From positions 124,001-188,000 of the forward strand of contig QCFZ01000002.1 in assembly GCA_003278255.1 (NCBI GenBank): a stretch of DNA of 64,000 nt, in the 5' to 3' direction. The notes below the pieces were generated by a model, which saw nothing but the letters and a program-made list of their open reading frames with translations, ran no database searches and was not told where the DNA came from. Shown in pieces: positions 1 to 64,000 of the stretch (position 1 is its first letter; each line of letters opens with the position of its first letter). Source of the stretch: Prochlorococcus sp. AG-363-O15 (GTDB taxonomy: Bacteria > Cyanobacteriota > Cyanobacteriia > PCC-6307 > Cyanobiaceae). A program made the translations under genes and the position numbers.

Positions 1-1587
1 AAGATTGATCAAAGAATATCAAATGTTAAATTTGATGATGGAGTTAAAATTCAGGCGAAGGTTGGTTCATCTAGAAGTGTAAGGAATGATGGAATAGGTA
101 ATCAATTTAGTAGGCTTCAATCTAATAGGTTTATAACTGGTTCAATTACTCGATGGAGGATTCAAGCTTCAAAAGTCATTGTTAATTCAAGCGGATGGAA
201 AGCTGATCGAGTAAGTTTTTCTAATGATCCTTTTACTCCAACTCAGACAAGAATTGATGCAAAAGATGTTGTTATAAGAGAGGATGAGAATGGCGATATC
301 TTAATAGAAAGTGCAAGTAATAAATTAATAGTTGAAGAGAGGCTAAGTTTTCCAGTTACGCGAAAGAAGAAAATCAAGAGGGAAGAGGTGGAAAATAGAT
401 GGGTTTTAGGTGTAGATGAAAAAGATAGGGATGGTTTCTACATAGGACGTAATATGAAACCTTTTGCAATTGGCGATAGATATACTCTTTCTTTGCAGCC
501 TCAATTTCTTGTTCAGCGATTTTTAAAAGGTAAAACAAATAGCTATCTTAAAAAAGGAGATTCAGCTAAAAGTAAAAAGAGCAATCAAAAAATCAATTTC
601 AGTGATTGGTTGGGATTAAAAGCAGAATTGGGAGGGAGTACCTTTGGTTGGGATGTAATGATAAATGCCAATATAAGTACTTGGAACACCAATAGATTTG
701 CTGATGGCTCGAGGTATTGGTCAAGGATAAAGAAGGCTTTTGATTTCCCTATTCTAAATGAAGTTGATATTAATTTGTTTGGTGCTTATAGATATCGAGC
801 TTGGAATGGTTCTCTTGGAGAAACTGATATATATTCAGCTTATGGAGCTTTTCTCGAGAAGAAAGGTTCATGGAAATGGTCTAAATTAAGTAACAGTTAT
901 TTATTAAGACTAGGAGCTGGTAATTATCGAGCAGAAGAATTTGGCGAAGGAAACCTGGCTAGCCTCTGGAGAACTAACTTTTATGGTGTAATTAATAGTA
1001 GTTATCCTATATGGATTGGAAGCAAGGCAGACTTAACCCATAATTATGCCTTTCGTTATTCGCCGCGAGCTATTGTTCCTGGCCTAACATTAAATTCAAG
1101 AATTAGATCAATTTATTCGGCTTATGGAGATGGAAAAAGCTTAAATACTATTAGCTTTTCAGCAGGACCTACGTTGGTTCTTGGAACTTTTAGCAAGCCA
1201 TATCTTGACTATACTAAAGTCTCAATCTTTGCTGGTGCAACTATCAAACAAGGCTCCAGCCCTTTCGATTTTGATGAGGCGATAGATCTCAAGACATTAG
1301 GAATAGACTTTACTCAGCAAATAGCAGGTCCTTTATTAATTAATACTGGTTTAGAGTTGAATATTGATAAAGAATCTAAATACTTTGCTAAAGCAACAAA
1401 TTCAAAGGTTGAGTTGATTTGGCAAAGACGTTCATATGACTTTACTTTATATTATAGACCTTATGAGAGGGTTGGGGGATTTAAAGTTAATCTCAATAAT
1501 TTTAATTTTGATGGACCTGGGCTACCTTTCATGCCTTATAAATTTGATCATCAAGATATTCATCTTGATGATCAAATAATGCCCTAG
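1..1587 (+). CDS. DUF3769 family protein, LptD/OstA-like, 5' end cut off
   Basis: The frame is open from base 1, so the visible 528 residues are the C-terminal part of a longer protein; the first ATG, at 388, is internal. The text reads as beta-strand-rich outer-membrane protein: alternating aromatic and polar residues and repeated Tyr/Trp/Gly-rich stretches. The segment around VENRWVLGVDEKDRDGFYIG and the tail match my memory of the cyanobacterial DUF3769 family, thought to correspond to the LPS-assembly protein LptD. The role in inserting lipopolysaccharide into the outer membrane is family inference. A perfect inverted repeat lies inside the last codons. It converges with leuD, 41 bases away. 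Confidence 0.75.
   Translation, partial: KIDQRISNVKFDDGVKIQAKVGSSRSVRNDGIGNQFSRLQSNRFITGSITRWRIQASKVIVNSSGWKADRVSFSNDPFTPTQTRIDAKDVVIREDENGDILIESASNKLIVEERLSFPVTRKKKIKREEVENRWVLGVDEKDRDGFYIGRNMKPFAIGDRYTLSLQPQFLVQRFLKGKTNSYLKKGDSAKSKKSNQKINFSDWLGLKAELGGSTFGWDVMINANISTWNTNRFADGSRYWSRIKKAFDFPILNEVDINLFGAYRYRAWNGSLGETDIYSAYGAFLEKKGSWKWSKLSNSYLLRLGAGNYRAEEFGEGNLASLWRTNFYGVINSSYPIWIGSKADLTHNYAFRYSPRAIVPGLTLNSRIRSIYSAYGDGKSLNTISFSAGPTLVLGTFSKPYLDYTKVSIFAGATIKQGSSPFDFDEAIDLKTLGIDFTQQIAGPLLINTGLELNIDKESKYFAKATNSKVELIWQRRSYDFTLYYRPYERVGGFKVNLNNFNFDGPGLPFMPYKFDHQDIHLDDQIMP
1542..1577. repeat. Perfect 16-bp inverted repeat at the end of the DUF3769 gene
   Basis: Arms 1542-1557 and 1562-1577 are exact reverse complements around a 4-base loop (ATTC). 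The repeat is coding, giving part of the DHQDIHLDDQIM tail, and ends 7 bases before the stop codon's last-codon region. It lies about 50 bases downstream of the leuD stop on the other strand. No long T-run follows on either strand, so it may be a weak bidirectional terminator or an RNA 3'-end stabiliser. Confidence 0.6.
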
Positions 1588-1628
1588 ATTTCTTATTGTG
1601 AGAAGTTGCTTTCCTTAAGTTATTACTA

Positions 1629-2264
1629 TTAACTCATTGACTTGAAATTATTGAGATAAGGCAATTTATTCATTGTAGTTATTAATTCATTCTTTTTTGA
1701 TAAGAGTTGAGCGGTTGTATCCCATTGCCCCTTTAATAGCATCTCCTGAAAACCAGTTTCTATATTAACTTTCCATTCTCTAGATATATTTTTGATCAGG
1801 CAATTGGCAATATCAACCTTCCATACTTGGTTTGGTTGATTATGTATTTCTTTTTGAATGGCGCGTATTGAACTTGCTGAAGTTGTCATACATGGAATAC
1901 CTAGTGCTAAACAGTTCCCAAAGAAAATTTCAGCAAAGCTTTGACCTATAATTGCTCTAATACCCCATCTCATTAGTGCTTGGGGTGCATGTTCTCTACT
2001 AGATCCACAGCCAAAGTTTTCATTAACTACAAGAATAGATGCATCTTTATTTGTAGTTTGATCAAATGGATGTGATCCGTTTTTTTCAATACGGTCATCA
2101 GCAAAAACTTGTTCACCTAGTGATTCAAAATTGATACATTTTAAGAATCGTGCAGGTATAATTCTATCTGTATCAATATCATCTCCTGGTAAAACAAGAC
2201 AACTACCTGTTATTTTTTCTATACAGCCTTTTGGGAATGTGTCCTTAAGATTTTGTTGTTCCAT
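1629..2264 (-). CDS. leuD: 3-isopropylmalate dehydratase small subunit LeuD
   Basis: Small (swivel-domain) subunit of the LeuCD isomerase, which converts 2-isopropylmalate to 3-isopropylmalate in leucine biosynthesis in the cytoplasm. The 211-residue length is usual. Seen: the GDDIDTDRIIPARFLK motif near residue 27 and NFGCGSSREHAPQAL near residue 83, the conserved substrate-recognition segments of aconitase-type swivel domains. It lies 20 bases after leuC on the same strand, so the two are almost certainly co-transcribed and form the heterodimer. Confidence 0.96.
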   Translation of the reverse strand: MEQQNLKDTFPKGCIEKITGSCLVLPGDDIDTDRIIPARFLKCINFESLGEQVFADDRIEKNGSHPFDQTTNKDASILVVNENFGCGSSREHAPQALMRWGIRAIIGQSFAEIFFGNCLALGIPCMTTSASSIRAIQKEIHNQPNQVWKVDIANCLIKNISREWKVNIETGFQEMLLKGQWDTTAQLLSKKNELITTMNKLPYLNNFKSMS

Positions 2265-2284
2265 GAAATTTTGAGAACTTGTTT

Positions 2285-3700
2285 TTATGATTGTTGAGTA
2301 AGTAAGTTTCTTACATCCGATACTTTTCCGGTTATAGCAGCTGCAGCTACCATTGCAGGGCTCATTAGAAGGGTTCTACCATTTGCAGAGCCTTGACGCC
2401 CTTTGAAATTTCTATTACTTGAGCTTGCGCTAATTTGACTGCCATTTAATCTATCTGGATTCATTGCTAGGCACATTGAACACCCAGGTTCTCTCCATTG
2501 AAAGCCTGCATCTTTGAAAACATTATCAAGTCCTTTTGATATTGCATCGTTAGCTACTTTTTCTGATCCTGGCACTACAAATGCTTTAACTCCTTTAGCA
2601 ACTTTGTTCCCTTTTACAATATCTGCTGCAATTTCTAGATCACTTAAACGACCATTTGTGCAACTTCCTATAAAACAAACATCTATTTGCACATCTTTTA
2701 TAGAACTACCTGGTTTTAGCTTCATATATTTGTAAGCTTCTTCAGCAATTTGCTTGTCTTTATCTTCAAGTGATTCTGGGTATGGTAGTAGTTCTTCTAT
2801 TGAGATGCCTTGCCCAGGAGTAATTCCCCAAGTCACTGTTGGCGAGATTTTTGATGCATCAAACTTGATTTCATCGTCATAAACTGCATCTAAATCACTA
2901 GACAATTTTCGCCACCAATGAATTGCTTTGTCCCATGAAGAACCAACAGGAGAATGTATTCGACCCTGAAGATAATCAAAAGTAATTTCATCTGGATTGA
3001 TATATCCGCATCGAGCCCCTCCTTCTATAGCCATATTGCATATTGTCATTCTTTCTTCCATTGAAAGAGCTTCTATTGCTGGACCCGCAAATTCATATGC
3101 GTATCCCACACCGCCTTTGACGCCTAATGTTTTGATTATGTGAAGGATTAGATCTTTCGCATAAACACCTTGGTTGAGTTGTCCATCTATCCATATTCGT
3201 CTGACTTTAAGTTTGTTCATTGTCAGGCTTTGAGTGGCCAGAACATCGCGCACTTGGCTAGTACCAATTCCAAAAGCAATTGCGCCAAACGCTCCATGAG
3301 TTGATGTATGTGAGTCGCCACAAACAACAGTCATTCCTGGTTGTGTAAGACCTAATTCGGGAGCAATTACATGGACTATTCCTTGATTTCCACTGCCTAG
3401 GCCATAAAGCTTGATATTGTGATTTTGACAGTTTTTCTCCAAAGTAAGGAGCATCTCTTCTGCTAGAGGGTCTGAAAAAGGACGACTTTGGTCAGTTGTA
3501 GGAACTATGTGATCAACTGTTGCCACTGTTCGATCAGGACAACGAACTTTCATTCCCAGCTCTTTTAAGGCTGCAAATGCCTGAGGACTAGTTACTTCAT
3601 GTATGAGATGTAGCCCTACAAAAATTTGAGTGGCTCCTCCTGAAAGCACAGAAACCTTGTGAAGATCCCAGACCTTGTCATAGAGAGTTTTAGAACTCAA
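2285..3700 (-). CDS. leuC: 3-isopropylmalate dehydratase large subunit LeuC
   Basis: Catalytic subunit of isopropylmalate isomerase, carrying the [4Fe-4S] cluster. The three cluster cysteines are visible: Cys347 in FIGSCTNGR, and Cys407 and Cys410 in [12 protein letters not shown]. The aconitase motif [20 protein letters not shown] starts near residue 128. The 471-residue length is normal. The start [14 protein letters not shown] agrees with the family N terminus. It sits upstream of leuD and 26 bases after cinA in a minus-strand run. Confidence 0.97.
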
Positions 3701-3726
3701 TTTCTAAAAGCATGTAGTTGAAGACC

Positions 3727-4998
3727 CTAAACCCCACGCACTAGAAGCAAGCGCAAATAATCAAGTCCTCTTACAACACTCAATTTCTGGATAGCAATCC
3801 TTTCTCGATGTGCTCCGAATCTTTCCACAAATGATTCGCAGCCAAATGGGCCTGCTATAGCAAAGTGAACTAATCCCACAGGTTTTGTCTTAGTTCCTCC
3901 GCCTGGTCCTGCTACACCGCTAACGGCAATACTCCAATCAACATGAAGTTTCTGCAATGCAGCATTAGCCATTGCTTTTACTACGTGCTCTGAAACAGCA
4001 CCATGCTTGTTAATTAATTCAGAAGGTATTCCAAGTATTTTTTGCTTGCTCAAGTTGCTGTAAACAACTAGGCCCCCTAAGAAAACATCTGACGCTCCTG
4101 GAGTTTCAGTCAAAGTTGCACAAATACCTCCACCAGTACATGATTCTGCTATGCCAAGAGTCTCTCCTCTTTGACGTAATTGATTAATTACTACTGAAGC
4201 CAATGTTTCATGATCTACCCCATAACAGTATGAGCCTGTTTTTTTACGTAAATTGGCTTCTAAAGGCCTAAGAAGAGATAGGGCTTCTTCAGTATTTTTT
4301 GCACGAGCAGTAAGACGTAATTTCACTTCTCCTGTTCCTGCATAGGGTGCTAATGTTGGATTTTCATTTGTTAGTAAATCAGCAACCTGTTCAGCAAGAG
4401 TCGACTCTTTAATGCCACTAAATCTCAATATCTTACTAACTATTGTGTGCTGATTGTCTGCATAGTTGCGAAGCCATGGGATAGCGGTTTCTTGCCACAT
4501 CCTCTTAAGTTCGGAAGGAACTCCTGGGAAAGTTATTATTGTAAATTGATTGATTGGTGTCCATATCATTCCTGCAGCCGTTCCTGTTGGATTAGGAATT
4601 ATTGTTGCTTTTTCTGGGAAAAAGATTTGTTTTTGATTGCTTAATGGCATGCCCTTCTCATTAGGGCTTAACTTCTTTTTTATATCCTCCCAAAGTTCAG
4701 GCCTTGCTTTTAATGGCGATTTAAATATTGAAGCTATAGTTTCAGTCGTTAAATCATCAGGTGTTGGCCCAAGTCCGCCTGTTGTAATAAGAATTCGACT
4801 CCGTTTAGAAGCTTCTAGAACCATCTCCTTAAGTCGTTTAGAATTATCTCCAACTACGCTTTGCCTGTAATGAGGTAATCCAATTGAAGCTAATTCTTCA
4901 GCTAAATACTTTGCATTACTATTTATAATATTGCCAAGTAAAAGTTCTGTTCCAATGCATAATATCTCGACACCATTTTTACTTATATTTTTATTCAT
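3727..4998 (-). CDS. cinA: CinA-like protein (competence/damage-inducible, NMN deamidase type)
   Basis: Two-domain CinA protein of 423 residues. The N-terminal half is a molybdopterin-binding-like domain, with GTELLLGNIINSNAKYLAEEL near residue 17 and TTGGLGPTPDDLT near residue 73. The C-terminal half is the PncC-type domain, with IAESCTGGGICATLTETPGAS near residue 285 and AVSGVAGPGGGTKTKPVGLV near residue 362. The family recycles nicotinamide mononucleotide to nicotinate mononucleotide and has ADP-ribose pyrophosphatase activity in some bacteria. It lies between glyA and leuC on the same strand, 15 bases after glyA. Confidence 0.93.
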   Translation of the reverse strand: MNKNISKNGVEILCIGTELLLGNIINSNAKYLAEELASIGLPHYRQSVVGDNSKRLKEMVLEASKRSRILITTGGLGPTPDDLTTETIASIFKSPLKARPELWEDIKKKLSPNEKGMPLSNQKQIFFPEKATIIPNPTGTAAGMIWTPINQFTIITFPGVPSELKRMWQETAIPWLRNYADNQHTIVSKILRFSGIKESTLAEQVADLLTNENPTLAPYAGTGEVKLRLTARAKNTEEALSLLRPLEANLRKKTGSYCYGVDHETLASVVINQLRQRGETLGIAESCTGGGICATLTETPGASDVFLGGLVVYSNLSKQKILGIPSELINKHGAVSEHVVKAMANAALQKLHVDWSIAVSGVAGPGGGTKTKPVGLVHFAIAGPFGCESFVERFGAHRERIAIQKLSVVRGLDYLRLLLVRGV

Positions 4999-5013
4999 AA
5001 TAAAGGCTTCTGC

Positions 5014-6288
5014 TTAGTAATTTCTTTTGTATAAAGGAAACTCTTCGCATAGTTCTTTTACTGTATTAATGCAAGATTGAAGAATATGCTCATCTGTTGG
5101 AGCTAAAAGTCTATCTGCGATAACATTGGCAACTTTTAAGAAAGCTTTGTTGGTGAAACCACGTGTGGTTAGTGCTGCTGTGCCTATACGAAGTCCACTT
5201 GTGACGAATGGAGATTCTGGGTCAAAAGGTACAGTGTTTTTATTTGCAGTGATATTTACTTCGCTAAGTAATAAATCAGCGGTTTTTCCTGTCATTCCTA
5301 TACTTCGTAGATCTAATAAGACAATGTGATTATCAGTGCCACCACTTACGACGGAAATGCCTCTTTCTTTTAAGCACTTAGCTAAAGCTTTTGCATTTTC
5401 AATGACTTTCTTACAGTAAACAATAAAGTCTGGATGGAGTGCTTCTCCCAAGGCAACTGCTTTTGCTGCGATTACATGTTCAAGAGGTCCTCCTTGTGAA
5501 CCAGGGAAAACGGCTTTATCAAATTTTTTCCCAAACTCTGCATCTCTACAGAGAATAATTCCTCCTCTAGGTCCTCTAAGAGTTTTGTGAGTTGTTGTTG
5601 TTACAACATCGCAATGTGCTAAAGGATTGGGATGAAGTTTTGCTGCTACAAGTCCAGCTATATGAGCTATATCAGCAAGTAAATATGCACCTGTTTCATC
5701 TGCAATTGAACGGAATTTCTCAAAGTTGATTGTTCTTGGGTATGCAGAATATCCACAAATTATTAATTTCGGCCGATGTTTTATTGCTAATTCGCGAATG
5801 TTGGCCATGTCAAGTTGTTGAGACTCTTTATCAACTTCATAATTAATCACCTTGAACCATTTTCCGCTGACATTTACAGGAGATCCATGAGTCAGATGAC
5901 CTCCATGTGAGAGGTTCATGCCCATGATGGTGTCCCCTGGCTTGAGAAGAGCTAGGAAGACAGCAAAGTTTGCTTGGGCACCGCTATGAGGCTGAACATT
6001 TGCCCATTCAGCATTAAAGAGTTTCTTTGCACGCTCAATAGCTATTTGTTCAATTGAATCGATGTATTCACATCCGCCGTAATAGCGTTTTTTGGGTAGT
6101 CCTTCTGCATATTTATTAGTAAGAACAGAGCCTTGAGCTTGCATTACTGCTTGAGATACAAAGTTCTCACTTGCAATTAGTTCTAGATGTGTCTCTTGCC
6201 TTTGTAATTCCTTGTCAATTAAAGAGGCTATGGAAGCATCGGTGTCCTCCAAATTCTTATTAATGGCTAATTGGGAGTAGTCCTCCAT
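5014..6288 (-). CDS. glyA: Serine hydroxymethyltransferase GlyA
   Basis: PLP enzyme interconverting serine and glycine while loading tetrahydrofolate with a one-carbon unit. The PLP lysine is Lys235 in [16 protein letters not shown]; the early ASENF motif is at about residues 39-43 and [19 protein letters not shown] near residue 59. The 424-residue length is typical. It is the first protein gene of a minus-strand run with cinA and leuCD, and tRNA-Arg lies upstream. I looked for a glycine riboswitch in the leader and see no convincing paired aptamers. Confidence 0.97.
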
Positions 6289-6409
6289 TTGGTTGGGGCA
6301 GAAGTTTTCGAATCGTAAGCAATGTTTGATCAGTCTTGGTCAAAGAGCAATGTTTGGATTGCAGATCAAAGCTTTCTTAAAAAAAACTGCCCTTTTGGGA
6401 AGTTGAAAG

Positions 6410-6483
6410 CGCGCCTGGAGAGATTCGAACTCCCGACCCTCTGATCCGTAGTCAGATGCTCTAATCCGCTGAGCTACAGGCGC
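6410..6483 (-). tRNA. tRNA-Arg (anticodon ACG)
   Basis: Read on the minus strand from 6483, a full cloverleaf forms: acceptor GCGCCTG pairs perfectly with CAGGCGC, D-stem GCTC/GAGC, anticodon stem TCTGA/TCAGA with loop CTACGGA (anticodon ACG), and T-arm GGGAG TTCGAAT CTCTC. The discriminator base is G. CCA is not encoded. ACG is the arginine anticodon that is normally deaminated to ICG by TadA and reads CGN codons. Confidence 0.96.
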
Positions 6484-6573
6484 AAGAAACAATTCATAAG
6501 ACCCTATTACGGGGTCCTTCGTCAACCAATTCATCCATATAGCGCCACAATCGTATGGAGTGAAAAGTTTCTT

Positions 6574-6834
6574 ATGCCCATTCGTTGGTATGGCACAGGG
6601 GATCCAACAGATCCGATCTACTTACATTTCTCTCGAATTGTGAACTTCACAATTCATTTCATGGCCTTTGCTGCGATTAACAGTGGTCTTTGGTTTTTTC
6701 AAAATCTGAATCATCCATGGACTCATTTGAATTGGTTTACTGATTTGTGGCTGGTTGGCTTGTGTTCACATCTCTTGATAGTGATTTGGCTCAGGCCAAA
6801 AAATCTCAGCAAATCTTCTTCAAGTGAGGACTGA
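6574..6834 (+). CDS. Small two-helix membrane protein, unknown function
   Basis: 86 residues. Two hydrophobic stretches, about residues 27-45 (IHFMAFAAINSGLWFF) and 58-75 (LWLVGLCSHLLIVIWL), look like membrane spans. The N terminus (MPIRWYGTGDPTDPIYLHF) is polar and the C terminus is a serine-rich tail. The position in front of two other small genes suggests a conserved picocyanobacterial gene group. I do not recognise a named family and assign no function. Its end overlaps the open frame of the next gene, but that gene's likely start (6866) lies 31 bases beyond the stop. Confidence 0.7.
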   Translation: MPIRWYGTGDPTDPIYLHFSRIVNFTIHFMAFAAINSGLWFFQNLNHPWTHLNWFTDLWLVGLCSHLLIVIWLRPKNLSKSSSSED

Positions 6835-6865
6835 GTCCACTTATCCAATTCTTTGTTCCCATCCC

Positions 6866-7156
6866 ATGTCGCTTGATCAAAATGACCTCCAAGAGATTGG
6901 GTTTGCAATTGCTGATCGCCTCTATATCCAAATAGGTAGTTGGCATTTATATCTTGGTGATGCTGGCCTTGCAGAAACTTTGGCTATTGAATGCAATGCA
7001 AATCTCGATCAAGGTGCAACTATTGCCGCTAGGCAAGCTCTTGAGTCGGTTCAGGTTCAATTGGCCGGAGGTACCACTCGATTGCCTCTGGCTAGATTGA
7101 TTCCTCCTGGACAGCTTCTCGATTTAGAGGAGATTTTGGACCCCTATTGCCGATAA
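6866..7156 (+). CDS. DUF3181 family protein
   Basis: 96 residues from the ATG at 6866; a more upstream in-frame ATG at 6824 would overlap the preceding gene and add 14 residues with no family look. The text LQEIGFAIADRLYIQIGSWHLYLGDAGLAETLA, then a C-terminal LIPPGQLLDLEEIL, agrees with the small cyanobacterial DUF3181 family. No signal peptide or membrane span is seen, so it is likely cytoplasmic or thylakoid-associated. Function unknown. It is followed 25 bases later by another small gene and is probably co-transcribed. Confidence 0.72.
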   Translation: MSLDQNDLQEIGFAIADRLYIQIGSWHLYLGDAGLAETLAIECNANLDQGATIAARQALESVQVQLAGGTTRLPLARLIPPGQLLDLEEILDPYCR

Positions 7157-7181
7157 GGTTGCAGGTATTAAGGGAGGCCCC

Positions 7182-7445
7182 GTGCTGATCATCGAGGTCA
7201 CCAACGCTCGCCAGGTAGTGCGTCAACGCATTGGCAAATTGGGAGAGCGCCTTATAGGGAAAGTTGTCGATGCTGAAGCGCAGGTAGAAAAAGCTTTGAT
7301 ACAAGAAATGGAAACAGCATTTCAAGAATTTGGGATTGAGGCTCGTATCGTTTCAGTTCAAGGGCCGAAGTTTACAAATCGGAATCAATTGGAATTGCCA
7401 CTTCAAGTACGTGAAGAAAGAGATGTTCATCTTAAGGAAGAGTAA
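7182..7445 (+). CDS. Conserved small cyanobacterial protein, unknown function
   Basis: 87 residues starting at a GTG at 7182, supported by a strong ribosome binding site (AGGGAGG) about 5 bases upstream. The protein begins LIIEVTNARQVVRQRIGKLGERLIGKVVDAEAQ, is charged and probably helical in its first half, and has no membrane span or catalytic motif I can recognise. The last 14 bases overlap the 3' end of murJ on the opposite strand. Third gene of a small-protein run. Confidence 0.7.
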   Translation: MLIIEVTNARQVVRQRIGKLGERLIGKVVDAEAQVEKALIQEMETAFQEFGIEARIVSVQGPKFTNRNQLELPLQVREERDVHLKEE

Positions 7446-9039
7446 TTTTTCTCTTGATAGTTATTAGTAAATTATTTATGTCAGATACTCCTAATGCACT
7501 TGATGCAAGGCCAAAAAATCCAAGACTAATTGCGCTAGAAAGTCCTACTCCTGCAAATTTACCAATAACTCCTGGAGGCCAATTTATGCCAGTTTCAAGT
7601 CCCCAGGCAATCCATCCTGAAGAAATGCCAACGAAGATTAATTTCAGCCCATTAAAACTCCATTCTGTTAAAGGTAGTCCATTCAGTTTTTGATTTAACT
7701 TCCTTAAAAGAGCGAAACAAGTGAAGAGATTTACAGCAGCTGTTGCAAGAACAAGTCCTTGAGCTCCAAAATTGAAGGGGAGTTGATTACCCCATGGAGA
7801 TGGTCCCCCTATCAAAAACCAATCAAAAATTATATTCGCTGCTATGCCTAGTGTTGAAATTTTGAAAGGGGTCTGCCCATCTCCTAATGCATAAAAAATT
7901 CTGATTAATAAATCTCTGCCAAGGTAAAATGGCATCCCTATACCATATGCAATAAGTAATCCTGCCACCAATTCTACGGCTGTCTTTTCAAATGCTCCCC
8001 GCTGATATATAAGGCTAACAATAGGGCCTCCTAAAGATATAAATAGTGCCCCTAGAGCAATCATGCTTGAAGAAGAGAATATAAGACCTTGACGAATTCT
8101 TTTGATTAGTTCAGATCTTTGTTCTATGTTTCTTAGCTTTGCGTAAGTGGGTAGGAGTGGTACTAATAAAGTATTAGAAATTAATCCTAAAGGAGCTTGA
8201 ACTAATAGAGTTGCATAACTTAGTCCAGCTGCAGCTCCAACTATGCCTGAAGCAAAAAAGAGATCTGTAACGACATTGATTTGCAGCATTCCCGAAGCGA
8301 GAGATGCAGGTGCAATTATTTGGAAAACTTCTTTTACTCCAGGATGATTCAAATCCCATATAAATTTAATATTAGTTAGACCATTCTTTATAAGTGAGGG
8401 TAGTTGTATAAACCATTGAAGGAGTGAACCTGCTAGTGTCGCAATAGCCAAGATGATTCCACCCTTAATTGCAAGTTCTGTGGGAGTTGAATTATCTTTT
8501 ATTAGAATCCAATAAAAAATTACTCCTGTAATCAGAGAAAAACTCGACATTAGAGGAGAAATTGCGGGAATCCAAAATTCTTCAGATGCATTTAAAACAC
8601 CAAAACCGAGTCCTATAAGTCCTGCCAATAGCGCCATGGGAGACATTAATCTCAGTTGTATAACTGCAATTTGATGTAATTCTGGATTTAACCCCGGACC
8701 TATAAGATGAATAAGAGGATCAGCTGCAAAAAATAGAAATGCAGTTATTATTATCAGAATCAAACTAATTATGGTGTTTAGAGAGACTAAGATGTAATTA
8801 ATTTCTTCTTTGGATCGTCTGCTCAGTGCGCTAACCATTGCAGTATGAAATGGACCATTAATTCCGCCAAGGAGTATTAAAAAGAATCCAGGAATGACAT
8901 AGGCATAGTTGTAAGCATCATAAGCAGCGCCTACTCCAAAAGCTGCGGCAATTACTAGCTGTCTTATTAACCCGCCAGCTTTGCTTAGCAGTGTCCCAAG
9001 GCTGACAATTAGAGCAATTTGTTTAAGAGATTTTGTCAT
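7432..9039 (-). CDS. murJ: Lipid II flippase MurJ (MviN family)
   Basis: Polytopic inner-membrane protein of 535 residues that moves the peptidoglycan precursor lipid II across the membrane. Seen: the N-terminal helix with GTLLSKAGGLIRQLVIAAAFGVG and GINGPFHTAMVSAL, then about a dozen hydrophobic segments, including LIYQRGAFEKTAVELVAGLL near residue 355, all characteristic of MviN/MurJ. It stands alone on the minus strand and its 3' end overlaps the small gene at 7182-7445 by 14 bases, tail to tail. Confidence 0.94.
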   Translation of the reverse strand: MTKSLKQIALIVSLGTLLSKAGGLIRQLVIAAAFGVGAAYDAYNYAYVIPGFFLILLGGINGPFHTAMVSALSRRSKEEINYILVSLNTIISLILIIITAFLFFAADPLIHLIGPGLNPELHQIAVIQLRLMSPMALLAGLIGLGFGVLNASEEFWIPAISPLMSSFSLITGVIFYWILIKDNSTPTELAIKGGIILAIATLAGSLLQWFIQLPSLIKNGLTNIKFIWDLNHPGVKEVFQIIAPASLASGMLQINVVTDLFFASGIVGAAAGLSYATLLVQAPLGLISNTLLVPLLPTYAKLRNIEQRSELIKRIRQGLIFSSSSMIALGALFISLGGPIVSLIYQRGAFEKTAVELVAGLLIAYGIGMPFYLGRDLLIRIFYALGDGQTPFKISTLGIAANIIFDWFLIGGPSPWGNQLPFNFGAQGLVLATAAVNLFTCFALLRKLNQKLNGLPLTEWSFNGLKLIFVGISSGWIAWGLETGINWPPGVIGKFAGVGLSSAISLGFFGLASSALGVSDINNLLITIKRKITLP

Positions 9040-9122
9040 TATTTAATTCATTTGATTAAATATAGTTCTTAAAGATCTTTAGACTTTGAGAGGTCCATTG
9101 TGCACATAGTGATTGAACTCTG

Positions 9123-9875
9123 ATGCTTGGCAAGCCTTTGCTCACATTTCCAGCCTTAGAAGAAGGCATCTTGTTAAAAAGATATAAACGCTTCATGGCA
9201 GATGTGGAGCTCAAAAGCGGAAAAATTGTAACGGCACATTGTGCAAATACTGGTCCTATGAAAGGTGTTCTCCACCCAGGAGGAAGAGTAAGGCTTAGAT
9301 ACGTACAGTCACCGACGAGGAAACTTTCATGGACATGGGAACAAGCTCAGGTCCCTTTGCCAAGTGGTGATTTTTGTTGGGTAGGAATAAATACAGGATT
9401 GTCAAATACTCTTGTTCAATTGGCTATACAGGCTGATTGCCTTAAGAAGGAATTTGGTCATATTGAAAAAATTAAAAAAGAAGTTGTTTATGGAGTGAAT
9501 AAGCGCAGTCGTATTGACCTTCTTTTGATCCCAGAGCCAAAAGAAAGCGAGTTTAGAGAAATTTATGTGGAGGTCAAAAATACTACTTGGACTGAAGGTT
9601 CTACAGCTTTGTTCCCAGATACAGTTACTGAACGGGGGCAAAAGCACCTTAAAGAGTTAATTTCTGTTTTACCTAAATCAAGAGCGGCATTAGTACCTTG
9701 TCTAAGTCGGTCTGATGTAAAAGCTTTTGCTCCAGGTGATGTTGCAGACCCTAAATATGGAGAACTTTTTCGTAGCGCATCAAATTTAGGTGTAGAAGTG
9801 ATTCCGTGTTGTTTCGGATTTCACTCTGATCACATTTCTTGGGAAGGTAAGAGGCCGGTAGTGGAAATTACTTAA
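9123..9875 (+). CDS. sfsA: SfsA family protein (sugar fermentation stimulation homolog)
   Basis: 250-residue SfsA protein. Recognisable segments are EGILLKRYKRFMADVEL near residue 15, TAHCANTGPMKGVLHPG near residue 38, YVEVKNTTWTEGSTALFPDTVTERGQKHLKEL from residue 149, and the PD-(D/E)xK-like core in that last stretch. E. coli SfsA was described as a maltose-gene regulator and later grouped with nucleases; the physiological role in cyanobacteria is unknown. Divergent from murJ with an 83-base gap. Confidence 0.9.
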   Translation: MLGKPLLTFPALEEGILLKRYKRFMADVELKSGKIVTAHCANTGPMKGVLHPGGRVRLRYVQSPTRKLSWTWEQAQVPLPSGDFCWVGINTGLSNTLVQLAIQADCLKKEFGHIEKIKKEVVYGVNKRSRIDLLLIPEPKESEFREIYVEVKNTTWTEGSTALFPDTVTERGQKHLKELISVLPKSRAALVPCLSRSDVKAFAPGDVADPKYGELFRSASNLGVEVIPCCFGFHSDHISWEGKRPVVEIT

Positions 9876-10037
9876 TCAGGGGTTGAAAAATGAAAAAAAT
9901 AAAGATTTGACGTATTAACTGTCGGTTTTGTATCAACGACGACTAGGTGAATCGAAGACTTTAGTCATTTTGTATCTGTACGAACAGGGCTCATTGGTCC
10001 AGTATTCGACACTTAAATTAGCAGCTTCGCATTTTTT

Positions 10038-11501
10038 ATGACCACTGCTTTTGCCTCTTCTTCTAGGCGACGAACAGCTCGTCTTCAAGAAGCCAATCTT
10101 CTTAACGGTCCAATGCTTCTATTTAGGAGTATCCGTGGATTTAGCTCACATCGTTCATTGATGTGGTTGGCTTGTGTTCCTATTGCTCTATTTGGTTTAG
10201 GCCTTTTCAATCTTTCAGCTCATGCTGCTGAAATGCCTGAATTAAATGCGGCTTTTCTTGCAAACAACCTCTGGTTATTAGTCGCCACAATTTTGGTGAT
10301 TTTTATGAATGCTGGCTTTGCAATGGTCGAAGCTGGAATGTGCCGTCAAAAAAATGCAGTAAATATTCTTGCTAAAAACTTATTTGTTTTTGCCCTAGCA
10401 GTTACAGCCTATTGGTTTGTAGGGTATTCATTAATGTATGGAGATGCACTTGCAGCCGGATGGCTTTATTTTAATGGACTGTTCTTTGATCCGTCTGTTA
10501 GCCCCGAGCTTATAAGTGAAGCAGGATTAGTCCCTACTGTTGATTTCCTTTTTCAAGCAGCTTTTGCAGGTACTGCAGCAACGATTGTTTCTGGACTAGT
10601 AGCAGAGAGGGTCAAATTTGGAGAGTTTGTTGTTTTTTCTTTGATCCTTACTGCTTTTATTTACCCAATTGCTGGAAGTTGGCAATGGAATGGTGGTTGG
10701 TTAAGTGATTTAGGTTTTGTTGACTTTGCAGGCTCTTCAATTGTTCATTCAGTTGGAGCTTGGGCAGGTCTCGTTGGTGCAATGTTGCTTGGACCTCGTA
10801 TTGGCAAATTTGTTGATGGCAAGCCACAAGCAATGCCTGGACACAATATGGCCATTGCAACTCTTGGGGCATTAATCCTTTGGATTGGTTGGTATGGCTT
10901 TAATCCAGGATCTCAGTTGGCTATGGATCAATGGGTTCCATACGTAGCTGTTACAACAACTCTTGCTGCTGCCGGTGGGGCCATCGGGGCAACAGTGATT
11001 TCAACAATGACTTCTGGGAAGCCAGATTTGACAATGATCATTAATGGCATTTTGGCTGGTTTGGTCAGCGTCACTGCAGGTTGTGGAAACTTGACTATGG
11101 CTGGAGCTTGGTTGGCTGGATTAGTGGGTGGGGTGATTGTTGTTTTTTCTGTTTCGGCTCTTGATTCATTAGGTGTTGATGATCCTGTTGGAGCTTTTTC
11201 TGTTCATGGAGTTTGTGGAATTTGGGGAACTCTCGTTGTTGGTCTTTGGGGTTTTGACATTCAAGGAGATGGATCAGCGCTTGGTCTCTTTGTTGGTGGT
11301 GGGTTTAATCAGTTATGGGTTCAGTTCGTAGGCTGCGCTGCCTATGCAATATGGACCTTGGTAACTTGTTGGATAGCTTGGAAAATCATTGCAAGCTTCT
11401 TTGGTGGCATAAGGGTTTCTGAAAGCGAAGAGATTGCAGGATTAGATATCGGAGAACATGGGATGGAGGCTTATCCAGACTTTGCTTCTGCAGGAAATTA
11501 A
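10038..11501 (+). CDS. amt: Ammonium transporter Amt
   Basis: 487-residue Amt/Mep/Rh channel importing ammonium. An Arg-rich leader and hydrophobic segment ([17 protein letters not shown], about residues 51-67) look like a signal peptide before about 11 membrane spans. Family motifs seen: [20 protein letters not shown] near residue 90, the Phe-rich FDFAGSS-type segment [21 protein letters not shown] with the first pore histidine near residue 237, and the second pore histidine in [15 protein letters not shown] near residue 390. A strong terminator follows. A near-match to the NtcA box lies upstream. The first ATG is used; later Met residues are possible starts. Confidence 0.95.
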
Positions 11502-11523
11502 TCAATTTATTTTTAATCTCATT

Positions 11524-11554
11524 AAAGCCTGGCTCAATTGCCGGGCTTTTTTTT
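11524..11554 (+). terminator. Rho-independent terminator after amt
   Basis: AAAGCCTGGC (11524-11533) pairs with GCCGGGCTTT across a short TCAATT loop with one G-T wobble, followed by a run of T. It begins 23 bases after the amt stop codon and is the clearest intrinsic terminator of the window. Confidence 0.92.
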
Positions 11555-11605
11555 ACGTTTTTTTTGCTTGCTAATAGAGTTAGTGGATTATTGCAGCTTC
11601 TAGAT

Positions 11606-12820
11606 ATGGATACTCAGGCCTTCAAACGTTCGCTGCATCATTCTGATCGTTATAACCGTCGTGGATTTGGATCTCCTGCTAAACGTGCCCAGGAACTTGA
11701 GAAGGCATACCAAAGTAGCTTGATAGCTTCTATACGTGATAACGGTTATCTCTTGGAGCATGGACGATTGCGAGTCAAGTTGGCTGAAGCATTTGGCTTT
11801 TGCTGGGGAGTTGAGCGTGCAGTGGCAATGGCATATGAAACTCGCAGACATTATCCAAATGAAAGTATTTGGATAACAAATGAGATTATTCATAATCCTT
11901 CAGTAAATGATCATTTGCGTAATATGAATGTTCGATTTATTGCTGCAATTGAGGGAGAGAAAGATTTCTCAGGTGTAAAGGAGGGAGATGTTGTGATATT
12001 GCCTGCATTTGGAGCAACTGTTCAGGAGATGCAGCTTTTACATGAACGAGGATGTCACATTATTGATACAACTTGTCCTTGGGTTTCTAAGGTTTGGCAT
12101 ACAGTTGAAAAGCATAAAAAACATACTTTTACTTCTATAATTCATGGCAAAGTAAAGCATGAAGAGACTCTTGCGACGAGTTCATTTGCAGGTACCTATT
12201 TAGTTGTTCTTGATCTTGATGAAGCTCAGTATGTATCAGATTACATATTAGGGAAAGGTGAGCGTGATGACTTCCTTCAGCGATTTGCTAGAGCTTCTTC
12301 TCCAGGTTTTGACCCAGATAAAGATCTTCAACGATTAGGGGTAGCGAATCAGACCACTATGTTGAAAAGTGAAACAGAGGAAATTGGCCGTTTGTTTGAA
12401 AGAACAATGCTATCTAGATATGGGCCAAAAGCTTTAAGTGAGCATTTTCTTGCTTTTAATACTATATGTGATGCAACTGAAGAAAGGCAGGATGCAATGT
12501 TTTCTTTAGTTGATGAACCCCTTGATCTTTTAGTCGTAATAGGTGGGTTTAATTCTTCAAATACAACTCATTTGCAAGAAATAGCAGTTAGTAGAGGGAT
12601 TCGTTCTTTTCATATAGATACACCTGAGCGAATTGGGGATGAAAATAATACGATTACGCACAAGCCATTAGGCCAAGATCTGATGGTGGAAGAAAATTTT
12701 CTACCAGATGGAGAGGTAAGTGTTGGTATTACGTCAGGTGCTTCTACTCCTGATCGAGTAGTTGAGCATGTGATTCAAAAGCTTATGAAGCTATCTGAGA
12801 GAGAAGTGCCCATTAATTGA
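11606..12820 (+). CDS. ispH: 4-hydroxy-3-methylbut-2-enyl diphosphate reductase IspH
   Basis: Last enzyme of the MEP isoprenoid pathway, an iron-sulfur reductase making IPP and DMAPP for carotenoids, the chlorophyll phytyl tail and quinones. From the ATG at 11606 ([10 protein letters not shown]) it has 404 residues, the usual long cyanobacterial/plant-type form; the more upstream start at 11564 would begin almost inside the amt terminator. The three cluster cysteines are visible: Cys66 in [11 protein letters not shown], Cys157 in [11 protein letters not shown] and Cys288 in [13 protein letters not shown]. Ser/Asn substrate residues occur in FNSSNTTHL. Confidence 0.95.
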
Positions 12821-12898
12821 ATTGTTCTAAGCATTTGCGCTTTCAGAGGACTCCAAACTGATAAACAACTAAGATGAGATTGCTAATACTTAGTAAAT

Positions 12899-13471
12899 AT
12901 GGCTGACGTAGGAACACCAAAGCCTCAAGGATCGCAATCTGGATCAATGCCTCAGCTCAATGCTTCGAAGGCACCACAGAAGGTTGAAGTGGTTGTTGAG
13001 AGTCCATCCTCTCAGGGAGAAATAAATATCACGGCGGAGCTTGCGATTTTTCTTCTCCGTGTTGGTTTTAGCATCATGATGGTTCACCATGGGCTGGAAA
13101 AATTTCAAGATCCACAAGGTTTTTCTGAATTTGTGGTTGCTAAATATTTTGATTTTCTTCCAGGAGATCCAATTGTATGGACCTTTACAGCAGCTGCGAC
13201 ACAAATCATATGCCCTATAGCTTTGGCTCTAGGTGTATTTTCAAGGTTGTCTGCTTTAGGACTTTTATCAACTATGTTGTTTGCTACTTATTTCCATATT
13301 ATTGATACAGGATTAGAAGGGTTCCCTTTCTCTGTTGTAGAAAATCACAATTATGCATTTGAGTTGTCAGCAATATATGCTGCAATTGCATTTTACTTTT
13401 TGTGCGCAGGGCCAGGACGACTTTCTGCGTTTAGAAAAACCAATAGAATTACTTATTATCCAAAAGGTTAA
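12899..13471 (+). CDS. DoxX family membrane protein
   Basis: 190 residues. The first 40 are hydrophilic and low in order (Pro, Ser, Gln-rich), then four hydrophobic helices follow. The segment ELAIFLLRVGFSIMMVHHGLEKFQDPQGFSEFV is the DoxX signature (first helix with HHGxxK). DoxX proteins are membrane subunits of redox or quinone-linked systems in some bacteria; the cyanobacterial function is not known. It stands 78 bases after ispH and could be on the same transcript. The hydrophilic N-terminal extension is unusual compared with the core family. Confidence 0.85.
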   Translation: MADVGTPKPQGSQSGSMPQLNASKAPQKVEVVVESPSSQGEINITAELAIFLLRVGFSIMMVHHGLEKFQDPQGFSEFVVAKYFDFLPGDPIVWTFTAAATQIICPIALALGVFSRLSALGLLSTMLFATYFHIIDTGLEGFPFSVVENHNYAFELSAIYAAIAFYFLCAGPGRLSAFRKTNRITYYPKG

Positions 13472-13498
13472 CTCATATATTAAACAGTGACTGATAAT

Positions 13499-13530
13499 CA
13501 ATTCTATGAATTGTCGACATAATTTTTTTT
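13499..13530 (+). terminator. Possible weak terminator after the DoxX gene
   Basis: CAATTC (13499-13504) and GAATTG (13508-13513) form a perfect 6-base-pair hairpin with a 3-base loop, with a T8 run ending at 13530. The 9-base spacer between stem and T-run makes this less convincing than a standard terminator. Confidence 0.4.
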
Positions 13531-13561
13531 AAATTCTTACTTAATAGTTTAATTAACGTCT

Positions 13562-15124
13562 TTAATGAAGAAAATGTCTTTTATTGGTGATTACCATAGA
13601 AATGCCTAGTTCGTTGCAGGCATTTATTGAATCTTGATCACGAATACTTCCACCTGGTTGAACAATAGATTTGATTTTATGCTTTGCTGCAAGCCTAACA
13701 GTGTCGTCAAAAGGGAAAAAACCATCACTTGCAAGCACTGCCCCTTCGGCATTTCCCCCTGCAGATTCTAGTGCCAATTTTGCTGCGCCAATACGATTCA
13801 TTTGTCCAGCCCCAATTCCTAAGCTTTGTTCATTAGATGCCACAACTATTGCGTTTGAACGTACATGTCTAACTAGTTTCCAAGAGAATTCAATGTCTGC
13901 CATTTCTTTTTTATTAGGCTTACATTCTGTAGGTATATTCCAGTCTTTAGGATTGCTTTCTCCATCATCTATCTCTTGGATTAGTAGTCCACCCAGAATG
14001 CTCCTAATATTAACCCTATCAGCTGCTTTAATTGCTTTTTGAGTTAATTCTAAAAGACGCAGATTTTTCTTTGAAGAAAGAATTTTGATTGCATCTTCAT
14101 TGAATCCAGGTGCTACTACGCATTCAATGAAAAGATTTGTCAGAACCTTTGCTGCCTCAACTCCAATGATTGAGTTGACAGCAATAATTCCTCCAAAAGA
14201 ACTGACTTGGTCCGCATTAATTGCTTTGTTCAATGCCTCTGCTGGATTGTTGTGAACTGCTACTCCGCAAGGGTTTGTATGTTTAACAACTACAGCTGCA
14301 GGTTTATTAGAAGTATTGGAAATTTTATTGCTATAACCAAATTCACGGATAGTTGCAATTGCTGCTTCGAGGTCTAGTAAATTGTTAGTACTTAGCTCTT
14401 TCCCTTGTAATTGTTTTGCATTGCCCCATCCTTTTGATGGTGAGCTGTACCAAGTAGCTTTTTGATGAGGATTTTCTCCATAACGTAAGGATTGCTTATG
14501 AGGTAAAACTTTTAGCCAAGGAGAATTTGTTGTTGGGATTTCCCTTCCCATCCATTTGCTGATTGCAATGTCATATGAGGAAGTGCATTCAAAAGCTTCA
14601 ACAGCTAATCTTTTTCGAGTTTCTTCTAGCAAATTCTTATCATCTTTACTCAAGACTTCTAAAAAACTTTCGTATTGGTTTGGATTAGTAAGCACAGATA
14701 CATTTGCATGGTTTTTAGCTGCTGCGCGAATCATTGCAGGTCCACCAATATCAATATTTTCAATTGCTTTATCCCATTGGACATTTGGATCATCAATTGT
14801 TTTTTGGAATGGATATAGATTTACTACTACTAGATCGATCAGGGAAAGATTATGTTCTTTTAATTCTGCTTTATGACTTTGGTCATTTCTTTTTGCCAAG
14901 ATCCCTCCATGGATTTTTGGATGGAGAGTTTTGACTCGCCCCCCGAGAATTTCTGGTGAATTAGTGAAATCTGCTACTCGAGTAACTTGTAATCCATGTT
15001 CTTCAAGTAATTTTGCAGTACCACCACTTGAAAGGATTTGGAAACCGTGATCCTTTAAAAGGGCTTTTGCTAGAGGTAGCAAACCCTCTTTATTGGAAAC
15101 ACTTAACAGGGCTATAGGAGCCAT
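13562..15124 (-). CDS. purH: Bifunctional AICAR transformylase / IMP cyclohydrolase PurH
   Basis: Catalyses the last two steps of IMP synthesis. I start it at the ATG ending at 15124 ([15 protein letters not shown]), giving the normal 520 residues; the open frame runs 42 codons further but would overlap the divergent esterase gene. The N-terminal MGS-like cyclohydrolase domain shows [14 protein letters not shown] and [17 protein letters not shown]. The transformylase domain carries [23 protein letters not shown] and the C-terminal [28 protein letters not shown]. Confidence 0.96.
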
Positions 15125-15187
15125 CGCAGAACAGATGAGAAAGATTCTTTTGGCCCAACCTACGAAGCAGCGCACCAAATTGCTCAA

Positions 15188-15796
15188 ATGAAGGCTGATT
15201 TTCTTTGTGTCACCTCTCCCAATGCTTCTCACAGATTGGTTTTGCTCCATGGTTGGGGAGCTGATGCAGAAGATTTGATGCCTTTAGGTGAAGAGTTAAT
15301 TAGTCAAATGCAAAGAAAAATAGAACTGTTGTCTTTTCGAGCTCCTGATGAGCATCCTTTAGGTCAAGGGCGTCAATGGTATGAACTCTTCCCTGCTAAA
15401 TGGGATTCTGTGCCGAATTCAGTGAAAAAACTACGCTCACGGCTAACTGCTCTTTCAAATTCTCAAATTCCTCTCCAAAGAACTGTTGTCTTTGGATTTT
15501 CTCAAGGTGGTGCTATGGCTATTGCTAGTGGCTGTGATTTGCCAATAGCTGGAATAATTGGATGTAGTGCTTACCCGCATCCCAATTGGATTCCACCAGA
15601 AAATTCGCCAAGCGTACTTTTAACTCATGGGAAAAATGATGAAATTGTTCCTTTTTCCGGATCTGAAAAACTTTTTAAATCTTTAAAGCTAAAAAATACC
15701 GAAGTTGAACTTATTCCTTTTGAAGGTGCCCATGAAATACCTTTAAAAGTAATACCCTCTTTGCAAAAAACTTTGAATAGATGGTTTTCTAATTAG
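15188..15796 (+). CDS. Predicted alpha/beta-hydrolase esterase (carboxylesterase/phospholipase type)
   Basis: 202-residue serine hydrolase. The oxyanion-side [10 protein letters not shown] is near residue 21, the nucleophile elbow GFSQGG gives Ser105, and the rest of the triad is plausibly Asp151 (HGKNDEIVP) and His182 (EGAHEIP). This is the layout of the short carboxylesterase/lysophospholipase family. The substrate is unknown. No signal peptide is seen, so a cytoplasmic location is likely. Divergent from purH with a 63-base gap, which must hold both promoters. Confidence 0.87.
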
Positions 15797-15811
15797 ATAA
15801 AACTATTTAGA
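15788..15811. terminator. Hairpin with both convergent stop codons in its arms
   Basis: TCTAATTAG (15788-15796) and CTATTTAGA (15803-15811) pair in 8 of 9 positions around an ATAAAA loop. The left arm holds the esterase stop TAG, the right arm the TAA stop (on the minus strand) of the DUF3155 gene. Probable compact bidirectional terminator; the stem is AT-rich and weak. Confidence 0.4.
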
Positions 15812-16175
15812 CAAAAGCATATTCATACTCTTCAATTTCCTCCCAATCATCTGAAGTAAGCTCAAGACCTTCAAACATTGTATCTTCTCCTACAGAATCA
15901 ACGATTGTACGAAGTGAAGGGAATAAAAAGTGGTTCTCTTCTGCATATTGAGCACTAAATAGTCCCTTCTCACCCCAAAAGAAACGATCGGTTGTGTGTT
16001 CGTTTCGACGAACATTAAGGATGGCTGGTGAACGTAAACCTGCTTCTGCGATATATCGCCTAGCAGCTGTTACAGGCTTGTGTTCTCCTGTTTCGAGATG
16101 AAATGTTGGAACATGGGCCAAGACTCTTTGCCCAGCTAGGCGTCTGCGGCTGATCCGCTTGCGCTTCTTAGACAT
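15807..16175 (-). CDS. DUF3155 family protein
   Basis: 122 residues: a very basic N terminus (MSKKRKRISRRRLAGQRVL), a middle segment with HKPVTAARRYIAEAG, and a very acidic C terminus (LTSDDWEEIEEYEYAFV). This charge layout and the text fit the cyanobacterial DUF3155 family. The basic end suggests nucleic-acid or ribosome contact, but the function is unknown. The ribosome binding site (AAGGAGT, about 9 bases before the ATG) sits in a small hairpin, ACTCC-AAAA-GGAGT, in a leader with further hairpins. Confidence 0.85.
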   Translation of the reverse strand: MSKKRKRISRRRLAGQRVLAHVPTFHLETGEHKPVTAARRYIAEAGLRSPAILNVRRNEHTTDRFFWGEKGLFSAQYAEENHFLFPSLRTIVDSVGEDTMFEGLELTSDDWEEIEEYEYAFV

Positions 16176-16543
16176 GAATAAAACTCCTTTTGGAGTGAGT
16201 TGGGAAAACGGAAGTGTCTTAAGGCACTTCTTATGAAATCTCGAGCTATTGCACGAGTATGTAGACGCACCAACTGCGGCAAGCCGTGAGACATAACTGC
16301 CGCAGTAAAACCACGACTTAATATCAAGCTCAAAATCAACTCAGCCGGTTTTTAGGCAGGGGACTCATCTACCTCTGCTGTAGCCTTGGTTGCCTTTATA
16401 TGCAACCCTGCTTAGTCGACTTACAGAGCACTTCACGGAGAAGAATTGCGCTGGTCGATAAAAAACATCTTAAGACTTTTTTTTGAATTTTCAAGCTTCA
16501 AGCTCTCTTGATTTGCTCTTTCTTTTCTTGCAAATCTTTCACT
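16176..16543. other. Gene-free stretch with several inverted repeats
   Basis: 368 bases without a convincing gene. Inverted repeats seen: ACTCC/GGAGT at about 16185-16198 around the ribosome binding site of the DUF3155 gene; GAAGTG/CACTTC at 16211-16216 and 16225-16230, with CTTAAG between; a perfect 9-base-pair pair ACTGCGGCA/TGCCGCAGT at 16273-16281 and 16298-16306; GGTTGC/GCAACC at 16388-16393 and 16402-16407. A minus-strand frame at 16136-16339 and a tiny plus-strand frame at 16233-16289 are not convincing. It may hold a small RNA or a structured 5' leader; I could not match tmRNA, RNase P RNA or 6S RNA. Confidence 0.4.
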
Positions 16544-17648
16544 ATGCAGTTGTCGGAACGATTCCTGAATCTTTTGCAGCAACAGTTGGGAAGCTTTGAG
16601 GCCGAACCTGCAATTGCCAATCTTGTTGTTTATGTGGCTCAGTCAGGAGATGGTCAGGCTCCAAGTTTAGAGGCAATTGGTCAGTGGCCTAAAGCAGTTT
16701 CATCTTTGCCGCCTGTTGAGTCAGACCCTGCTTTGCGCGCACCCTCTCCAGATAGGCGTTGGTATCCCTTGCAGGAAGGCACGATCTTGCTTGGAGTTTT
16801 GCGGGCTGAGCGATTTGAGTCCAACCAAGCTTGGCCAGAAAGTCTTGATCACAGATTGCAGTTGACAGCAGCTGCATTAGCTCAGTTTCTTGGCATGGAA
16901 CTTGAACGTTCGCGGCTTTTTGATGAGTTAACACAGCAGCGCGAACAAATTAGTTTGATGGTGCATCAGTTGAGGAATCCTCTTGCTGCATTGAGGACTT
17001 ATGCAAAGTTGTTAATGCGCAAACTTGGACCAGAGAGTACTCATCAGCCTCTTTTGGATGGACTATTAACAGAACAAGATCAATTAAACAAATATATTTC
17101 TGCCCTAGACCAATTGAGTCAGGTCAAATTACCTCCTCCTGATATCTCTACTTCTCCTCTTCTTTTGCCTCCAGTTAATCCAAAAGCATCTTGTTTAAGT
17201 ATTCGAGCATTGTTAGAGCCTTTGATTGATCGTGCTTCAGCAACTGCTAACTTTCAAGATCGTAAATGGTTTGGTCCTTTGGACTGGCCAACTTGGGTTG
17301 ATTTGCCAAGACCACTTGAAGTTGGAGCAGTTGCAGAAATTGTGGCTAATTTGCTTGAAAATGCGTTTAGATATAGTTCTCCAAAGAGTTCTATAGGACT
17401 TCATTTAAGTAAAGAGGGCCTTTGTGTTTGGGATGGAGGAAGCCCAATTCCAAAGGAAGAACGAGAGGAGATTTTTCAAAAGGGTATGAGAGGTACAAGT
17501 AGTCTTGAATTAGCAGGAAGTGGTCTTGGTTTGGCACTTGGACGTCAATTAGCTGAACAATTAGGAAGTCAACTGCAACTTATTATTCCTCCTAAGAATT
17601 TTGACCGAGTACTGCCTGATCAAGGTAATGCTTTTGTTCTGACTCCTC

Positions 17649-19616
<1,968 letters not shown>

Positions 19617-19650
19617 CGTCCTTGAAACAAACGCAAATTAATTACTAGGG

Positions 19651-19794
19651 ATGGCAGCCTTCACTCTCGATTTGCTGGCTCAACTGCCTGAGGCATATCA
19701 GGCCTTTGCTCCAACTGTGGATGTGCTTCCACTGATTCCTCTTTTCTTCTTCCTGCTTGTTTTTGTTTGGCAAGCTGCAGTTGGATTTCGCTAA
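19651..19794 (+). CDS. psbK: Photosystem II reaction centre protein K
   Basis: 47 residues: [19 protein letters not shown], then [27 protein letters not shown] in the second half. The mature PsbK core is KLPEAY followed by PxxDVxPxxPxxFxLLAFVWQAAVxFR; here LPEAY, DVLPLIP and [11 protein letters not shown] are all present. A single membrane span in thylakoids, associated with PsbC and PsbZ at the edge of photosystem II. Follows tgt on the same strand. Its TAA lies in the left arm of a hairpin. Confidence 0.96.
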
Positions 19795-19816
19795 AGCCTT
19801 TAATTAACTGCTTTAG
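19791..19816. terminator. Hairpin at the psbK / glycosyltransferase convergence
   Basis: CTAAAGC (19791-19797 side) and GCTTTAG (19810-19816) are perfect reverse complements, 7 base pairs with a 12-base loop. The arm TAA serves as the psbK stop on one strand and the TAA of the opposite gene on the other. No clear T-run follows, so termination strength is uncertain. Confidence 0.4.
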
Positions 19817-20616
19817 CGCGATTTAATAATCGCCCAAGCGAAAGAAGGTAAGACGAGCACTCTTCGCCAACGGCTTGGTTCTGTCACTAGCCTGTAGAGC
19901 CATTCTGCCCATAGCATCCTGACTATTTTGGGTGCTCTATTTTTCGTGCCTGCCCATATATCGAAAGCTCCTCCAACACCTATCCATAGTCCTTTGAAAA
20001 GTTTGCTTCCTTTCATAGCCATGATTTCTTGATCAGGTGTTCCAAGAGCAATTAGTACAAGATCTGGTTCAATATCTAGCAAATCATTTTCCAACTTTTG
20101 CCACAAACTTTCTTTTTGATATCCATCAAGAGTAAAGATTAGATTTAAATTGGGAAATTGCTTATGAAGATTTTGTTTTAAAAGAGCCAATACCTTTGGG
20201 GTCCCTCCAATTAGCACAACTTTCCAGCTATTCTTTTCAGCATGATTAAGTAATTCTTCTGCTATTTCAATCCCTGGCGTTCTTGTCGTTGAAATCCCTT
20301 GAAGAAATAATCCGAAAACTATGCCTATGCTATCTGGAATTATTAGTTTAGAGTTGAATATTGCTTTTTTGAGGGTATCATTCTTCAGGGCTCTCATTAA
20401 CATTTCTGTATTTAGTGTCGTTATATGTCCACCTCCTTCTGCATGAAGCTTGATTGACTCCTCAAGGAAATTATAGTTTGTATTTACTGGTATCTTAAGG
20501 ATGTATCTTGTGTGAATTAGACTCGAACTCCTTAAGTTATCGCTTTGGAGATTTTTTGATTTATTTTTTTTATTTAATATCCATTTAGTGAAGAATTTTT
20601 TTTTAAGAGTGCACAT
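19813..20616 (-). CDS. WecG/TagA/CpsF family glycosyltransferase
   Basis: 267 residues; a basic, poorly conserved N terminus is followed by the family domain from about residue 55. Seen: GGHITTLNTEMLMRALKN, IIPDSIGIVFGLFLQG, RTPGIEIAEELL, WKVVLIGGTPKVL, DLVLIALGTPDQEIMAM and GVGGAFDIWAGTKNRAPKIVRMLWAEWLYRLVTEP (the ending is diagnostic). These enzymes transfer N-acetylmannosamine-type sugars to lipid-linked glycans for wall or surface polymers. Transcribed after the Gfo/Idh/MocA gene, 23 bases away. The true start may be downstream of 20616. Confidence 0.88.
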   Translation of the reverse strand: MCTLKKKFFTKWILNKKNKSKNLQSDNLRSSSLIHTRYILKIPVNTNYNFLEESIKLHAEGGGHITTLNTEMLMRALKNDTLKKAIFNSKLIIPDSIGIVFGLFLQGISTTRTPGIEIAEELLNHAEKNSWKVVLIGGTPKVLALLKQNLHKQFPNLNLIFTLDGYQKESLWQKLENDLLDIEPDLVLIALGTPDQEIMAMKGSKLFKGLWIGVGGAFDIWAGTKNRAPKIVRMLWAEWLYRLVTEPSRWRRVLVLPSFAWAIIKSR

Positions 20617-20639
20617 TAAAGCCTAGGTTTCCCATTCTT

Positions 20640-21644
20640 TTATATTGATTTTTCTAGGCAAAGACCACTGCCGGGATGCTCTACTGCATGTTCAATTAAA
20701 TCTGCTAGATGTAAGGCCCTTGAAGCTTGTTGGCCATCAACGGCTGGTTTTTCTCTCCCGCGCACACACTGAAGAAAGTGTTCTAGTTCTGCATACAAAG
20801 GCTCTATAGATGTAGTACTGACCTCTTCAATAAAACCATCATTTCTATATAACAATTCGCCGTGATCTGCTGAATACCACTCATGAGCACGACGATGTAT
20901 GTGAAGTGTGTGATTGAGGAAATCGGTTTCTACAAGACTGCCCCGACAATGTGCACTTAGGCTTCTTATTTTTCTGTGGCTCATTTTGCTTGCTGTCAAG
21001 CTTGCAATGACACCATTGCTAAAGCCAAGAGTTGCGTTGACGTAATCGATTGGCCCTTCTGATGTTCTGCCACCAACAGCTGCTAGTCGAACTACTGGTG
21101 CATTAGCTAGTTCCAGTACAAGATCAAGATCATGAATCATTAGGTCTAGAACTACAGAAACATCATTTGCGCGATCTGCGTGAGGACTATGACGACGAGC
21201 TTCTAAAACAACAACTTCTTCATTGGCTACTACTTTGATTAGCTCACGAAAAGCTGGATTGAATCTTTCAATATGCCCAACTTGAAGTAAGCGGCCGGCT
21301 TTATTTGCTGCTTTAATTAGTGCAGAGGCTTCGTCTTGGCTTGCTGCTATTGGCTTTTCGATCAAAACATGTTGTCCAGCCTCCAGGCAGTCCAGTCCAA
21401 CCTGATGATGTAAGAGAGTTGGCACGGCAATGCATACTGCCTCTACTTCAGCCAACAAGGCTTTGTAATCGCTAAACCATTTGCATCCAAATTGTTCGGT
21501 AGCTAGATGACCACGTTCTGAATCTGGATCAGCAACACCTACTAATTCAGCATCCTTTAGGAGGCTAAGGACTCTGGCGTGATGCCAACCCATGTTGCCT
21601 ATTCCTATCACCCCAACTTTCACTGGAACCATGGGGGTGTTCAT
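20640..21644 (-). CDS. Gfo/Idh/MocA family oxidoreductase
   Basis: 334-residue NAD(P)-dependent sugar-type oxidoreductase. The Rossmann fold opens with VGVIGIGNMGWHHARVL near residue 9; the family lysine motif VLIEKPIAAS is near residue 93; HIERFNPAFREL near residue 123 is typical of the subgroup next to nucleotide-sugar genes. The substrate cannot be told from the sequence. It heads a probable two-gene unit with the WecG-like glycosyltransferase, suggesting a surface-sugar step. Confidence 0.88.
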   Translation of the reverse strand: MNTPMVPVKVGVIGIGNMGWHHARVLSLLKDAELVGVADPDSERGHLATEQFGCKWFSDYKALLAEVEAVCIAVPTLLHHQVGLDCLEAGQHVLIEKPIAASQDEASALIKAANKAGRLLQVGHIERFNPAFRELIKVVANEEVVVLEARRHSPHADRANDVSVVLDLMIHDLDLVLELANAPVVRLAAVGGRTSEGPIDYVNATLGFSNGVIASLTASKMSHRKIRSLSAHCRGSLVETDFLNHTLHIHRRAHEWYSADHGELLYRNDGFIEEVSTTSIEPLYAELEHFLQCVRGREKPAVDGQQASRALHLADLIEHAVEHPGSGLCLEKSI

Positions 21645-21681
21645 TGGAGAGTTAGGAGGTTTCCGAGTCGCTTATCGATTA

Positions 21682-22965
21682 TCACTCTTCCTCGGGAGTA
21701 TTAGGTTTCAAACTTAGCTTTACTCTCTCAATTCTTGGGCCTTTCATCATTGTGATTTCAAATTTTATTTTTTCGTAAAACAGTGATTCTCCCGTATTGG
21801 GGACATGTTGAAGGTTCTCCAATAGAAAGCCTGCCAGTGTGTGGTGATCATCAGCTTCAGGTAATTCAAGATTAAGTTGGCGATTTAATTCAATGATCTC
21901 TAGGTTCCCTGCCACCAACCATTTGCCAGGTTGTCCTTCAAGCGGTTCCAGTTCAGGTTGATTACTTGTTAATTGCATTTCGTCACCAACAATTTCGCCA
22001 GTGAGGTCAGCGGCTGTCACTAATCCTTCAGTGCCTCCATGTTCGTCCACAACTAGTAGCAAAGGTTGTCCACTTCTTATAAGAGGTAAGAGTTCTGCGA
22101 GAGTGCTTGTTTCAAGAACTGTTGGAGCTGGTTGTATGTATGGGGCAAGAGGAGTTTCTGCTTGCATAGATCCCTTAGAGATAGATTCAGCTAATTGCCG
22201 CAAATCAAGTACACCTCTTACATCATCCAGTGATTCTCCTATTACTGGGAAACGAGCATGACGCGTTTGATGAACTGCTTTCATTAGTTCTGCAAAAGAT
22301 ACTTCTATGGGCAAAGTCACCATTCCTGAACGAGGAACCATGACTTCTCTTGCCTGTGTATCGCGCAGAGCAAAAACACCTTCGAGAATGTTCCTTTCAT
22401 CCGGACCAAGTCCAGTTACTCCACCAGACTCGATAAGAGTTTCTAATTCTTCAGCTGACAAAGCAGGTACTAAAGCGTCCCAATGAGTATTGAGACCTAG
22501 TAAACGAAGTAAAAAAGAAGCAATTGTTTCTAATACTCCTAATAAGGGGCCCAATGCTTTCATGACTGCTTCAAGGAGAGGAGCTAGTCGAAGAGCTGCA
22601 ATTTCTGGGCGATTGAGAACTAAAGCTTTTGGGAGTAGGCCAGCGAGGAAAGTTGCTAGTAAAACAATTGCAAGGAAAAGAAACCCATCAAATAACCGGC
22701 TAAATGTTTGCTCGTTTGCCCACCATCGTTGCCCAATACCATTTCCAATCCATCCGAGAGCAATTAAAGCTAGTGTCCCACCTAATTGAGAAACCATTAA
22801 AGCTCGACGAAGACGCCGTTGTAAGCGATGTATGGCTTGTGCTCCAAGTTGACCTTCTTCGACTAAACCTTGAACTCTGCTAGGTCGCAGTCGTAATAGA
22901 GCCACTTCACCAGCAGAGAAAAAAGCTGGTAGTGCAAGCAAAATGCCAATAATCAGCAGTCGCAT
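21682..22965 (-). CDS. CNNM/CorC-type membrane protein with CBS domains
   Basis: 427 residues. The N-terminal DUF21 transmembrane domain (three to four hydrophobic segments, beginning LLIIGILLALPAFFSAGEVALLRLRPSRV) is followed by GVFALRDTQAREVMVPRSGMVTLP, a CBS pair (FPVIGESLDDVRGVLDLRQL and LLLVVDEHGGTEGLVTAADLTGEIVGDEM), and a C-terminal CorC/HlyC transporter-associated domain (LEPLEGQPGKWLVAGNLEIIELN). The family is linked to Mg2+ or Co2+ efflux and homeostasis; haemolysin naming is historical. Starts 36 bases upstream of the oxidoreductase gene on the same strand. Confidence 0.92.
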   Translation of the reverse strand: MRLLIIGILLALPAFFSAGEVALLRLRPSRVQGLVEEGQLGAQAIHRLQRRLRRALMVSQLGGTLALIALGWIGNGIGQRWWANEQTFSRLFDGFLFLAIVLLATFLAGLLPKALVLNRPEIAALRLAPLLEAVMKALGPLLGVLETIASFLLRLLGLNTHWDALVPALSAEELETLIESGGVTGLGPDERNILEGVFALRDTQAREVMVPRSGMVTLPIEVSFAELMKAVHQTRHARFPVIGESLDDVRGVLDLRQLAESISKGSMQAETPLAPYIQPAPTVLETSTLAELLPLIRSGQPLLLVVDEHGGTEGLVTAADLTGEIVGDEMQLTSNQPELEPLEGQPGKWLVAGNLEIIELNRQLNLELPEADDHHTLAGFLLENLQHVPNTGESLFYEKIKFEITMMKGPRIERVKLSLKPNTPEEE

Positions 22966-23117
22966 TAATGGAGAGATTTGTAGGGTAAAAAGCTTGAGAT
23001 GGTTAGAACTAGATCATGAGTCTCAAAAGGTTGTCAGGAGAAAGTTCCTTAAATGAATAACTGGCAACTTCTTGGAGTCGCTAGCAATTTGGGATTTACT
23101 TAAAAGAACCTTATTCA

Positions 23118-23190
23118 TGGGGGATGCGAGGATCGAACTCGCCTGAAGCCGATTATGAGTCGGATGCTCTCACCAGATAGCTAATCCCCC
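23118..23190 (-). tRNA. tRNA with CAT anticodon (elongator Met, or Ile2)
   Basis: Read from 23190 on the minus strand: acceptor GGGGGAT/ATCCCCC, D-arm GCTA/GAGC, anticodon stem CCGA/TCGG with loop CTCATAA (CAT), and T-arm GCGAG TTCGATC CTCGC; discriminator A. The outermost anticodon-stem pair is a U-C mismatch. It does not begin like an initiator tRNA (no C1-A72 start). Elongator tRNA-Met and the lysidine-modified tRNA-Ile2 share this anticodon; I cannot separate them by eye. It lies in the 337-base gap between the CNNM gene and pyrE, where I see nothing else. Confidence 0.92.
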
Positions 23191-23302
23191 TCTTGGATGG
23201 ATTCCTCAAAGAATTCGAATCATAGGGAATGCCTTAAGAAGGAATAATAATTAAGCCCATTCAATTTCAGTTAGGTAATGCATCGATGGTCATTCAACCA
23301 TT

Positions 23303-23884
23303 ATGAGTTCTTTCAATACATCAAAAAATTCTCCTGAAAGCAAGGTTTTAACAATGCTTGCTAAGAATGCCTATCGGAAAGGAATGTTTACGCTTGCCTC
23401 TGGCAGGCAAAGTCAGCATTACGTGAATTGCAAGCCAGTCACTTTGAGTGGATTAGGCCTTTCTCTATTGAGTTTGTTGCTACTTAAGCATGTAGATAAA
23501 GATGCTTCTGCTGTTGCAGGCTTAACTCTTGGGGCAGACCCTTTGGTTAGTGCCGTTGTGATTGCTGGAGCTCAGGCGGGGTTTTCTTTGGATGCCTTGA
23601 TAGTAAGGAAAGAGGCTAAAGATCACGGAACAGGCTCATGGTTAGAAGGGCCATTGCCAGAGAAAGGAGCATTAGTCACAGTCCTGGAAGACGTTGTTAC
23701 TTCAGGAGGTTCATCTTTAAAGGCGGTTAATCAGCTTCGTCAAGCTGGATACTTAGTTAGACAAGTTGTAGCAATTGTCGATCGACAAGAAGGAGCGGAC
23801 ATTGCAATGAAAGAAGCAGATATTGAATTAACTAGTCTTTATTTACTTGAGGATGTTATTGCTCGTGCAGAGGATCTTGTCTGA
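23303..23884 (+). CDS. pyrE: Orotate phosphoribosyltransferase PyrE
   Basis: Converts orotate plus PRPP to orotidine monophosphate in pyrimidine synthesis. 193 residues, normal for the short bacterial form. Seen: [17 protein letters not shown] near residue 29, [29 protein letters not shown] and the PRPP loop [18 protein letters not shown] near residue 131. The start [10 protein letters not shown] fits. Its TGA overlaps the ATG of ygfZ by four bases (ATGA context), indicating translational coupling. Confidence 0.96.
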
Positions 23885-24738
23885 TGACACAATCTAAAAG
23901 ACTTTATTGGGAAGAACATTTCCCTGCTTTGCGTATTAATGGCGCAGGATATAAGAGGTTTCTTCAAGGACAAACAACTGTAGATATATTTAGTTATAAA
24001 AATGGAGTTATCTTTCAAAGTTGTTGGTTAACTTCTACTGGAAGATTACGTGGATTATTAGAGATAAAGCTTGACAATCTCGGCGCAAATATAATTTTAT
24101 TGGCTGGTCATATTGATGACCTTGTTGCAGGATTTGAACAAGTCATCTTCCCTTCTGATCAAGTGCAACTTGAACCGGTCAAGAATATTCGTAGGGTTCA
24201 AATGATGACTTTTAAAGCTTTCAATGATTCTCAAGAAATAATTTGGTTAAGCAATAAAGAGATTTTACCCGAATCTTTTGCTGACCATGCATCTGCTAGC
24301 ACTAATGAAGTTGAATATTGGAGGTTAACTCAAGGATTGCCTGTTTGGCCTAATGAAATAAATGGAGAAACTAATCCTTTTGAATTAGGGCTTTCTCATC
24401 TCATTAGTTTAGATAAGGGTTGTTATTTAGGGCAAGAAACTATGGCTAAATTAAGTAGAGTTTCGACTTTAAAACAAAAGCTTAGATGTTGGAGTTCTTC
24501 TTCGTTTATAAATGTAGGCCAAAATATCTTTAAGTCTAGACAAGTTGTTGATAGTGAAAAAAAAGTGGGGACAATTACTTCTGTAATTAAAGATCCAATG
24601 GGTCAGGGAAGTATTGGGTTAGCGATTATTCGGAAAACTGCTTTAAATGAGTCAAAGCTTTATAGCTATAATGATTCAAAAAGTGTGAAAATATCAGTCC
24701 CAAATCGTTTTGTTGATATTGAAGCTTCTGATTTATAG
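23884..24738 (+). CDS. ygfZ: YgfZ/GcvT-like folate-binding protein
   Basis: 284-residue aminomethyltransferase-fold protein. The diagnostic YgfZ signature DKGCYLGQETMAK (K-G-C-Y-x-G-Q-E) is near residue 179, with the essential cysteine. The N-terminal part has YKRFLQGQTTVDIF and a folate-fold core. YgfZ helps iron-sulfur cluster assembly or repair in a tetrahydrofolate-dependent way. Start overlaps the pyrE end. Converges with the TM0106-type nuclease. Confidence 0.93.
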   Translation: MTQSKRLYWEEHFPALRINGAGYKRFLQGQTTVDIFSYKNGVIFQSCWLTSTGRLRGLLEIKLDNLGANIILLAGHIDDLVAGFEQVIFPSDQVQLEPVKNIRRVQMMTFKAFNDSQEIIWLSNKEILPESFADHASASTNEVEYWRLTQGLPVWPNEINGETNPFELGLSHLISLDKGCYLGQETMAKLSRVSTLKQKLRCWSSSSFINVGQNIFKSRQVVDSEKKVGTITSVIKDPMGQGSIGLAIIRKTALNESKLYSYNDSKSVKISVPNRFVDIEASDL

Positions 24739-24754
24739 GGAGGTGTCAAAGTGA

Positions 24755-26218
24755 TTATTTTTGGTTGATAATCCATTTCGCAACAGCCCATGTTGCAAGA
24801 CAGTCATCTTTATTATATTGGAAAATCTTATTTAATTTGTTTACTCCTTTCTTAGACTTGTATTTTGTGTTTTTCCATTGGCGCCACCAGAGAAGCGCTC
24901 TAGGTCCATCTGCACCAATTTCTGTCCACTTAAAATTCATCCAGTTTGCTATTGTTTTTAGACTATAATTATTCAATGGGAGCCTCCAATATTTGCGTAG
25001 ACGTGCATGCACGTCAATCAATCGCTTTTGCAATTCTTTTAGTTCAACTTGAGTCGCTCCTTGACTCTTCGCCATTCTGTATATTGCCAGTGATTCGGTT
25101 TCTCCATAATGCAATATTGGCCATTTTGGATAATTATTTAATTTATGTTTTAATCTTTGCCAAGACTTAGCTTCACCTTGTTCTAAAATCATTAAAAGAG
25201 GGTGGTATTTGGCATTTCTTAAATCCCATTCACCGTCATCTTTATGTTTGATTCTTAGGAATCCATGTAAAAAATTATCTTTTGCATCTGGGTCAGATTC
25301 AATATCATAAATTAATACTCCTGGCGCAGAAATTATTTCTGGCAAAGCATTTCCTTCCTCTAATTTCTCACAGGTTCCATCGCGCTGAACAATAGCTTGA
25401 GCTATAAGTTGTTTTGCTACTCCTACATGTTGCTCTCCAAATTGTTCCAGTTCCTTACTAAATTTAATCGGATCAAGATCTGCTAATTCATTAAGCTTTT
25501 GAACGCCAATTTCTTGCAATATTTGATCTCTTCTGGCTCCAATTCCGCTTACTTCACTTAGATGACCTGCTGCAGAGGCTTCTGAATTGCATATTCCTCT
25601 CCATGAACATAGTGAGCATTTACGGCGATCTGAAATGATCGGAGGAACAACATCTTGATTAAGCTCATTATTTATTTTCTTTATCGCATCAATTAATTGA
25701 TTATTTAGACCATCATTGAGCTTTATTTCTTCAACTGTGAGTTTGCCTGCATTTTCAGAAATACATATTCCAGTTTTCACTTTTGTTTGCTGAATAGGTT
25801 CCAATAGCATTCCAGTAAGAGCCAAAGCAAACCGATGCTCTTTGGTGACTCTGCGTCCTTGGCGAGCTAATACCGGTCGATAAGAAAAATTCCCCCAACA
25901 GCTCTGGCCAGAAATTTTTTGGAGTAATGGCGGGTGAGCTTCAATTGGATGGCCAAAATGAGTTCTACCTTTTAGTCTGATTCCGACAACTCCAGAAATA
26001 CCTTCTTTGCATGCCTTTAGGCCTCTTCCTGGTTTGCTAGGTATTAGAGAAACAAAAGTACGTTGTTGGTAATCCAAAAATAAAGTTCGATGAGCTGTCC
26101 AAATTCGTTTTTTACTATCTCCGTATTTGTCAAGCCAGGCTTTTCGGCGGCAGCGAATCCAGCTTCGCAGTAATCGATCCGTGAGTACTTTTGTTTGTAG
26201 AGGCTTTGTACCCATCAT
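24755..26218 (-). CDS. TM0106 family RecB-like nuclease
   Basis: 487 residues with three parts. The Cas4/RecB-like N-terminal region has a single early cysteine (Cys23 in RCRRKAWLD) and a later CSLCSWRGIC cluster (Cys201, Cys204, Cys210) that together would hold a [4Fe-4S] cluster. A helix-hairpin-helix-like stretch follows (VSGIGARRDQIL). The C-terminal half is an RNase H-like DEDD exonuclease with IYDIESDPD near residue 308, HYGETESLAIYRM, DVHARLRKYWRLP and YNKDDCLATWAVAKW. DNA repair is likely by family, but the cellular role is unknown. Convergent with ygfZ. Confidence 0.85.
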   Translation of the reverse strand: MMGTKPLQTKVLTDRLLRSWIRCRRKAWLDKYGDSKKRIWTAHRTLFLDYQQRTFVSLIPSKPGRGLKACKEGISGVVGIRLKGRTHFGHPIEAHPPLLQKISGQSCWGNFSYRPVLARQGRRVTKEHRFALALTGMLLEPIQQTKVKTGICISENAGKLTVEEIKLNDGLNNQLIDAIKKINNELNQDVVPPIISDRRKCSLCSWRGICNSEASAAGHLSEVSGIGARRDQILQEIGVQKLNELADLDPIKFSKELEQFGEQHVGVAKQLIAQAIVQRDGTCEKLEEGNALPEIISAPGVLIYDIESDPDAKDNFLHGFLRIKHKDDGEWDLRNAKYHPLLMILEQGEAKSWQRLKHKLNNYPKWPILHYGETESLAIYRMAKSQGATQVELKELQKRLIDVHARLRKYWRLPLNNYSLKTIANWMNFKWTEIGADGPRALLWWRQWKNTKYKSKKGVNKLNKIFQYNKDDCLATWAVAKWIINQK

Positions 26219-26271
26219 TCGACCTTAAGGTGTTTTCCTTTTAAATCCAGTTCTTCTATCTACTTTTCGTT

Positions 26272-27729
26272 GTGTTGAATTCATTATCCCTTTATCCAGC
26301 TCCTATTCAATTTGGAACTGATGGCTGGCGAGGAGTTCTTGGAGTAGATGTGACTATTGAAAGGCTTCTAAATGTGGCTATTGCTGCTGCTCAGGAATTG
26401 GTTTACTCCGCCCCTAAACACATAGAGAACCGGGAAATTATTATTGGTTTTGACAGAAGATTTCTTGCTCCAGAACTTGCCGAAGCTATTGCTGCTGCAA
26501 TAAAAGGTTGTGGACTTGAACCACTATTAACGGAAACTGCTGTTCCTACGCCAGCATGTAGTTGGGCAGTTGTTCAAAGAAGCGCTATAGGGGCATTAGT
26601 GATAACAGCTAGTCACAATCCGCCTGAATGGATTGGATTAAAGATTAAAGGACCTTCAGGAGCATCAGTTGATGGATGTTTTACTAAAGCCGTCGAGAAA
26701 AGGTTGCAAGTCTGTGGCGTTAATAAACCTGTTAAGAAGCCTATTAAGAGATTCGATTGTAGGAAAGAGCATTTAAATGCTTTAAAGATGAAATTTGATT
26801 TACCTTATTTATTAAAAAGGATTAGAGAAATGGGGTTAAAAGTAGTAGTTGATCCGATGCATGGTTCGGCTGCAGGTTGTATGCAAGAACTTTTTGGTGA
26901 GAATTGCAAAGAGTGCATTCAAGAAATACGTGGCAACCGTGATGCGTTCTTTGGAGGGAATCCACCTGAGCCACTTGCTTGTTACTTAAAGGAAGTCATT
27001 GCTTCTGTGAAGACCTCTTCTCTTGAAGGTAAACCAGCCATAGGAATTGTTTTTGATGGAGATGGAGATCGACTTGCTGCAATTGATGAAAAAGGTAGGC
27101 ATTGCAGTACTCAATTGCTTATGCCGTTATTAATTGATCATTTGGCACGAGTTAGAAAGTTGCCAGGATGTATAGTTAAGACTGTAAGTGGCTCGGATTT
27201 GATGCATTTAATGGCAGATAGTCTAGGAAGAGAAATAGTTGAATTGCCTGTAGGATTTAAATATATAGCAGCAGAAATGGCTTCTCGTAAAGTTCTTATA
27301 GGTGGCGAAGAATCAGGAGGTATTGGATTTGGGATGCATTTGCCAGAACGGGACGCACTGTTCACTGCTTTACTTGTCTTAGAAGCACTGGTTGAACGCA
27401 ATCAGTTGCTTGGAGAGCGTCTCGATGAAATCAAGAAAAGTTTTGCTGATATTAAATATGACAGAATAGATATTCGACTTCCTGATATGTCTTTAAGGCA
27501 ACATTTAGAGTCGTTGCTCATAAAAACTCCCCCATCTTTAGTTGCGGGGATAAAAGTAAAAGAAGTTACCTTAATTGATGGAGTTAAACTTCGACTTGGG
27601 AAAAATCACTGGCTAATGATGCGTTTTTCTGGTACTGAACCTCTTTTAAGAATCTATTGTGAGGCGCCAGATAAAGAAACATTGAATATAACTTTGCAAT
27701 GGGCAAAAACCTTCGCTGAGCAAAAATGA
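26272..27729 (+). CDS. Phosphoglucomutase/phosphomannomutase family protein
   Basis: 485-residue alpha-D-phosphohexomutase starting at a GTG. Seen: FGTDGWRGVLG near residue 14, the catalytic phosphoserine loop ALVITASHNPPEWIGLK (Ser114), the metal loop VFDGDGDRLAAIDEKG near residue 262, the sugar loop LIGGEESGGIGFG near residue 343 and the phosphate site MRFSGTEPLLRIYCEAP near the C terminus. This subgroup is annotated as phosphoglucomutase/phosphomannomutase; the sugar specificity (glucose, mannose or glucosamine phosphate) is not decidable. The rdgB gene overlaps it by four bases. Confidence 0.93.
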   Translation: MLNSLSLYPAPIQFGTDGWRGVLGVDVTIERLLNVAIAAAQELVYSAPKHIENREIIIGFDRRFLAPELAEAIAAAIKGCGLEPLLTETAVPTPACSWAVVQRSAIGALVITASHNPPEWIGLKIKGPSGASVDGCFTKAVEKRLQVCGVNKPVKKPIKRFDCRKEHLNALKMKFDLPYLLKRIREMGLKVVVDPMHGSAAGCMQELFGENCKECIQEIRGNRDAFFGGNPPEPLACYLKEVIASVKTSSLEGKPAIGIVFDGDGDRLAAIDEKGRHCSTQLLMPLLIDHLARVRKLPGCIVKTVSGSDLMHLMADSLGREIVELPVGFKYIAAEMASRKVLIGGEESGGIGFGMHLPERDALFTALLVLEALVERNQLLGERLDEIKKSFADIKYDRIDIRLPDMSLRQHLESLLIKTPPSLVAGIKVKEVTLIDGVKLRLGKNHWLMMRFSGTEPLLRIYCEAPDKETLNITLQWAKTFAEQK

Positions 27730-28331
27730 TTAAAAATAATATTAATTCTTTTCTGATAGTTATTGCCAGTAGTAATGCTGGAAAGATTAAAGAATTTCAG
27801 AGATTTTTATATGATTTACCTATAAAAATAGATGTCATGCCAAAGGGCATTGAAATTGAAGAAACCGGAAAAACTTTTAGGGAAAATGCTCGTATTAAAG
27901 CTCTTGCTGTAGCAAAATTAACTGGTAATTTTGCACTGGCTGATGACTCTGGGCTGCAAGTTGAAGCATTAGGCGGTGCTCCCGGTGTTCATTCTGCACG
28001 TTATGGAATAAATGATTCTGAACGCATATTGCGCTTGCTTCGGGAATTACAATGTAAAACTAATAGAAGTGCAAGTTTTATTTCTTCTCTTTGTATTGCC
28101 TCTCCGCAAGGAGAGGTTTTATTAGAAGTTGAAGGCTCTTGCGATGGTTTTATTACAAAGAAGCCTAGAGGAGAGAGAGGATTTGGTTATGATCCAATCT
28201 TTGAAGCTGATGGAATAGGCTTAACATTTGCAGAAATGTCTATTGATCAAAAACAAAAGATTGGTCATAGAGGTATTGCATTGTCTTTATTAAAGCCCGC
28301 TCTGAAAGAATTATTGAATTTTTATGAATAA
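27726..28331 (+). CDS. rdgB: Non-canonical purine NTP pyrophosphatase (RdgB/HAM1)
   Basis: Removes ITP, dITP and XTP from the nucleotide pool, guarding against mutagenic bases. 201 residues. Motifs: VIASSNAGKIKEFQRFL near residue 11, EETGKTFRENARIKALAVAK, ALADDSGLQVEALGGAPGVHSARY near residue 71 and GERGFGYDPIFEADG near residue 148. Overlaps the phosphohexomutase by four bases, so coupled. Confidence 0.94.
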   Translation: MIKNNINSFLIVIASSNAGKIKEFQRFLYDLPIKIDVMPKGIEIEETGKTFRENARIKALAVAKLTGNFALADDSGLQVEALGGAPGVHSARYGINDSERILRLLRELQCKTNRSASFISSLCIASPQGEVLLEVEGSCDGFITKKPRGERGFGYDPIFEADGIGLTFAEMSIDQKQKIGHRGIALSLLKPALKELLNFYE

Positions 28332-28344
28332 TTTTGATCTTAAA

Positions 28345-29838
28345 TCATATATAGGATACCCAGCTTCCATGCAAACCATGAGGAATTGCAAGAGGTAATT
28401 CTATAGTTGTCTTCAGTTTTAGATTATGGGAATCTAGAATAATTAGATCAGTTTTACGACGTTCACCATTCCACACTAAAACAATAATCCATCCCTCATC
28501 TTCGATCATAGAGTGAGGCTTGGGAACCATTATTGGCTCACTTACAAAGCCTCTAGGTGCAGCACTCCAAATAATATGATCTCCACTTATTAAATCAAGC
28601 TTTTTAATCCCCTGAAGGGGGCCATTTCCTCTTGCACGATGAGCAATTGCCATCCAACTAAATCTAGCAATATGACCTTGAAAATTAGGATTTACCATGG
28701 CAAACTCACAACATTGTTGACTTATAGTTTTAGTAGAGATTTTATTTTCTAATATATTAATCTTGCATCTTTTCAATATACCTTCTGGGAATAAATCAAA
28801 GTTGATCTTCAGAAAATTCTCGTTAGGCTTGATTGAAGGAAAGTCTTTATAATGAATACTGTCTATAGTAATTTCTTCGTCTTTTTCTGAAGCATTTAGG
28901 TGATGAAATACAAAACCTTTTGGCGCATCAATTGTTTTCGGTGGTTCTCCTGCAAATTTTCCAGATTCTCGTGGAATTAGCCAAAATTTCCCATTTTTTT
29001 TAGATGAAGATGAAAGACATTGTGCAGCACCTTTTTGGCCAAGAATGAATGGGAGAGGATTGAATTCGATTGCGTTCTGAAGAAATACAGCCCAATTAGG
29101 TGTTATTGCAAAATCATGCAAAAAGGCAAAACCTTTAAAATTATCTTTTCGATCATTAATTAATTGACCAGCATTTTTACCTTTTGTGGCAAACTCCATA
29201 AGTCTAATAGTACTAGTTGGACCAGTTTTAACTCCAAAAGTTACCATTCTAGGAGAATGAAAGTTTCCATGATCAAACCTAGGATGGGCACTGAAAGCTT
29301 CATTCTTTGAGAGACTCCCATTCAGAGAAGTTATCCCATATGTTTCTAAATTATTTGGATTGAGAGCATAAGGGTTTGATGCTTCCCATAGTGCCAAGAG
29401 TTGATTTCCTAGTTTGACAACATTTGTATTAGCAATATTTTTAAGTCGTAAATCAAAGGCATTTGCAAAAAAACCTCCTGATTTTTGAGTTCCAAATACA
29501 CCTCTATAGGTAAATTTTTTAGCTTTTTCCTCTTCTATCCATGCTTTTGTTCTTACGAAACGATTGCTAAATCTGACTTCACTATTTTTGAATTCAAGAG
29601 CAATAATCATTCCATCACCATCAAAAGGATGATGCACCCATTGGCCTGCTCTTTCAAAACGACCAGGGCCATTCCGGAAAAAAGTTCCGTTAAGTTCTGC
29701 CGGAACACTCCCAGTAATGGGGAGCACTACTTCATTAGTTAATTCTTGATTGACATTGCAATAAGAACTTGCCCAATCTTCTCTATTGAAATCCGCACAA
29801 GACTCTGTTGAGGAATTATTTAATGCAGAGAAGCTCAC
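28345..29838 (-). CDS. Carotenoid oxygenase (carotenoid cleavage dioxygenase family)
   Basis: 497-residue member of the RPE65/CCD family, a seven-blade beta-propeller with a ferrous iron held by four histidines. All four are present in the expected contexts: His185 (FSAHPRFD), His241 (FLHDFAIT), His312 or 313 (FVFHHLNASE) and His490 (IPHGLHGSW). The N-terminal RNGPGRFERAGQWVHHPFDGDGM block is also typical. It probably cleaves an apocarotenoid or carotenoid, e.g. like Synechocystis ACO, but substrate and cut position cannot be read from the sequence. Converges with the RdgB-type gene at 13 bases. Confidence 0.92.
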   Translation of the reverse strand: MSFSALNNSSTESCADFNREDWASSYCNVNQELTNEVVLPITGSVPAELNGTFFRNGPGRFERAGQWVHHPFDGDGMIIALEFKNSEVRFSNRFVRTKAWIEEEKAKKFTYRGVFGTQKSGGFFANAFDLRLKNIANTNVVKLGNQLLALWEASNPYALNPNNLETYGITSLNGSLSKNEAFSAHPRFDHGNFHSPRMVTFGVKTGPTSTIRLMEFATKGKNAGQLINDRKDNFKGFAFLHDFAITPNWAVFLQNAIEFNPLPFILGQKGAAQCLSSSSKKNGKFWLIPRESGKFAGEPPKTIDAPKGFVFHHLNASEKDEEITIDSIHYKDFPSIKPNENFLKINFDLFPEGILKRCKINILENKISTKTISQQCCEFAMVNPNFQGHIARFSWMAIAHRARGNGPLQGIKKLDLISGDHIIWSAAPRGFVSEPIMVPKPHSMIEDEGWIIVLVWNGERRKTDLIILDSHNLKLKTTIELPLAIPHGLHGSWVSYI

Positions 29839-29910
29839 AACAAAGGATTAGATGGTTTGTAATGATCGCGAAAAAATTGCCCCATTGTGGATATAAATAG
29901 TTGTTGGGGC

Positions 29911-30531
29911 TTATTCATTTGGATACCCAGCTTGTTCAAGCATGCCTTTGCTACTTGGAATAGTATCTGATCTTCTTGGATCTACTTCTGTAGCCATGCG
30001 AAGTGCTCTTGCGAAAGCCTTAAAACAGGCTTCCACAATATGGTGAGAATTAATTCCATTCAATTGGTTGATGTGTAAAGTCAGGCCACTGTTATTGACT
30101 AAAGCAATGAAAAATTCTTTTACTAATTCTGTTTCATAAGTCCCAATTCGTTGAGATGGTATTTCTAGACCATAACTAAGATGAGGACGCCCAGAACAAT
30201 CCAGAACAACTTGGACTATTGCTTCATCTAACGGTGCTACAAAATGTCCAAAGCGATTAATGCCTTTCCTATTACCCAAGGCTTTTGATAACGCTTGACC
30301 TAGGGCAATTCCTACATCTTCATTTGTGTGATGGTCATCTATATGAGTATCTCCTTTGGCACTAATTTTCAAGTCAAATAAACCATGACTAGATAATTGG
30401 TGAACCATATGATCTAAGAAAGGTACGCCGGTGGAAACGTCACATTTTCCCGTTCCGTCGAGTCCGAATCGAATTTGAACATCCGTTTCGTTAGTAATGC
30501 GATGAATTTCTCCTTGCCTTGGGGATGTCAT
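29911..30531 (-). CDS. hisB: Imidazoleglycerol-phosphate dehydratase HisB
   Basis: Sixth step of histidine synthesis. 206 residues, the stand-alone plant/cyanobacterial form without the E. coli phosphatase domain. Manganese-binding histidine motifs: [16 protein letters not shown] near residue 40, [15 protein letters not shown] near residue 67, and [15 protein letters not shown] near residue 165. Lies 36 bases downstream of fabI on the same strand. Confidence 0.96.
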
Positions 30532-30567
30532 GGCATCGATCCAATTAGGGTCATAATTCTCGTTAAA

Positions 30568-31350
30568 TCACATTCCATTAATGCAATAACCAGCATCTAC
30601 GTAAATAGTTTGGCCAGAAATTCCACTTGAGAGATTGCTTAGCAAGAAAGCTGCTGTATTACCTACTTCAGTTTGAGTAACGGTCCTGCGCAAAGGGGCT
30701 TTTTCTTCAACATTGTGGATCATGTCCAAAATCCCTCCAATCGCTGAACTGGCGAGAGTTCTAATAGGACCTGCACTTATTGCATTTACGCGAACTTCAT
30801 TCTCTGGTCCTAGTTCTGCAGAAAGATATCTAACAGAGGCTTCTAATGCGGCTTTCGCTACACCCATGACGTTGTAGTTAGGTATTGCTCTTTCAGAACC
30901 TAAATAAGTAAGAGTAACTACACCTGCGCCTTTGCTAAACAGCGGTTTTGCATGCCTACATAGAGGTGCTAAAGAGTATGCACTGATTTCAAGAGCACGA
31001 GAGAACCCCTCTGCTGTTGTCGCACTGAAGTCACCAATTAATTCTTCTTTGCCAGCAAAGGCAAGACAATGAATCAATCCATCTAGGCGTCCCCAGTCAT
31101 TGTTAATGGTCTCAAAGACAGATTCCATTTGAGAGTTGTCTTGCACGTTTAAGGGCAAGAAAAGACTTGGTTTTAAAGGATTAGTTAGTTCTCGGACTTT
31201 CGTTTCAAAGCGTCCTTTTTCATCTGGTAGGTAAGTGATTCCTAGTTCAGCACCTGCAGCATGTAGTTGTTGGGCTATGCCCCACGCTATTGAGCGGTTG
31301 TTGGCGATACCTGTGACGAGTATCTTTTTGCCGCTTAGATCGAGAAGCAT
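30568..31350 (-). CDS. fabI: Enoyl-[acyl-carrier-protein] reductase FabI
   Basis: NADH-dependent last reduction of each fatty-acid elongation cycle. 260 residues from the ATG ending at 31350 (MLLDLSGKKILVTGIANNRS), the usual length; the open frame runs 17 codons further upstream. Seen: the modified Rossmann motif GIANNRSIAWGIA, and the catalytic Tyr-x6-Lys pattern in VTLTYLGSERAIPNYNVMGVAKAALE. Likely co-transcribed with hisB. Confidence 0.95.
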   Translation of the reverse strand: MLLDLSGKKILVTGIANNRSIAWGIAQQLHAAGAELGITYLPDEKGRFETKVRELTNPLKPSLFLPLNVQDNSQMESVFETINNDWGRLDGLIHCLAFAGKEELIGDFSATTAEGFSRALEISAYSLAPLCRHAKPLFSKGAGVVTLTYLGSERAIPNYNVMGVAKAALEASVRYLSAELGPENEVRVNAISAGPIRTLASSAIGGILDMIHNVEEKAPLRRTVTQTEVGNTAAFLLSNLSSGISGQTIYVDAGYCINGM

Positions 31351-31564
31351 CTGAACAAAGTACTTGAGGACGTTTTCATAATTCTCACCCATGCCATGCA
31401 AAATCTTTAAATATGGGGCTTTCGCTCCAATCGAGTTTTGCTAGGTCTGCTTTAAGGGGAGTTAAATAATGAAGGTTGAGGTGCAACCATCATTTTCTTC
31501 AATTGGGATTTTACAAATTCATGGTTATTAAATCTCAGGCATTATTAAATTGGGTAATTAGTTT

Positions 31565-32194
31565 ATGACGCTTACTGAATCAAATATGTTGCCACTTGGC
31601 ACAAAATTGCCTTTTTTTGAGCTTGAAGTGGTTCCAGGGACTGGCTTTTCACTAGATACTGGCGAGCTTTCTCCTGTCAAAATTAAGAGCCTTGATCTCA
31701 GCATCAAGCCAGTTCTATTGATGCTTCTATGTACTCATTGTCCCTTTGTAAGGCATATTGAAGTTGAGATTTCACGATTGACTAATGATTATGGTGAATT
31801 GATTCAGTTTTTAGGGATAGCAAGTAATAGTTTGATTACCCATCCACAAGATGGACCTAAAGAGTTAGCTCAACAAGCTAGGAATAGAGATTGGCGATTC
31901 CCATATTTATTAGATCAAGATCAAAGTCTTGCGAAGGACCTTCAAGCAGCTTGCACTCCTGATTTCTTTTTATTTGCTCCTATGGAGAATGGAGAACAAC
32001 AACTGAAATATAGGGGTCAGTTGGATAGCAGCAGACCAAGCAACAATTTTCCATCAAACGGGGAGGATCTGCGTTCTGCTTTGGATTTAGTCATCAATGG
32101 AAAGACTGTTTTTTCAAACCAGAAGCCCTCTATAGGCTGCAATATCAAATGGCATCCGGGTCAAGAGCCCCTTTGGTTCTCTCATCCTTCATAG
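31565..32194 (+). CDS. Thioredoxin-fold protein (AhpC/TSA-like, CxxC)
   Basis: 209 residues with a thioredoxin fold. The redox motif is CTHCPFVRHIE near residue 57, with two cysteines in C-x-x-C spacing, unlike classic one-cysteine peroxiredoxins. The C-terminal part, LDQDQSLAKDLQAACTPDFFLFAPMENG, has the cis-proline TP context, and RGQLDSSRPSN near residue 151 fits the AhpC-TSA-like group of small oxidoreductases. No signal peptide is seen. The partner is unknown. It begins after a 214-base gap that likely holds the fabI and own promoters. Confidence 0.86.
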   Translation: MTLTESNMLPLGTKLPFFELEVVPGTGFSLDTGELSPVKIKSLDLSIKPVLLMLLCTHCPFVRHIEVEISRLTNDYGELIQFLGIASNSLITHPQDGPKELAQQARNRDWRFPYLLDQDQSLAKDLQAACTPDFFLFAPMENGEQQLKYRGQLDSSRPSNNFPSNGEDLRSALDLVINGKTVFSNQKPSIGCNIKWHPGQEPLWFSHPS

Positions 32195-32207
32195 TCTTGA
32201 AGTTGTA

Positions 32208-33461
32208 ATGCTTCCATCTGGGACGCTTAAGGTGCCTTCTATGCAAGTGCCTCCATTTAGCCTTTCTCAACAAATTGCCGAATTGGGATCTGACCTGGAT
32301 TCAGCAGTTTTGAATGTCCTTCACAGTGGACAATACATAGGTGGGATTGAAATTGAGAACTTTGAAACTGCTTTTGCTAGCAGTATCGAAGTCCCGTATG
32401 CAGTTGGCTGTAATAGTGGAACTGATGCATTGATATTGGCTCTAAGAGCTTTAGAGATTGGTATTGGTGATGAAGTAATAACCTCTTCATTTAGTTTTTT
32501 TGCAACTGCAGAGGCAATTAGTGCTGTAGGGGCTAAGCCAGTTTTTGTAGATGTTGATCCAGATACTTACCTCATCGATATTCAATTAGTAGAAGCTGCA
32601 ATTACATCTTCTACTAAAGCGCTTCTTCCAGTGCATTTGTTTGGATGTCCAGTAGATATGGATCAGATAATTACCTTGGCAAAGAAATATAAATTGAAAG
32701 TAATAGAAGACTGTGCTCAAGCTGCGGGTGCAGTTTGGAATGGTCGTCCAGTAGGCAGTTGGGGAGATATCGGTTGTTATAGTTTTTTCCCTACCAAAAA
32801 CTTAGGGGCTGCCGGCGATGCAGGAGCAATAACTACTCATGACCAAAACATTGCAAAACTTATTCGTGAATTAGCTGTTCATGGAATGCCTAAGAGATAT
32901 ATACATACAAATCTGGGTTACAATAGTAGATTAGATGCTTTGCAGGCTGCTGTTTTAAATGTAAAATTACCAAAGCTAAAAAAATGGATTCAACAGCGCA
33001 AGAAAATATCTGAGTATTATCAAAAAATGTTAAATAATTTATCCTGCTTAAAACTCCCTTCAAATAGTAGTCAAATTAATAGTTTGCATGCATGGAATCA
33101 ATTTGTAATTAGGATAATAGATTTTCCTGATAAAACCTTTCATTCAAATAAAGAATTTAGTTTAGAGGTGAATGAATATGGATTAAAAGTTGGAGTGGGA
33201 AGAGATTGGCTTAAAGAGAATCTTAGTAAGGCAGGGGTTAATACTATTATTTATTATCCAATACCTATACATCTTCAGCCTGCGTATAAATCATTTGGAT
33301 ATAAGCCTGGGCACTTGCCTGTGACAGAAAAACTATGTGGAGAAGTTTTAAGCCTTCCTATCTTCCCAGAGTTGACAATCGACCATCAAGATAAAGTAGT
33401 TAATGAAATTACAACATTATTGAAAGAGACTAGTTATGATGAGGTGAAAGTAGTTGTTTGA
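32208..33461 (+). CDS. DegT/DnrJ/EryC1/StrS family aminotransferase
   Basis: 417 residues (405 if it begins at the ATG at 32241, MQVPPFSLS). PLP-binding lysine is Lys197 in SFFPTKNLGAAGDAGAI; the aspartate preceding it is in VIEDCAQAAGA near residue 167; the sugar-aminotransferase loop YNSRLDALQAAVLNVKL is near residue 240. These enzymes aminate keto-sugar nucleotides for surface glycans. No nucleotide-sugar gene is adjacent; it follows the thioredoxin-fold gene at 13 bases, so a non-glycan role is possible. Confidence 0.9.
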   Translation: MLPSGTLKVPSMQVPPFSLSQQIAELGSDLDSAVLNVLHSGQYIGGIEIENFETAFASSIEVPYAVGCNSGTDALILALRALEIGIGDEVITSSFSFFATAEAISAVGAKPVFVDVDPDTYLIDIQLVEAAITSSTKALLPVHLFGCPVDMDQIITLAKKYKLKVIEDCAQAAGAVWNGRPVGSWGDIGCYSFFPTKNLGAAGDAGAITTHDQNIAKLIRELAVHGMPKRYIHTNLGYNSRLDALQAAVLNVKLPKLKKWIQQRKKISEYYQKMLNNLSCLKLPSNSSQINSLHAWNQFVIRIIDFPDKTFHSNKEFSLEVNEYGLKVGVGRDWLKENLSKAGVNTIIYYPIPIHLQPAYKSFGYKPGHLPVTEKLCGEVLSLPIFPELTIDHQDKVVNEITTLLKETSYDEVKVVV

Positions 33462-33482
33462 TCTGTGTTTTCAAAAGCTCTT

Positions 33483-34157
33483 TTAGAAATTAAGAAATTG
33501 ACGAGTTCTGTACCAGGCTGTAATGCTTTTTCCATCAAGTGCTTCATTGCCACTTGACAGGCAATTATCTAATTCATTTGGGGTCATATGTAAGACTTCA
33601 AGATCTTCATCTTCGTCTCCTTCTGGCCTGTCTGTCATCTCGCTAAGGCCTCTTGCCAGGAAAATGTGTATTACTTCATTAGAATAGCCAGGGCAAGGAA
33701 GCATCTCGCCTAAAGCATCCCATTTAGTTGCTATATAACCAGCTTCTTCTGCTAGTTCTCTTTTCATAGATGTAAGAGGATCTTCGCCTTGCTCAAGAGT
33801 CCCTGCTGGAAATTCAAGAATTCTGCGAGCTACAGCAAAACGGTATTGTCTAAGGACCACAATATGTCCATCGTTTGTTATTGGAACAGCTAAAGAAGCT
33901 CCTGGGTGTTTAATTACTCCAAAAGTTCCTTTGATGCCAATTGGTAATTCAATTTTGTTTATTTCAAAACGTATTTTGCGAGCATTTAGAAAAGCTTTGG
34001 TTTCTAAAACTAAAGAAGGCTCAGGAGGGGGTAAGGGCACGATAGAGAGCGGATTTAGTGGATTTACAGGATGACTCTTTAATGTGTTTTTGGAAGTTAA
34101 TAGCGAAAATAATTTACTCAGGCCAATCAAGTTGGGGTGCAATTCGTTTAGGGACAA
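33483..34157 (-). CDS. NUDIX hydrolase, ADP-ribose pyrophosphatase-like
   Basis: Up to 224 residues. The complete Nudix box is visible: GTLEQGEDPLTSMKRELAEEAGY (G-x5-E-x7-RE-x2-EE-x-G). It cleaves nucleoside diphosphates linked to another moiety, probably ADP-ribose by overall similarity; the exact substrate is not known. The N-terminal 40 residues are Pro-rich and unlike the family, and the frame begins with TTG inside folK (44-base overlap). A GTG at 34040 (VPLPPPEPSL) would be a plausible alternative start and give about 185 residues. Confidence 0.85.
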   Translation of the reverse strand: MSLNELHPNLIGLSKLFSLLTSKNTLKSHPVNPLNPLSIVPLPPPEPSLVLETKAFLNARKIRFEINKIELPIGIKGTFGVIKHPGASLAVPITNDGHIVVLRQYRFAVARRILEFPAGTLEQGEDPLTSMKRELAEEAGYIATKWDALGEMLPCPGYSNEVIHIFLARGLSEMTDRPEGDEDEDLEVLHMTPNELDNCLSSGNEALDGKSITAWYRTRQFLNF

Positions 34158-34662
34158 CTCCTGTAGTAGTTAAAGCTGCTGCAAGTGGAACTACTACAAA
34201 TTTACGTTCAATTAATCTTGGATGAGGAAGTGTGAGCTGTTTATGTTGCAAGTGAAATGCGCCCCAAGCAAGTATGTCAAGGTCGAGGGACCTCGGACCC
34301 CATCTAATTAAAGAGGATTGACGGTCTCTTCCAAATTCCTTCTCTAAAGCAAGCAATTTATTTAGTAATTCCAATCCAGCTTTTTCAGAAGGTTCTATTG
34401 CACAAATTTTTTTGCCATCCACTACTAGCACTGCATTTAAATATTTGGGTTGTTGGTCAGGTCCGCCCTCAGGTTCAGTCTCAAATAATGGCGACCAACG
34501 TAAACGTAGGTCCTCAGGCATATAGGTTTTGTTATTCCTTCTTTCTAAGGAGGATTCAATCCAATCTTTGAGCAATCTTTCCAATTTTGGTCTTACTGCT
34601 TTTAGGGTGGAGGCAGGAGATCCAAATTTGCTAGGTAGATTTGAACCAAGTGCTATGGCCAG
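34114..34662 (-). CDS. folK: HPPK FolK with a probable non-ATG start
   Basis: 2-amino-4-hydroxy-6-hydroxymethyldihydropteridine pyrophosphokinase, a folate-pathway kinase. The conserved N-terminal core IALGSNLPSKFG lies upstream of the first standard-start frame (34584, TTG), so the gene must start higher. The only codons close to it are CTG at 34660-34662 (LAIALGSN), or ATA/ATC, since there is no ATG, GTG or TTG between the upstream TGA stop (34738-34740) and this motif. The body shows RWGPRSLDLDILAWG and LPHPRLIERKFVVVPLA. 182 residues from CTG. It overlaps the NUDIX frame by 44 bases. Confidence 0.85.
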   Translation of the reverse strand: MAIALGSNLPSKFGSPASTLKAVRPKLERLLKDWIESSLERRNNKTYMPEDLRLRWSPLFETEPEGGPDQQPKYLNAVLVVDGKKICAIEPSEKAGLELLNKLLALEKEFGRDRQSSLIRWGPRSLDLDILAWGAFHLQHKQLTLPHPRLIERKFVVVPLAAALTTTGVVPKRIAPQLDWPE

Positions 34663-34744
34663 GGTGCTTGGAGTTGGGATTTTCGAGAAAGTGATGGGAT
34701 TATCAGCGAGACTGGCGGAAAGGTAATCGGGAGGCTGTCACTAA

Positions 34745-36895
34745 ATGATTGCAGGAGGATCCATCAACAAACCCACAGACTCAAAAACTTCCGGTCAAGT
34801 CTCTCAAGAAATGGCCAACAGAGCATTTCCTTTGGCGGCGATCACTGGACATGGAACATTAAAATTGGCCTTGATGCTTGCAGCTGTTGATCCAGGCTTA
34901 GGTGGTGTAATTATTGCTGGTGGTCGTGGAACAGGAAAGTCAGTTTTAGCAAGAGCTTTGCACGCTCTTTTACCTCCTATAGATATTCTTGATACTTCTA
35001 AGCTTGAACAAGATCAAAACAATACTTCTCAAGTTCGCTCTGTTGGGAGAAATCTTGACCCTAATTTTCCAGATGAATGGGATGAAGGGACAAGACTTTT
35101 AATTGATAAGACCAATGAATTCTCTATTAAGGAAAAATCTCGACAATCTTTACCGTCTCGAGTAATTCCCGCTCCTTTTGTACAAGTTCCTCTTGGAATT
35201 ACTGAAGATAGGCTTGTAGGAGCAGTAGATGTGACTGCTTCATTAGTTAGCGGGAGTCCAGTTTTTCAACCTGGATTATTAGCAGAGGCACATAGAGGTG
35301 TTCTTTATGTTGATGAGTTGAACTTGCTTGAAGATGGCATTGTCAATCTTTTATTGGCGGCTGTGGGAGCTGGTGAAAATAGAATTGAACGCGAAGGTTT
35401 AAGTCTTAGTCATCCCTGCCGACCGTTATTGCTTGCCACATACAACCCAGAAGAGGGTGCGGTTAGGGATCATTTATTAGATCGGTTTGCAATTGTGTTG
35501 TCTGCTGATCAATTAATAACTAATGAGCAGAGAGTTGAAATTACACAAGCTGCTATTGCTCATGGAGAATCTAGTGGAAGTTTTACGGCAAAGTGGGCTG
35601 ATGAGACAGAGGCGTTGGCCACACAACTGCTTTTAGCTCGTCAATGGCTACCTGATGTACAGATAACTAAAGAACAAATTCAGTATTTAGTAACTGAAGC
35701 TATTCGTGGTGGAGTTGAAGGACATCGTTCTGAGTTATATGCAGTTCGAGTAGCCAAGGCAAATGCGGCTTTATGTGGGAGAGACAAAGTTGAAGCAGAT
35801 GATTTAAAAGTTGCAGTGCGATTGGTTATTGCACCAAGAGCTTTGCAATTGCCACCTCAAGAAGAAGAGCTGGAACCACCTCCACCAGAAGATCAACAAC
35901 AGCCCCCTCCTCCTGATCAACCTCAAGATGAAAATCAAGAAGATGAAAAAGATGAAGATGAAGATGAAGATGATTTAGAGGACCAATCTTCACCACCTAT
36001 TCCAGAAGAATTTATGCTTGATCCAGAAGCTATAGCAATTGACCCAGATCTTTTATTGTTTTCAGCAGCCAAGTCCAAAAGTGGTAATAGTGGCAGTAGA
36101 TCTACGGTTTTAAGTGATAGTCGTGGTAGATATGTGAAGCCTATCCTCCCTCGTGGACCAGTTCGCAGGATTGCTGTAGATGCAACCCTTAGAGCAGCTG
36201 CTCCTTATCAAAAAGCCCGTAGATCTCGAGAGCCTGATCGGACGGTGATTGTTGAAGAAGGTGATTTAAGAGCGAAATTATTGCAAAGGAAGGCAGGTTC
36301 TTTAGTCGTTTTTTTAGTAGATGCCAGTGGATCAATGGCTTTAAACCGGATGCAAGGTGCAAAAGGAGCTGTAATTCGATTATTAACTGAGGCATATGAA
36401 AATAGAGATGAGGTTTCTTTGATTCCTTTTAGAGGAGAACAGGCAGAGGTCTTGTTGCCGCCTACTCGATCTATTACGGCAGCGAAAAGACGATTGGAAG
36501 TTATGCCATGTGGCGGCGGTTCTCCTCTAGCTCATGGATTAACTCAAGCTGCCAGAGTTGGAGCGAATGCATTAGCTACTGGAGATCTTGGTCAAGTTGT
36601 TGTGGTTGCAATAACTGATGGGAGAGGAAATGTTCCTTTAAGTAAATCTCTTGGACAGCCTGAATTAGAAGGAGAGGAGACAGTTGATTTAAAGCAAGAA
36701 GTTCTTGATGTAGCTACTAGATATAGGACTTTAGGAATCAAATTATTAGTGATAGATACTGAACGTAAGTTTATTGGTAGCGGCATGGGAAAAGATTTAG
36801 CCGAAGCTGCAGGAGGTAAATATGTTCAATTGCCAAAGGCTACTGATCAAGCAATAGCTGCAATTGCAATGGATGCAATACAAGCAGTAAGTTAA
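34745..36895 (+). CDS. chlD: Magnesium chelatase subunit D
   Basis: Subunit of the ATP-driven complex that inserts Mg2+ into protoporphyrin IX at the chlorophyll branch point. 716 residues. N-terminal AAA-like region has [19 protein letters not shown] near residue 59 and [23 protein letters not shown] Pro- and Glu/Asp-rich linker follows (residues about 376-425). The C-terminal von Willebrand A domain has the MIDAS start [14 protein letters not shown] near residue 523 and [11 protein letters not shown]. The first ATG is used; the [11 protein letters not shown] at residue 23 is an alternative. Divergent from folK. Confidence 0.96.
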
Positions 36896-36905
36896 TGGAT
36901 TAATT

Positions 36906-37775
36906 TTAACGCTTTAATTCACTCGTTTGGACTGGATATAGTTCATTAAAGAATTCTCCAAGGCCTATGGTTACACTCCTTATAGCACTCATTAATTCTT
37001 CGTCTTCCATTATCTTGCCCATATCACTTCCTAGATTATCCACTTTTTTGGTAATAGATCTTGTAGATTTCGCGGTTTGAATAATATCGTTGAGAGTATT
37101 TGGATTGTCTATTGCAGCAAGAATATTATTTACATGCTCAGTAGCTTGATTTAGATGTGTAATTATTGGTTCAGCTCTGGCAACTTCATCTTTTACTTGA
37201 AGAATTAATTCGTCCAGATTTTTTTGAGTTAAATCAAATTGCTTTGTTGATTGAACTAGATTGGAAACGATATCTTTTTTGTCTGCCTTTTGTAGCATTC
37301 GTTCTAGCTCTTCTGTAAGAGTGGAGATGCTCATTAATGGTTTTCCTTTGATTTTTGCTCCATGACATAACACTTTGCTTTCAAGGCAATCTTTGGATCT
37401 AGGGAGTGGAGCTTTCTCTGTAAGTGGGCTTCCTAAACTTAATAATGAAACCTGAACATCTCCACCTAATAGAGAGCTATTAGAGACTTTTGCTATAACT
37501 GGAATAGGCAGGCTAAGTTCAGCATCATTGATGTCTAGGGTTGCTTCTATTGCATTTGGAGTAACTTTTATTTTTCCAATTGATCCAACAAGGATGCCTC
37601 TATAAGTCACAGGAGATCTCTCTGCTAGCCCAGCCGCATTTTCAAAACTTGCGGTTATGTTCCAAGTCGATCGACTGAGTTTGACTCCGCGAAGCCAAAG
37701 CATTGATCCTGCAAGAGCGACTATTCCTCCAAGAATGGAGAAGCCGACAATGGCATCACGAAAACTGCGACGCAT
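36906..37775 (-). CDS. MCE/MlaD family protein
   Basis: 289 residues. One N-terminal membrane anchor (residues about 9-27, IVGFSILGGIVALAGSMLWL) leads into an MCE domain: ITASFENAAGLAERSPVTYRGILVGSIGKIKVT. The C-terminal part is helical with heptad-like repeats. MlaD-like proteins bind lipids in inter-membrane transport between inner and outer membrane (or envelope to thylakoid). It lies 5 bases downstream of the ATPase gene, an obvious pair. The membrane permease partner (MlaE-like) is not in the window. Confidence 0.9.
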   Translation of the reverse strand: MRRSFRDAIVGFSILGGIVALAGSMLWLRGVKLSRSTWNITASFENAAGLAERSPVTYRGILVGSIGKIKVTPNAIEATLDINDAELSLPIPVIAKVSNSSLLGGDVQVSLLSLGSPLTEKAPLPRSKDCLESKVLCHGAKIKGKPLMSISTLTEELERMLQKADKKDIVSNLVQSTKQFDLTQKNLDELILQVKDEVARAEPIITHLNQATEHVNNILAAIDNPNTLNDIIQTAKSTRSITKKVDNLGSDMGKIMEDEELMSAIRSVTIGLGEFFNELYPVQTSELKR

Positions 37776-37780
37776 GGCAA

Positions 37781-38548
37781 TTAATTATCAGCAGGTTGCA
37801 TAGGTCCGTGAAGACTACCTGTGCGGAACTGTTCAACATAATGATTATCACTTTGCCGGAACTCTTCAATAGAGCCATCCCATCGAAACTTTCCTCCATA
37901 AAGCATTAAGACTCTGCTGGCTGAACGTTCAATGGTGCTACGGACATGGCTAACAATTATTGAACAGCCCTTAGCAACTTTAGTTGTTTTTACAATTAGA
38001 TCTTCTATTCTTGTGCAAGCCATAGGATCTAGACCAGCAGTTGGTTCATCATATAAAAGTAAAGGCATTTCATCGTTTTTTTTATATGGATCATTAATTA
38101 GTGCCCTTGCAAAACTAACTCTTTTTTGCATGCCACCACTAAGTTGACCGGGAAATTTATCTGCTACATCGTAAAGTCCAACTTCTTCAAGGCAAGTCGA
38201 TACAAGGTTTTGGATATTTTTGTGACTTAGTTCCCCAGATCTCATTAGTAGAAAACCTACATTTTCTTCAACAGTTAAAGAAGCTAAAAGTGCAGGATTT
38301 TGGAAAACCAAACGGACGTCTGGTGGATAACTCTGATCTAGCCTCAAATAAACTTGATTTTTTCCAAATAAATTTAAGTCGCCGCTTGTAGGCAATATTA
38401 GACCTGCCAAAAGTCTTAGAACGGTCGATTTCCCGCAGCCGGAAGGGCCAACAATTGCGAGCCTTTCCCCTGGCTGCATTTTTAGGTTGACCTTATTCAA
38501 TACTGGGACGGAGCCCCATTGCATTGTTAGATCTTGCATCTCGACCAC
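37781..38548 (-). CDS. ABC transporter ATPase, MlaF/lipid-transport type
   Basis: 255 residues from the GTG at 38548 (VVEMQDLTMQWGSVPVLN). The longer frame starting at 38707 would overlap the divergent YvcK-like gene by 34 bases and has a non-conserved N terminus, so it is less likely. Walker A GPSGCGKST, signature LSGGMQKRV and Walker B LLLYDEPTAGLD are intact, and the H-loop IVSHVRSTIERSA follows. Its partner MCE protein follows 5 bases downstream, pointing to lipid transport; in plants the equivalent set is TGD1-2-3. Confidence 0.9.
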   Translation of the reverse strand: MVEMQDLTMQWGSVPVLNKVNLKMQPGERLAIVGPSGCGKSTVLRLLAGLILPTSGDLNLFGKNQVYLRLDQSYPPDVRLVFQNPALLASLTVEENVGFLLMRSGELSHKNIQNLVSTCLEEVGLYDVADKFPGQLSGGMQKRVSFARALINDPYKKNDEMPLLLYDEPTAGLDPMACTRIEDLIVKTTKVAKGCSIIVSHVRSTIERSASRVLMLYGGKFRWDGSIEEFRQSDNHYVEQFRTGSLHGPMQPADN

Positions 38549-38673
38549 AGGCGTGGTTTGAGGCACGATTGCTCCGAAAATGACGAGGACAATCACATCT
38601 TGCCCAGGATGTGCAACTTGGGAAGTTTCCGTAGAGTTCCTCAACGAACTAAGGTCAAGTTGTTCTTGCAGGT

Positions 38674-40095
38674 TTGACCTCGCCGAAGCCGTCCTCTTCA
38701 AATTCAACTAGACGCTCTAGGAAATTCTCCAGGCGTCGTTTCAGGACTGGGAAGGTCTCTCAGCAGAGGGATTTGATTACGCGGTCAAGAAGAGCAATCC
38801 GTTGGCTTTTGCCTGGATTGGTAGTTAAGCGCTGGATGCTGACTTCTGGGTTGGGATTATTAATGGCCCTATTGGGGGGTGCAATTTGGGCTGATTTAAA
38901 GCCAATTTATTGGACTATTGAAACTCTTACTTGGCTTCTTAGTGCAATTACTACGGTTTTGCCGAGAAGTATTACTGGTCCATTGGTGTTAATTCTTGGC
39001 GCTGGACTTTTGTTATGGGGACAAAGTCGAAGTTTTGGATCTATTCAGCAAGCGCTTGCTCCAGATAAAGATACTGTTTTGGTTGATGCACTGCGAGCAA
39101 AAAGCAAACTTAATCGTGGTCCAAATATTGTTGCTATTGGAGGAGGCACTGGTTTAGCCACACTTTTAAGTGGATTAAAACGCTATAGCAGTCGAATTAC
39201 TGCCATTGTCACTGTGGCTGATGATGGAGGAAGTAGCGGAATTCTTCGACGAGAATTAGGTGTACAACCTCCAGGAGATATTCGAAATTGTCTTGCGGCA
39301 CTTTCAACAGAAGAACCTTTACTGACCAGACTTTTTCAATATCGTTTTTCTGCAGGGAGTGGACTTGAAGGACATAGTTTTGGCAATCTTTTTCTTTCGG
39401 CATTAACTGCTATTACTGGCAATCTAGAAACAGCAATTACAGCTTCAAGTAGGGTTCTTGCTGTACAAGGTCAGGTCGTACCAGCAACAAATGTAGATGT
39501 TCGTTTATGGGCAGAGTTAGAAAATGGACAAAGGATTGAAGGAGAGTCTGCAATAGGAAAGGCACCTAGTCCTATTGTCAGAATGGGTTGTTTGCCTGAA
39601 AAACCACCTGCGTTACCTCGTGCTCTTGAAGCGATTGCCAATGCAGATTTGATTTTGCTTGGTCCGGGTAGTCTTTATACATCTTTATTGCCTAATTTGC
39701 TTGTACCAGAATTAGTAACTGCGATAGAGCGTAGTAATTCTCCTAAGCTATATATATGTAATCTAATGACCCAACCAGGTGAAACTGATGGCCTTGATGT
39801 TGGTGGACATTTGAGAGCTATAGAAGCTCAATTGGCAAGTTTAGGAATTGGTAAAAGACTTTTTAGCTCTGTATTAGCTCAAGATGATATGGAACCTTCT
39901 CCATTAATTGAATACTATCGAGCTAGAGGTGCTGAACCTGTGCTTTGTGATGAGGAAGCCTTGGAATCTTTAGGTTATGAAGTCATGCAGGCTCCCCTAC
40001 AAGGAGGCAGGCCAACAGCTACTTTGCGGCATGACCCTAGAAGTCTTTCATTGGCAATAATGCGGTTTTATAGAAAGCAAAAGAGGGATCTTTAG
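38674..40095 (+). CDS. YvcK/CofD-like gluconeogenesis factor with membrane anchor
   Basis: 473 residues. A basic N terminus (RRSRKFSRRRFRTG) and two hydrophobic segments (about residues 57-72 and 100-114) precede a YvcK/CofD-fold domain beginning VAIGGGTGLATLLSGLKRYSSRITAIVTVADDGGSSG near residue 153 and including PPGDIRNCLAALS, GHSFGNLFLSALTAI and LILLGPGSLYTSLLPNLLV. B. subtilis YvcK binds UDP-GlcNAc and affects growth on gluconeogenic carbon sources and cell shape. The membrane anchor is common in cyanobacterial members. Converges with ndhJ. Confidence 0.92.
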   Translation: MTSPKPSSSNSTRRSRKFSRRRFRTGKVSQQRDLITRSRRAIRWLLPGLVVKRWMLTSGLGLLMALLGGAIWADLKPIYWTIETLTWLLSAITTVLPRSITGPLVLILGAGLLLWGQSRSFGSIQQALAPDKDTVLVDALRAKSKLNRGPNIVAIGGGTGLATLLSGLKRYSSRITAIVTVADDGGSSGILRRELGVQPPGDIRNCLAALSTEEPLLTRLFQYRFSAGSGLEGHSFGNLFLSALTAITGNLETAITASSRVLAVQGQVVPATNVDVRLWAELENGQRIEGESAIGKAPSPIVRMGCLPEKPPALPRALEAIANADLILLGPGSLYTSLLPNLLVPELVTAIERSNSPKLYICNLMTQPGETDGLDVGGHLRAIEAQLASLGIGKRLFSSVLAQDDMEPSPLIEYYRARGAEPVLCDEEALESLGYEVMQAPLQGGRPTATLRHDPRSLSLAIMRFYRKQKRDL

Positions 40096-40112
40096 GGAAC
40101 TTAATTACTTAA

Positions 40113-40664
40113 TTAATATGCGTCTTGCATTTCATAAAAATCCGGCTGAATGTAATCTTTCCTTAGTGGCCAACCTTTCCAGTCTTCTGGCATAAGTAAA
40201 CGTTTTGGATGAGGGTGACCTTCAAAAGAGATGCCAAACATGTCGTAAGTTTCTCTTTCTTGCCAGTCAGAACCTCTAAATAGTCCATATAAGCTTGGAA
40301 CCTTGAGCTCCCCGTCACGAGGTAAAAATATTTTGAGGCGTACTTCTCTGGGTTTTTTATCTATTGATTTTGTGGAATTTGTAGTTATTATTTCGTTCAT
40401 TGCAATTAAGTGATAGAAACAAACTAATTTTGCCCCTGCCCCTTCGTCATAACCTCCTTGGCATTGCAAATAATCGAAACCATTATCTTTTAGTACGCAA
40501 GCAATATTGTTGAGACAAGTTGGCTCTATGCTAATAATTTCAACTCCAAGATGATCTGGTTCGAGCGATTCATTTGAAAAGCCTTTACTTGTAAGCCATT
40601 GACTAATTGGCCCTGCTTCTTGGGCTTGTTGTTCGTCGTTTTTTAGAGGTGTTTCATTATTCAT
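40113..40664 (-). CDS. ndhJ: NADH-quinone oxidoreductase (NDH-1) subunit J
   Basis: 183 residues; homolog of respiratory complex I 30-kDa subunit NuoC. Seen: the family stretch [39 protein letters not shown] near residues 105-145 and [17 protein letters not shown] near the end. Soluble subunit of the peripheral arm on the cytoplasmic side of the thylakoid. Its ATG overlaps the ndhK stop by four bases, so coupled translation. Last gene of the ndhC-K-J unit. Confidence 0.96.
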
Positions 40665-41452
40665 GATTTTGACTTTTCGGGGGGAATCGCCATTGGATCT
40701 AAGATAGATTCTTTGGGCTCTAATTTGCTTGGGAAAGGGAATTCAGTGCTTTCATTTAAAGCTGCTTTCTGTGTATCTGCATTTAAATAAGCCCCAGTAA
40801 TTTTTGATGGAATTATTTTCATTTTATGGGAGATTGTGAAGTAACGATGAGATTGCTGCATCTTTGGTCGTTCAGTTATTGATTCGTTTCCTACTTTCTT
40901 TCTTAGTTTGATAACAGCATCAAAAATTGCTTCTGGTCTTGGAGGACAGCCTGGAAGGTAAAGATCGACGGGAATTAATTTATCAACACCTCTTACTGCT
41001 GTTGTTGAGTCGGCGCTGAACATTCCACCTGTAATTGTGCAAGCACCCATGGCAATCACATATTTTGGCTCTGGCATTTGCTCATAAAGCCTTACTAAGG
41101 CTGGTGCCATTTTCATTGTGACTGTGCCAGCAACTATTAGAAGGTCTGCTTGCCTTGGGGAGCTTCGTGGTACTAGTCCGAAACGATCAAAATCAAATCT
41201 TGAACCAATTAAAGCGGCAAATTCAATAAAACAACATGCAGTTCCATAAAGCAGAGGCCAAAGACTGCTTAATCTTGCCCAATTGTGAAGGTCATCCAAG
41301 CTTGTAAGAATTATGTTCTCACTTAAGTCAGAGGTAACAGTTGGGATTTCTAGTGGACCGCAACTCGCAGCACGTAGATCTCGAATGGCATTAATGGAGG
41401 GATGTTCTTTCAAGGGTTTAGCTCCATTCAAGGGCACCTTTGCGCCATGCAT
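40661..41452 (-). CDS. ndhK: NDH-1 subunit K (iron-sulfur, NuoB homolog)
   Basis: Bears iron-sulfur cluster N2. Cluster cysteines visible in [20 protein letters not shown] and [13 protein letters not shown]. About 263 residues from the ATG at 41452 (MHGAKVPLN); that start lies within ndhC, overlapping it by 35 bases. In-frame GTG at 41437 or TTG at 41413 (just after the ndhC stop) are possible alternatives and cannot be excluded. The C terminus of about 55 residues is low-complexity and weakly conserved. Confidence 0.94.
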
Positions 41453-41780
41453 AGGCAAGGGCAACAACCAGGATTGCAATAAAAATAACTGCTTCTATGA
41501 ATGCCAATAAACCAAGTCGATGAAATGCTACTGCCCATGGATAAAGGAAAACTGTTTCTACGTCAAAGATGACAAACACAAGTGCAAACATGTAGTAGCG
41601 AATGTTGAATTGAATCCATGCACCACCTATTGGCTCCATTCCTGATTCGTATGTCAGCTCTCGCTCACCTGACCTACTTCGAGGCGAAATCAATTTGTTG
41701 GTAACTAAAGCGAGCGTAGGTACAGCTGTTGCTATTAGCAGAAACCCCAGAAAGGCGTCGTAACCTGGCAGGGCAAACAT
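41418..41780 (-). CDS. ndhC: NDH-1 subunit C (NuoA homolog)
   Basis: 120 residues from the ATG at 41780 ([21 protein letters not shown]), the known length; the longer frame adds 43 unlike residues that would run into the divergent rubA start. Three membrane spans are seen: the first after the N terminus, then [28 protein letters not shown] (with the conserved acidic FDVE) and [22 protein letters not shown]. First gene of ndhC-K-J, divergent from rubA. Confidence 0.95.
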
Positions 41781-41861
41781 ATTAAAAGGCAATTCATCAC
41801 TCAGTCTGGCATTCACTGACCAAAGTTCGTCGATAGAGTTGTATTGAATGGGAGAGCAGAG

Positions 41862-42293
41862 GTGAGCAACGACACCAAAACTGCAGAAAATGATGCAGAA
41901 GCCAATCAATTGGGTCAGGGTCCCGATGGGGGCGATCAGTCCTCAGAAAATACCTTCGCTGAGGCACAAGTCATTGACTTAAGCACTCATAGATTTGAGT
42001 GCAGGAGTTGTGGCTATGTTTACGATTCAAAAGAAGGAGTTAAGAAGTTTGGAATTCCAAGCGGGACTCCTTTTTCGGAATTAGATCAGACAAGTTTCCG
42101 GTGTCCCGTTTGTCGAGCGGGTAAGGAAACTTTTAAAGATATTGGGCCAAGATCAAGACCTAGTGGATTCGAGGAGAATTTGAATTATGGCTTTGGAGTG
42201 AATAGCTTGACCTCTGGTCAGAAGAATGTATTGATCTTTGGAGGACTGGCTTTTGTAGTCGCGTGTTTCCTATCCCTTTATTCATTGAATTGA
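41862..42293 (+). CDS. rubA: Membrane-anchored rubredoxin RubA
   Basis: 143 residues from the GTG at 41862 ([11 protein letters not shown]). The rubredoxin domain has two CxxC pairs, [15 protein letters not shown] and [13 protein letters not shown], that bind one iron. A C-terminal membrane span ([20 protein letters not shown]) tethers it to the thylakoid. RubA is needed for photosystem assembly in cyanobacteria and plants. The next gene, ycf48, is 14 bases away, the standard photosystem II assembly gene order. An ATG at 41844 is an alternative start. Confidence 0.94.
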
Positions 42294-42307
42294 TCTCAAG
42301 GATTTTT

Positions 42308-43318
42308 ATGAAACCTTTATTTTCTTCCCTATTGAATTTGGTTTTGATACTTTCTTTAGGCTTAGGGCTTGGAGGTTGTGTCACTACCAGGCTTCCAGTT
42401 GCAACGAGTAGTCCTTGGCAAAAAGTAGATCTAGAGACTCAAGCTAATCCACTCGATTTGGGCTTTGTTGATAAAGATCGTGGTTTTTTGATTGGTACTA
42501 ATCGCTTAATTCTTGAAACAGATGATGGTGGTGCAACTTGGGAGGAAAGAAATCTGGACCTGCCTTCAGATGAGAATTTTCGTCTTATAAGTATTGATTT
42601 TCAAGGTAATGAGGGCTGGATAGCTGGACAGCCTGGTCTGGTAATGCATTCAAGTGATGCAGGTAAAAATTGGACGCGTCTTTTATTAGGCAATAAATTG
42701 CCAGGCGATCCGTATTTAATAACTACAGCAGGTAGGGACTCTGCAGAGCTGGCAACTACTGCTGGGGCGGTTTATTTGACTAAAGATGGAGGGGCTACAT
42801 GGGAAGGCAAAGTTAGTGATGCTTCTGGCGGGGTTCGTGATCTTCGAAGAGGGGGCGATGGAAGGTATGTAAGTGTGAGCAGTCTTGGCAACTTTTTTGC
42901 AACATTGAATCCTGGAGATGACGCATGGGAGCCACATCAAAGGGCAAGTTCCAAGCGGGTTCAAAGTTTAGGGTTCAAGCCAGATGGTGAATTGTGGATG
43001 CTTTCTAGAGGAGCTGAGATTCGATTTAATGACCAACCAGGAGAAATAGAAAGTTGGAGTAAGCCAATTATTCCAATCACAAATGGATACAACTATTTGG
43101 ATTTGGCTTGGGATCCAAATGGCAATATTTGGGCGGCAGGTGGAAACGGCACACTTTTAGTAAGTGAAGATGCCGGTAAAACTTGGAAGGTTGACCCAGT
43201 AGGTGACCAGCAGCCATCAAATCTCATTCGAATCTTGTTTGATCAAAAAAATGACAATGATCAAGTCAGGGCCTTTGTTCTCGGAGAGCGAGGAAACTTG
43301 CTTCGTTGGGTTGGATAA
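42308..43318 (+). CDS. ycf48: Photosystem II assembly factor Ycf48/HCF136
   Basis: 336 residues from ATG 42308; a longer frame at 42263 overlaps rubA. A lipoprotein signal peptide with lipobox LGLGGC (Cys24) is visible, so the protein is probably lipid-anchored on the lumenal side. The remainder is a seven-blade propeller with repeated [23 protein letters not shown] and [12 protein letters not shown] motifs. Ycf48 helps insert D1 and assemble the reaction centre. Between rubA and psbE, as in other cyanobacteria. Confidence 0.96.
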
Positions 43319-43426
43319 ATTACTGAATTAATTCCAATGCACAACGCTCTGTAACCATGCGACCTAAGCATGGGCAGAGTTTATCTCGAGTCTTGATAGG
43401 ATCATGCTGCTGATACGCGTGAGGCT

Positions 43427-43675
43427 ATGGCTGCCGGCTCCACAGGGGAACGCCCGTTTTTTGAAATCATCACAAGTGTCCGCTATTGGATTATCCATGC
43501 AGTAACTCTGCCTGCGATTTTTGTAGCTGGATTCTTGTTTGTGTCTACGGGTCTTGCCTATGACACCTTCGGGACCCCAAGACCAGATGCTTATTTCCAG
43601 GCATCTGAAACTAAAGCTCCAGTTGTGAGCCAGCGTTTCGAATCCAAGTCCCAACTCGACCTGCGCCTGAAATAA
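43427..43675 (+). CDS. psbE: Cytochrome b559 alpha subunit
   Basis: 82 residues. [45 protein letters not shown] is nearly the textbook PsbE sequence, with the haem-ligating histidine in YWIIHAVT near residue 24. A single-span photosystem II subunit; the haem is shared with PsbF. The 108-base gap upstream suggests its own promoter in addition to any read-through from rubA-ycf48. psbF starts 3 bases later. Confidence 0.98.
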
Positions 43676-43678
43676 GCC

Positions 43679-43825
43679 ATGTCTCAATCTTCTGCTCCAA
43701 TTCAAGCTGCTGAAGTACGCACCTATCCGATCTTTACCGTTCGGTGGCTTGCAGTACATGCTTTGGCTATTCCAACTGTGTTTTTCTTAGGCGCTATTGC
43801 AGCTATGCAGTTCATTCGCCGCTGA
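43679..43825 (+). CDS. psbF: Cytochrome b559 beta subunit
   Basis: 48 residues, [20 protein letters not shown] followed by [20 protein letters not shown] and AAMQFIRR. The haem-ligating histidine is in [10 protein letters not shown] near residue 27. Single-span photosystem II subunit. Starts 3 bases after the psbE stop; psbL follows 19 bases later. Confidence 0.98.
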
Positions 43826-43844
43826 TTGATCCTTATTACTAGTC

Positions 43845-43964
43845 ATGCAAGTCAATCCGAACCCAAACAAACTGCCTGTTGAATTAAACCGCACAAGCCT
43901 TTATTTGGGCTTATTGCTGGTTTTTGTCATGGGTGTTTTGTTTTCCAGCTATTTCTTTAACTGA
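43845..43964 (+). CDS. psbL: Photosystem II reaction centre protein L
   Basis: 39 residues, beginning [20 protein letters not shown] and ending [18 protein letters not shown], with the conserved [29 protein letters not shown] pattern of PsbL. Single membrane span; needed for stable plastoquinone binding and electron flow in photosystem II. Between psbF and psbJ in the standard order. Confidence 0.97.
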
Positions 43965-43976
43965 GCTTTCTAAACC

Positions 43977-44174
43977 ATGAGCACAAAACTAAAGGGACCT
44001 GACGGACGTATTCCGGATCGCCTTCCTGATGGCCGCCCAGCGGTTTCATGGGAACGACGTTGGACAGAGGGTTCTCTGCCCCTATGGCTAGTTGCTACAG
44101 CAGGTGGAATTGCTCTGATTTTTGTTCTTGGTATTTTCTTCTATGGCTCCTATACAGGAGTTGGCTCCGCCTGA
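43977..44174 (+). CDS. psbJ: Photosystem II reaction centre protein J
   Basis: 65 residues. The N-terminal half is hydrophilic ([21 protein letters not shown]); the second half has a membrane span, [32 protein letters not shown], with the diagnostic IPLWLVATVAGxxVIxxLGxFFYGxYxGxGSS-like sequence. Last gene of psbE-F-L-J, 12 bases after psbL, and followed by a long terminator hairpin. Confidence 0.97.
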
Positions 44175-44244
44175 AGTGTTTACAAAGACCTAAGACATTT
44201 TGCTTGATTCATTAGGCAAAATCAGAGTCAAGTTTCTTTTTTAT

Positions 44245-44301
44245 AAAAACACCTATAAAATCGAGCATTTTAATTTTCATGCTTGATTTTTAGGTGTTTT
44301 T
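44245..44301. terminator. Long bidirectional terminator hairpin between psbJ and mtnP
   Basis: AAAAACACCTA plus TAAAATCGAGCAT on the left pairs with ATGCTTGATTTTT plus AGGTGTTTTT on the right, with one bulge/mismatch and one wobble, around a T-rich loop. It carries A-runs and T-runs on both outer ends, so it works in both directions. The right arm encodes the last residues (KNT) and the stop of mtnP. Confidence 0.85.
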
Positions 44302-45204
44302 ATAATGCCCCCAATAAGGAGAAGTGAATAGATTGATTTTTTTTCTTGTATGAGAAGGTACTTTTTCTTTTGAAGTCATCAGAGCATTCTTTAAAGCACT
44401 ATGGGATTTGCTAGATGGTCTTATCTCTCCAATTTTCTTAGCAGTTAATTCGATAATCTCAGTAGCAATTCTTGCGTTGTCGTAGAGATTCTCTAAAACC
44501 ATTTCTACTGAGACATTTTCGTGTTCTTCATGCCAACAATCATAATCAGTAGCCATCGATAATGATGAATAAGCGATTTCAGCTTCTCTAGCTAATCTGG
44601 CTTCAGTATGATTGGTCATGCCAATTACCGTGCATCCCCAGGTTCGATATAAGTTTGATTCGGCACGAGTTGAAAATGCTGGACCTTCCATTGCTAGGTA
44701 GGTCCCCCCACGATGCAATTGTCTACCTTCAGGTATAAGATTTTCTCCTGCATCAGCAAGAATCCTAGAAAGGATAGGGCAAAAAGGATCTGCCATTGTG
44801 ATATGAGCAACAGCACCATCTGAGAAGAAAGTTAGAGGTCTTTGATGAGTCCTGTCTATAAATTGATCAGGAACTACCATGTCAAGTGGACGTACTTGTT
44901 CTTGGAGCGATCCCACAGCTGACGGAGAAATAATCCAACGAACTCCTAAAGAACGAAGAGCCCAAATGTTTGCTTGGTAAGGTATTTCTGTGGGCGTTAA
45001 TGTGTGATGTCGACCATGGCGGGCAAGAAAAACAACTTGCATACCTCCTAATTTCCCGAGCCTTAATTTGTCAGAAGGCTTGCCATAGGGAGTGTCTATA
45101 TTTATTTCTTGAAGGTCTTCGATTCCACTTATTTCATAGAGGCCACTTCCGCCCATAACCCCTAAGAGGGCATTGTTAAGAGAGAAGGTGTTAGAAGGTT
45201 CCAA
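44290..45204 (-). CDS. mtnP: S-methyl-5'-thioadenosine phosphorylase MtnP
   Basis: Splits methylthioadenosine into adenine and 5-methylthioribose 1-phosphate. 304 residues. Seen: GVMGGSGLYEISGIEDLQE near residue 14, FLARHGRHHTLTPTEIPYQANIWAL near residue 54, EGPAFSTRAESNLYRTWGCTVIGMTNHTEARLAREAEI near residue 168 and MATDYDCWHE near residue 213. Divergent from mtnA, the next enzyme, across a 209-base promoter region. Its stop codon lies in the shared terminator. Confidence 0.95.
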   Translation of the reverse strand: MEPSNTFSLNNALLGVMGGSGLYEISGIEDLQEINIDTPYGKPSDKLRLGKLGGMQVVFLARHGRHHTLTPTEIPYQANIWALRSLGVRWIISPSAVGSLQEQVRPLDMVVPDQFIDRTHQRPLTFFSDGAVAHITMADPFCPILSRILADAGENLIPEGRQLHRGGTYLAMEGPAFSTRAESNLYRTWGCTVIGMTNHTEARLAREAEIAYSSLSMATDYDCWHEEHENVSVEMVLENLYDNARIATEIIELTAKKIGEIRPSSKSHSALKNALMTSKEKVPSHTRKKINLFTSPYWGHYKNT

Positions 45205-45413
45205 ATAGAGATCTGAATATACTAAATATGATAGCTTCTCAATGATTAGGTTTGATTTTACGATTTAGCAGCCTAATTACCTCTTGCCTCTTGAGGCCAA
45301 TTGATTCAGTGTAGCTATTAATATTTTTTTTAGGTTACCTTATCTCAAGTTAGAATGTTGTTAGATCAACTTTTAATTAGATTTAATCCCTTGTTTATTT
45401 GTAGAGATAGATC

Positions 45414-46529
45414 ATGAAAATCAATGGACAGAATTGGCGTTCAATATGGCTTGAGGAAGATACTCTTTCCATAGGGATTATTGATCAGAGAAAGCTTCCC
45501 CATTGCTTCGTTACTACCTCGTTGCATACATATAGGGATGTTGTAAATGCTATCAATAAAATGCTAGTTCGAGGTGCTCCTTTGATTGGGGTTGCAGGTG
45601 CATATGGCTTGATGCTAGCCCTCAAAGAAGATTCTAGTGACTTGGCTTTAGATAATGCCTTTAATGAACTTATTTCCACTCGACCAACAGCTGTTAACCT
45701 CCGCTGGGCATTAAACAGGGTTTTTGAAAAAGTAAAAAAAATGCCAAAAGGTGACCGAGTATTTGGTGCAAAAAATGAAGCAACTTTAATTGTTGAGGAA
45801 GATTTGTTAATGTGTGAATCTATAGGTAATTATGGAGTAGAGGTTTTTAAAAGGATTGATCAGAATAGACCTAGCAAATATCAATATAAACCATTAAATA
45901 TTTTGACCCATTGCAATGCGGGTTGGCTTGCTACTGTTGATTGGGGTACAGCTCTTTCTCCAATATATAAAGCACATAGGCAGGGTTTAGACGTTCATGT
46001 TTGGGTTGATGAGACTAGACCAAGAAATCAAGGCGCTAGTTTGACAGCTTATGAATTGAGTAATGAAGGGATTCCAAATACTTTAATTGTTGATAATGCA
46101 GGTGGATTTTTAATGCAAAATAAAGAAATAGATGTTGTTATTGTTGGAGCAGATCGAGTCACTAGATCTGGCGATGTTTGTAATAAAATAGGAACATATT
46201 TAAAGGCTTTAGCTGCCAAAGATAATGGGATACCTTTCTATGTAGCTATGCCTTCTTCTACACTTGACTGGGCACTCAATAATGGAATTTCTGAAATTCC
46301 TATTGAGATGCGTTCCTCTTCTGAAGTTACACAAGTAAGTGGTCGACTTATTAGCAATTCTTTTAAATCTGAAATTGTTGCTGTAGAAATCTTGGCTAAA
46401 GGAACTAATGTTATAAACCCGGCCTTTGATATAACCCCTGCAAAGTTAGTTACATCATGTATTACTGAACGAGGTATTGCTCCATGTTCCGAAGATGGAT
46501 TCAGGAGTCTTTTCCCTGAATTAGAATAA
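45414..46529 (+). CDS. mtnA: S-methyl-5-thioribose-1-phosphate isomerase MtnA
   Basis: Converts the MtnP product to the ribulose phosphate. 371 residues of the eIF2B-related fold. Seen: MLVRGAPLIGVAGAYGLMLAL near residue 47, LTHCNAGWLATVDWGTALSPI with the catalytic cysteine near residue 164, DETRPRNQGASLTAYEL, and IVGADRVTRSGDVCNKIGTYLKALAA with the catalytic aspartate near residue 242. Diverges from mtnP. Further methionine-salvage enzymes are not visible here. It ends only 3 bases from the convergent epimerase. Confidence 0.95.
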   Translation: MKINGQNWRSIWLEEDTLSIGIIDQRKLPHCFVTTSLHTYRDVVNAINKMLVRGAPLIGVAGAYGLMLALKEDSSDLALDNAFNELISTRPTAVNLRWALNRVFEKVKKMPKGDRVFGAKNEATLIVEEDLLMCESIGNYGVEVFKRIDQNRPSKYQYKPLNILTHCNAGWLATVDWGTALSPIYKAHRQGLDVHVWVDETRPRNQGASLTAYELSNEGIPNTLIVDNAGGFLMQNKEIDVVIVGADRVTRSGDVCNKIGTYLKALAAKDNGIPFYVAMPSSTLDWALNNGISEIPIEMRSSSEVTQVSGRLISNSFKSEIVAVEILAKGTNVINPAFDITPAKLVTSCITERGIAPCSEDGFRSLFPELE

Positions 46530-46532
46530 GCA

Positions 46533-47555
46533 TTAATCATAATAAAAATATTTGTACCATTCAGAGAACTTTTTTAAACCTTCTTCGATTTTGATTGACG
46601 GACGAAAGTTTATCCAGGCTTCAAGGGCGGATGTATCTGCGGCAGTAGCAACTACATCACCATCTTGCATAGGGTGAAAACTTTTTTCAGCTTTTTTGCC
46701 AAGTGTATTCTCAAGTACTTCTATAAATTTCATTAGTTCAGTGGGATTTGAATTCCCGATATTAAATATTCTATGTGGGGCAGCTGCTGTAGATGGATCA
46801 GGATTTAATGGATCAAAGTTTTGGTTTTCAGTGGCTGGTTTGTAGCAACAACGAAAGACCCCTTCAATGATGTCATCAATATAAGTAAAATCTCTTTTCA
46901 TATCACCATTATTAAAAACTTTTATTGGCTTTCCATCTAATATTGCTTTAGCAAAAAGCATTGGAGCCATATCAGGTCTTCCCCAGGGACCATAAACTGT
47001 GAAAAATCGCAATCCTGTACAAGGTAATTTATAAAGATGACTGTAGGTATGTGCCATTAGTTCATTTGCTTTTTTTGTGGCAGCATAAAGACTTACGGGG
47101 TGATTAACTGCTTGTTTTTCATGGAAAGGTAAATTTCTATTACCACCATATACTGAACTGCTTGAAGCATAAACCAAATTTTCAATTTGATTCTGTTGAC
47201 AACTTTCGAGAATATTGTTGAAACCAACAATATTTGCTTGTATATAAGCTGAAGGGTTTTCTATTGAATATCTAACACCTGCTTGGGCTGCTAGGTTAAT
47301 AACAACCTTAGGTTTTTCTTGTTTAAATAGTTCTTCTATGCAGTCTTTATTTTCTATAGAAAATTGATGGAAATTCCAATTAGAATATTTTGTAATCGAA
47401 TTGATCTCCTCTAATCGTGCTTTTTTTAGGCCAGGATCATAATAATTATTTAGATTATCAATCCCAATTACTCTTTCTCCATTTTTTATCAGTTTTTTGA
47501 CTAGTGCTGCACCTATAAAACCCGCAGCTCCAGTAATTAAAAAAGAGTCTTTCAT
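46533..47555 (-). CDS. NAD-dependent epimerase, UDP-glucuronate 4-epimerase type
   Basis: 340-residue short-chain epimerase. Rossmann motif ITGAAGFIGAALVKKL near residue 6; DNLNNYYDPGLKKARLEEI near residue 37 is typical of the UDP-glucuronate epimerase group; catalytic Ser and Tyr/Lys are in YASSSSVYGGNRNLPF and SLYAATKKANELMAH. Makes UDP-galacturonate from UDP-glucuronate. Its ATG follows the stop of the UDP-glucose dehydrogenase gene directly, so the two enzymes run in sequence in one unit. Confidence 0.91.
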   Translation of the reverse strand: MKDSFLITGAAGFIGAALVKKLIKNGERVIGIDNLNNYYDPGLKKARLEEINSITKYSNWNFHQFSIENKDCIEELFKQEKPKVVINLAAQAGVRYSIENPSAYIQANIVGFNNILESCQQNQIENLVYASSSSVYGGNRNLPFHEKQAVNHPVSLYAATKKANELMAHTYSHLYKLPCTGLRFFTVYGPWGRPDMAPMLFAKAILDGKPIKVFNNGDMKRDFTYIDDIIEGVFRCCYKPATENQNFDPLNPDPSTAAAPHRIFNIGNSNPTELMKFIEVLENTLGKKAEKSFHPMQDGDVVATAADTSALEAWINFRPSIKIEEGLKKFSEWYKYFYYD

Positions 47556-49028
47556 TTAAGTTCCATCTCCAACTCGCCAAAGTTTTAAGCCTGCTAATTT
47601 CACTGTATTAGGGTCAACAACAGATCTTGCGTCAAATATCCAAGCAGGCTTTCTCATTAAAGGAGCAATCTCGGACCAATTTAGTTCTTTAAATTGACTC
47701 CATTCTGTGAGAATGACAACTGCATCAGCGCCATTGACGGCATCATTTATATTTTGCGAAGACCACCAACTACCTTCTCCACTTAGAGCAGATCTTGTAG
47801 GTCCAGCTTTTGCATCAGGTGGAGAGCTGGCAGGCATATTTAGATCAAGGCTGATTTGTTTGGCATTTACTTTTGGATCATAAATTGCAAGTTGAGCCCC
47901 TTCATCAAGTAAGTCTTTCGCAATTGATATTGCAGGAGCTTCGCGAGTATCATTTGTATTAGCTTTGAAAGCAAAGCCAAACACTGCAAGTTTTTTTCCG
48001 GTAACGGTACCAAAAAGTTTTTCTACAATTAGACGCGCAATTCTTGTTTGCTGCCAATTATTTAATGTCACAACATTTTGCCAGTATTGTGCGACTTCAT
48101 GCAAGCCAAAATGCTTGCAAAGATAGACTAAATTTAGGATGTCTTTTTTAAAACAACTGCCGCCAAATCCTGGGCCAGAGTTTAAGAACCTCTGTCCAAT
48201 TCTTGAATCAGTGCCAATAGCTTTTGCTACTTCACGAACATCAGCACCAGTTACTTCACAAAGCTCTGCGACGGCATTTATTGAGCTTATTCGTTGCGCT
48301 AGAAAAGCATTTGCAGTTAATTTTGAAAGTTCACTGCTCCATAAATTTGTACATAGTATTTTCTCTTTGGGTACCCATTGTTCATAGATCTTAGATAGTG
48401 ACTTTATTGCTTTAGCGTCTTCTCCGCCAATAAGAACCCTGTCAGGAGATATCAAGTCTTTAATTGCAGTTCCTTCTGCTAGAAATTCAGGATTAGATAA
48501 AACAACAAAACTTTTTTCTTGTTGATCTCTTGAGTCACATTTTTGTGCGGCCTGCAAAATCACTTGTATTGTTTTTGCTGTCCTTACAGGAAGAGTGCTT
48601 TTTTCAACAACAATGGTATGACCTTTTGCACATTCTGCGACTTGCCTAGCGCATGCCTCAACCCATCTTAAGTCGCTAGCTTCACCAGACCCAAGACCCT
48701 TTGTCTTGGTAGGTGTGTTTACTGATATGAAAACTATGTCAGCAGATGCGATGGCATTGACTACGTCTGTTGAGAAATGCAAGTTGCGTCCACGAGTTCT
48801 GGCTACTACTTCATCTAATCCAGGTTCATAAATAGGAAGCTTGCTGAGATCAGCATCATTCCATGCCGCAATTCGGGTTTCATTGAGGTCAACTACTGTT
48901 ACTTCGATGTTTGGGCATCGATCTGCAATGACAGCCATGGTTGGGCCACCGACGTAGCCGGCGCCAATACAGCAGATTTTACTGATGTCAATTGTCGACG
49001 TGATCACACAAAAAAACCATTTCTTCAT
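47556..49028 (-). CDS. ugd: UDP-glucose 6-dehydrogenase (eukaryotic-type)
   Basis: 490 residues. Two NAD-linked Rossmann halves: CCIGAGYVGGPTMAVIADRCPNIEVTVVDLNETRI near residue 19, and AVFGFAFKANTNDTREAPAISIAKDLL in the C-terminal half. The catalytic cysteine is in GPGFGGSCFKKDIL. The long form with ADRCPNIEVTVVDLNE and FSTDVVNAIASADIVFISVNTPTK resembles eukaryotic/long UGDH more than short bacterial Ugd. Makes UDP-glucuronate, feeding the epimerase downstream. The GTG at 49007 could be the real start. Confidence 0.92.
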   Translation of the reverse strand: MKKWFFCVITSTIDISKICCIGAGYVGGPTMAVIADRCPNIEVTVVDLNETRIAAWNDADLSKLPIYEPGLDEVVARTRGRNLHFSTDVVNAIASADIVFISVNTPTKTKGLGSGEASDLRWVEACARQVAECAKGHTIVVEKSTLPVRTAKTIQVILQAAQKCDSRDQQEKSFVVLSNPEFLAEGTAIKDLISPDRVLIGGEDAKAIKSLSKIYEQWVPKEKILCTNLWSSELSKLTANAFLAQRISSINAVAELCEVTGADVREVAKAIGTDSRIGQRFLNSGPGFGGSCFKKDILNLVYLCKHFGLHEVAQYWQNVVTLNNWQQTRIARLIVEKLFGTVTGKKLAVFGFAFKANTNDTREAPAISIAKDLLDEGAQLAIYDPKVNAKQISLDLNMPASSPPDAKAGPTRSALSGEGSWWSSQNINDAVNGADAVVILTEWSQFKELNWSEIAPLMRKPAWIFDARSVVDPNTVKLAGLKLWRVGDGT

Positions 49029-49040
49029 TCAGCAACTTAC

Positions 49041-50327
49041 TTAAGCGAATCGATTTAACAAAATTTCTTCTGTTATTAGCTCTTCTTTTGAAATCTCTGC
49101 ATTAGAACACCTCATGTCTTTGAGGATCATCTTTCTTTGCTCTGCTTCGCTATCTCCAATAATAATTGCCCATTTTGCTCCACTTTTATCTGCTCTTTTA
49201 AGTTGTTTGCTGAAGGCAGCTCTGGTTAAATCAATTTCAACAATATGCTTCTTCAGTCGTAAATTGCGGGCAATAGTCAAGGCATTAGTTTCTGCTTTTT
49301 TCCCTCGACTTACAACATAGAATTTTGCTCTTTCATTTTCGGAAGTTGGTTTTATTGTAGAAATCAGAAGAGCTAGACGTTCCATCCCCAAAGCCCAGCC
49401 CACGCCTGATGAAGAAGGTCCTCCAAGTTGTTCTACTAAACCGTCATACCTTCCCCCTCCGCAGATAGTGGCTTGAGCTCCTAGTTCATTAGAAGTGATT
49501 TCAAAAGCAGTATGACTGTAATAATCCAATCCTCTGACTAGGCAAGGATTTAACTGAAAAGGAATTCCCATTTGATTTAAACCTGCTTGCACAACATCAA
49601 ACCGTTCTTTGCTTTTGCTTGATAAAGCCTCATTCAGAGTTGGGGCTTCTTTTAGGAGAAGTTGGGTTTTTGGATTTTTGCTATCAAGAATCCGCAAAGG
49701 ATTTTTGTTTAGTCGATCTTTTGAATCTTCATCTAGTAGATCAACTCTTTCACTAAGCCAGTTCACCAAACTTTTTCGAAAGAGTATTCTGTCCTCTAGA
49801 TCTCCTAATGAATTCAATTCAAGATTTATTTTCTTTAAACCAAGGTCCTGTAATAGATCCCAGGCAAGAGCAATTGTTTCAATGTCGCTTCGTGGGTCGT
49901 CAAAACCAAGGAATTCAACTCCAATTTGGTGAAACTGGCGCTGTCGTCCAGCCTGGGGGCGTTCATATCGAAACATTGGCCCTGAATACCAGAACTTTTG
50001 AGAACCTTGGCTTAAAAGACCATGTTGGATGCATGCACGAACTACTGATGCAGTCCCTTCTGGCCTGAGTGTGCAATTTCGTTGACCTCTATCTAGAAAG
50101 GAATACATTTCTTTCCCCACCACGTCAGTTGCCTCTCCTATACCTCTAGAGAAAAGTTCAGTGGCTTCAAGAAGCGGAGTTCGAATTTCATTAACTGCTC
50201 CTCGTTTGAAGTGACTTTGGGCAGTTTTTTCAATCCTCTGCCAAAGAGCTGTTTGCTCTGGCAGAAGATCCACCATTCCGCGTAAAGCTTGTAATTTCTC
50301 CACATCATTGCTAGAAGCTGCTGCCAT
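49041..50327 (-). CDS. hisS: Histidyl-tRNA synthetase HisS
   Basis: 428-residue class II synthetase. Seen: [22 protein letters not shown] (start of the core), class II motif 2 [23 protein letters not shown] near residue 115, the histidine-specific [15 protein letters not shown] near residue 262 and motif 3 [14 protein letters not shown] near residue 318. Anticodon-binding domain at the C terminus. Upstream of the UDP-glucose dehydrogenase gene on the same strand, 12 bases away; divergent from galE. Confidence 0.97.
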
Positions 50328-50383
50328 ATTGCGGGATAACGGACAAAAACCCTTATCGTTGGTTTAAAACATAATTAGTTTTT

Positions 50384-51442
50384 ATGGCTCAGCTGTTGAT
50401 CACCGGCGGTGCCGGTTTCATCGGCAGTCATACATGTTTGGCCCTTTTAAAAGAAGGACATAACCTGTTTGCACTTGATAATTATTGCAATAGTTCCCCT
50501 AGGTCTCTAGAAAGAGTTTCGGTTTTGGCTGGGATTGATGGAAGAGATCGTATAAAGGTTGTAAAAGGCGACATACGAAATAAAGATGTTTTAAGAAAGG
50601 TTTTTGGAGGACAGGATCAGCCTATTGACGCAGTTGTTCATTTTGCGGGTTTAAAGGCAGTGGGAGAATCCTTTCTTTATCCTCTCTCTTATTGGGATGT
50701 AAATGTAAATGGGACCCTATGCTTGCTAGAAGTTATGAAAACCTATGGATGTAGGACAATTGTTTTTAGTAGTAGCGCTACGGTTTATGGATTTCCTCAA
50801 AAAATTCCAACCTCAGAGACTTCTAATGTTCAGCCTATAAATCCTTATGGATCTACCAAAGCAGCAGTTGAACAATTATTGGCGCATTTAGCTGATAGTG
50901 AACCGGGTTGGAGAATCGCCTGTTTAAGGTATTTCAATCCTGTTGGTGCTCATCCAAGTGGTTCTATAGGGGAAGCTCCAATAGGCATCCCAAATAATTT
51001 ATTTCCTTTTGTAAGCCAAGTCGCTGTAGGCATAAGAAAGGAGCTTGAAATCTTTGGTGCAGACTGGCCAACACCAGATGGAACACCGGTCCGTGATTAC
51101 ATTCATGTGATGGATCTTGCTGAAGGTCACTGTGCTGCTCTCCAAGCTTTATTAAGAGAACCCCCACAGTTGATAACTACTAATCTAGGCAGTGGTCAAG
51201 GCTATTCAGTTCTACAAATAGTTAAATCCTTTGAAGAGGCAACTGGTCGACATATTCCATACAAAATTACCCCTCGTCGTCAAGGTGATGCAGCTTTTTC
51301 AATTGCTGATCCAACCTTTGCTAAAAATAGATTGGGCTGGGCTACTAAACGCACTTTGTTAGATATGTGTAGGGATTCATGGGTTTGGCAGCAATTAAAC
51401 CCATTTGGTTATGGAGATCAAAAAGATGATGATTCTAATTAA
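50384..51442 (+). CDS. galE: UDP-glucose 4-epimerase GalE
   Basis: 352 residues. LLITGGAGFIGSHTCLALLKEGHNLFALDNYCNSSP at the N terminus is the GalE-type Rossmann motif; VVHFAGLKAVGESFLYPLSYWDVNV and the catalytic YGSTKAAVEQLLAH follow. Provides UDP-galactose for surface glycans. Followed after 15 bases by a phosphoglycosyl transferase, which would use such precursors. Confidence 0.94.
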   Translation: MAQLLITGGAGFIGSHTCLALLKEGHNLFALDNYCNSSPRSLERVSVLAGIDGRDRIKVVKGDIRNKDVLRKVFGGQDQPIDAVVHFAGLKAVGESFLYPLSYWDVNVNGTLCLLEVMKTYGCRTIVFSSSATVYGFPQKIPTSETSNVQPINPYGSTKAAVEQLLAHLADSEPGWRIACLRYFNPVGAHPSGSIGEAPIGIPNNLFPFVSQVAVGIRKELEIFGADWPTPDGTPVRDYIHVMDLAEGHCAALQALLREPPQLITTNLGSGQGYSVLQIVKSFEEATGRHIPYKITPRRQGDAAFSIADPTFAKNRLGWATKRTLLDMCRDSWVWQQLNPFGYGDQKDDDSN

Positions 51443-51457
51443 AAAATCCAGCTCTTT

Positions 51458-52795
51458 TTGGTTGTATTAATGAAGATTTCCTGGCGCAACCCTCGTCAAA
51501 ACTTGTTAATTTGTGCAGCTTTAGATCTGTGTGGGATGCTTATCTTGCTAGTGCTTTTAGCAAGCATTTGGTCTAATTCTCTATATGATCAGTTGACTTG
51601 GATTGTTATTACAATTACGTCTTATTTGCTGTTTGGATGGCTTCTTGGTACTTATACAGTTCTGGGCTGGCCCCGCCTATCTAGATGGATTCTGATTCAA
51701 CGTTTAGGGCTTTGTTTTTTTGCTACTTTGATGCTTGTGGCTATTCTGCGTTGGGTTTTAAATCCTTCACTAGATATTTGGCTTGTTTTTCGTAGTAGTC
51801 AACTTTCTTGGTTGATTCCAACAACTTTTTGGTCTCTTTTTGTAAGAGTGGGACTTCGGCTAGGAGCATTACAAGCTGATGAACCAAAGCTTGTTTTAGT
51901 GGCACCTGAAGACGAGGCAATTAAAGCTCTTCAGGCTTGGCAGCTAACACCTACTCGAATAATGCCCAAATGGTTATCTTTGGATGATGCATCTTTGGAA
52001 CAGAGTCCATTGATTCTTGCAGTGTCACCAACTATTCGAGTTAAGCATGAATATCTCAATTTGCTTAAAGAATTTGAGCAAAGAGATCCTCGGGAGTGCA
52101 ACTTAACTACACCAATCGCTCTTGCTGAAAGAGAATTAGAGCGTATCCCTCCAAGCTTGTTACCTCAATCATGGTTGAGTTATTCAGAAATTCCTTGGAA
52201 TGCTTTGTTTAGCCTCCAAAGACAATTGAAACGCGTGGCAGATTTTGTTGTTGCAATAATGCTTTTAGCAGTGACATCTCCTTTGGTAGTTATTGCTGCA
52301 ATTTTGATTTGGATAGAAGATGGTGGATCTATTTTTTATGTTCAAGAAAGGACTGGTTGGCTTGGTCAACCATTTAAAGTTTTGAAACTTCGAACCATGA
52401 AGGTTTCTTCTCCTAAAGATCCTGTTACTTGGACTGTGCCTGGTGATCAACGAATCACTCGTGTTGGGAATTGGTTAAGGAAATCTCGTCTTGATGAATT
52501 GCCTCAGTTAGTAAATGTTGTTCTAGGGGATATGAGCCTTATCGGACCAAGGCCTGAATGTCCTGAGATAGAACTTCAATTAGAAACAAGAATCCCTCAT
52601 TATAGAAAGAGACATTGGATGCGTCCTGGGTTAAGTGGATGGGCACAAGTTTGCGCTCCTTATGCATCAAGTGTTGAGGATTCTGAAACTAAATTATCGT
52701 ATGATCTTTATTATCTCAAATATTTTAGTACTTGGTTAGATATTCTTATCTTGTTTAGAACAATTAAGACAGTCTTGAAAGTCGCAGGTCGTTAG
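51458..52795 (+). CDS. Sugar transferase (polyprenyl-phosphate phosphoglycosyl transferase)
   Basis: 445 residues. The N-terminal half has about four membrane helices, then a linker and another helix (RVADFVVAIMLLAVTSPLVVIAAILIWI). The C-terminal catalytic domain has the bacterial sugar transferase motifs FYVQERTGWLGQPFKVLKLRTMKV, RKSRLDELPQLVNVVLGDMSLIGPRPECPE and MRPGLSGWAQVCAPYASSVEDSETKLSYDLYYLKYFS. It links the first sugar phosphate to undecaprenyl phosphate, starting a repeat-unit polymer. The start is at TTG/ATG around 51458; the ATG at 51470 is also possible. Confidence 0.92.
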   Translation: MVVLMKISWRNPRQNLLICAALDLCGMLILLVLLASIWSNSLYDQLTWIVITITSYLLFGWLLGTYTVLGWPRLSRWILIQRLGLCFFATLMLVAILRWVLNPSLDIWLVFRSSQLSWLIPTTFWSLFVRVGLRLGALQADEPKLVLVAPEDEAIKALQAWQLTPTRIMPKWLSLDDASLEQSPLILAVSPTIRVKHEYLNLLKEFEQRDPRECNLTTPIALAERELERIPPSLLPQSWLSYSEIPWNALFSLQRQLKRVADFVVAIMLLAVTSPLVVIAAILIWIEDGGSIFYVQERTGWLGQPFKVLKLRTMKVSSPKDPVTWTVPGDQRITRVGNWLRKSRLDELPQLVNVVLGDMSLIGPRPECPEIELQLETRIPHYRKRHWMRPGLSGWAQVCAPYASSVEDSETKLSYDLYYLKYFSTWLDILILFRTIKTVLKVAGR

Positions 52796-52924
52796 TAACA
52801 ATGGCTTTATTCAATTGTCCTATATGATTAAGTTGTAAATAATGTTTAACATCTTTTTGCTTATGGAGAAAGTTATCTGTTTAACAAGAATAACTATCTT
52901 CTCTTGGCCCAAAATTGAATTGCA

Positions 52925-55126
52925 ATGATAGCTAATCATCTAGTACTTGCTGGCGGAGGACATACTCATGCATTGCTTTTGCTCCGATGGGCAATGTACC
53001 CCAAATTAAGGCCAAAAGGTTTAATTACTTTGATAAGTAGAAAAAGCACAACTTTTTATTCGGGAATGGTGCCTGGGCTTATTGCAGGATATTATTTACC
53101 GGATGAAGCTATTATTGACTTAGCTTTTTTAGCAAATCAAGCAGGTGCAGCTTTTGTTTCAGCAGAAATTATTGGAATTAGTTCTAACAGTAAATTACTT
53201 TTACTAAAAGATCGGCCCTCTATTAACTTTGATATAATAAGCATTAATGTCGGAGCTGAAACTCCTCAATTAAATAATGTTCTTCTTTATAAGAATCGAT
53301 TAGATTTAATTATTCCAATAAAACCTCTTGAAACTTCTCTTGCTTGGATTAAGAAGCAGGATTCTAAAAACTCTGAGTCAATTCAAAATACACTTACTAT
53401 TGTTGGTGCTGGTCATACAGGAGTAGAAGTCGCACTTGCTTTGCGAAAAAGATGGCCTAGGCGTAAGATTCAAATCAAGGTAAATGATGGACAGCCTAAA
53501 TTAACCTTTAGACGTGCACTTTTGAAAGCTAACATTGAAATCATTACTAGTGAAACTTGTGCTAATGGGCCAATCCTTTTGTGTACTGGGAGCAGACCAG
53601 CTAAATGGATTCAAGAGAGTTCATTACCAGTAGATAATCAAGGACGTTTATTGACAACTAGAACACTTCAAGTTGTCAATCATCCAGATTTATTTGCAGC
53701 AGGTGATTGCGCAGTTCTTTGTAAAGATATTCGGCCTCCATCAGGAGTTTGGGCAGTTCGTGCGGCGACTCCTTTAGCAAAAAACTTAGAAGCTTATGCT
53801 TATAAACAAACCTTAGTTGATTGGCGACCTCAAAGAAGAGCATTACAGTTAATTGGAGGATGTATTAATTCAAATAAATCAGTTGCATGGGCTGTTTGGG
53901 GAAAATGGATAATTGGACCTTTCAGGTTGCTTTGGTTTTGGAAAGAATTAATAGATAGGAAATTTATCTCTCGTTTTGATTTGACTTTGCCAATGCAAAA
54001 GACTAAGAACCTTCCTCAAGAGATGATGTTTTGTAAAGGTTGTGCAGCAAAAGTTGCCGCACTACCTTTACAAAAAGCTTTAAAAAAAGCAAATCTTTTT
54101 GAATTAGGAGAATACCCTGTAGATGCAAGTTTTGTAGATCCAATATCAAAATATGGTCGGATTATTCAAAGTGTTGATGGCTTCCCTGCATTAGTTAGTG
54201 ACCCTTGGCTGAATGGCCGTATAACCGCACTCCATGCATGTTCAGATATTTGGGCTAGAGGTGGAACTGTAATTTCTGCGCAAGCAGTAATTACAGTTCC
54301 AGCTGTATCTACAACCCTTCAGCAGGAACTTTTGGCCCAAACTTTGGAAGGAATTCAATCAGCTTTAAAGCCACAAGGTGCTGAACTTCTCGGTGGACAT
54401 ACACTTGAAGCAAGACATCCTTCACCTTCTCCAATTAGTCTTGGAGTGCAAATTGCAATTACTGTAAATGGTCTATTAAGAGAAGGACGAGCAGCCTGGT
54501 CAAAGGGTGGAATGGAGCCTGGAGATATTTTATTACTAAGTAGAAAACTTGGAAGTGGGGTGATATTTGCAGCAGCAATGGTTGGAAGCATTCATCCAAA
54601 GGATTTAGAAGCTGTTAGAGATGAATTAGAAACAAGTCAATATGATAGCTTCATGTTATTACAAGAACTTCAAGAAAAGTATCCAGAAAAGAAATTGATA
54701 AATGCGTGTACTGATGTTACAGGTTTTGGTTTATTAGGCCATTTAGGAGAAATGATAAAAACGACTAATTTCCAACGTAAGTTTAATAGGGAACCATCTA
54801 TTTTTGTACAGCTTTATGGTAACTTAATCCCTGCTTACAATGGTTCTTTGGAGCTATTAAATAATGGATTCTATAGTACACTTTCACCTTCAAATAGAGT
54901 GTCTTTAGAATTGCTTGGGTCATATGAGAATGATTCGAAAGTTGTCGAATTAATTACAGGAAAATCTTGTAATGGATTTTATAATCGCAAATCATTAATT
55001 GAATTAATAGTTGATCCACAAACCTGTGGTCCTTTGCTTATTTCTTGCCCATCAGAAATTGCTGAGGAATTAATTAACACCCATTTATGGCATAAAATTG
55101 GCGAAATCTATCAGGTCAAAGATTGA
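52925..55126 (+). CDS. selD: Fusion of FAD-dependent oxidoreductase with selenophosphate synthetase SelD
   Basis: 733 residues in two parts. Residues 1 to about 345 are an NDH-2-like flavoprotein: FAD motif LVLAGGGHTHALLLL near residue 7, NAD motif TIVGAGHTGVEVALALRKR near residue 158, and the FAD closing motif LFAAGDCAVL. From about 360 onward is SelD: catalytic Cys373 and Lys376 in MFCKGCAAKVAAL (E. coli GCGCK region), DASFVDPISKYGRIIQSVDG, GGTVISAQAVITVP and GGHTLEARHP. SelD makes selenophosphate. Such fusions are known in cyanobacteria; the flavoprotein may reduce selenium. No selA, selB or tRNA-Sec is seen here. Confidence 0.92.
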   Translation: MIANHLVLAGGGHTHALLLLRWAMYPKLRPKGLITLISRKSTTFYSGMVPGLIAGYYLPDEAIIDLAFLANQAGAAFVSAEIIGISSNSKLLLLKDRPSINFDIISINVGAETPQLNNVLLYKNRLDLIIPIKPLETSLAWIKKQDSKNSESIQNTLTIVGAGHTGVEVALALRKRWPRRKIQIKVNDGQPKLTFRRALLKANIEIITSETCANGPILLCTGSRPAKWIQESSLPVDNQGRLLTTRTLQVVNHPDLFAAGDCAVLCKDIRPPSGVWAVRAATPLAKNLEAYAYKQTLVDWRPQRRALQLIGGCINSNKSVAWAVWGKWIIGPFRLLWFWKELIDRKFISRFDLTLPMQKTKNLPQEMMFCKGCAAKVAALPLQKALKKANLFELGEYPVDASFVDPISKYGRIIQSVDGFPALVSDPWLNGRITALHACSDIWARGGTVISAQAVITVPAVSTTLQQELLAQTLEGIQSALKPQGAELLGGHTLEARHPSPSPISLGVQIAITVNGLLREGRAAWSKGGMEPGDILLLSRKLGSGVIFAAAMVGSIHPKDLEAVRDELETSQYDSFMLLQELQEKYPEKKLINACTDVTGFGLLGHLGEMIKTTNFQRKFNREPSIFVQLYGNLIPAYNGSLELLNNGFYSTLSPSNRVSLELLGSYENDSKVVELITGKSCNGFYNRKSLIELIVDPQTCGPLLISCPSEIAEELINTHLWHKIGEIYQVKD

Positions 55127-55127
55127 C

Positions 55128-55150
55128 AACACTCTGATTACAAAGTGTTA
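55128..55150. terminator. Hairpin between selD and the CCA-adding enzyme gene
   Basis: AACACT (55128-55133) and AGTGTT (55144-55149) are perfect reverse complements around a 10-base loop, just after the selD stop. The TAA stop of the convergent gene lies in the right arm. A T-rich stretch follows on the plus strand. Likely a small bidirectional terminator. Confidence 0.45.
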
Positions 55151-56398
55151 TTTACATCTTTTATCTAAAAGTTCCCTCCTAAGTCTCTTTAATTCTTTAC
55201 CTATTTCTGGACCTTCAACCCAACCCTGATTTAAAAGATCTTTTGCAGAAAGAGGAGGAGTGACTTTTCGCCATTTTTTATACCATCTTAAGAAGAACCT
55301 CCAATTTGGATGACGCATACAGATGCATATTCCTACTGCGTCAGGATGCCACTTCTTATTTTCGAGTTCTTCGGCCCAATGAGAAGGCTGCCAACTTAAA
55401 TAGTTTTCATTGGGATTATTCAAATTAAAGAATCTATTTATATCAATGCTATTTATGATTAATTCTTGCTGATGCTTGGCTAATTGCAATCTCTTAGCGA
55501 GATTAATAGGATCTTTTCCGCTAGAGATTAATACTGTAAGTGGTTCAATTCTTAATTTAATTGCCCATTTCAATCTTTGAATCAAATGCCTTTCAAATTG
55601 TATTTGTTCATCAAGTAATGACATTGCCCCCCAATTTTGTAAGAGTAAAATTGCCTTCTCCCAAGGTTCATTATTCAATAAGAGATAGAATTCTTCTCTC
55701 AATCGAGTTGATAATGCCGGGGGAGCAAGTTCAGGGGGGTCTTCAGGATGCCATTCCCAAGGCCAATCATTAATTGAAGATTCTATTTGCTTTAATGAAT
55801 TTTCAGAAATTTGGAAGTTAAGCCTAGCGGCATAGCGTGCCCCCCTTATTATGCGAGTCGGGTCTTCAGAAACACTTTTAGAATGAAGGAATTCTAGATG
55901 TTTTTTGATTAATGCAGAAACACCATTAAATGGGTCGATTATTTTAAATTCTCTTAAATCAATTGCTATTGCATTTACACTAAAGTCTCTTCTAAGGAGA
56001 TCATTCTCTAAACGACACGCTCTGATAAGAGGATTTTCTCCTGGAGCTTTATAATTTTCAACCCTTGCAGTTGCTAAATCAAATTTAGAGCCATCGATCT
56101 CTACTTCTGCGGTGTTATATGTTTTATAGACCCTTAGATTACTGACTCTTCCTGTTCCCAACTTTACTTGCAATATTTTAGCCAAGTCAGAGGCAGAGCC
56201 TTCTACTATCAAATCAATATCTAAAATAAAATGAGAGTTTGATGGGTCAATTTGTTCTAGTAAAGTATCTCTTACTGCGCCTCCAATTAATGCTATTCGA
56301 GTAGCTCCTTCTTCGTAAAAGATTGTTGCTATTTCCTTTAGCAAGTCAAGAGGTAAACGTGATAATTTAATTTCAATATTTGACTCTAAAGTGCTCAT
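55148..56398 (-). CDS. CCA tRNA nucleotidyltransferase / poly(A) polymerase family
   Basis: 416 residues. Nucleotidyltransferase head with IALIGGAVRDTLLEQI near residue 35, the catalytic DIDLIVEG near residue 60, and the RDFSVNAIAIDLREFKIIDPFNGVSALIKKHLE segment, followed by the tRNA-binding region (SVSEDPTRIIRGARYAARLNF). Adds or repairs the 3' CCA of tRNAs; needed because neither tRNA gene in this window encodes CCA. The C-terminal 180 residues are poorly conserved. Converges with selD. Confidence 0.9.
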   Translation of the reverse strand: MSTLESNIEIKLSRLPLDLLKEIATIFYEEGATRIALIGGAVRDTLLEQIDPSNSHFILDIDLIVEGSASDLAKILQVKLGTGRVSNLRVYKTYNTAEVEIDGSKFDLATARVENYKAPGENPLIRACRLENDLLRRDFSVNAIAIDLREFKIIDPFNGVSALIKKHLEFLHSKSVSEDPTRIIRGARYAARLNFQISENSLKQIESSINDWPWEWHPEDPPELAPPALSTRLREEFYLLLNNEPWEKAILLLQNWGAMSLLDEQIQFERHLIQRLKWAIKLRIEPLTVLISSGKDPINLAKRLQLAKHQQELIINSIDINRFFNLNNPNENYLSWQPSHWAEELENKKWHPDAVGICICMRHPNWRFFLRWYKKWRKVTPPLSAKDLLNQGWVEGPEIGKELKRLRRELLDKRCK

Positions 56399-56450
56399 CT
56401 GATTTTTAAGATAGTTAGGAGCTCTCTCATGGTTTAAGGTTTTAGACTAA

Positions 56451-58874
56451 TTACTCTTTATTTTGATTGATATATTCAATTGGTGCCAGCCTAGGATCAA
56501 GAATTTTGGGTCCACCAAGTCCTTTGAATTTAACAGCAATAGATACTTTCTCTCCAGATCCAAAGATGTGCGTAATTTCACCTTCTCCAAAATTTGTATG
56601 CATAACTAAATCACCTACAATCCAATTTTTTCCTGGAGATGGACCAGGATTACGTCTCCTTACGGCATTTTTAGGAGTTGTTCCTTGATAGTTATTACTT
56701 AATGCTTCCATTTCATGTCTATCTATACGAGTAATTCGCTCTAAATGCTTGTCTCGTCTAATTGAGGCGCCTCCACTTAACGGAATATCTCCTTGTAGAA
56801 GCTCACTTGGTATTTCAGATAAAAATCGTGAAGGTAAAGCTGGCTCTCTTGCTCCCCCCCATAATCTTCTTTCAGTGGCATGTGAAAGAAATAGTTTCTC
56901 TTTTGCTCTAGTAATACCTACATAACAAAGTCGCCTTTCTTCTTCTAACGATGCAGGATCATCTAATGCTCTATAGCTAGGGAATAAACCTTGTTCCATA
57001 CCTACTAATGAGACTATGGGGAATTCCAATCCTTTGCTGCTATGCAAGGTCATTAAGGTTAGGCGATCAGCGTGGGTATCTTTTTTGTCTGCATCACTGG
57101 CTAATGCAGCTGATGCAAGAAACCCTTCAATATCAGATGTTTCATTTTCTTCTTGATATTGGAGTGCGGCATTTATTAATTCTTGGAGATTCCTGCGACG
57201 TTCATCATCTTCATCAGTAGCATTAATTATTAGTTCATTTATATAACCACTTTTTTCCATGACTTTTTGAATTAGTGTAGAAGGACTTGAGTTTGTTAGA
57301 TCTGTTTTTAAGTTATTAATTAACTCACAGAATTGAATAATACCTCGAGATGACCTACCCCCTAATGAACGCGCTGCTTCATCATCACTAATAATATCCC
57401 ATAAGGGTATCCCCAGCTGATTAGCTGCATCTGTGAGCCTTTGGATAGTAGTTTTACCTATGCCCCTTTTAGGTACGTTAATTACTCTCAAAAGACTTAT
57501 AGTATCGGCAGGATTAATTAGTAAACGTAAGTATGCCAATATGTCTTTAATCTCTCTTCTATCATAGAAGCGTAAGCCACCTATTACTACATATGGAATA
57601 CTCCACCTAACTAGAGATTCTTCTATTGCTCTAGATTGTGCATTTGTTCTATAAAGTACAGCCATATCACTCCATTTAATATTTGTATCTGAAGTCAGTA
57701 TTGATCTCAGTCTATGAACTACTGCCTCAGCTTCTGCTATTTCATCATCGCAGCGAATAAGTTTAATTAAATCACCCTCACTTCTTGTTGGCCGCAGTAT
57801 TTTTTCAATGCGCTCTTTGTTGTTTAAAATTAATGAATTTGCGGCTTCTAAAATAGTTGATGTGGACCTATAATTTTCTTCTAGTTTGATCATTGTGCAT
57901 GTACTTGAATCAGGTGCCTTATCTCCAAAATCGGTTTGGAAGCCCATCAATATTCTGAAATCAGCAGCTCTAAAACTATATATACTTTGATCAGCATCAC
58001 CGACTACAAAGACCGATCTATTATTCCATTCATTAAATGATTCAGGCTTTTTACCATTGGTAACTATTAGTTTAATTAATTCGTACTGGGTGTGGTTAGT
58101 GTCTTGATATTCATCTACTAATAAATGTCTAAAACGTCTATGCCAGTAATGTCTAATTTGTTCATTTTTTTGTAAAATCTCTACAGGTAATAATAATAGA
58201 TCATCAAAATCAAGAGAATTATTTGCAGCTAATGCTTGTCGATAGAGTTGATAAGTTTTAGCAATTAATTTTTCTCGATGGCCTTCAGCTCTCTCTTCTA
58301 ATTGATGGGGTAAAAGGCCTTGATTTTTGGCATGACTTATTGCCCAGCGAATTTTCTTGGGTTCAAATCTTTTTGGGTCTAGTTGTAGCTCCTGTGTGAT
58401 AATTTCTTTTACGAGATTTTGTGAATCTGATTCATCATATATTGAGAATTGACGAGTCCAGCTAAGGCCCTCCGCATCCCGAAACTTGTCAATGTCAAAT
58501 CTAAGAAGACGCGCAAAAATTGAGTGGAATGTACCAATCCAAAGCTCTTTTGTGATTTCTCTATATATTCGATCTCGTAATTGACGTTGATCTACAGTTG
58601 GGAGTGTTCTTAATGGTTGTCCATATTGATTTTCTGCAAGTCTTTCTGTTAATAAGAGTTCAAGCCTTTCTTTCATCTCTTTGGCTGCTTTGTTTGTAAA
58701 CGTAACCGCAAGGATTTCACTTGGGTCGACGCCATGAGCAACGATTAGATGAGCTATTCGATGTGTCAGAGCACGTGTTTTGCCACTTCCTGCTCCTGCA
58801 ACAACCAACAAAGGTCCATTGAGGTGATTGACCGCAAGACTTTGCGCATTATTCAAACCAGTCAAAAAACTCAT
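56451..58874 (-). CDS. pcrA: UvrD/PcrA/Rep-type DNA helicase
   Basis: 807 residues of superfamily 1A. Walker A VVAGAGSGKTRALTHRIAHLI near residue 25, motif Ia VTFTNKAAKEMKERL, DEXX-type LLVDEYQDTNHTQYELIK near residue 250, VGDADQSIYSFRAAD near residue 292, NYRSTSTILEAANSLI, and LMTLHSSKGLEFPIVSLVGMEQGLFPS with YVGITRAKEKLFLSHA near the C terminus. Unwinds DNA in repair and removes RecA or replication conflicts. It stands alone on the minus strand. Confidence 0.95.
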   Translation of the reverse strand: MSFLTGLNNAQSLAVNHLNGPLLVVAGAGSGKTRALTHRIAHLIVAHGVDPSEILAVTFTNKAAKEMKERLELLLTERLAENQYGQPLRTLPTVDQRQLRDRIYREITKELWIGTFHSIFARLLRFDIDKFRDAEGLSWTRQFSIYDESDSQNLVKEIITQELQLDPKRFEPKKIRWAISHAKNQGLLPHQLEERAEGHREKLIAKTYQLYRQALAANNSLDFDDLLLLPVEILQKNEQIRHYWHRRFRHLLVDEYQDTNHTQYELIKLIVTNGKKPESFNEWNNRSVFVVGDADQSIYSFRAADFRILMGFQTDFGDKAPDSSTCTMIKLEENYRSTSTILEAANSLILNNKERIEKILRPTRSEGDLIKLIRCDDEIAEAEAVVHRLRSILTSDTNIKWSDMAVLYRTNAQSRAIEESLVRWSIPYVVIGGLRFYDRREIKDILAYLRLLINPADTISLLRVINVPKRGIGKTTIQRLTDAANQLGIPLWDIISDDEAARSLGGRSSRGIIQFCELINNLKTDLTNSSPSTLIQKVMEKSGYINELIINATDEDDERRRNLQELINAALQYQEENETSDIEGFLASAALASDADKKDTHADRLTLMTLHSSKGLEFPIVSLVGMEQGLFPSYRALDDPASLEEERRLCYVGITRAKEKLFLSHATERRLWGGAREPALPSRFLSEIPSELLQGDIPLSGGASIRRDKHLERITRIDRHEMEALSNNYQGTTPKNAVRRRNPGPSPGKNWIVGDLVMHTNFGEGEITHIFGSGEKVSIAVKFKGLGGPKILDPRLAPIEYINQNKE

Positions 58875-59042
58875 CTTCGAAAATGGTTATAACTCGAGTG
58901 GGTAATTACCTGCAGTCTTGCGAAAAGAACGACTGATGAGCTTTTTATGTCGTCTTAGAAACAAGTGCTTGTGGCCTAATTTTTGATGTCATATTAGTGA
59001 AAAGCGGTCAGTATCTATGTTTAATGGGGGTTTTGTGAACTT

Positions 59043-59912
59043 GTGAGTGACATCCAAGATGGTCTTGTAGTTTTGACAGTGGCTTATGACTCAAAAAGGG
59101 CATTGCTTGATTTAGCTAAGACTCTTGGGGGTCAGATAGTTAAACCAGCCCTTTGGTTGATAGTCAATAATGGTTCTTGCGATGTAGATCCATTAGAGAT
59201 TGAAAGTGAGTTGAACTTTGTTGTTATTTCAGGTAAAGAAGGTGCTGGCTTTGCTTATGGTTGCAATTGTGGATTGGATTATCTTTCTCATCAAGGATGG
59301 ATGAATTGGGTTTGGCTACTTAATCCTGATACATTACTCTTAGATCAAGAATGTCTGCAGAATCTTTTGATCAAATTAAAGACAATCCCTTCTTATTCCA
59401 TAGTTGGCACTGGAGTTATAGCAAAAGATGGTCTTTTTGAACAAACAGCAGGTTGGATAGAACATGGATTTAATTTCCGTAGTAGAAGAGTAAATAGAAG
59501 GCGACATCAGGTTGATAATATTTCTGTTGATTGGGTCAGTGGATGTAGTTTATTATTGAAGCCTTCTGCTCATGACATTCAACCGGAATTTGACACTTCT
59601 TTCCCTCTTTATTATGAAGATATAGACTTTTGTTTAAGACTTTCTAGTCAAGGTAGCCCAATCCTTTGGCTTCCTTCAATAACTGTTGAACATAAAAAAG
59701 GAGAAGGTAGTACTACTTCGATGTCCAGAAGATTGCGCTTATCAAGTTGTAGTTATACACGTTTTCTGCAGCGTCATCTTCCTTCATGGGTATTCTTGTT
59801 ACGTAGTGCTCGTATGGTTTTATATGCAATATTGAGACTACCAATAACTCCACTTAGAAGTCTTGGTGTCCTGCAAGGTTGGATTGAAGCTTTGAGGAAA
59901 CCTATCCAGTGA
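59043..59912 (+). CDS. Glycosyltransferase family 2
   Basis: 289 residues starting at GTG 59043 (VSDIQDGLVVLTVAYDS). Family 2 layout: VLTVAYDSKRALLDLAKTLGG, VNNGSCDVDPLEIESEL, GAGFAYGCNCGLDYLSHQG, WLLNPDTLLLDQECL with the metal-binding aspartate, VDWVSGCSLLLKPSAHDI and FPLYYEDIDFCLRLSSQGSPILW (catalytic EDxDxxxR-like). Resembles rhamnosyl/WbbL-like transferases. The sugar is unknown. Starts a polysaccharide gene run; overlaps the next gene by 4 bases. Confidence 0.89.
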   Translation: MSDIQDGLVVLTVAYDSKRALLDLAKTLGGQIVKPALWLIVNNGSCDVDPLEIESELNFVVISGKEGAGFAYGCNCGLDYLSHQGWMNWVWLLNPDTLLLDQECLQNLLIKLKTIPSYSIVGTGVIAKDGLFEQTAGWIEHGFNFRSRRVNRRRHQVDNISVDWVSGCSLLLKPSAHDIQPEFDTSFPLYYEDIDFCLRLSSQGSPILWLPSITVEHKKGEGSTTSMSRRLRLSSCSYTRFLQRHLPSWVFLLRSARMVLYAILRLPITPLRSLGVLQGWIEALRKPIQ

Positions 59913-60979
59913 CTTCTTCCCCTCTCGCCCTTTTTAATGGAAGCTATTTAGGTAAAAAACCTACTGGGATAGGTGTTGTTGCAAAGGAGTTAATTAAAGC
60001 TCTTGACCCTAATCGATTTCCTTTGCTTGATCCATTGGGAGGGTCTCGGGAAGGAAGTATCTCGATCCCAAATGATTTAATGCCTGAGTGTGGGCGAATG
60101 GGACATATTCGTCGTTTGATGTGGACACAGAAAAAGCTGCCTAATTTATTAAAGAAAACAGATGCAAAGTTCCTTCTCTCTCCTTTACCTGAGGCTCCTA
60201 TATTTGTTGGATGCCGTTCAGTCGTTCTTGCACATGATTTGTTGCCTTTACGTTATCCCCAGCTGACGCCTTTACTTGCTTACCATTTAATTTATGTGCC
60301 TATTGTTTTACATAATGCAGAAATTATTCTTTGTAATTCAGTGGCAACAGCAAAGGAAGTTCATAGTCGTTTAAAGGTTCCTATTAAGAAAATAGTGACT
60401 ATTCCACTTGGATTTGATCAAGGGAATTTATATCCATTAGGGATTGAGAGAGAAGCATTTTTTCTGGTTTTAGGAAGACATGATCCGCATAAGAACTTGG
60501 GTAGAGTTCTAAAAGCATTTGCTTTATTTAAGTCAGGTGATATGCAATTATGGTTTGTTGGTCCACATGATTATAGATACACTCCAAGATTAAAAGCTTT
60601 GGCAGAAGAACTAAGGATTGCTGATCGTGTTCGCTGGATTCCATGGGTTTCGGATAAAGAGAGACTTCAATTATTGAATAAGTGTCAAGCATTGGTAATT
60701 GCAAGCCTATGGGAAGGCTTTGGTTTGCCAGCATTGGAGGCTATGGCTTGCAATACTCCTGTAATTGCATCTAATGCTGGAGCCTTGCCGGAAGTTGTTG
60801 CTGATGGCGGCATACTTGTTGATCCAATAAATATCACTGAGATCTTTGAGGCTATGAGAGAAGTCCTTTTAGATGGATCATTAAGAGAAAGGCTTATCTC
60901 TAATGGAAAAGAAAGACTGAAAATTTATAGATGGGATTTAGCTGCAAATCAAATTGATACTCTATTGGCTTCTTTATAG
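59909..60979 (+). CDS. Glycosyltransferase family 4 (group 1)
   Basis: 356 residues starting at GTG 59909 (GTGA overlap with the previous stop). GT-B layout: N-terminal GSYLGKKPTGIGVVAKELIKAL, then in the C-terminal half LVLGRHDPHKNLGRVLKAFALFKSG near residue 190, LQLLNKCQALVIASLWEGFGLPALEAMACNTPVIASNAGALPEVVADGGILVDP, the retaining-GT4 signature with E-x7-E. Substrate unknown. Directly coupled to the family 2 glycosyltransferase. Confidence 0.9.
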   Translation: MTSSPLALFNGSYLGKKPTGIGVVAKELIKALDPNRFPLLDPLGGSREGSISIPNDLMPECGRMGHIRRLMWTQKKLPNLLKKTDAKFLLSPLPEAPIFVGCRSVVLAHDLLPLRYPQLTPLLAYHLIYVPIVLHNAEIILCNSVATAKEVHSRLKVPIKKIVTIPLGFDQGNLYPLGIEREAFFLVLGRHDPHKNLGRVLKAFALFKSGDMQLWFVGPHDYRYTPRLKALAEELRIADRVRWIPWVSDKERLQLLNKCQALVIASLWEGFGLPALEAMACNTPVIASNAGALPEVVADGGILVDPINITEIFEAMREVLLDGSLRERLISNGKERLKIYRWDLAANQIDTLLASL

Positions 60980-61009
60980 TTATGATAGATTGATTTCTAG
61001 TTATAATCA

Positions 61010-62230
61010 TTGCAATTACTCAACTTCTCTCCTAAGAGGAAATCGGATTTGATTCAGACTACCTCTAGGGCTAGTTCTCTTGATTGGAAATTCCCAATAG
61101 TGATTTTCCTTATTTATACAATTAGCTGTATATTGTTTGAATTATTATATCCGGTCCCAGGAACTATTTCATTTCAAGCAATAACCGTATTTTTTCTACC
61201 TTATTTAGGTGTCTCAACGGCTTTGTGCATATTTAGATCAGGCTCCATAGGAATTAATTCACCCCCTCTTAGAAATTGTGCCGAAGAATATTATTTTTTA
61301 GAGAAATGTGTTAAAATATTAGTTCCATTTACTTTAAGTCTTCAATTAATTACATGGATATTTATTTGGAATAATTTTAGTAATAAGACAACGATTGCAG
61401 ATTTTTTTGCCCAGTTGAGATTTGCAGCCGTAGAATTAAAAAGTATTGTTCCTATATGGTTAAGCTATCCAAATGGTCTTTGTTTCGCAGCCTTTTGCTT
61501 GTCTTTAGGTCTATTTAGGACTATTAGGAATCAATCTTCATTGACTTTATTAGCAATATCAGTTCTTACTGTTTTCTTTAATGACTTGCAGACTTCTGGT
61601 CGAGCAGGCATGGCTTTTGTCGTTTTTATATTCCTGGCAATCACTTTCTGGGATTGGAGAGTCAGTAATAAGCAGCCTTTGCCTTTCTTGGTTTCAACTC
61701 TTGGAATATCTATCTTTAGTCAAATGCCAAAGGTTTTAAGGGATGAATATAAGTCCATATCTGAATTTTTTACACTTATGGAAGGTGTTTTGAGATATTC
61801 TTTTTCATACTTAAATACTTTAACTGAACTACTCGGTCGATTACCTGAACCAAACTGGATAGGATTGCGTTCTTTCTTGCCTTTATTTAACATCTTCTCA
61901 AGAATAAATCCTGCAATAAGTAGATCTTCTATTCATGCTATTGAGAACAGTCAAGTCTGGGGTTTTAATAATTATACTATTGCAGGAGAATTAATCAGAG
62001 ATTTTTCTTTTATTGGATGCTTCCTCTTACCATTTTTGATAACTACTCTGATTATAGTGTTTAGTTCAATGTCCTCTGGTCCAATTAAAATTGCCATTGG
62101 ACTCTATTTCTCGGGTTGGCTTGTTTTTGGAGGAATTACTAATATTTTAATGATGGGAGGCTTTTTCATTTCTCTTATATTCTTATTTTCACTATCTTGT
62201 ATTTATAAATTTAGTTATAATAGTGTTTGA
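61010..62230 (+). CDS. Polytopic membrane protein, O-antigen polymerase-like
   Basis: 406 residues starting at a TTG (LQLLNFSPKRKSDLI). About 10 hydrophobic segments separated by short loops; one longer loop with DEYKSISEFFTLMEGVLRYS and ELLGRLPEPNWIGLRSFLPLFNIFSRINP. This layout matches Wzy-type or oligosaccharide repeat-unit polymerases, where sequence conservation is low. The region is AT-rich by eye (about 22% G+C in 61321-61380), common for such genes. Family assignment is by layout and neighbours only. Confidence 0.7.
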   Translation: MQLLNFSPKRKSDLIQTTSRASSLDWKFPIVIFLIYTISCILFELLYPVPGTISFQAITVFFLPYLGVSTALCIFRSGSIGINSPPLRNCAEEYYFLEKCVKILVPFTLSLQLITWIFIWNNFSNKTTIADFFAQLRFAAVELKSIVPIWLSYPNGLCFAAFCLSLGLFRTIRNQSSLTLLAISVLTVFFNDLQTSGRAGMAFVVFIFLAITFWDWRVSNKQPLPFLVSTLGISIFSQMPKVLRDEYKSISEFFTLMEGVLRYSFSYLNTLTELLGRLPEPNWIGLRSFLPLFNIFSRINPAISRSSIHAIENSQVWGFNNYTIAGELIRDFSFIGCFLLPFLITTLIIVFSSMSSGPIKIAIGLYFSGWLVFGGITNILMMGGFFISLIFLFSLSCIYKFSYNSV

Positions 62231-62269
62231 ACGAAGGTCCCTTTATTCTTAAATAATAGGATGATTAAT

Positions 62270-64000
62270 TTAAATTTCTTTTTGATTAGATCCTTTTACT
62301 GTCATGCCTAATGGATGAGATGAATCACAAAGATCATTATAAGTTCCTGATGAAATCACGAGCCCATCTTTGATTTCGTAGATATGATCGCATTTTGACA
62401 AGGTATTAAGTCTATGCGCAATAACTACTGTTGTACATCTACGACCAATTATTTCCAAAGAATTAATAACATCAGTTTCTGTCTTTTCATCTAATGAGCT
62501 TGTTGCTTCGTCTAAAACAAGAAATTTTGTTTTTCTATAAAAAGCTCTTGCCAAAGCTAATCTTTGACGTTGGCCGCCTGATAAATTAAAGCCATTTTCT
62601 CCAATACATGTATATAATCCATGGGGCATTTCCGTGATTAATTCATAGAGTTGAGCAGCACTAATTGCCTCCCATACTTCATCATAATTGATTTCTTCTT
62701 CATATTCTCCGAAGGCAATATTTTCAAGAATACTTGAATCTAAAAGATGTATATTTTGTGGAACCTCTGAACAACATCTTTGCCAGGCTGACACATCTGA
62801 TGTTGCTAATGGAATTCCATCCAAAAGCATTTGACCTGTGGTTGGCTCTAAGTGGGCCAGCAGAATGCTAGATAGAGTTGTTTTGCCGCTTCCTGTAGGT
62901 CCCATTAGAGCAACTCTTGAACCAACAGGTACGTTTATAGAAATAGATCTAAGAGCAGCTTGGTCTGACTCAGGATATCTATAACCTACTTTGAATAATG
63001 AGATCTCTCTTCTAGGAAAAACTCCTTCAGGAGATAGACTTTCTCTAGAGATAAAAGCACGTTTTGGGGTTGGAAGTTCAAGATAACCCAATGCTGAATC
63101 TACTTCAGGAAGGGCGCCTCTTAAGCGTGTTATAGCTTTGAATAGATCTTGTAATGGTGGTGTAATTTTTACAGATGCAACTACGAAGGTGCTAACAAAG
63201 GGTATTAGTGTGACTGCTAAATTCTCACCACCAGGATTAGTAATAGTTGGGATTAATGCTGCTGAAAATATGAAAGTAATTGCCAATGGTTCAATTATAA
63301 ATCTTGGTACATCAGGTAGAAGCTTTAGCATCCATTCAAATGACTTTGCTGCTTCTCCAGCTTTGACGAATCTAGATTCAAAGTAGTGACCAGTTTGAGT
63401 TAAATGTAAATCACGAATAGAATAAAAAATTTGGTTTAGTAGAGAATTGGCTAGAATATCTAATCTTACTCTTTGCTTGGATGCATGACGTAGGTAAGGA
63501 ACAACTATAGATGATATTGTAAGGAAAGCGATACCTAAAAGTACAAGTAAAATAATTGCCTTTACTCCTAAAGTTAAACCTAGAGCAATTGCAAGAAATA
63601 CAAGTACAATAAAACTAGAAGTAATTGTAAGGATAGGTGCAATAATTAGATCAGAAACCCTCTGCATGTTAGCCATTATTTGTGCTGAAATAGCAGAGCT
63701 CTTGGCTGTTAAATAATACTCATATGGTTGACCTATAACTCTCCCAAGTATTCGATCAGATATGTCTCTCCATACCTCTGCAGTTAATTTTTCTTGAAAA
63801 ATTTTAAGTAGAAGTTTTGTTGTTGAACCTAGCCAACTAAGAACTATGAAAATTAGTACTAGCCATAAGGCTTGATCCCCAAGTGAGCCTCCAAATACTT
63901 TAATTCCAGGGATTGAGTCGTTGAGTTTTTGGCCAACGAGACTGCCTGCAAGGCGCGCAGCAACAGCAACTGTGCCTAGATCAAGTACTCCTGTAAGTGC
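62270..64000 (-). CDS. ABC exporter with fused permease and ATPase, 5' end cut off
   Basis: The frame is open to the window end, so 576 residues are visible but the N terminus is missing; the ATG at 63676 is internal. The permease part has repeated hydrophobic segments. The ATPase has Walker A ALMGPTGSGKTTLSSILLAHLEP, signature NLSGGQRQRLALARAF, Walker B LVLDEATSSLD and the H-loop VVIAHRLNTLS. MsbA-like exporters move lipid A or lipid-linked glycans; the neighbours suggest polysaccharide export, but a drug or lipid exporter is equally possible. Confidence 0.88.
   Translation of the reverse strand, partial: ALTGVLDLGTVAVAARLAGSLVGQKLNDSIPGIKVFGGSLGDQALWLVLIFIVLSWLGSTTKLLLKIFQEKLTAEVWRDISDRILGRVIGQPYEYYLTAKSSAISAQIMANMQRVSDLIIAPILTITSSFIVLVFLAIALGLTLGVKAIILLVLLGIAFLTISSIVVPYLRHASKQRVRLDILANSLLNQIFYSIRDLHLTQTGHYFESRFVKAGEAAKSFEWMLKLLPDVPRFIIEPLAITFIFSAALIPTITNPGGENLAVTLIPFVSTFVVASVKITPPLQDLFKAITRLRGALPEVDSALGYLELPTPKRAFISRESLSPEGVFPRREISLFKVGYRYPESDQAALRSISINVPVGSRVALMGPTGSGKTTLSSILLAHLEPTTGQMLLDGIPLATSDVSAWQRCCSEVPQNIHLLDSSILENIAFGEYEEEINYDEVWEAISAAQLYELITEMPHGLYTCIGENGFNLSGGQRQRLALARAFYRKTKFLVLDEATSSLDEKTETDVINSLEIIGRRCTTVVIAHRLNTLSKCDHIYEIKDGLVISSGTYNDLCDSSHPLGMTVKGSNQKEI

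Follow-up and report, generated by a model that had tools for sequence, protein, structure and literature searches.

A putative structured 5' leader upstream of DUF3155 in Prochlorococcus, Synechococcus and Cyanobium

Background

The 64,000-nucleotide stretch of Prochlorococcus sp. AG-363-O15 DNA analysed here, hereafter the window, contains a gene-free gap of 368 bases (16176-16543) between a DUF3155 gene on the minus strand and a histidine kinase gene on the plus strand, which raises the question of what this gap encodes. Prochlorococcus, a very abundant marine genus, encodes very few regulatory proteins (PMC2518516). An earlier note on this DNA proposed that the gap may hold either an independent small RNA or an RNA-level control of DUF3155. 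Comparison with related genomes suggests that the gap probably comprises the DUF3155 promoter and the template of a long, structured 5' leader of its mRNA, which would regulate this gene in cis in the Prochlorococcus/Synechococcus/Cyanobium family. The proposed RNA-level control of DUF3155 is thus strengthened by the orientation of the predicted promoter, the covarying helices and a conserved hairpin over the Shine-Dalgarno (SD) sequence. The deep conservation of this leader further implies that the dose of DUF3155 is controlled, and any partner that binds the leader probably bears on the role of the DUF3155 protein.

Methods

Relatives of the locus were gathered through DNA and DUF3155 searches of 99 genomes and a search of named genomes (80 loci). 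The 134 upstream regions collected were reduced to 108 after 26 near-duplicates were dropped; L101, situated at a contig end, L170, with no ATG at the inferred start, and L077, with no upstream sequence, were left out. Covariance model R1 was built on 66 of the 84 non-redundant cores, the more divergent cores being omitted, while model R2 was built on 16 close relatives. Pair counts for the core hairpins P1 and P2 were derived from an alignment of 83 cores fitted to the model. In the swap test, each helix arm was scored with its own partner and with the partners from 12 GC-matched leaders sharing less than 70% identity, for 96 leaders which, being related, do not represent independent samples. 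An earlier swap test without GC matching was rerun with the GC-matched partners, and three negative controls in the GC-matched test gave p values of 0.27, 0.34 and 0.48.

Results and discussion

The gap and its flanking genes

The gap described in the earlier note is real. It is bordered by the DUF3155 gene (15807-16175, minus strand; PF11352, E 4.9e-48), which would be the controlled gene, and by the divergent histidine kinase gene (HisKA, HATPase_c; 16544-17680, plus strand), which starts with an ATG at 16544, the longest open reading frame extending from a TTG at 16508. The closest named DUF3155 protein, with 98% identity, is that of Prochlorococcus sp. AG-363-O16, and DUF3155 was found in 93 of 99 genomes sampled from the whole class. 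The divergent DUF3155/kinase arrangement is kept in all 55 family loci with upstream sequence, tblastn placing a match to the kinase of the window next to DUF3155 in each. A DUF3155 protein 85% identical to that of the window is also encoded on a viral-collection contig (L170), which may reflect either a phage-borne gene or host contamination. Two further stretches of the window (43760-44289 and 41480-41843) were devoid of open reading frames of at least 100 codons in a crude gene call, and had no match in Rfam.

At least four inverted repeats had been claimed for the gap, and six pairs were found, two of which are overlapping palindromes. The perfect 9-bp pair (16273-16281 with 16298-16306) is present as reported, but its special status is lost, given that 49 of 500 dinucleotide shuffles contain such a pair. 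By eye, it is not kept among the relatives, and the conserved parts of the gap are mostly other than this repeat. On each strand, the predicted fold of the gap is better than that of all 100 shuffles, with z-scores of -3.4 on the plus and -2.7 on the minus strand, in agreement with the folding proposed as a check. Standard RNAs were likewise found to be unrecognisable, with tRNA, tmRNA and Rfam families all below threshold. No Rfam 15 family matched the gap when the window was searched at the gathering threshold, while a permissive search of the gap yielded a best E of 1.1, with all hits snoRNA-type or unrelated and at chance level, and a search of the loci of 12 relatives gave no match. Two other proposed checks were answered, with covariation present among the relatives and no known family matched. 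The leader is best considered a candidate cis-regulatory RNA, new in having no Rfam family, of a general kind that is already known.

A conserved, predicted promoter directed towards DUF3155

A promoter for DUF3155 is predicted on the minus strand, consisting of a -35 element, TTGAAA (16489-16494), and a 15-base block, AAAAAGTCTTAAGAT (16467-16481), with the -10 element TAAGAT. A TTG is located 15-19 bases before the -10 element in 87 of the 100 leaders with the 15-base block. On the minus strand the block, AAAAAGTMTTAAGAT, is exact in 65 of the 108 leaders, and occurs with one mismatch in 25 and with two or three mismatches in ten, being absent from the remaining eight. Exact copies were found once each in ten of twelve genomes searched, all ten at the DUF3155 locus by coordinates, and none were found in the other two (G060 and G023). 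Look-alikes of the block, with three mismatches and other spacings, occur in three of 31 outgroup DUF3155 loci. The conservation extends well beyond a -10 box and, together with the single copy per genome (10/12), suggests that the block may be bound by a specific regulator, one that the divergent kinase shares.

The -10 element is located 173-369 bases from the ATG (median 294). Judging from its position, the RNA would start near 16459, at the A of AUCGACC, yielding a predicted 5' leader of 284 bases (16176-16459, minus strand), and CGACC occurs near the expected start in 50 of 96 leaders. The start-site tables published by Voigt in 2014 reportedly may include relevant start-site data.

A branched domain with a nearly invariant linker

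The leader contains a hairpin, P1 (GGUUGCAU...GGCAACC; 16388-16407, minus strand), with both-side changes in seven of its eight pairs among the 83 cores and a GC-matched swap p of 4e-6 (96 leaders). Downstream of P1 is the nearly invariant linker AGGCUACAGCAGAGG (16372-16386, minus strand), found with at most four mismatches in 99 of the 108 leaders, the 3' part of which doubles as the 5' side of hairpin P2 (CAGAGG...CCCCUG; 16357-16377, minus strand). Both-side changes occur in five of the nine P2 pairs, with 63% of the cells paired, and P2 is the weakest of the supported helices, its swap p moving from 2e-4 without GC matching to 0.048 with it. There are 71 cells with double changes among the 83 cores versus 30 in shuffles, and slid registers score lower than the aligned P1 and P2 registers, while the count of doubly changed pairs (12) is not above that in shuffles, 55 of 500 of which reach 12.

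With model R1 the core is recognised in 182 of the 201 family genomes (E<=0.1), including 118 of 130 nearly complete family genomes, and nothing below E 0.5 was detected in the 31 outgroup cyanobacterial DUF3155 loci (best E 0.51). Of the 64 loci searched with model R2, 35 matched, at least nine of these only in the P1/linker part. In the divergent, high-light-type Prochlorococcus leaders it is mainly the P2 part that is kept, and core scores are weak. The 14-base linker core is not unique when one mismatch is allowed, with 20 matches in eight genomes. Weak second R1 matches were observed in some genomes; those of G022 are located away from DUF3155 (C1:1255312-1255369, E 9.4e-5, and C1:1933726-1933771, E 4.8e-4), and may represent chance matches or further copies. 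At one locus of genus g8 (L063, genome G007) the DUF3155-kinase gap is reduced to about 100 bases and lacks the linker, and among ten genomes of this genus four have no core match and six have matches with E from 0.007 to 2.2e-6, indicating that the leader can be lost. The P1-plus-linker unit is duplicated in tandem with a 35-base period in a single genus (g29; genomes G028, G108 and G157), the duplicated loci L024 and L099 being of the Prochlorococcus sp. MIT 0701 type, as if this unit were a binding module. A small protein encoded in the gap was judged unlikely by inspection, because of the 35-base tandem period in this one genus, the variable loop lengths and the inconsistent AUG in the P2 loop, which is found in some leaders and missing from others.

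In the 16 close relatives, RNAalifold predicts a long helix, Pc, which encloses P1, the linker and P2, and has its 5' arm at 16410-16429 and its 3' arm at 16328-16345 (minus strand). In addition to RNAalifold, this closing helix is supported by pair counts, with 87% of cells paired in the inner twelve pairs and 66% in the outer four in these relatives, and by the swap test, with p 3e-7 over 94 leaders without GC matching and p 0.0012 over 96 leaders with it; within the 16 closest relatives the swap was not significant (p 0.14). In more distant relatives the sequence of the closing helix is very different. A closing helix of at least eight pairs can be formed by 67 of 96 leaders, but shuffled flanks form one in 49% of cases. 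A helix between the 5' end and the bases preceding P1, which looked convincing by eye, failed both swap tests (p 0.17 and 0.77) and was rejected.

A possible signal for the branched domain

In the cis-acting leader proposed here, the branched domain (closing helix, P1, linker and P2) would bind a signal that alters the openness of the SD hairpin, which in turn would lower translation by hiding the ribosome site. A protein is the most probable signal of this kind. It may be the DUF3155 protein, in which case the gene would limit its own translation, and a small molecule is the main alternative. DUF3155 is a candidate because of its basic and conserved N-terminus, with eight basic residues among the first twelve. 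The predicted fold of DUF3155 has a pLDDT of 84, and neither a comparison of the model with the PDB (E<=0.001) nor a PDB search by sequence identified a relative. There is a reasonable, if less than even, prospect that the leader represents an undescribed class of regulatory RNA, in which a branched sensor domain with the AGGCUACAGCAGAGG linker would read a metabolite or DUF3155 and gate the translation of DUF3155, in Prochlorococcus, Synechococcus and Cyanobium only. As the linker is short and invariant, mutation and binding tests would be direct.

A riboswitch, in which a metabolite would bind the branched domain and gate DUF3155 translation, is the best of the rival explanations, and is nevertheless unlikely. 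The leader does include a conserved domain with an aptamer-like layout, in which a closing helix and two hairpins are combined with a nearly invariant joining sequence, and the tandem 35-base P1-plus-linker units of the one genus would also suit such a function. The domain is, however, associated with a single gene, with no second gene class behind it, and the downstream gene encodes neither an enzyme nor a transporter. Nor did a low-powered scan reveal an alternative pairing that could act as a switch: covariation linking the domain to the SD hairpin was not detected, the best z being -3.07 among 448 window pairs, with values of opposite sign up to +4.14, and P1 itself reaching a z of only -1.1.

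Structure up to the ribosome binding site

The downstream half of the predicted DUF3155 leader is also structured. Between P2 and P3, hairpin P2b (16299-16317, minus strand) was recognised by eye in relatives, its 3' arm overlapping one arm of the 9-bp repeat; hairpins of at least five pairs, with differing sequences, are visible at this site in 13 of the 16 close relatives. Among 24 relatives, hairpin P3 (CUCG...CGAG; 16240-16257, minus strand) has both-side changes in six of seven pairs, and hairpin P4 (16211-16230, minus strand), which is one of the inverted repeats of the gap, in all five, with 68% of its cells paired. The downstream half thus contains eleven pairs with both-side changes versus 5.9 in shuffles, with none of 500 shuffles reaching eleven.

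The hairpin noted over the ribosome binding site of DUF3155 (ACTCC-AAAA-GGAGT in the DNA; 16183-16196, minus strand) is borne out by the comparison. As ACUCC-AAAA-GGAGU and many other forms, such as CUCCC/GGGAG and ACCCC/GGGGU, a predicted stem of at least four pairs occurs over the SD in 94 of 108 leaders. Scores of at least 13 are reached in 50 of the 97 leaders with a recognised SD versus 20% when the 5' part is shuffled; of the 18 genes in the window that have an SD, one reaches this score. The GC-matched swap gave a p value of 5e-4 (96 leaders), and in the 24-relative set the pairs of this hairpin change on one side only. The predicted upstream promoter, the lack of a conserved terminator before DUF3155 and structure that extends up to the ribosome site are the features expected of a cis-regulatory 5' leader.

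The proposed independent small RNA, which would share the leader's promoter, terminate or be processed ahead of DUF3155 and act in trans, has a low probability. It could make use of the conserved promoter and of the nearly invariant linker, which could serve as a base-pairing seed, and a U-rich run follows P2b in two relatives (L010 and L121). Terminator-like sites after the linker were, however, found in only eight of 99 leaders compared to four of 99 when shuffled, the covarying hairpins continue up to the Shine-Dalgarno sequence, and the element is always read beside DUF3155, all aligned loci having been taken upstream of this gene, with no second strong copy seen. Less probable again is an RNA thermometer or simple SD hairpin, in which the last hairpin alone would matter and the remainder would be packaging; this accords with the ribosome site lying within a hairpin conserved in many forms, but not with the location of the most conserved part, approximately 200 bases upstream of the SD hairpin.

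The strand on which the DUF3155 leader would be encoded can further be judged from the G-U and A-C cells of the helices. In the closing helix, 47 G-U versus 13 A-C cells were observed on the minus strand, which indicates a minus-strand RNA, as an RNA of the opposite strand would show the reverse, and P1 displays a similar excess over 83 cores (45 G-U versus 23 A-C). Within the 16 close relatives, P1 goes against the minus strand (one G-U versus six A-C), and A-C cells are slightly more numerous than G-U cells in P2 (111/93), P3 (9/6), P4 (11/9) and the SD hairpin (7/6). A plus-strand RNA on the histidine kinase side, whether leader or small RNA, would be favoured by these four hairpins and the slightly better plus-strand z-score, but is highly improbable given the closing helix and P1 counts, the orientation of the promoter towards DUF3155 and the SD hairpin, which belongs to DUF3155.

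Comparison with known systems

In riboswitches that act on translation, a closed and branched domain, in which the joining bases are invariant, is followed by a downstream SD hairpin. The DUF3155 leader has this same layout, and it is by layout that the two are compared; the leader differs in that no switch pairing was found and only one gene is involved. Structured leaders of the S10, L11 and beta operons are listed for the picocyanobacteria (PMC1242208), and the DUF3155 leader resembles such autoregulatory ribosomal protein leaders in its long structured 5' leader, its small, basic and conserved protein and the translational control proposed. DUF3155 is, however, not a known ribosomal protein, and the likeness is one of general layout only.

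Searches of the literature for the linker letters and PF11352 returned only papers unrelated by title, DUF3155 is mentioned in passing in the available part of PMC3364912, and no description of the leader was found in the available parts of PMC2518516, PMC7368042 and PMC5069720. Cluster 217 of Axmann et al. (2005; PMC1242208), a 153-base RNA candidate of strain MED4 flanked by genes for a two-component sensor kinase and a conserved hypothetical protein, possibly corresponds to the same gap, the two being likened by the descriptions of their neighbours rather than by coordinates. It is marked '-' under testing, a mark left undefined in the available part of the table legend, and unlike the leader set described here it comprises one sequence, with no leader role given in the part of the paper available. 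The DUF3155 leader also resembles the Yfr small RNAs of Prochlorococcus, as a conserved, structured picocyanobacterial RNA with its own predicted promoter (PMC1242208, PMC2518516, PMC7368042). Unlike the Yfr RNAs, as far as these are described in the available parts of those sources, it has no conserved terminator before the gene and is tied to DUF3155.
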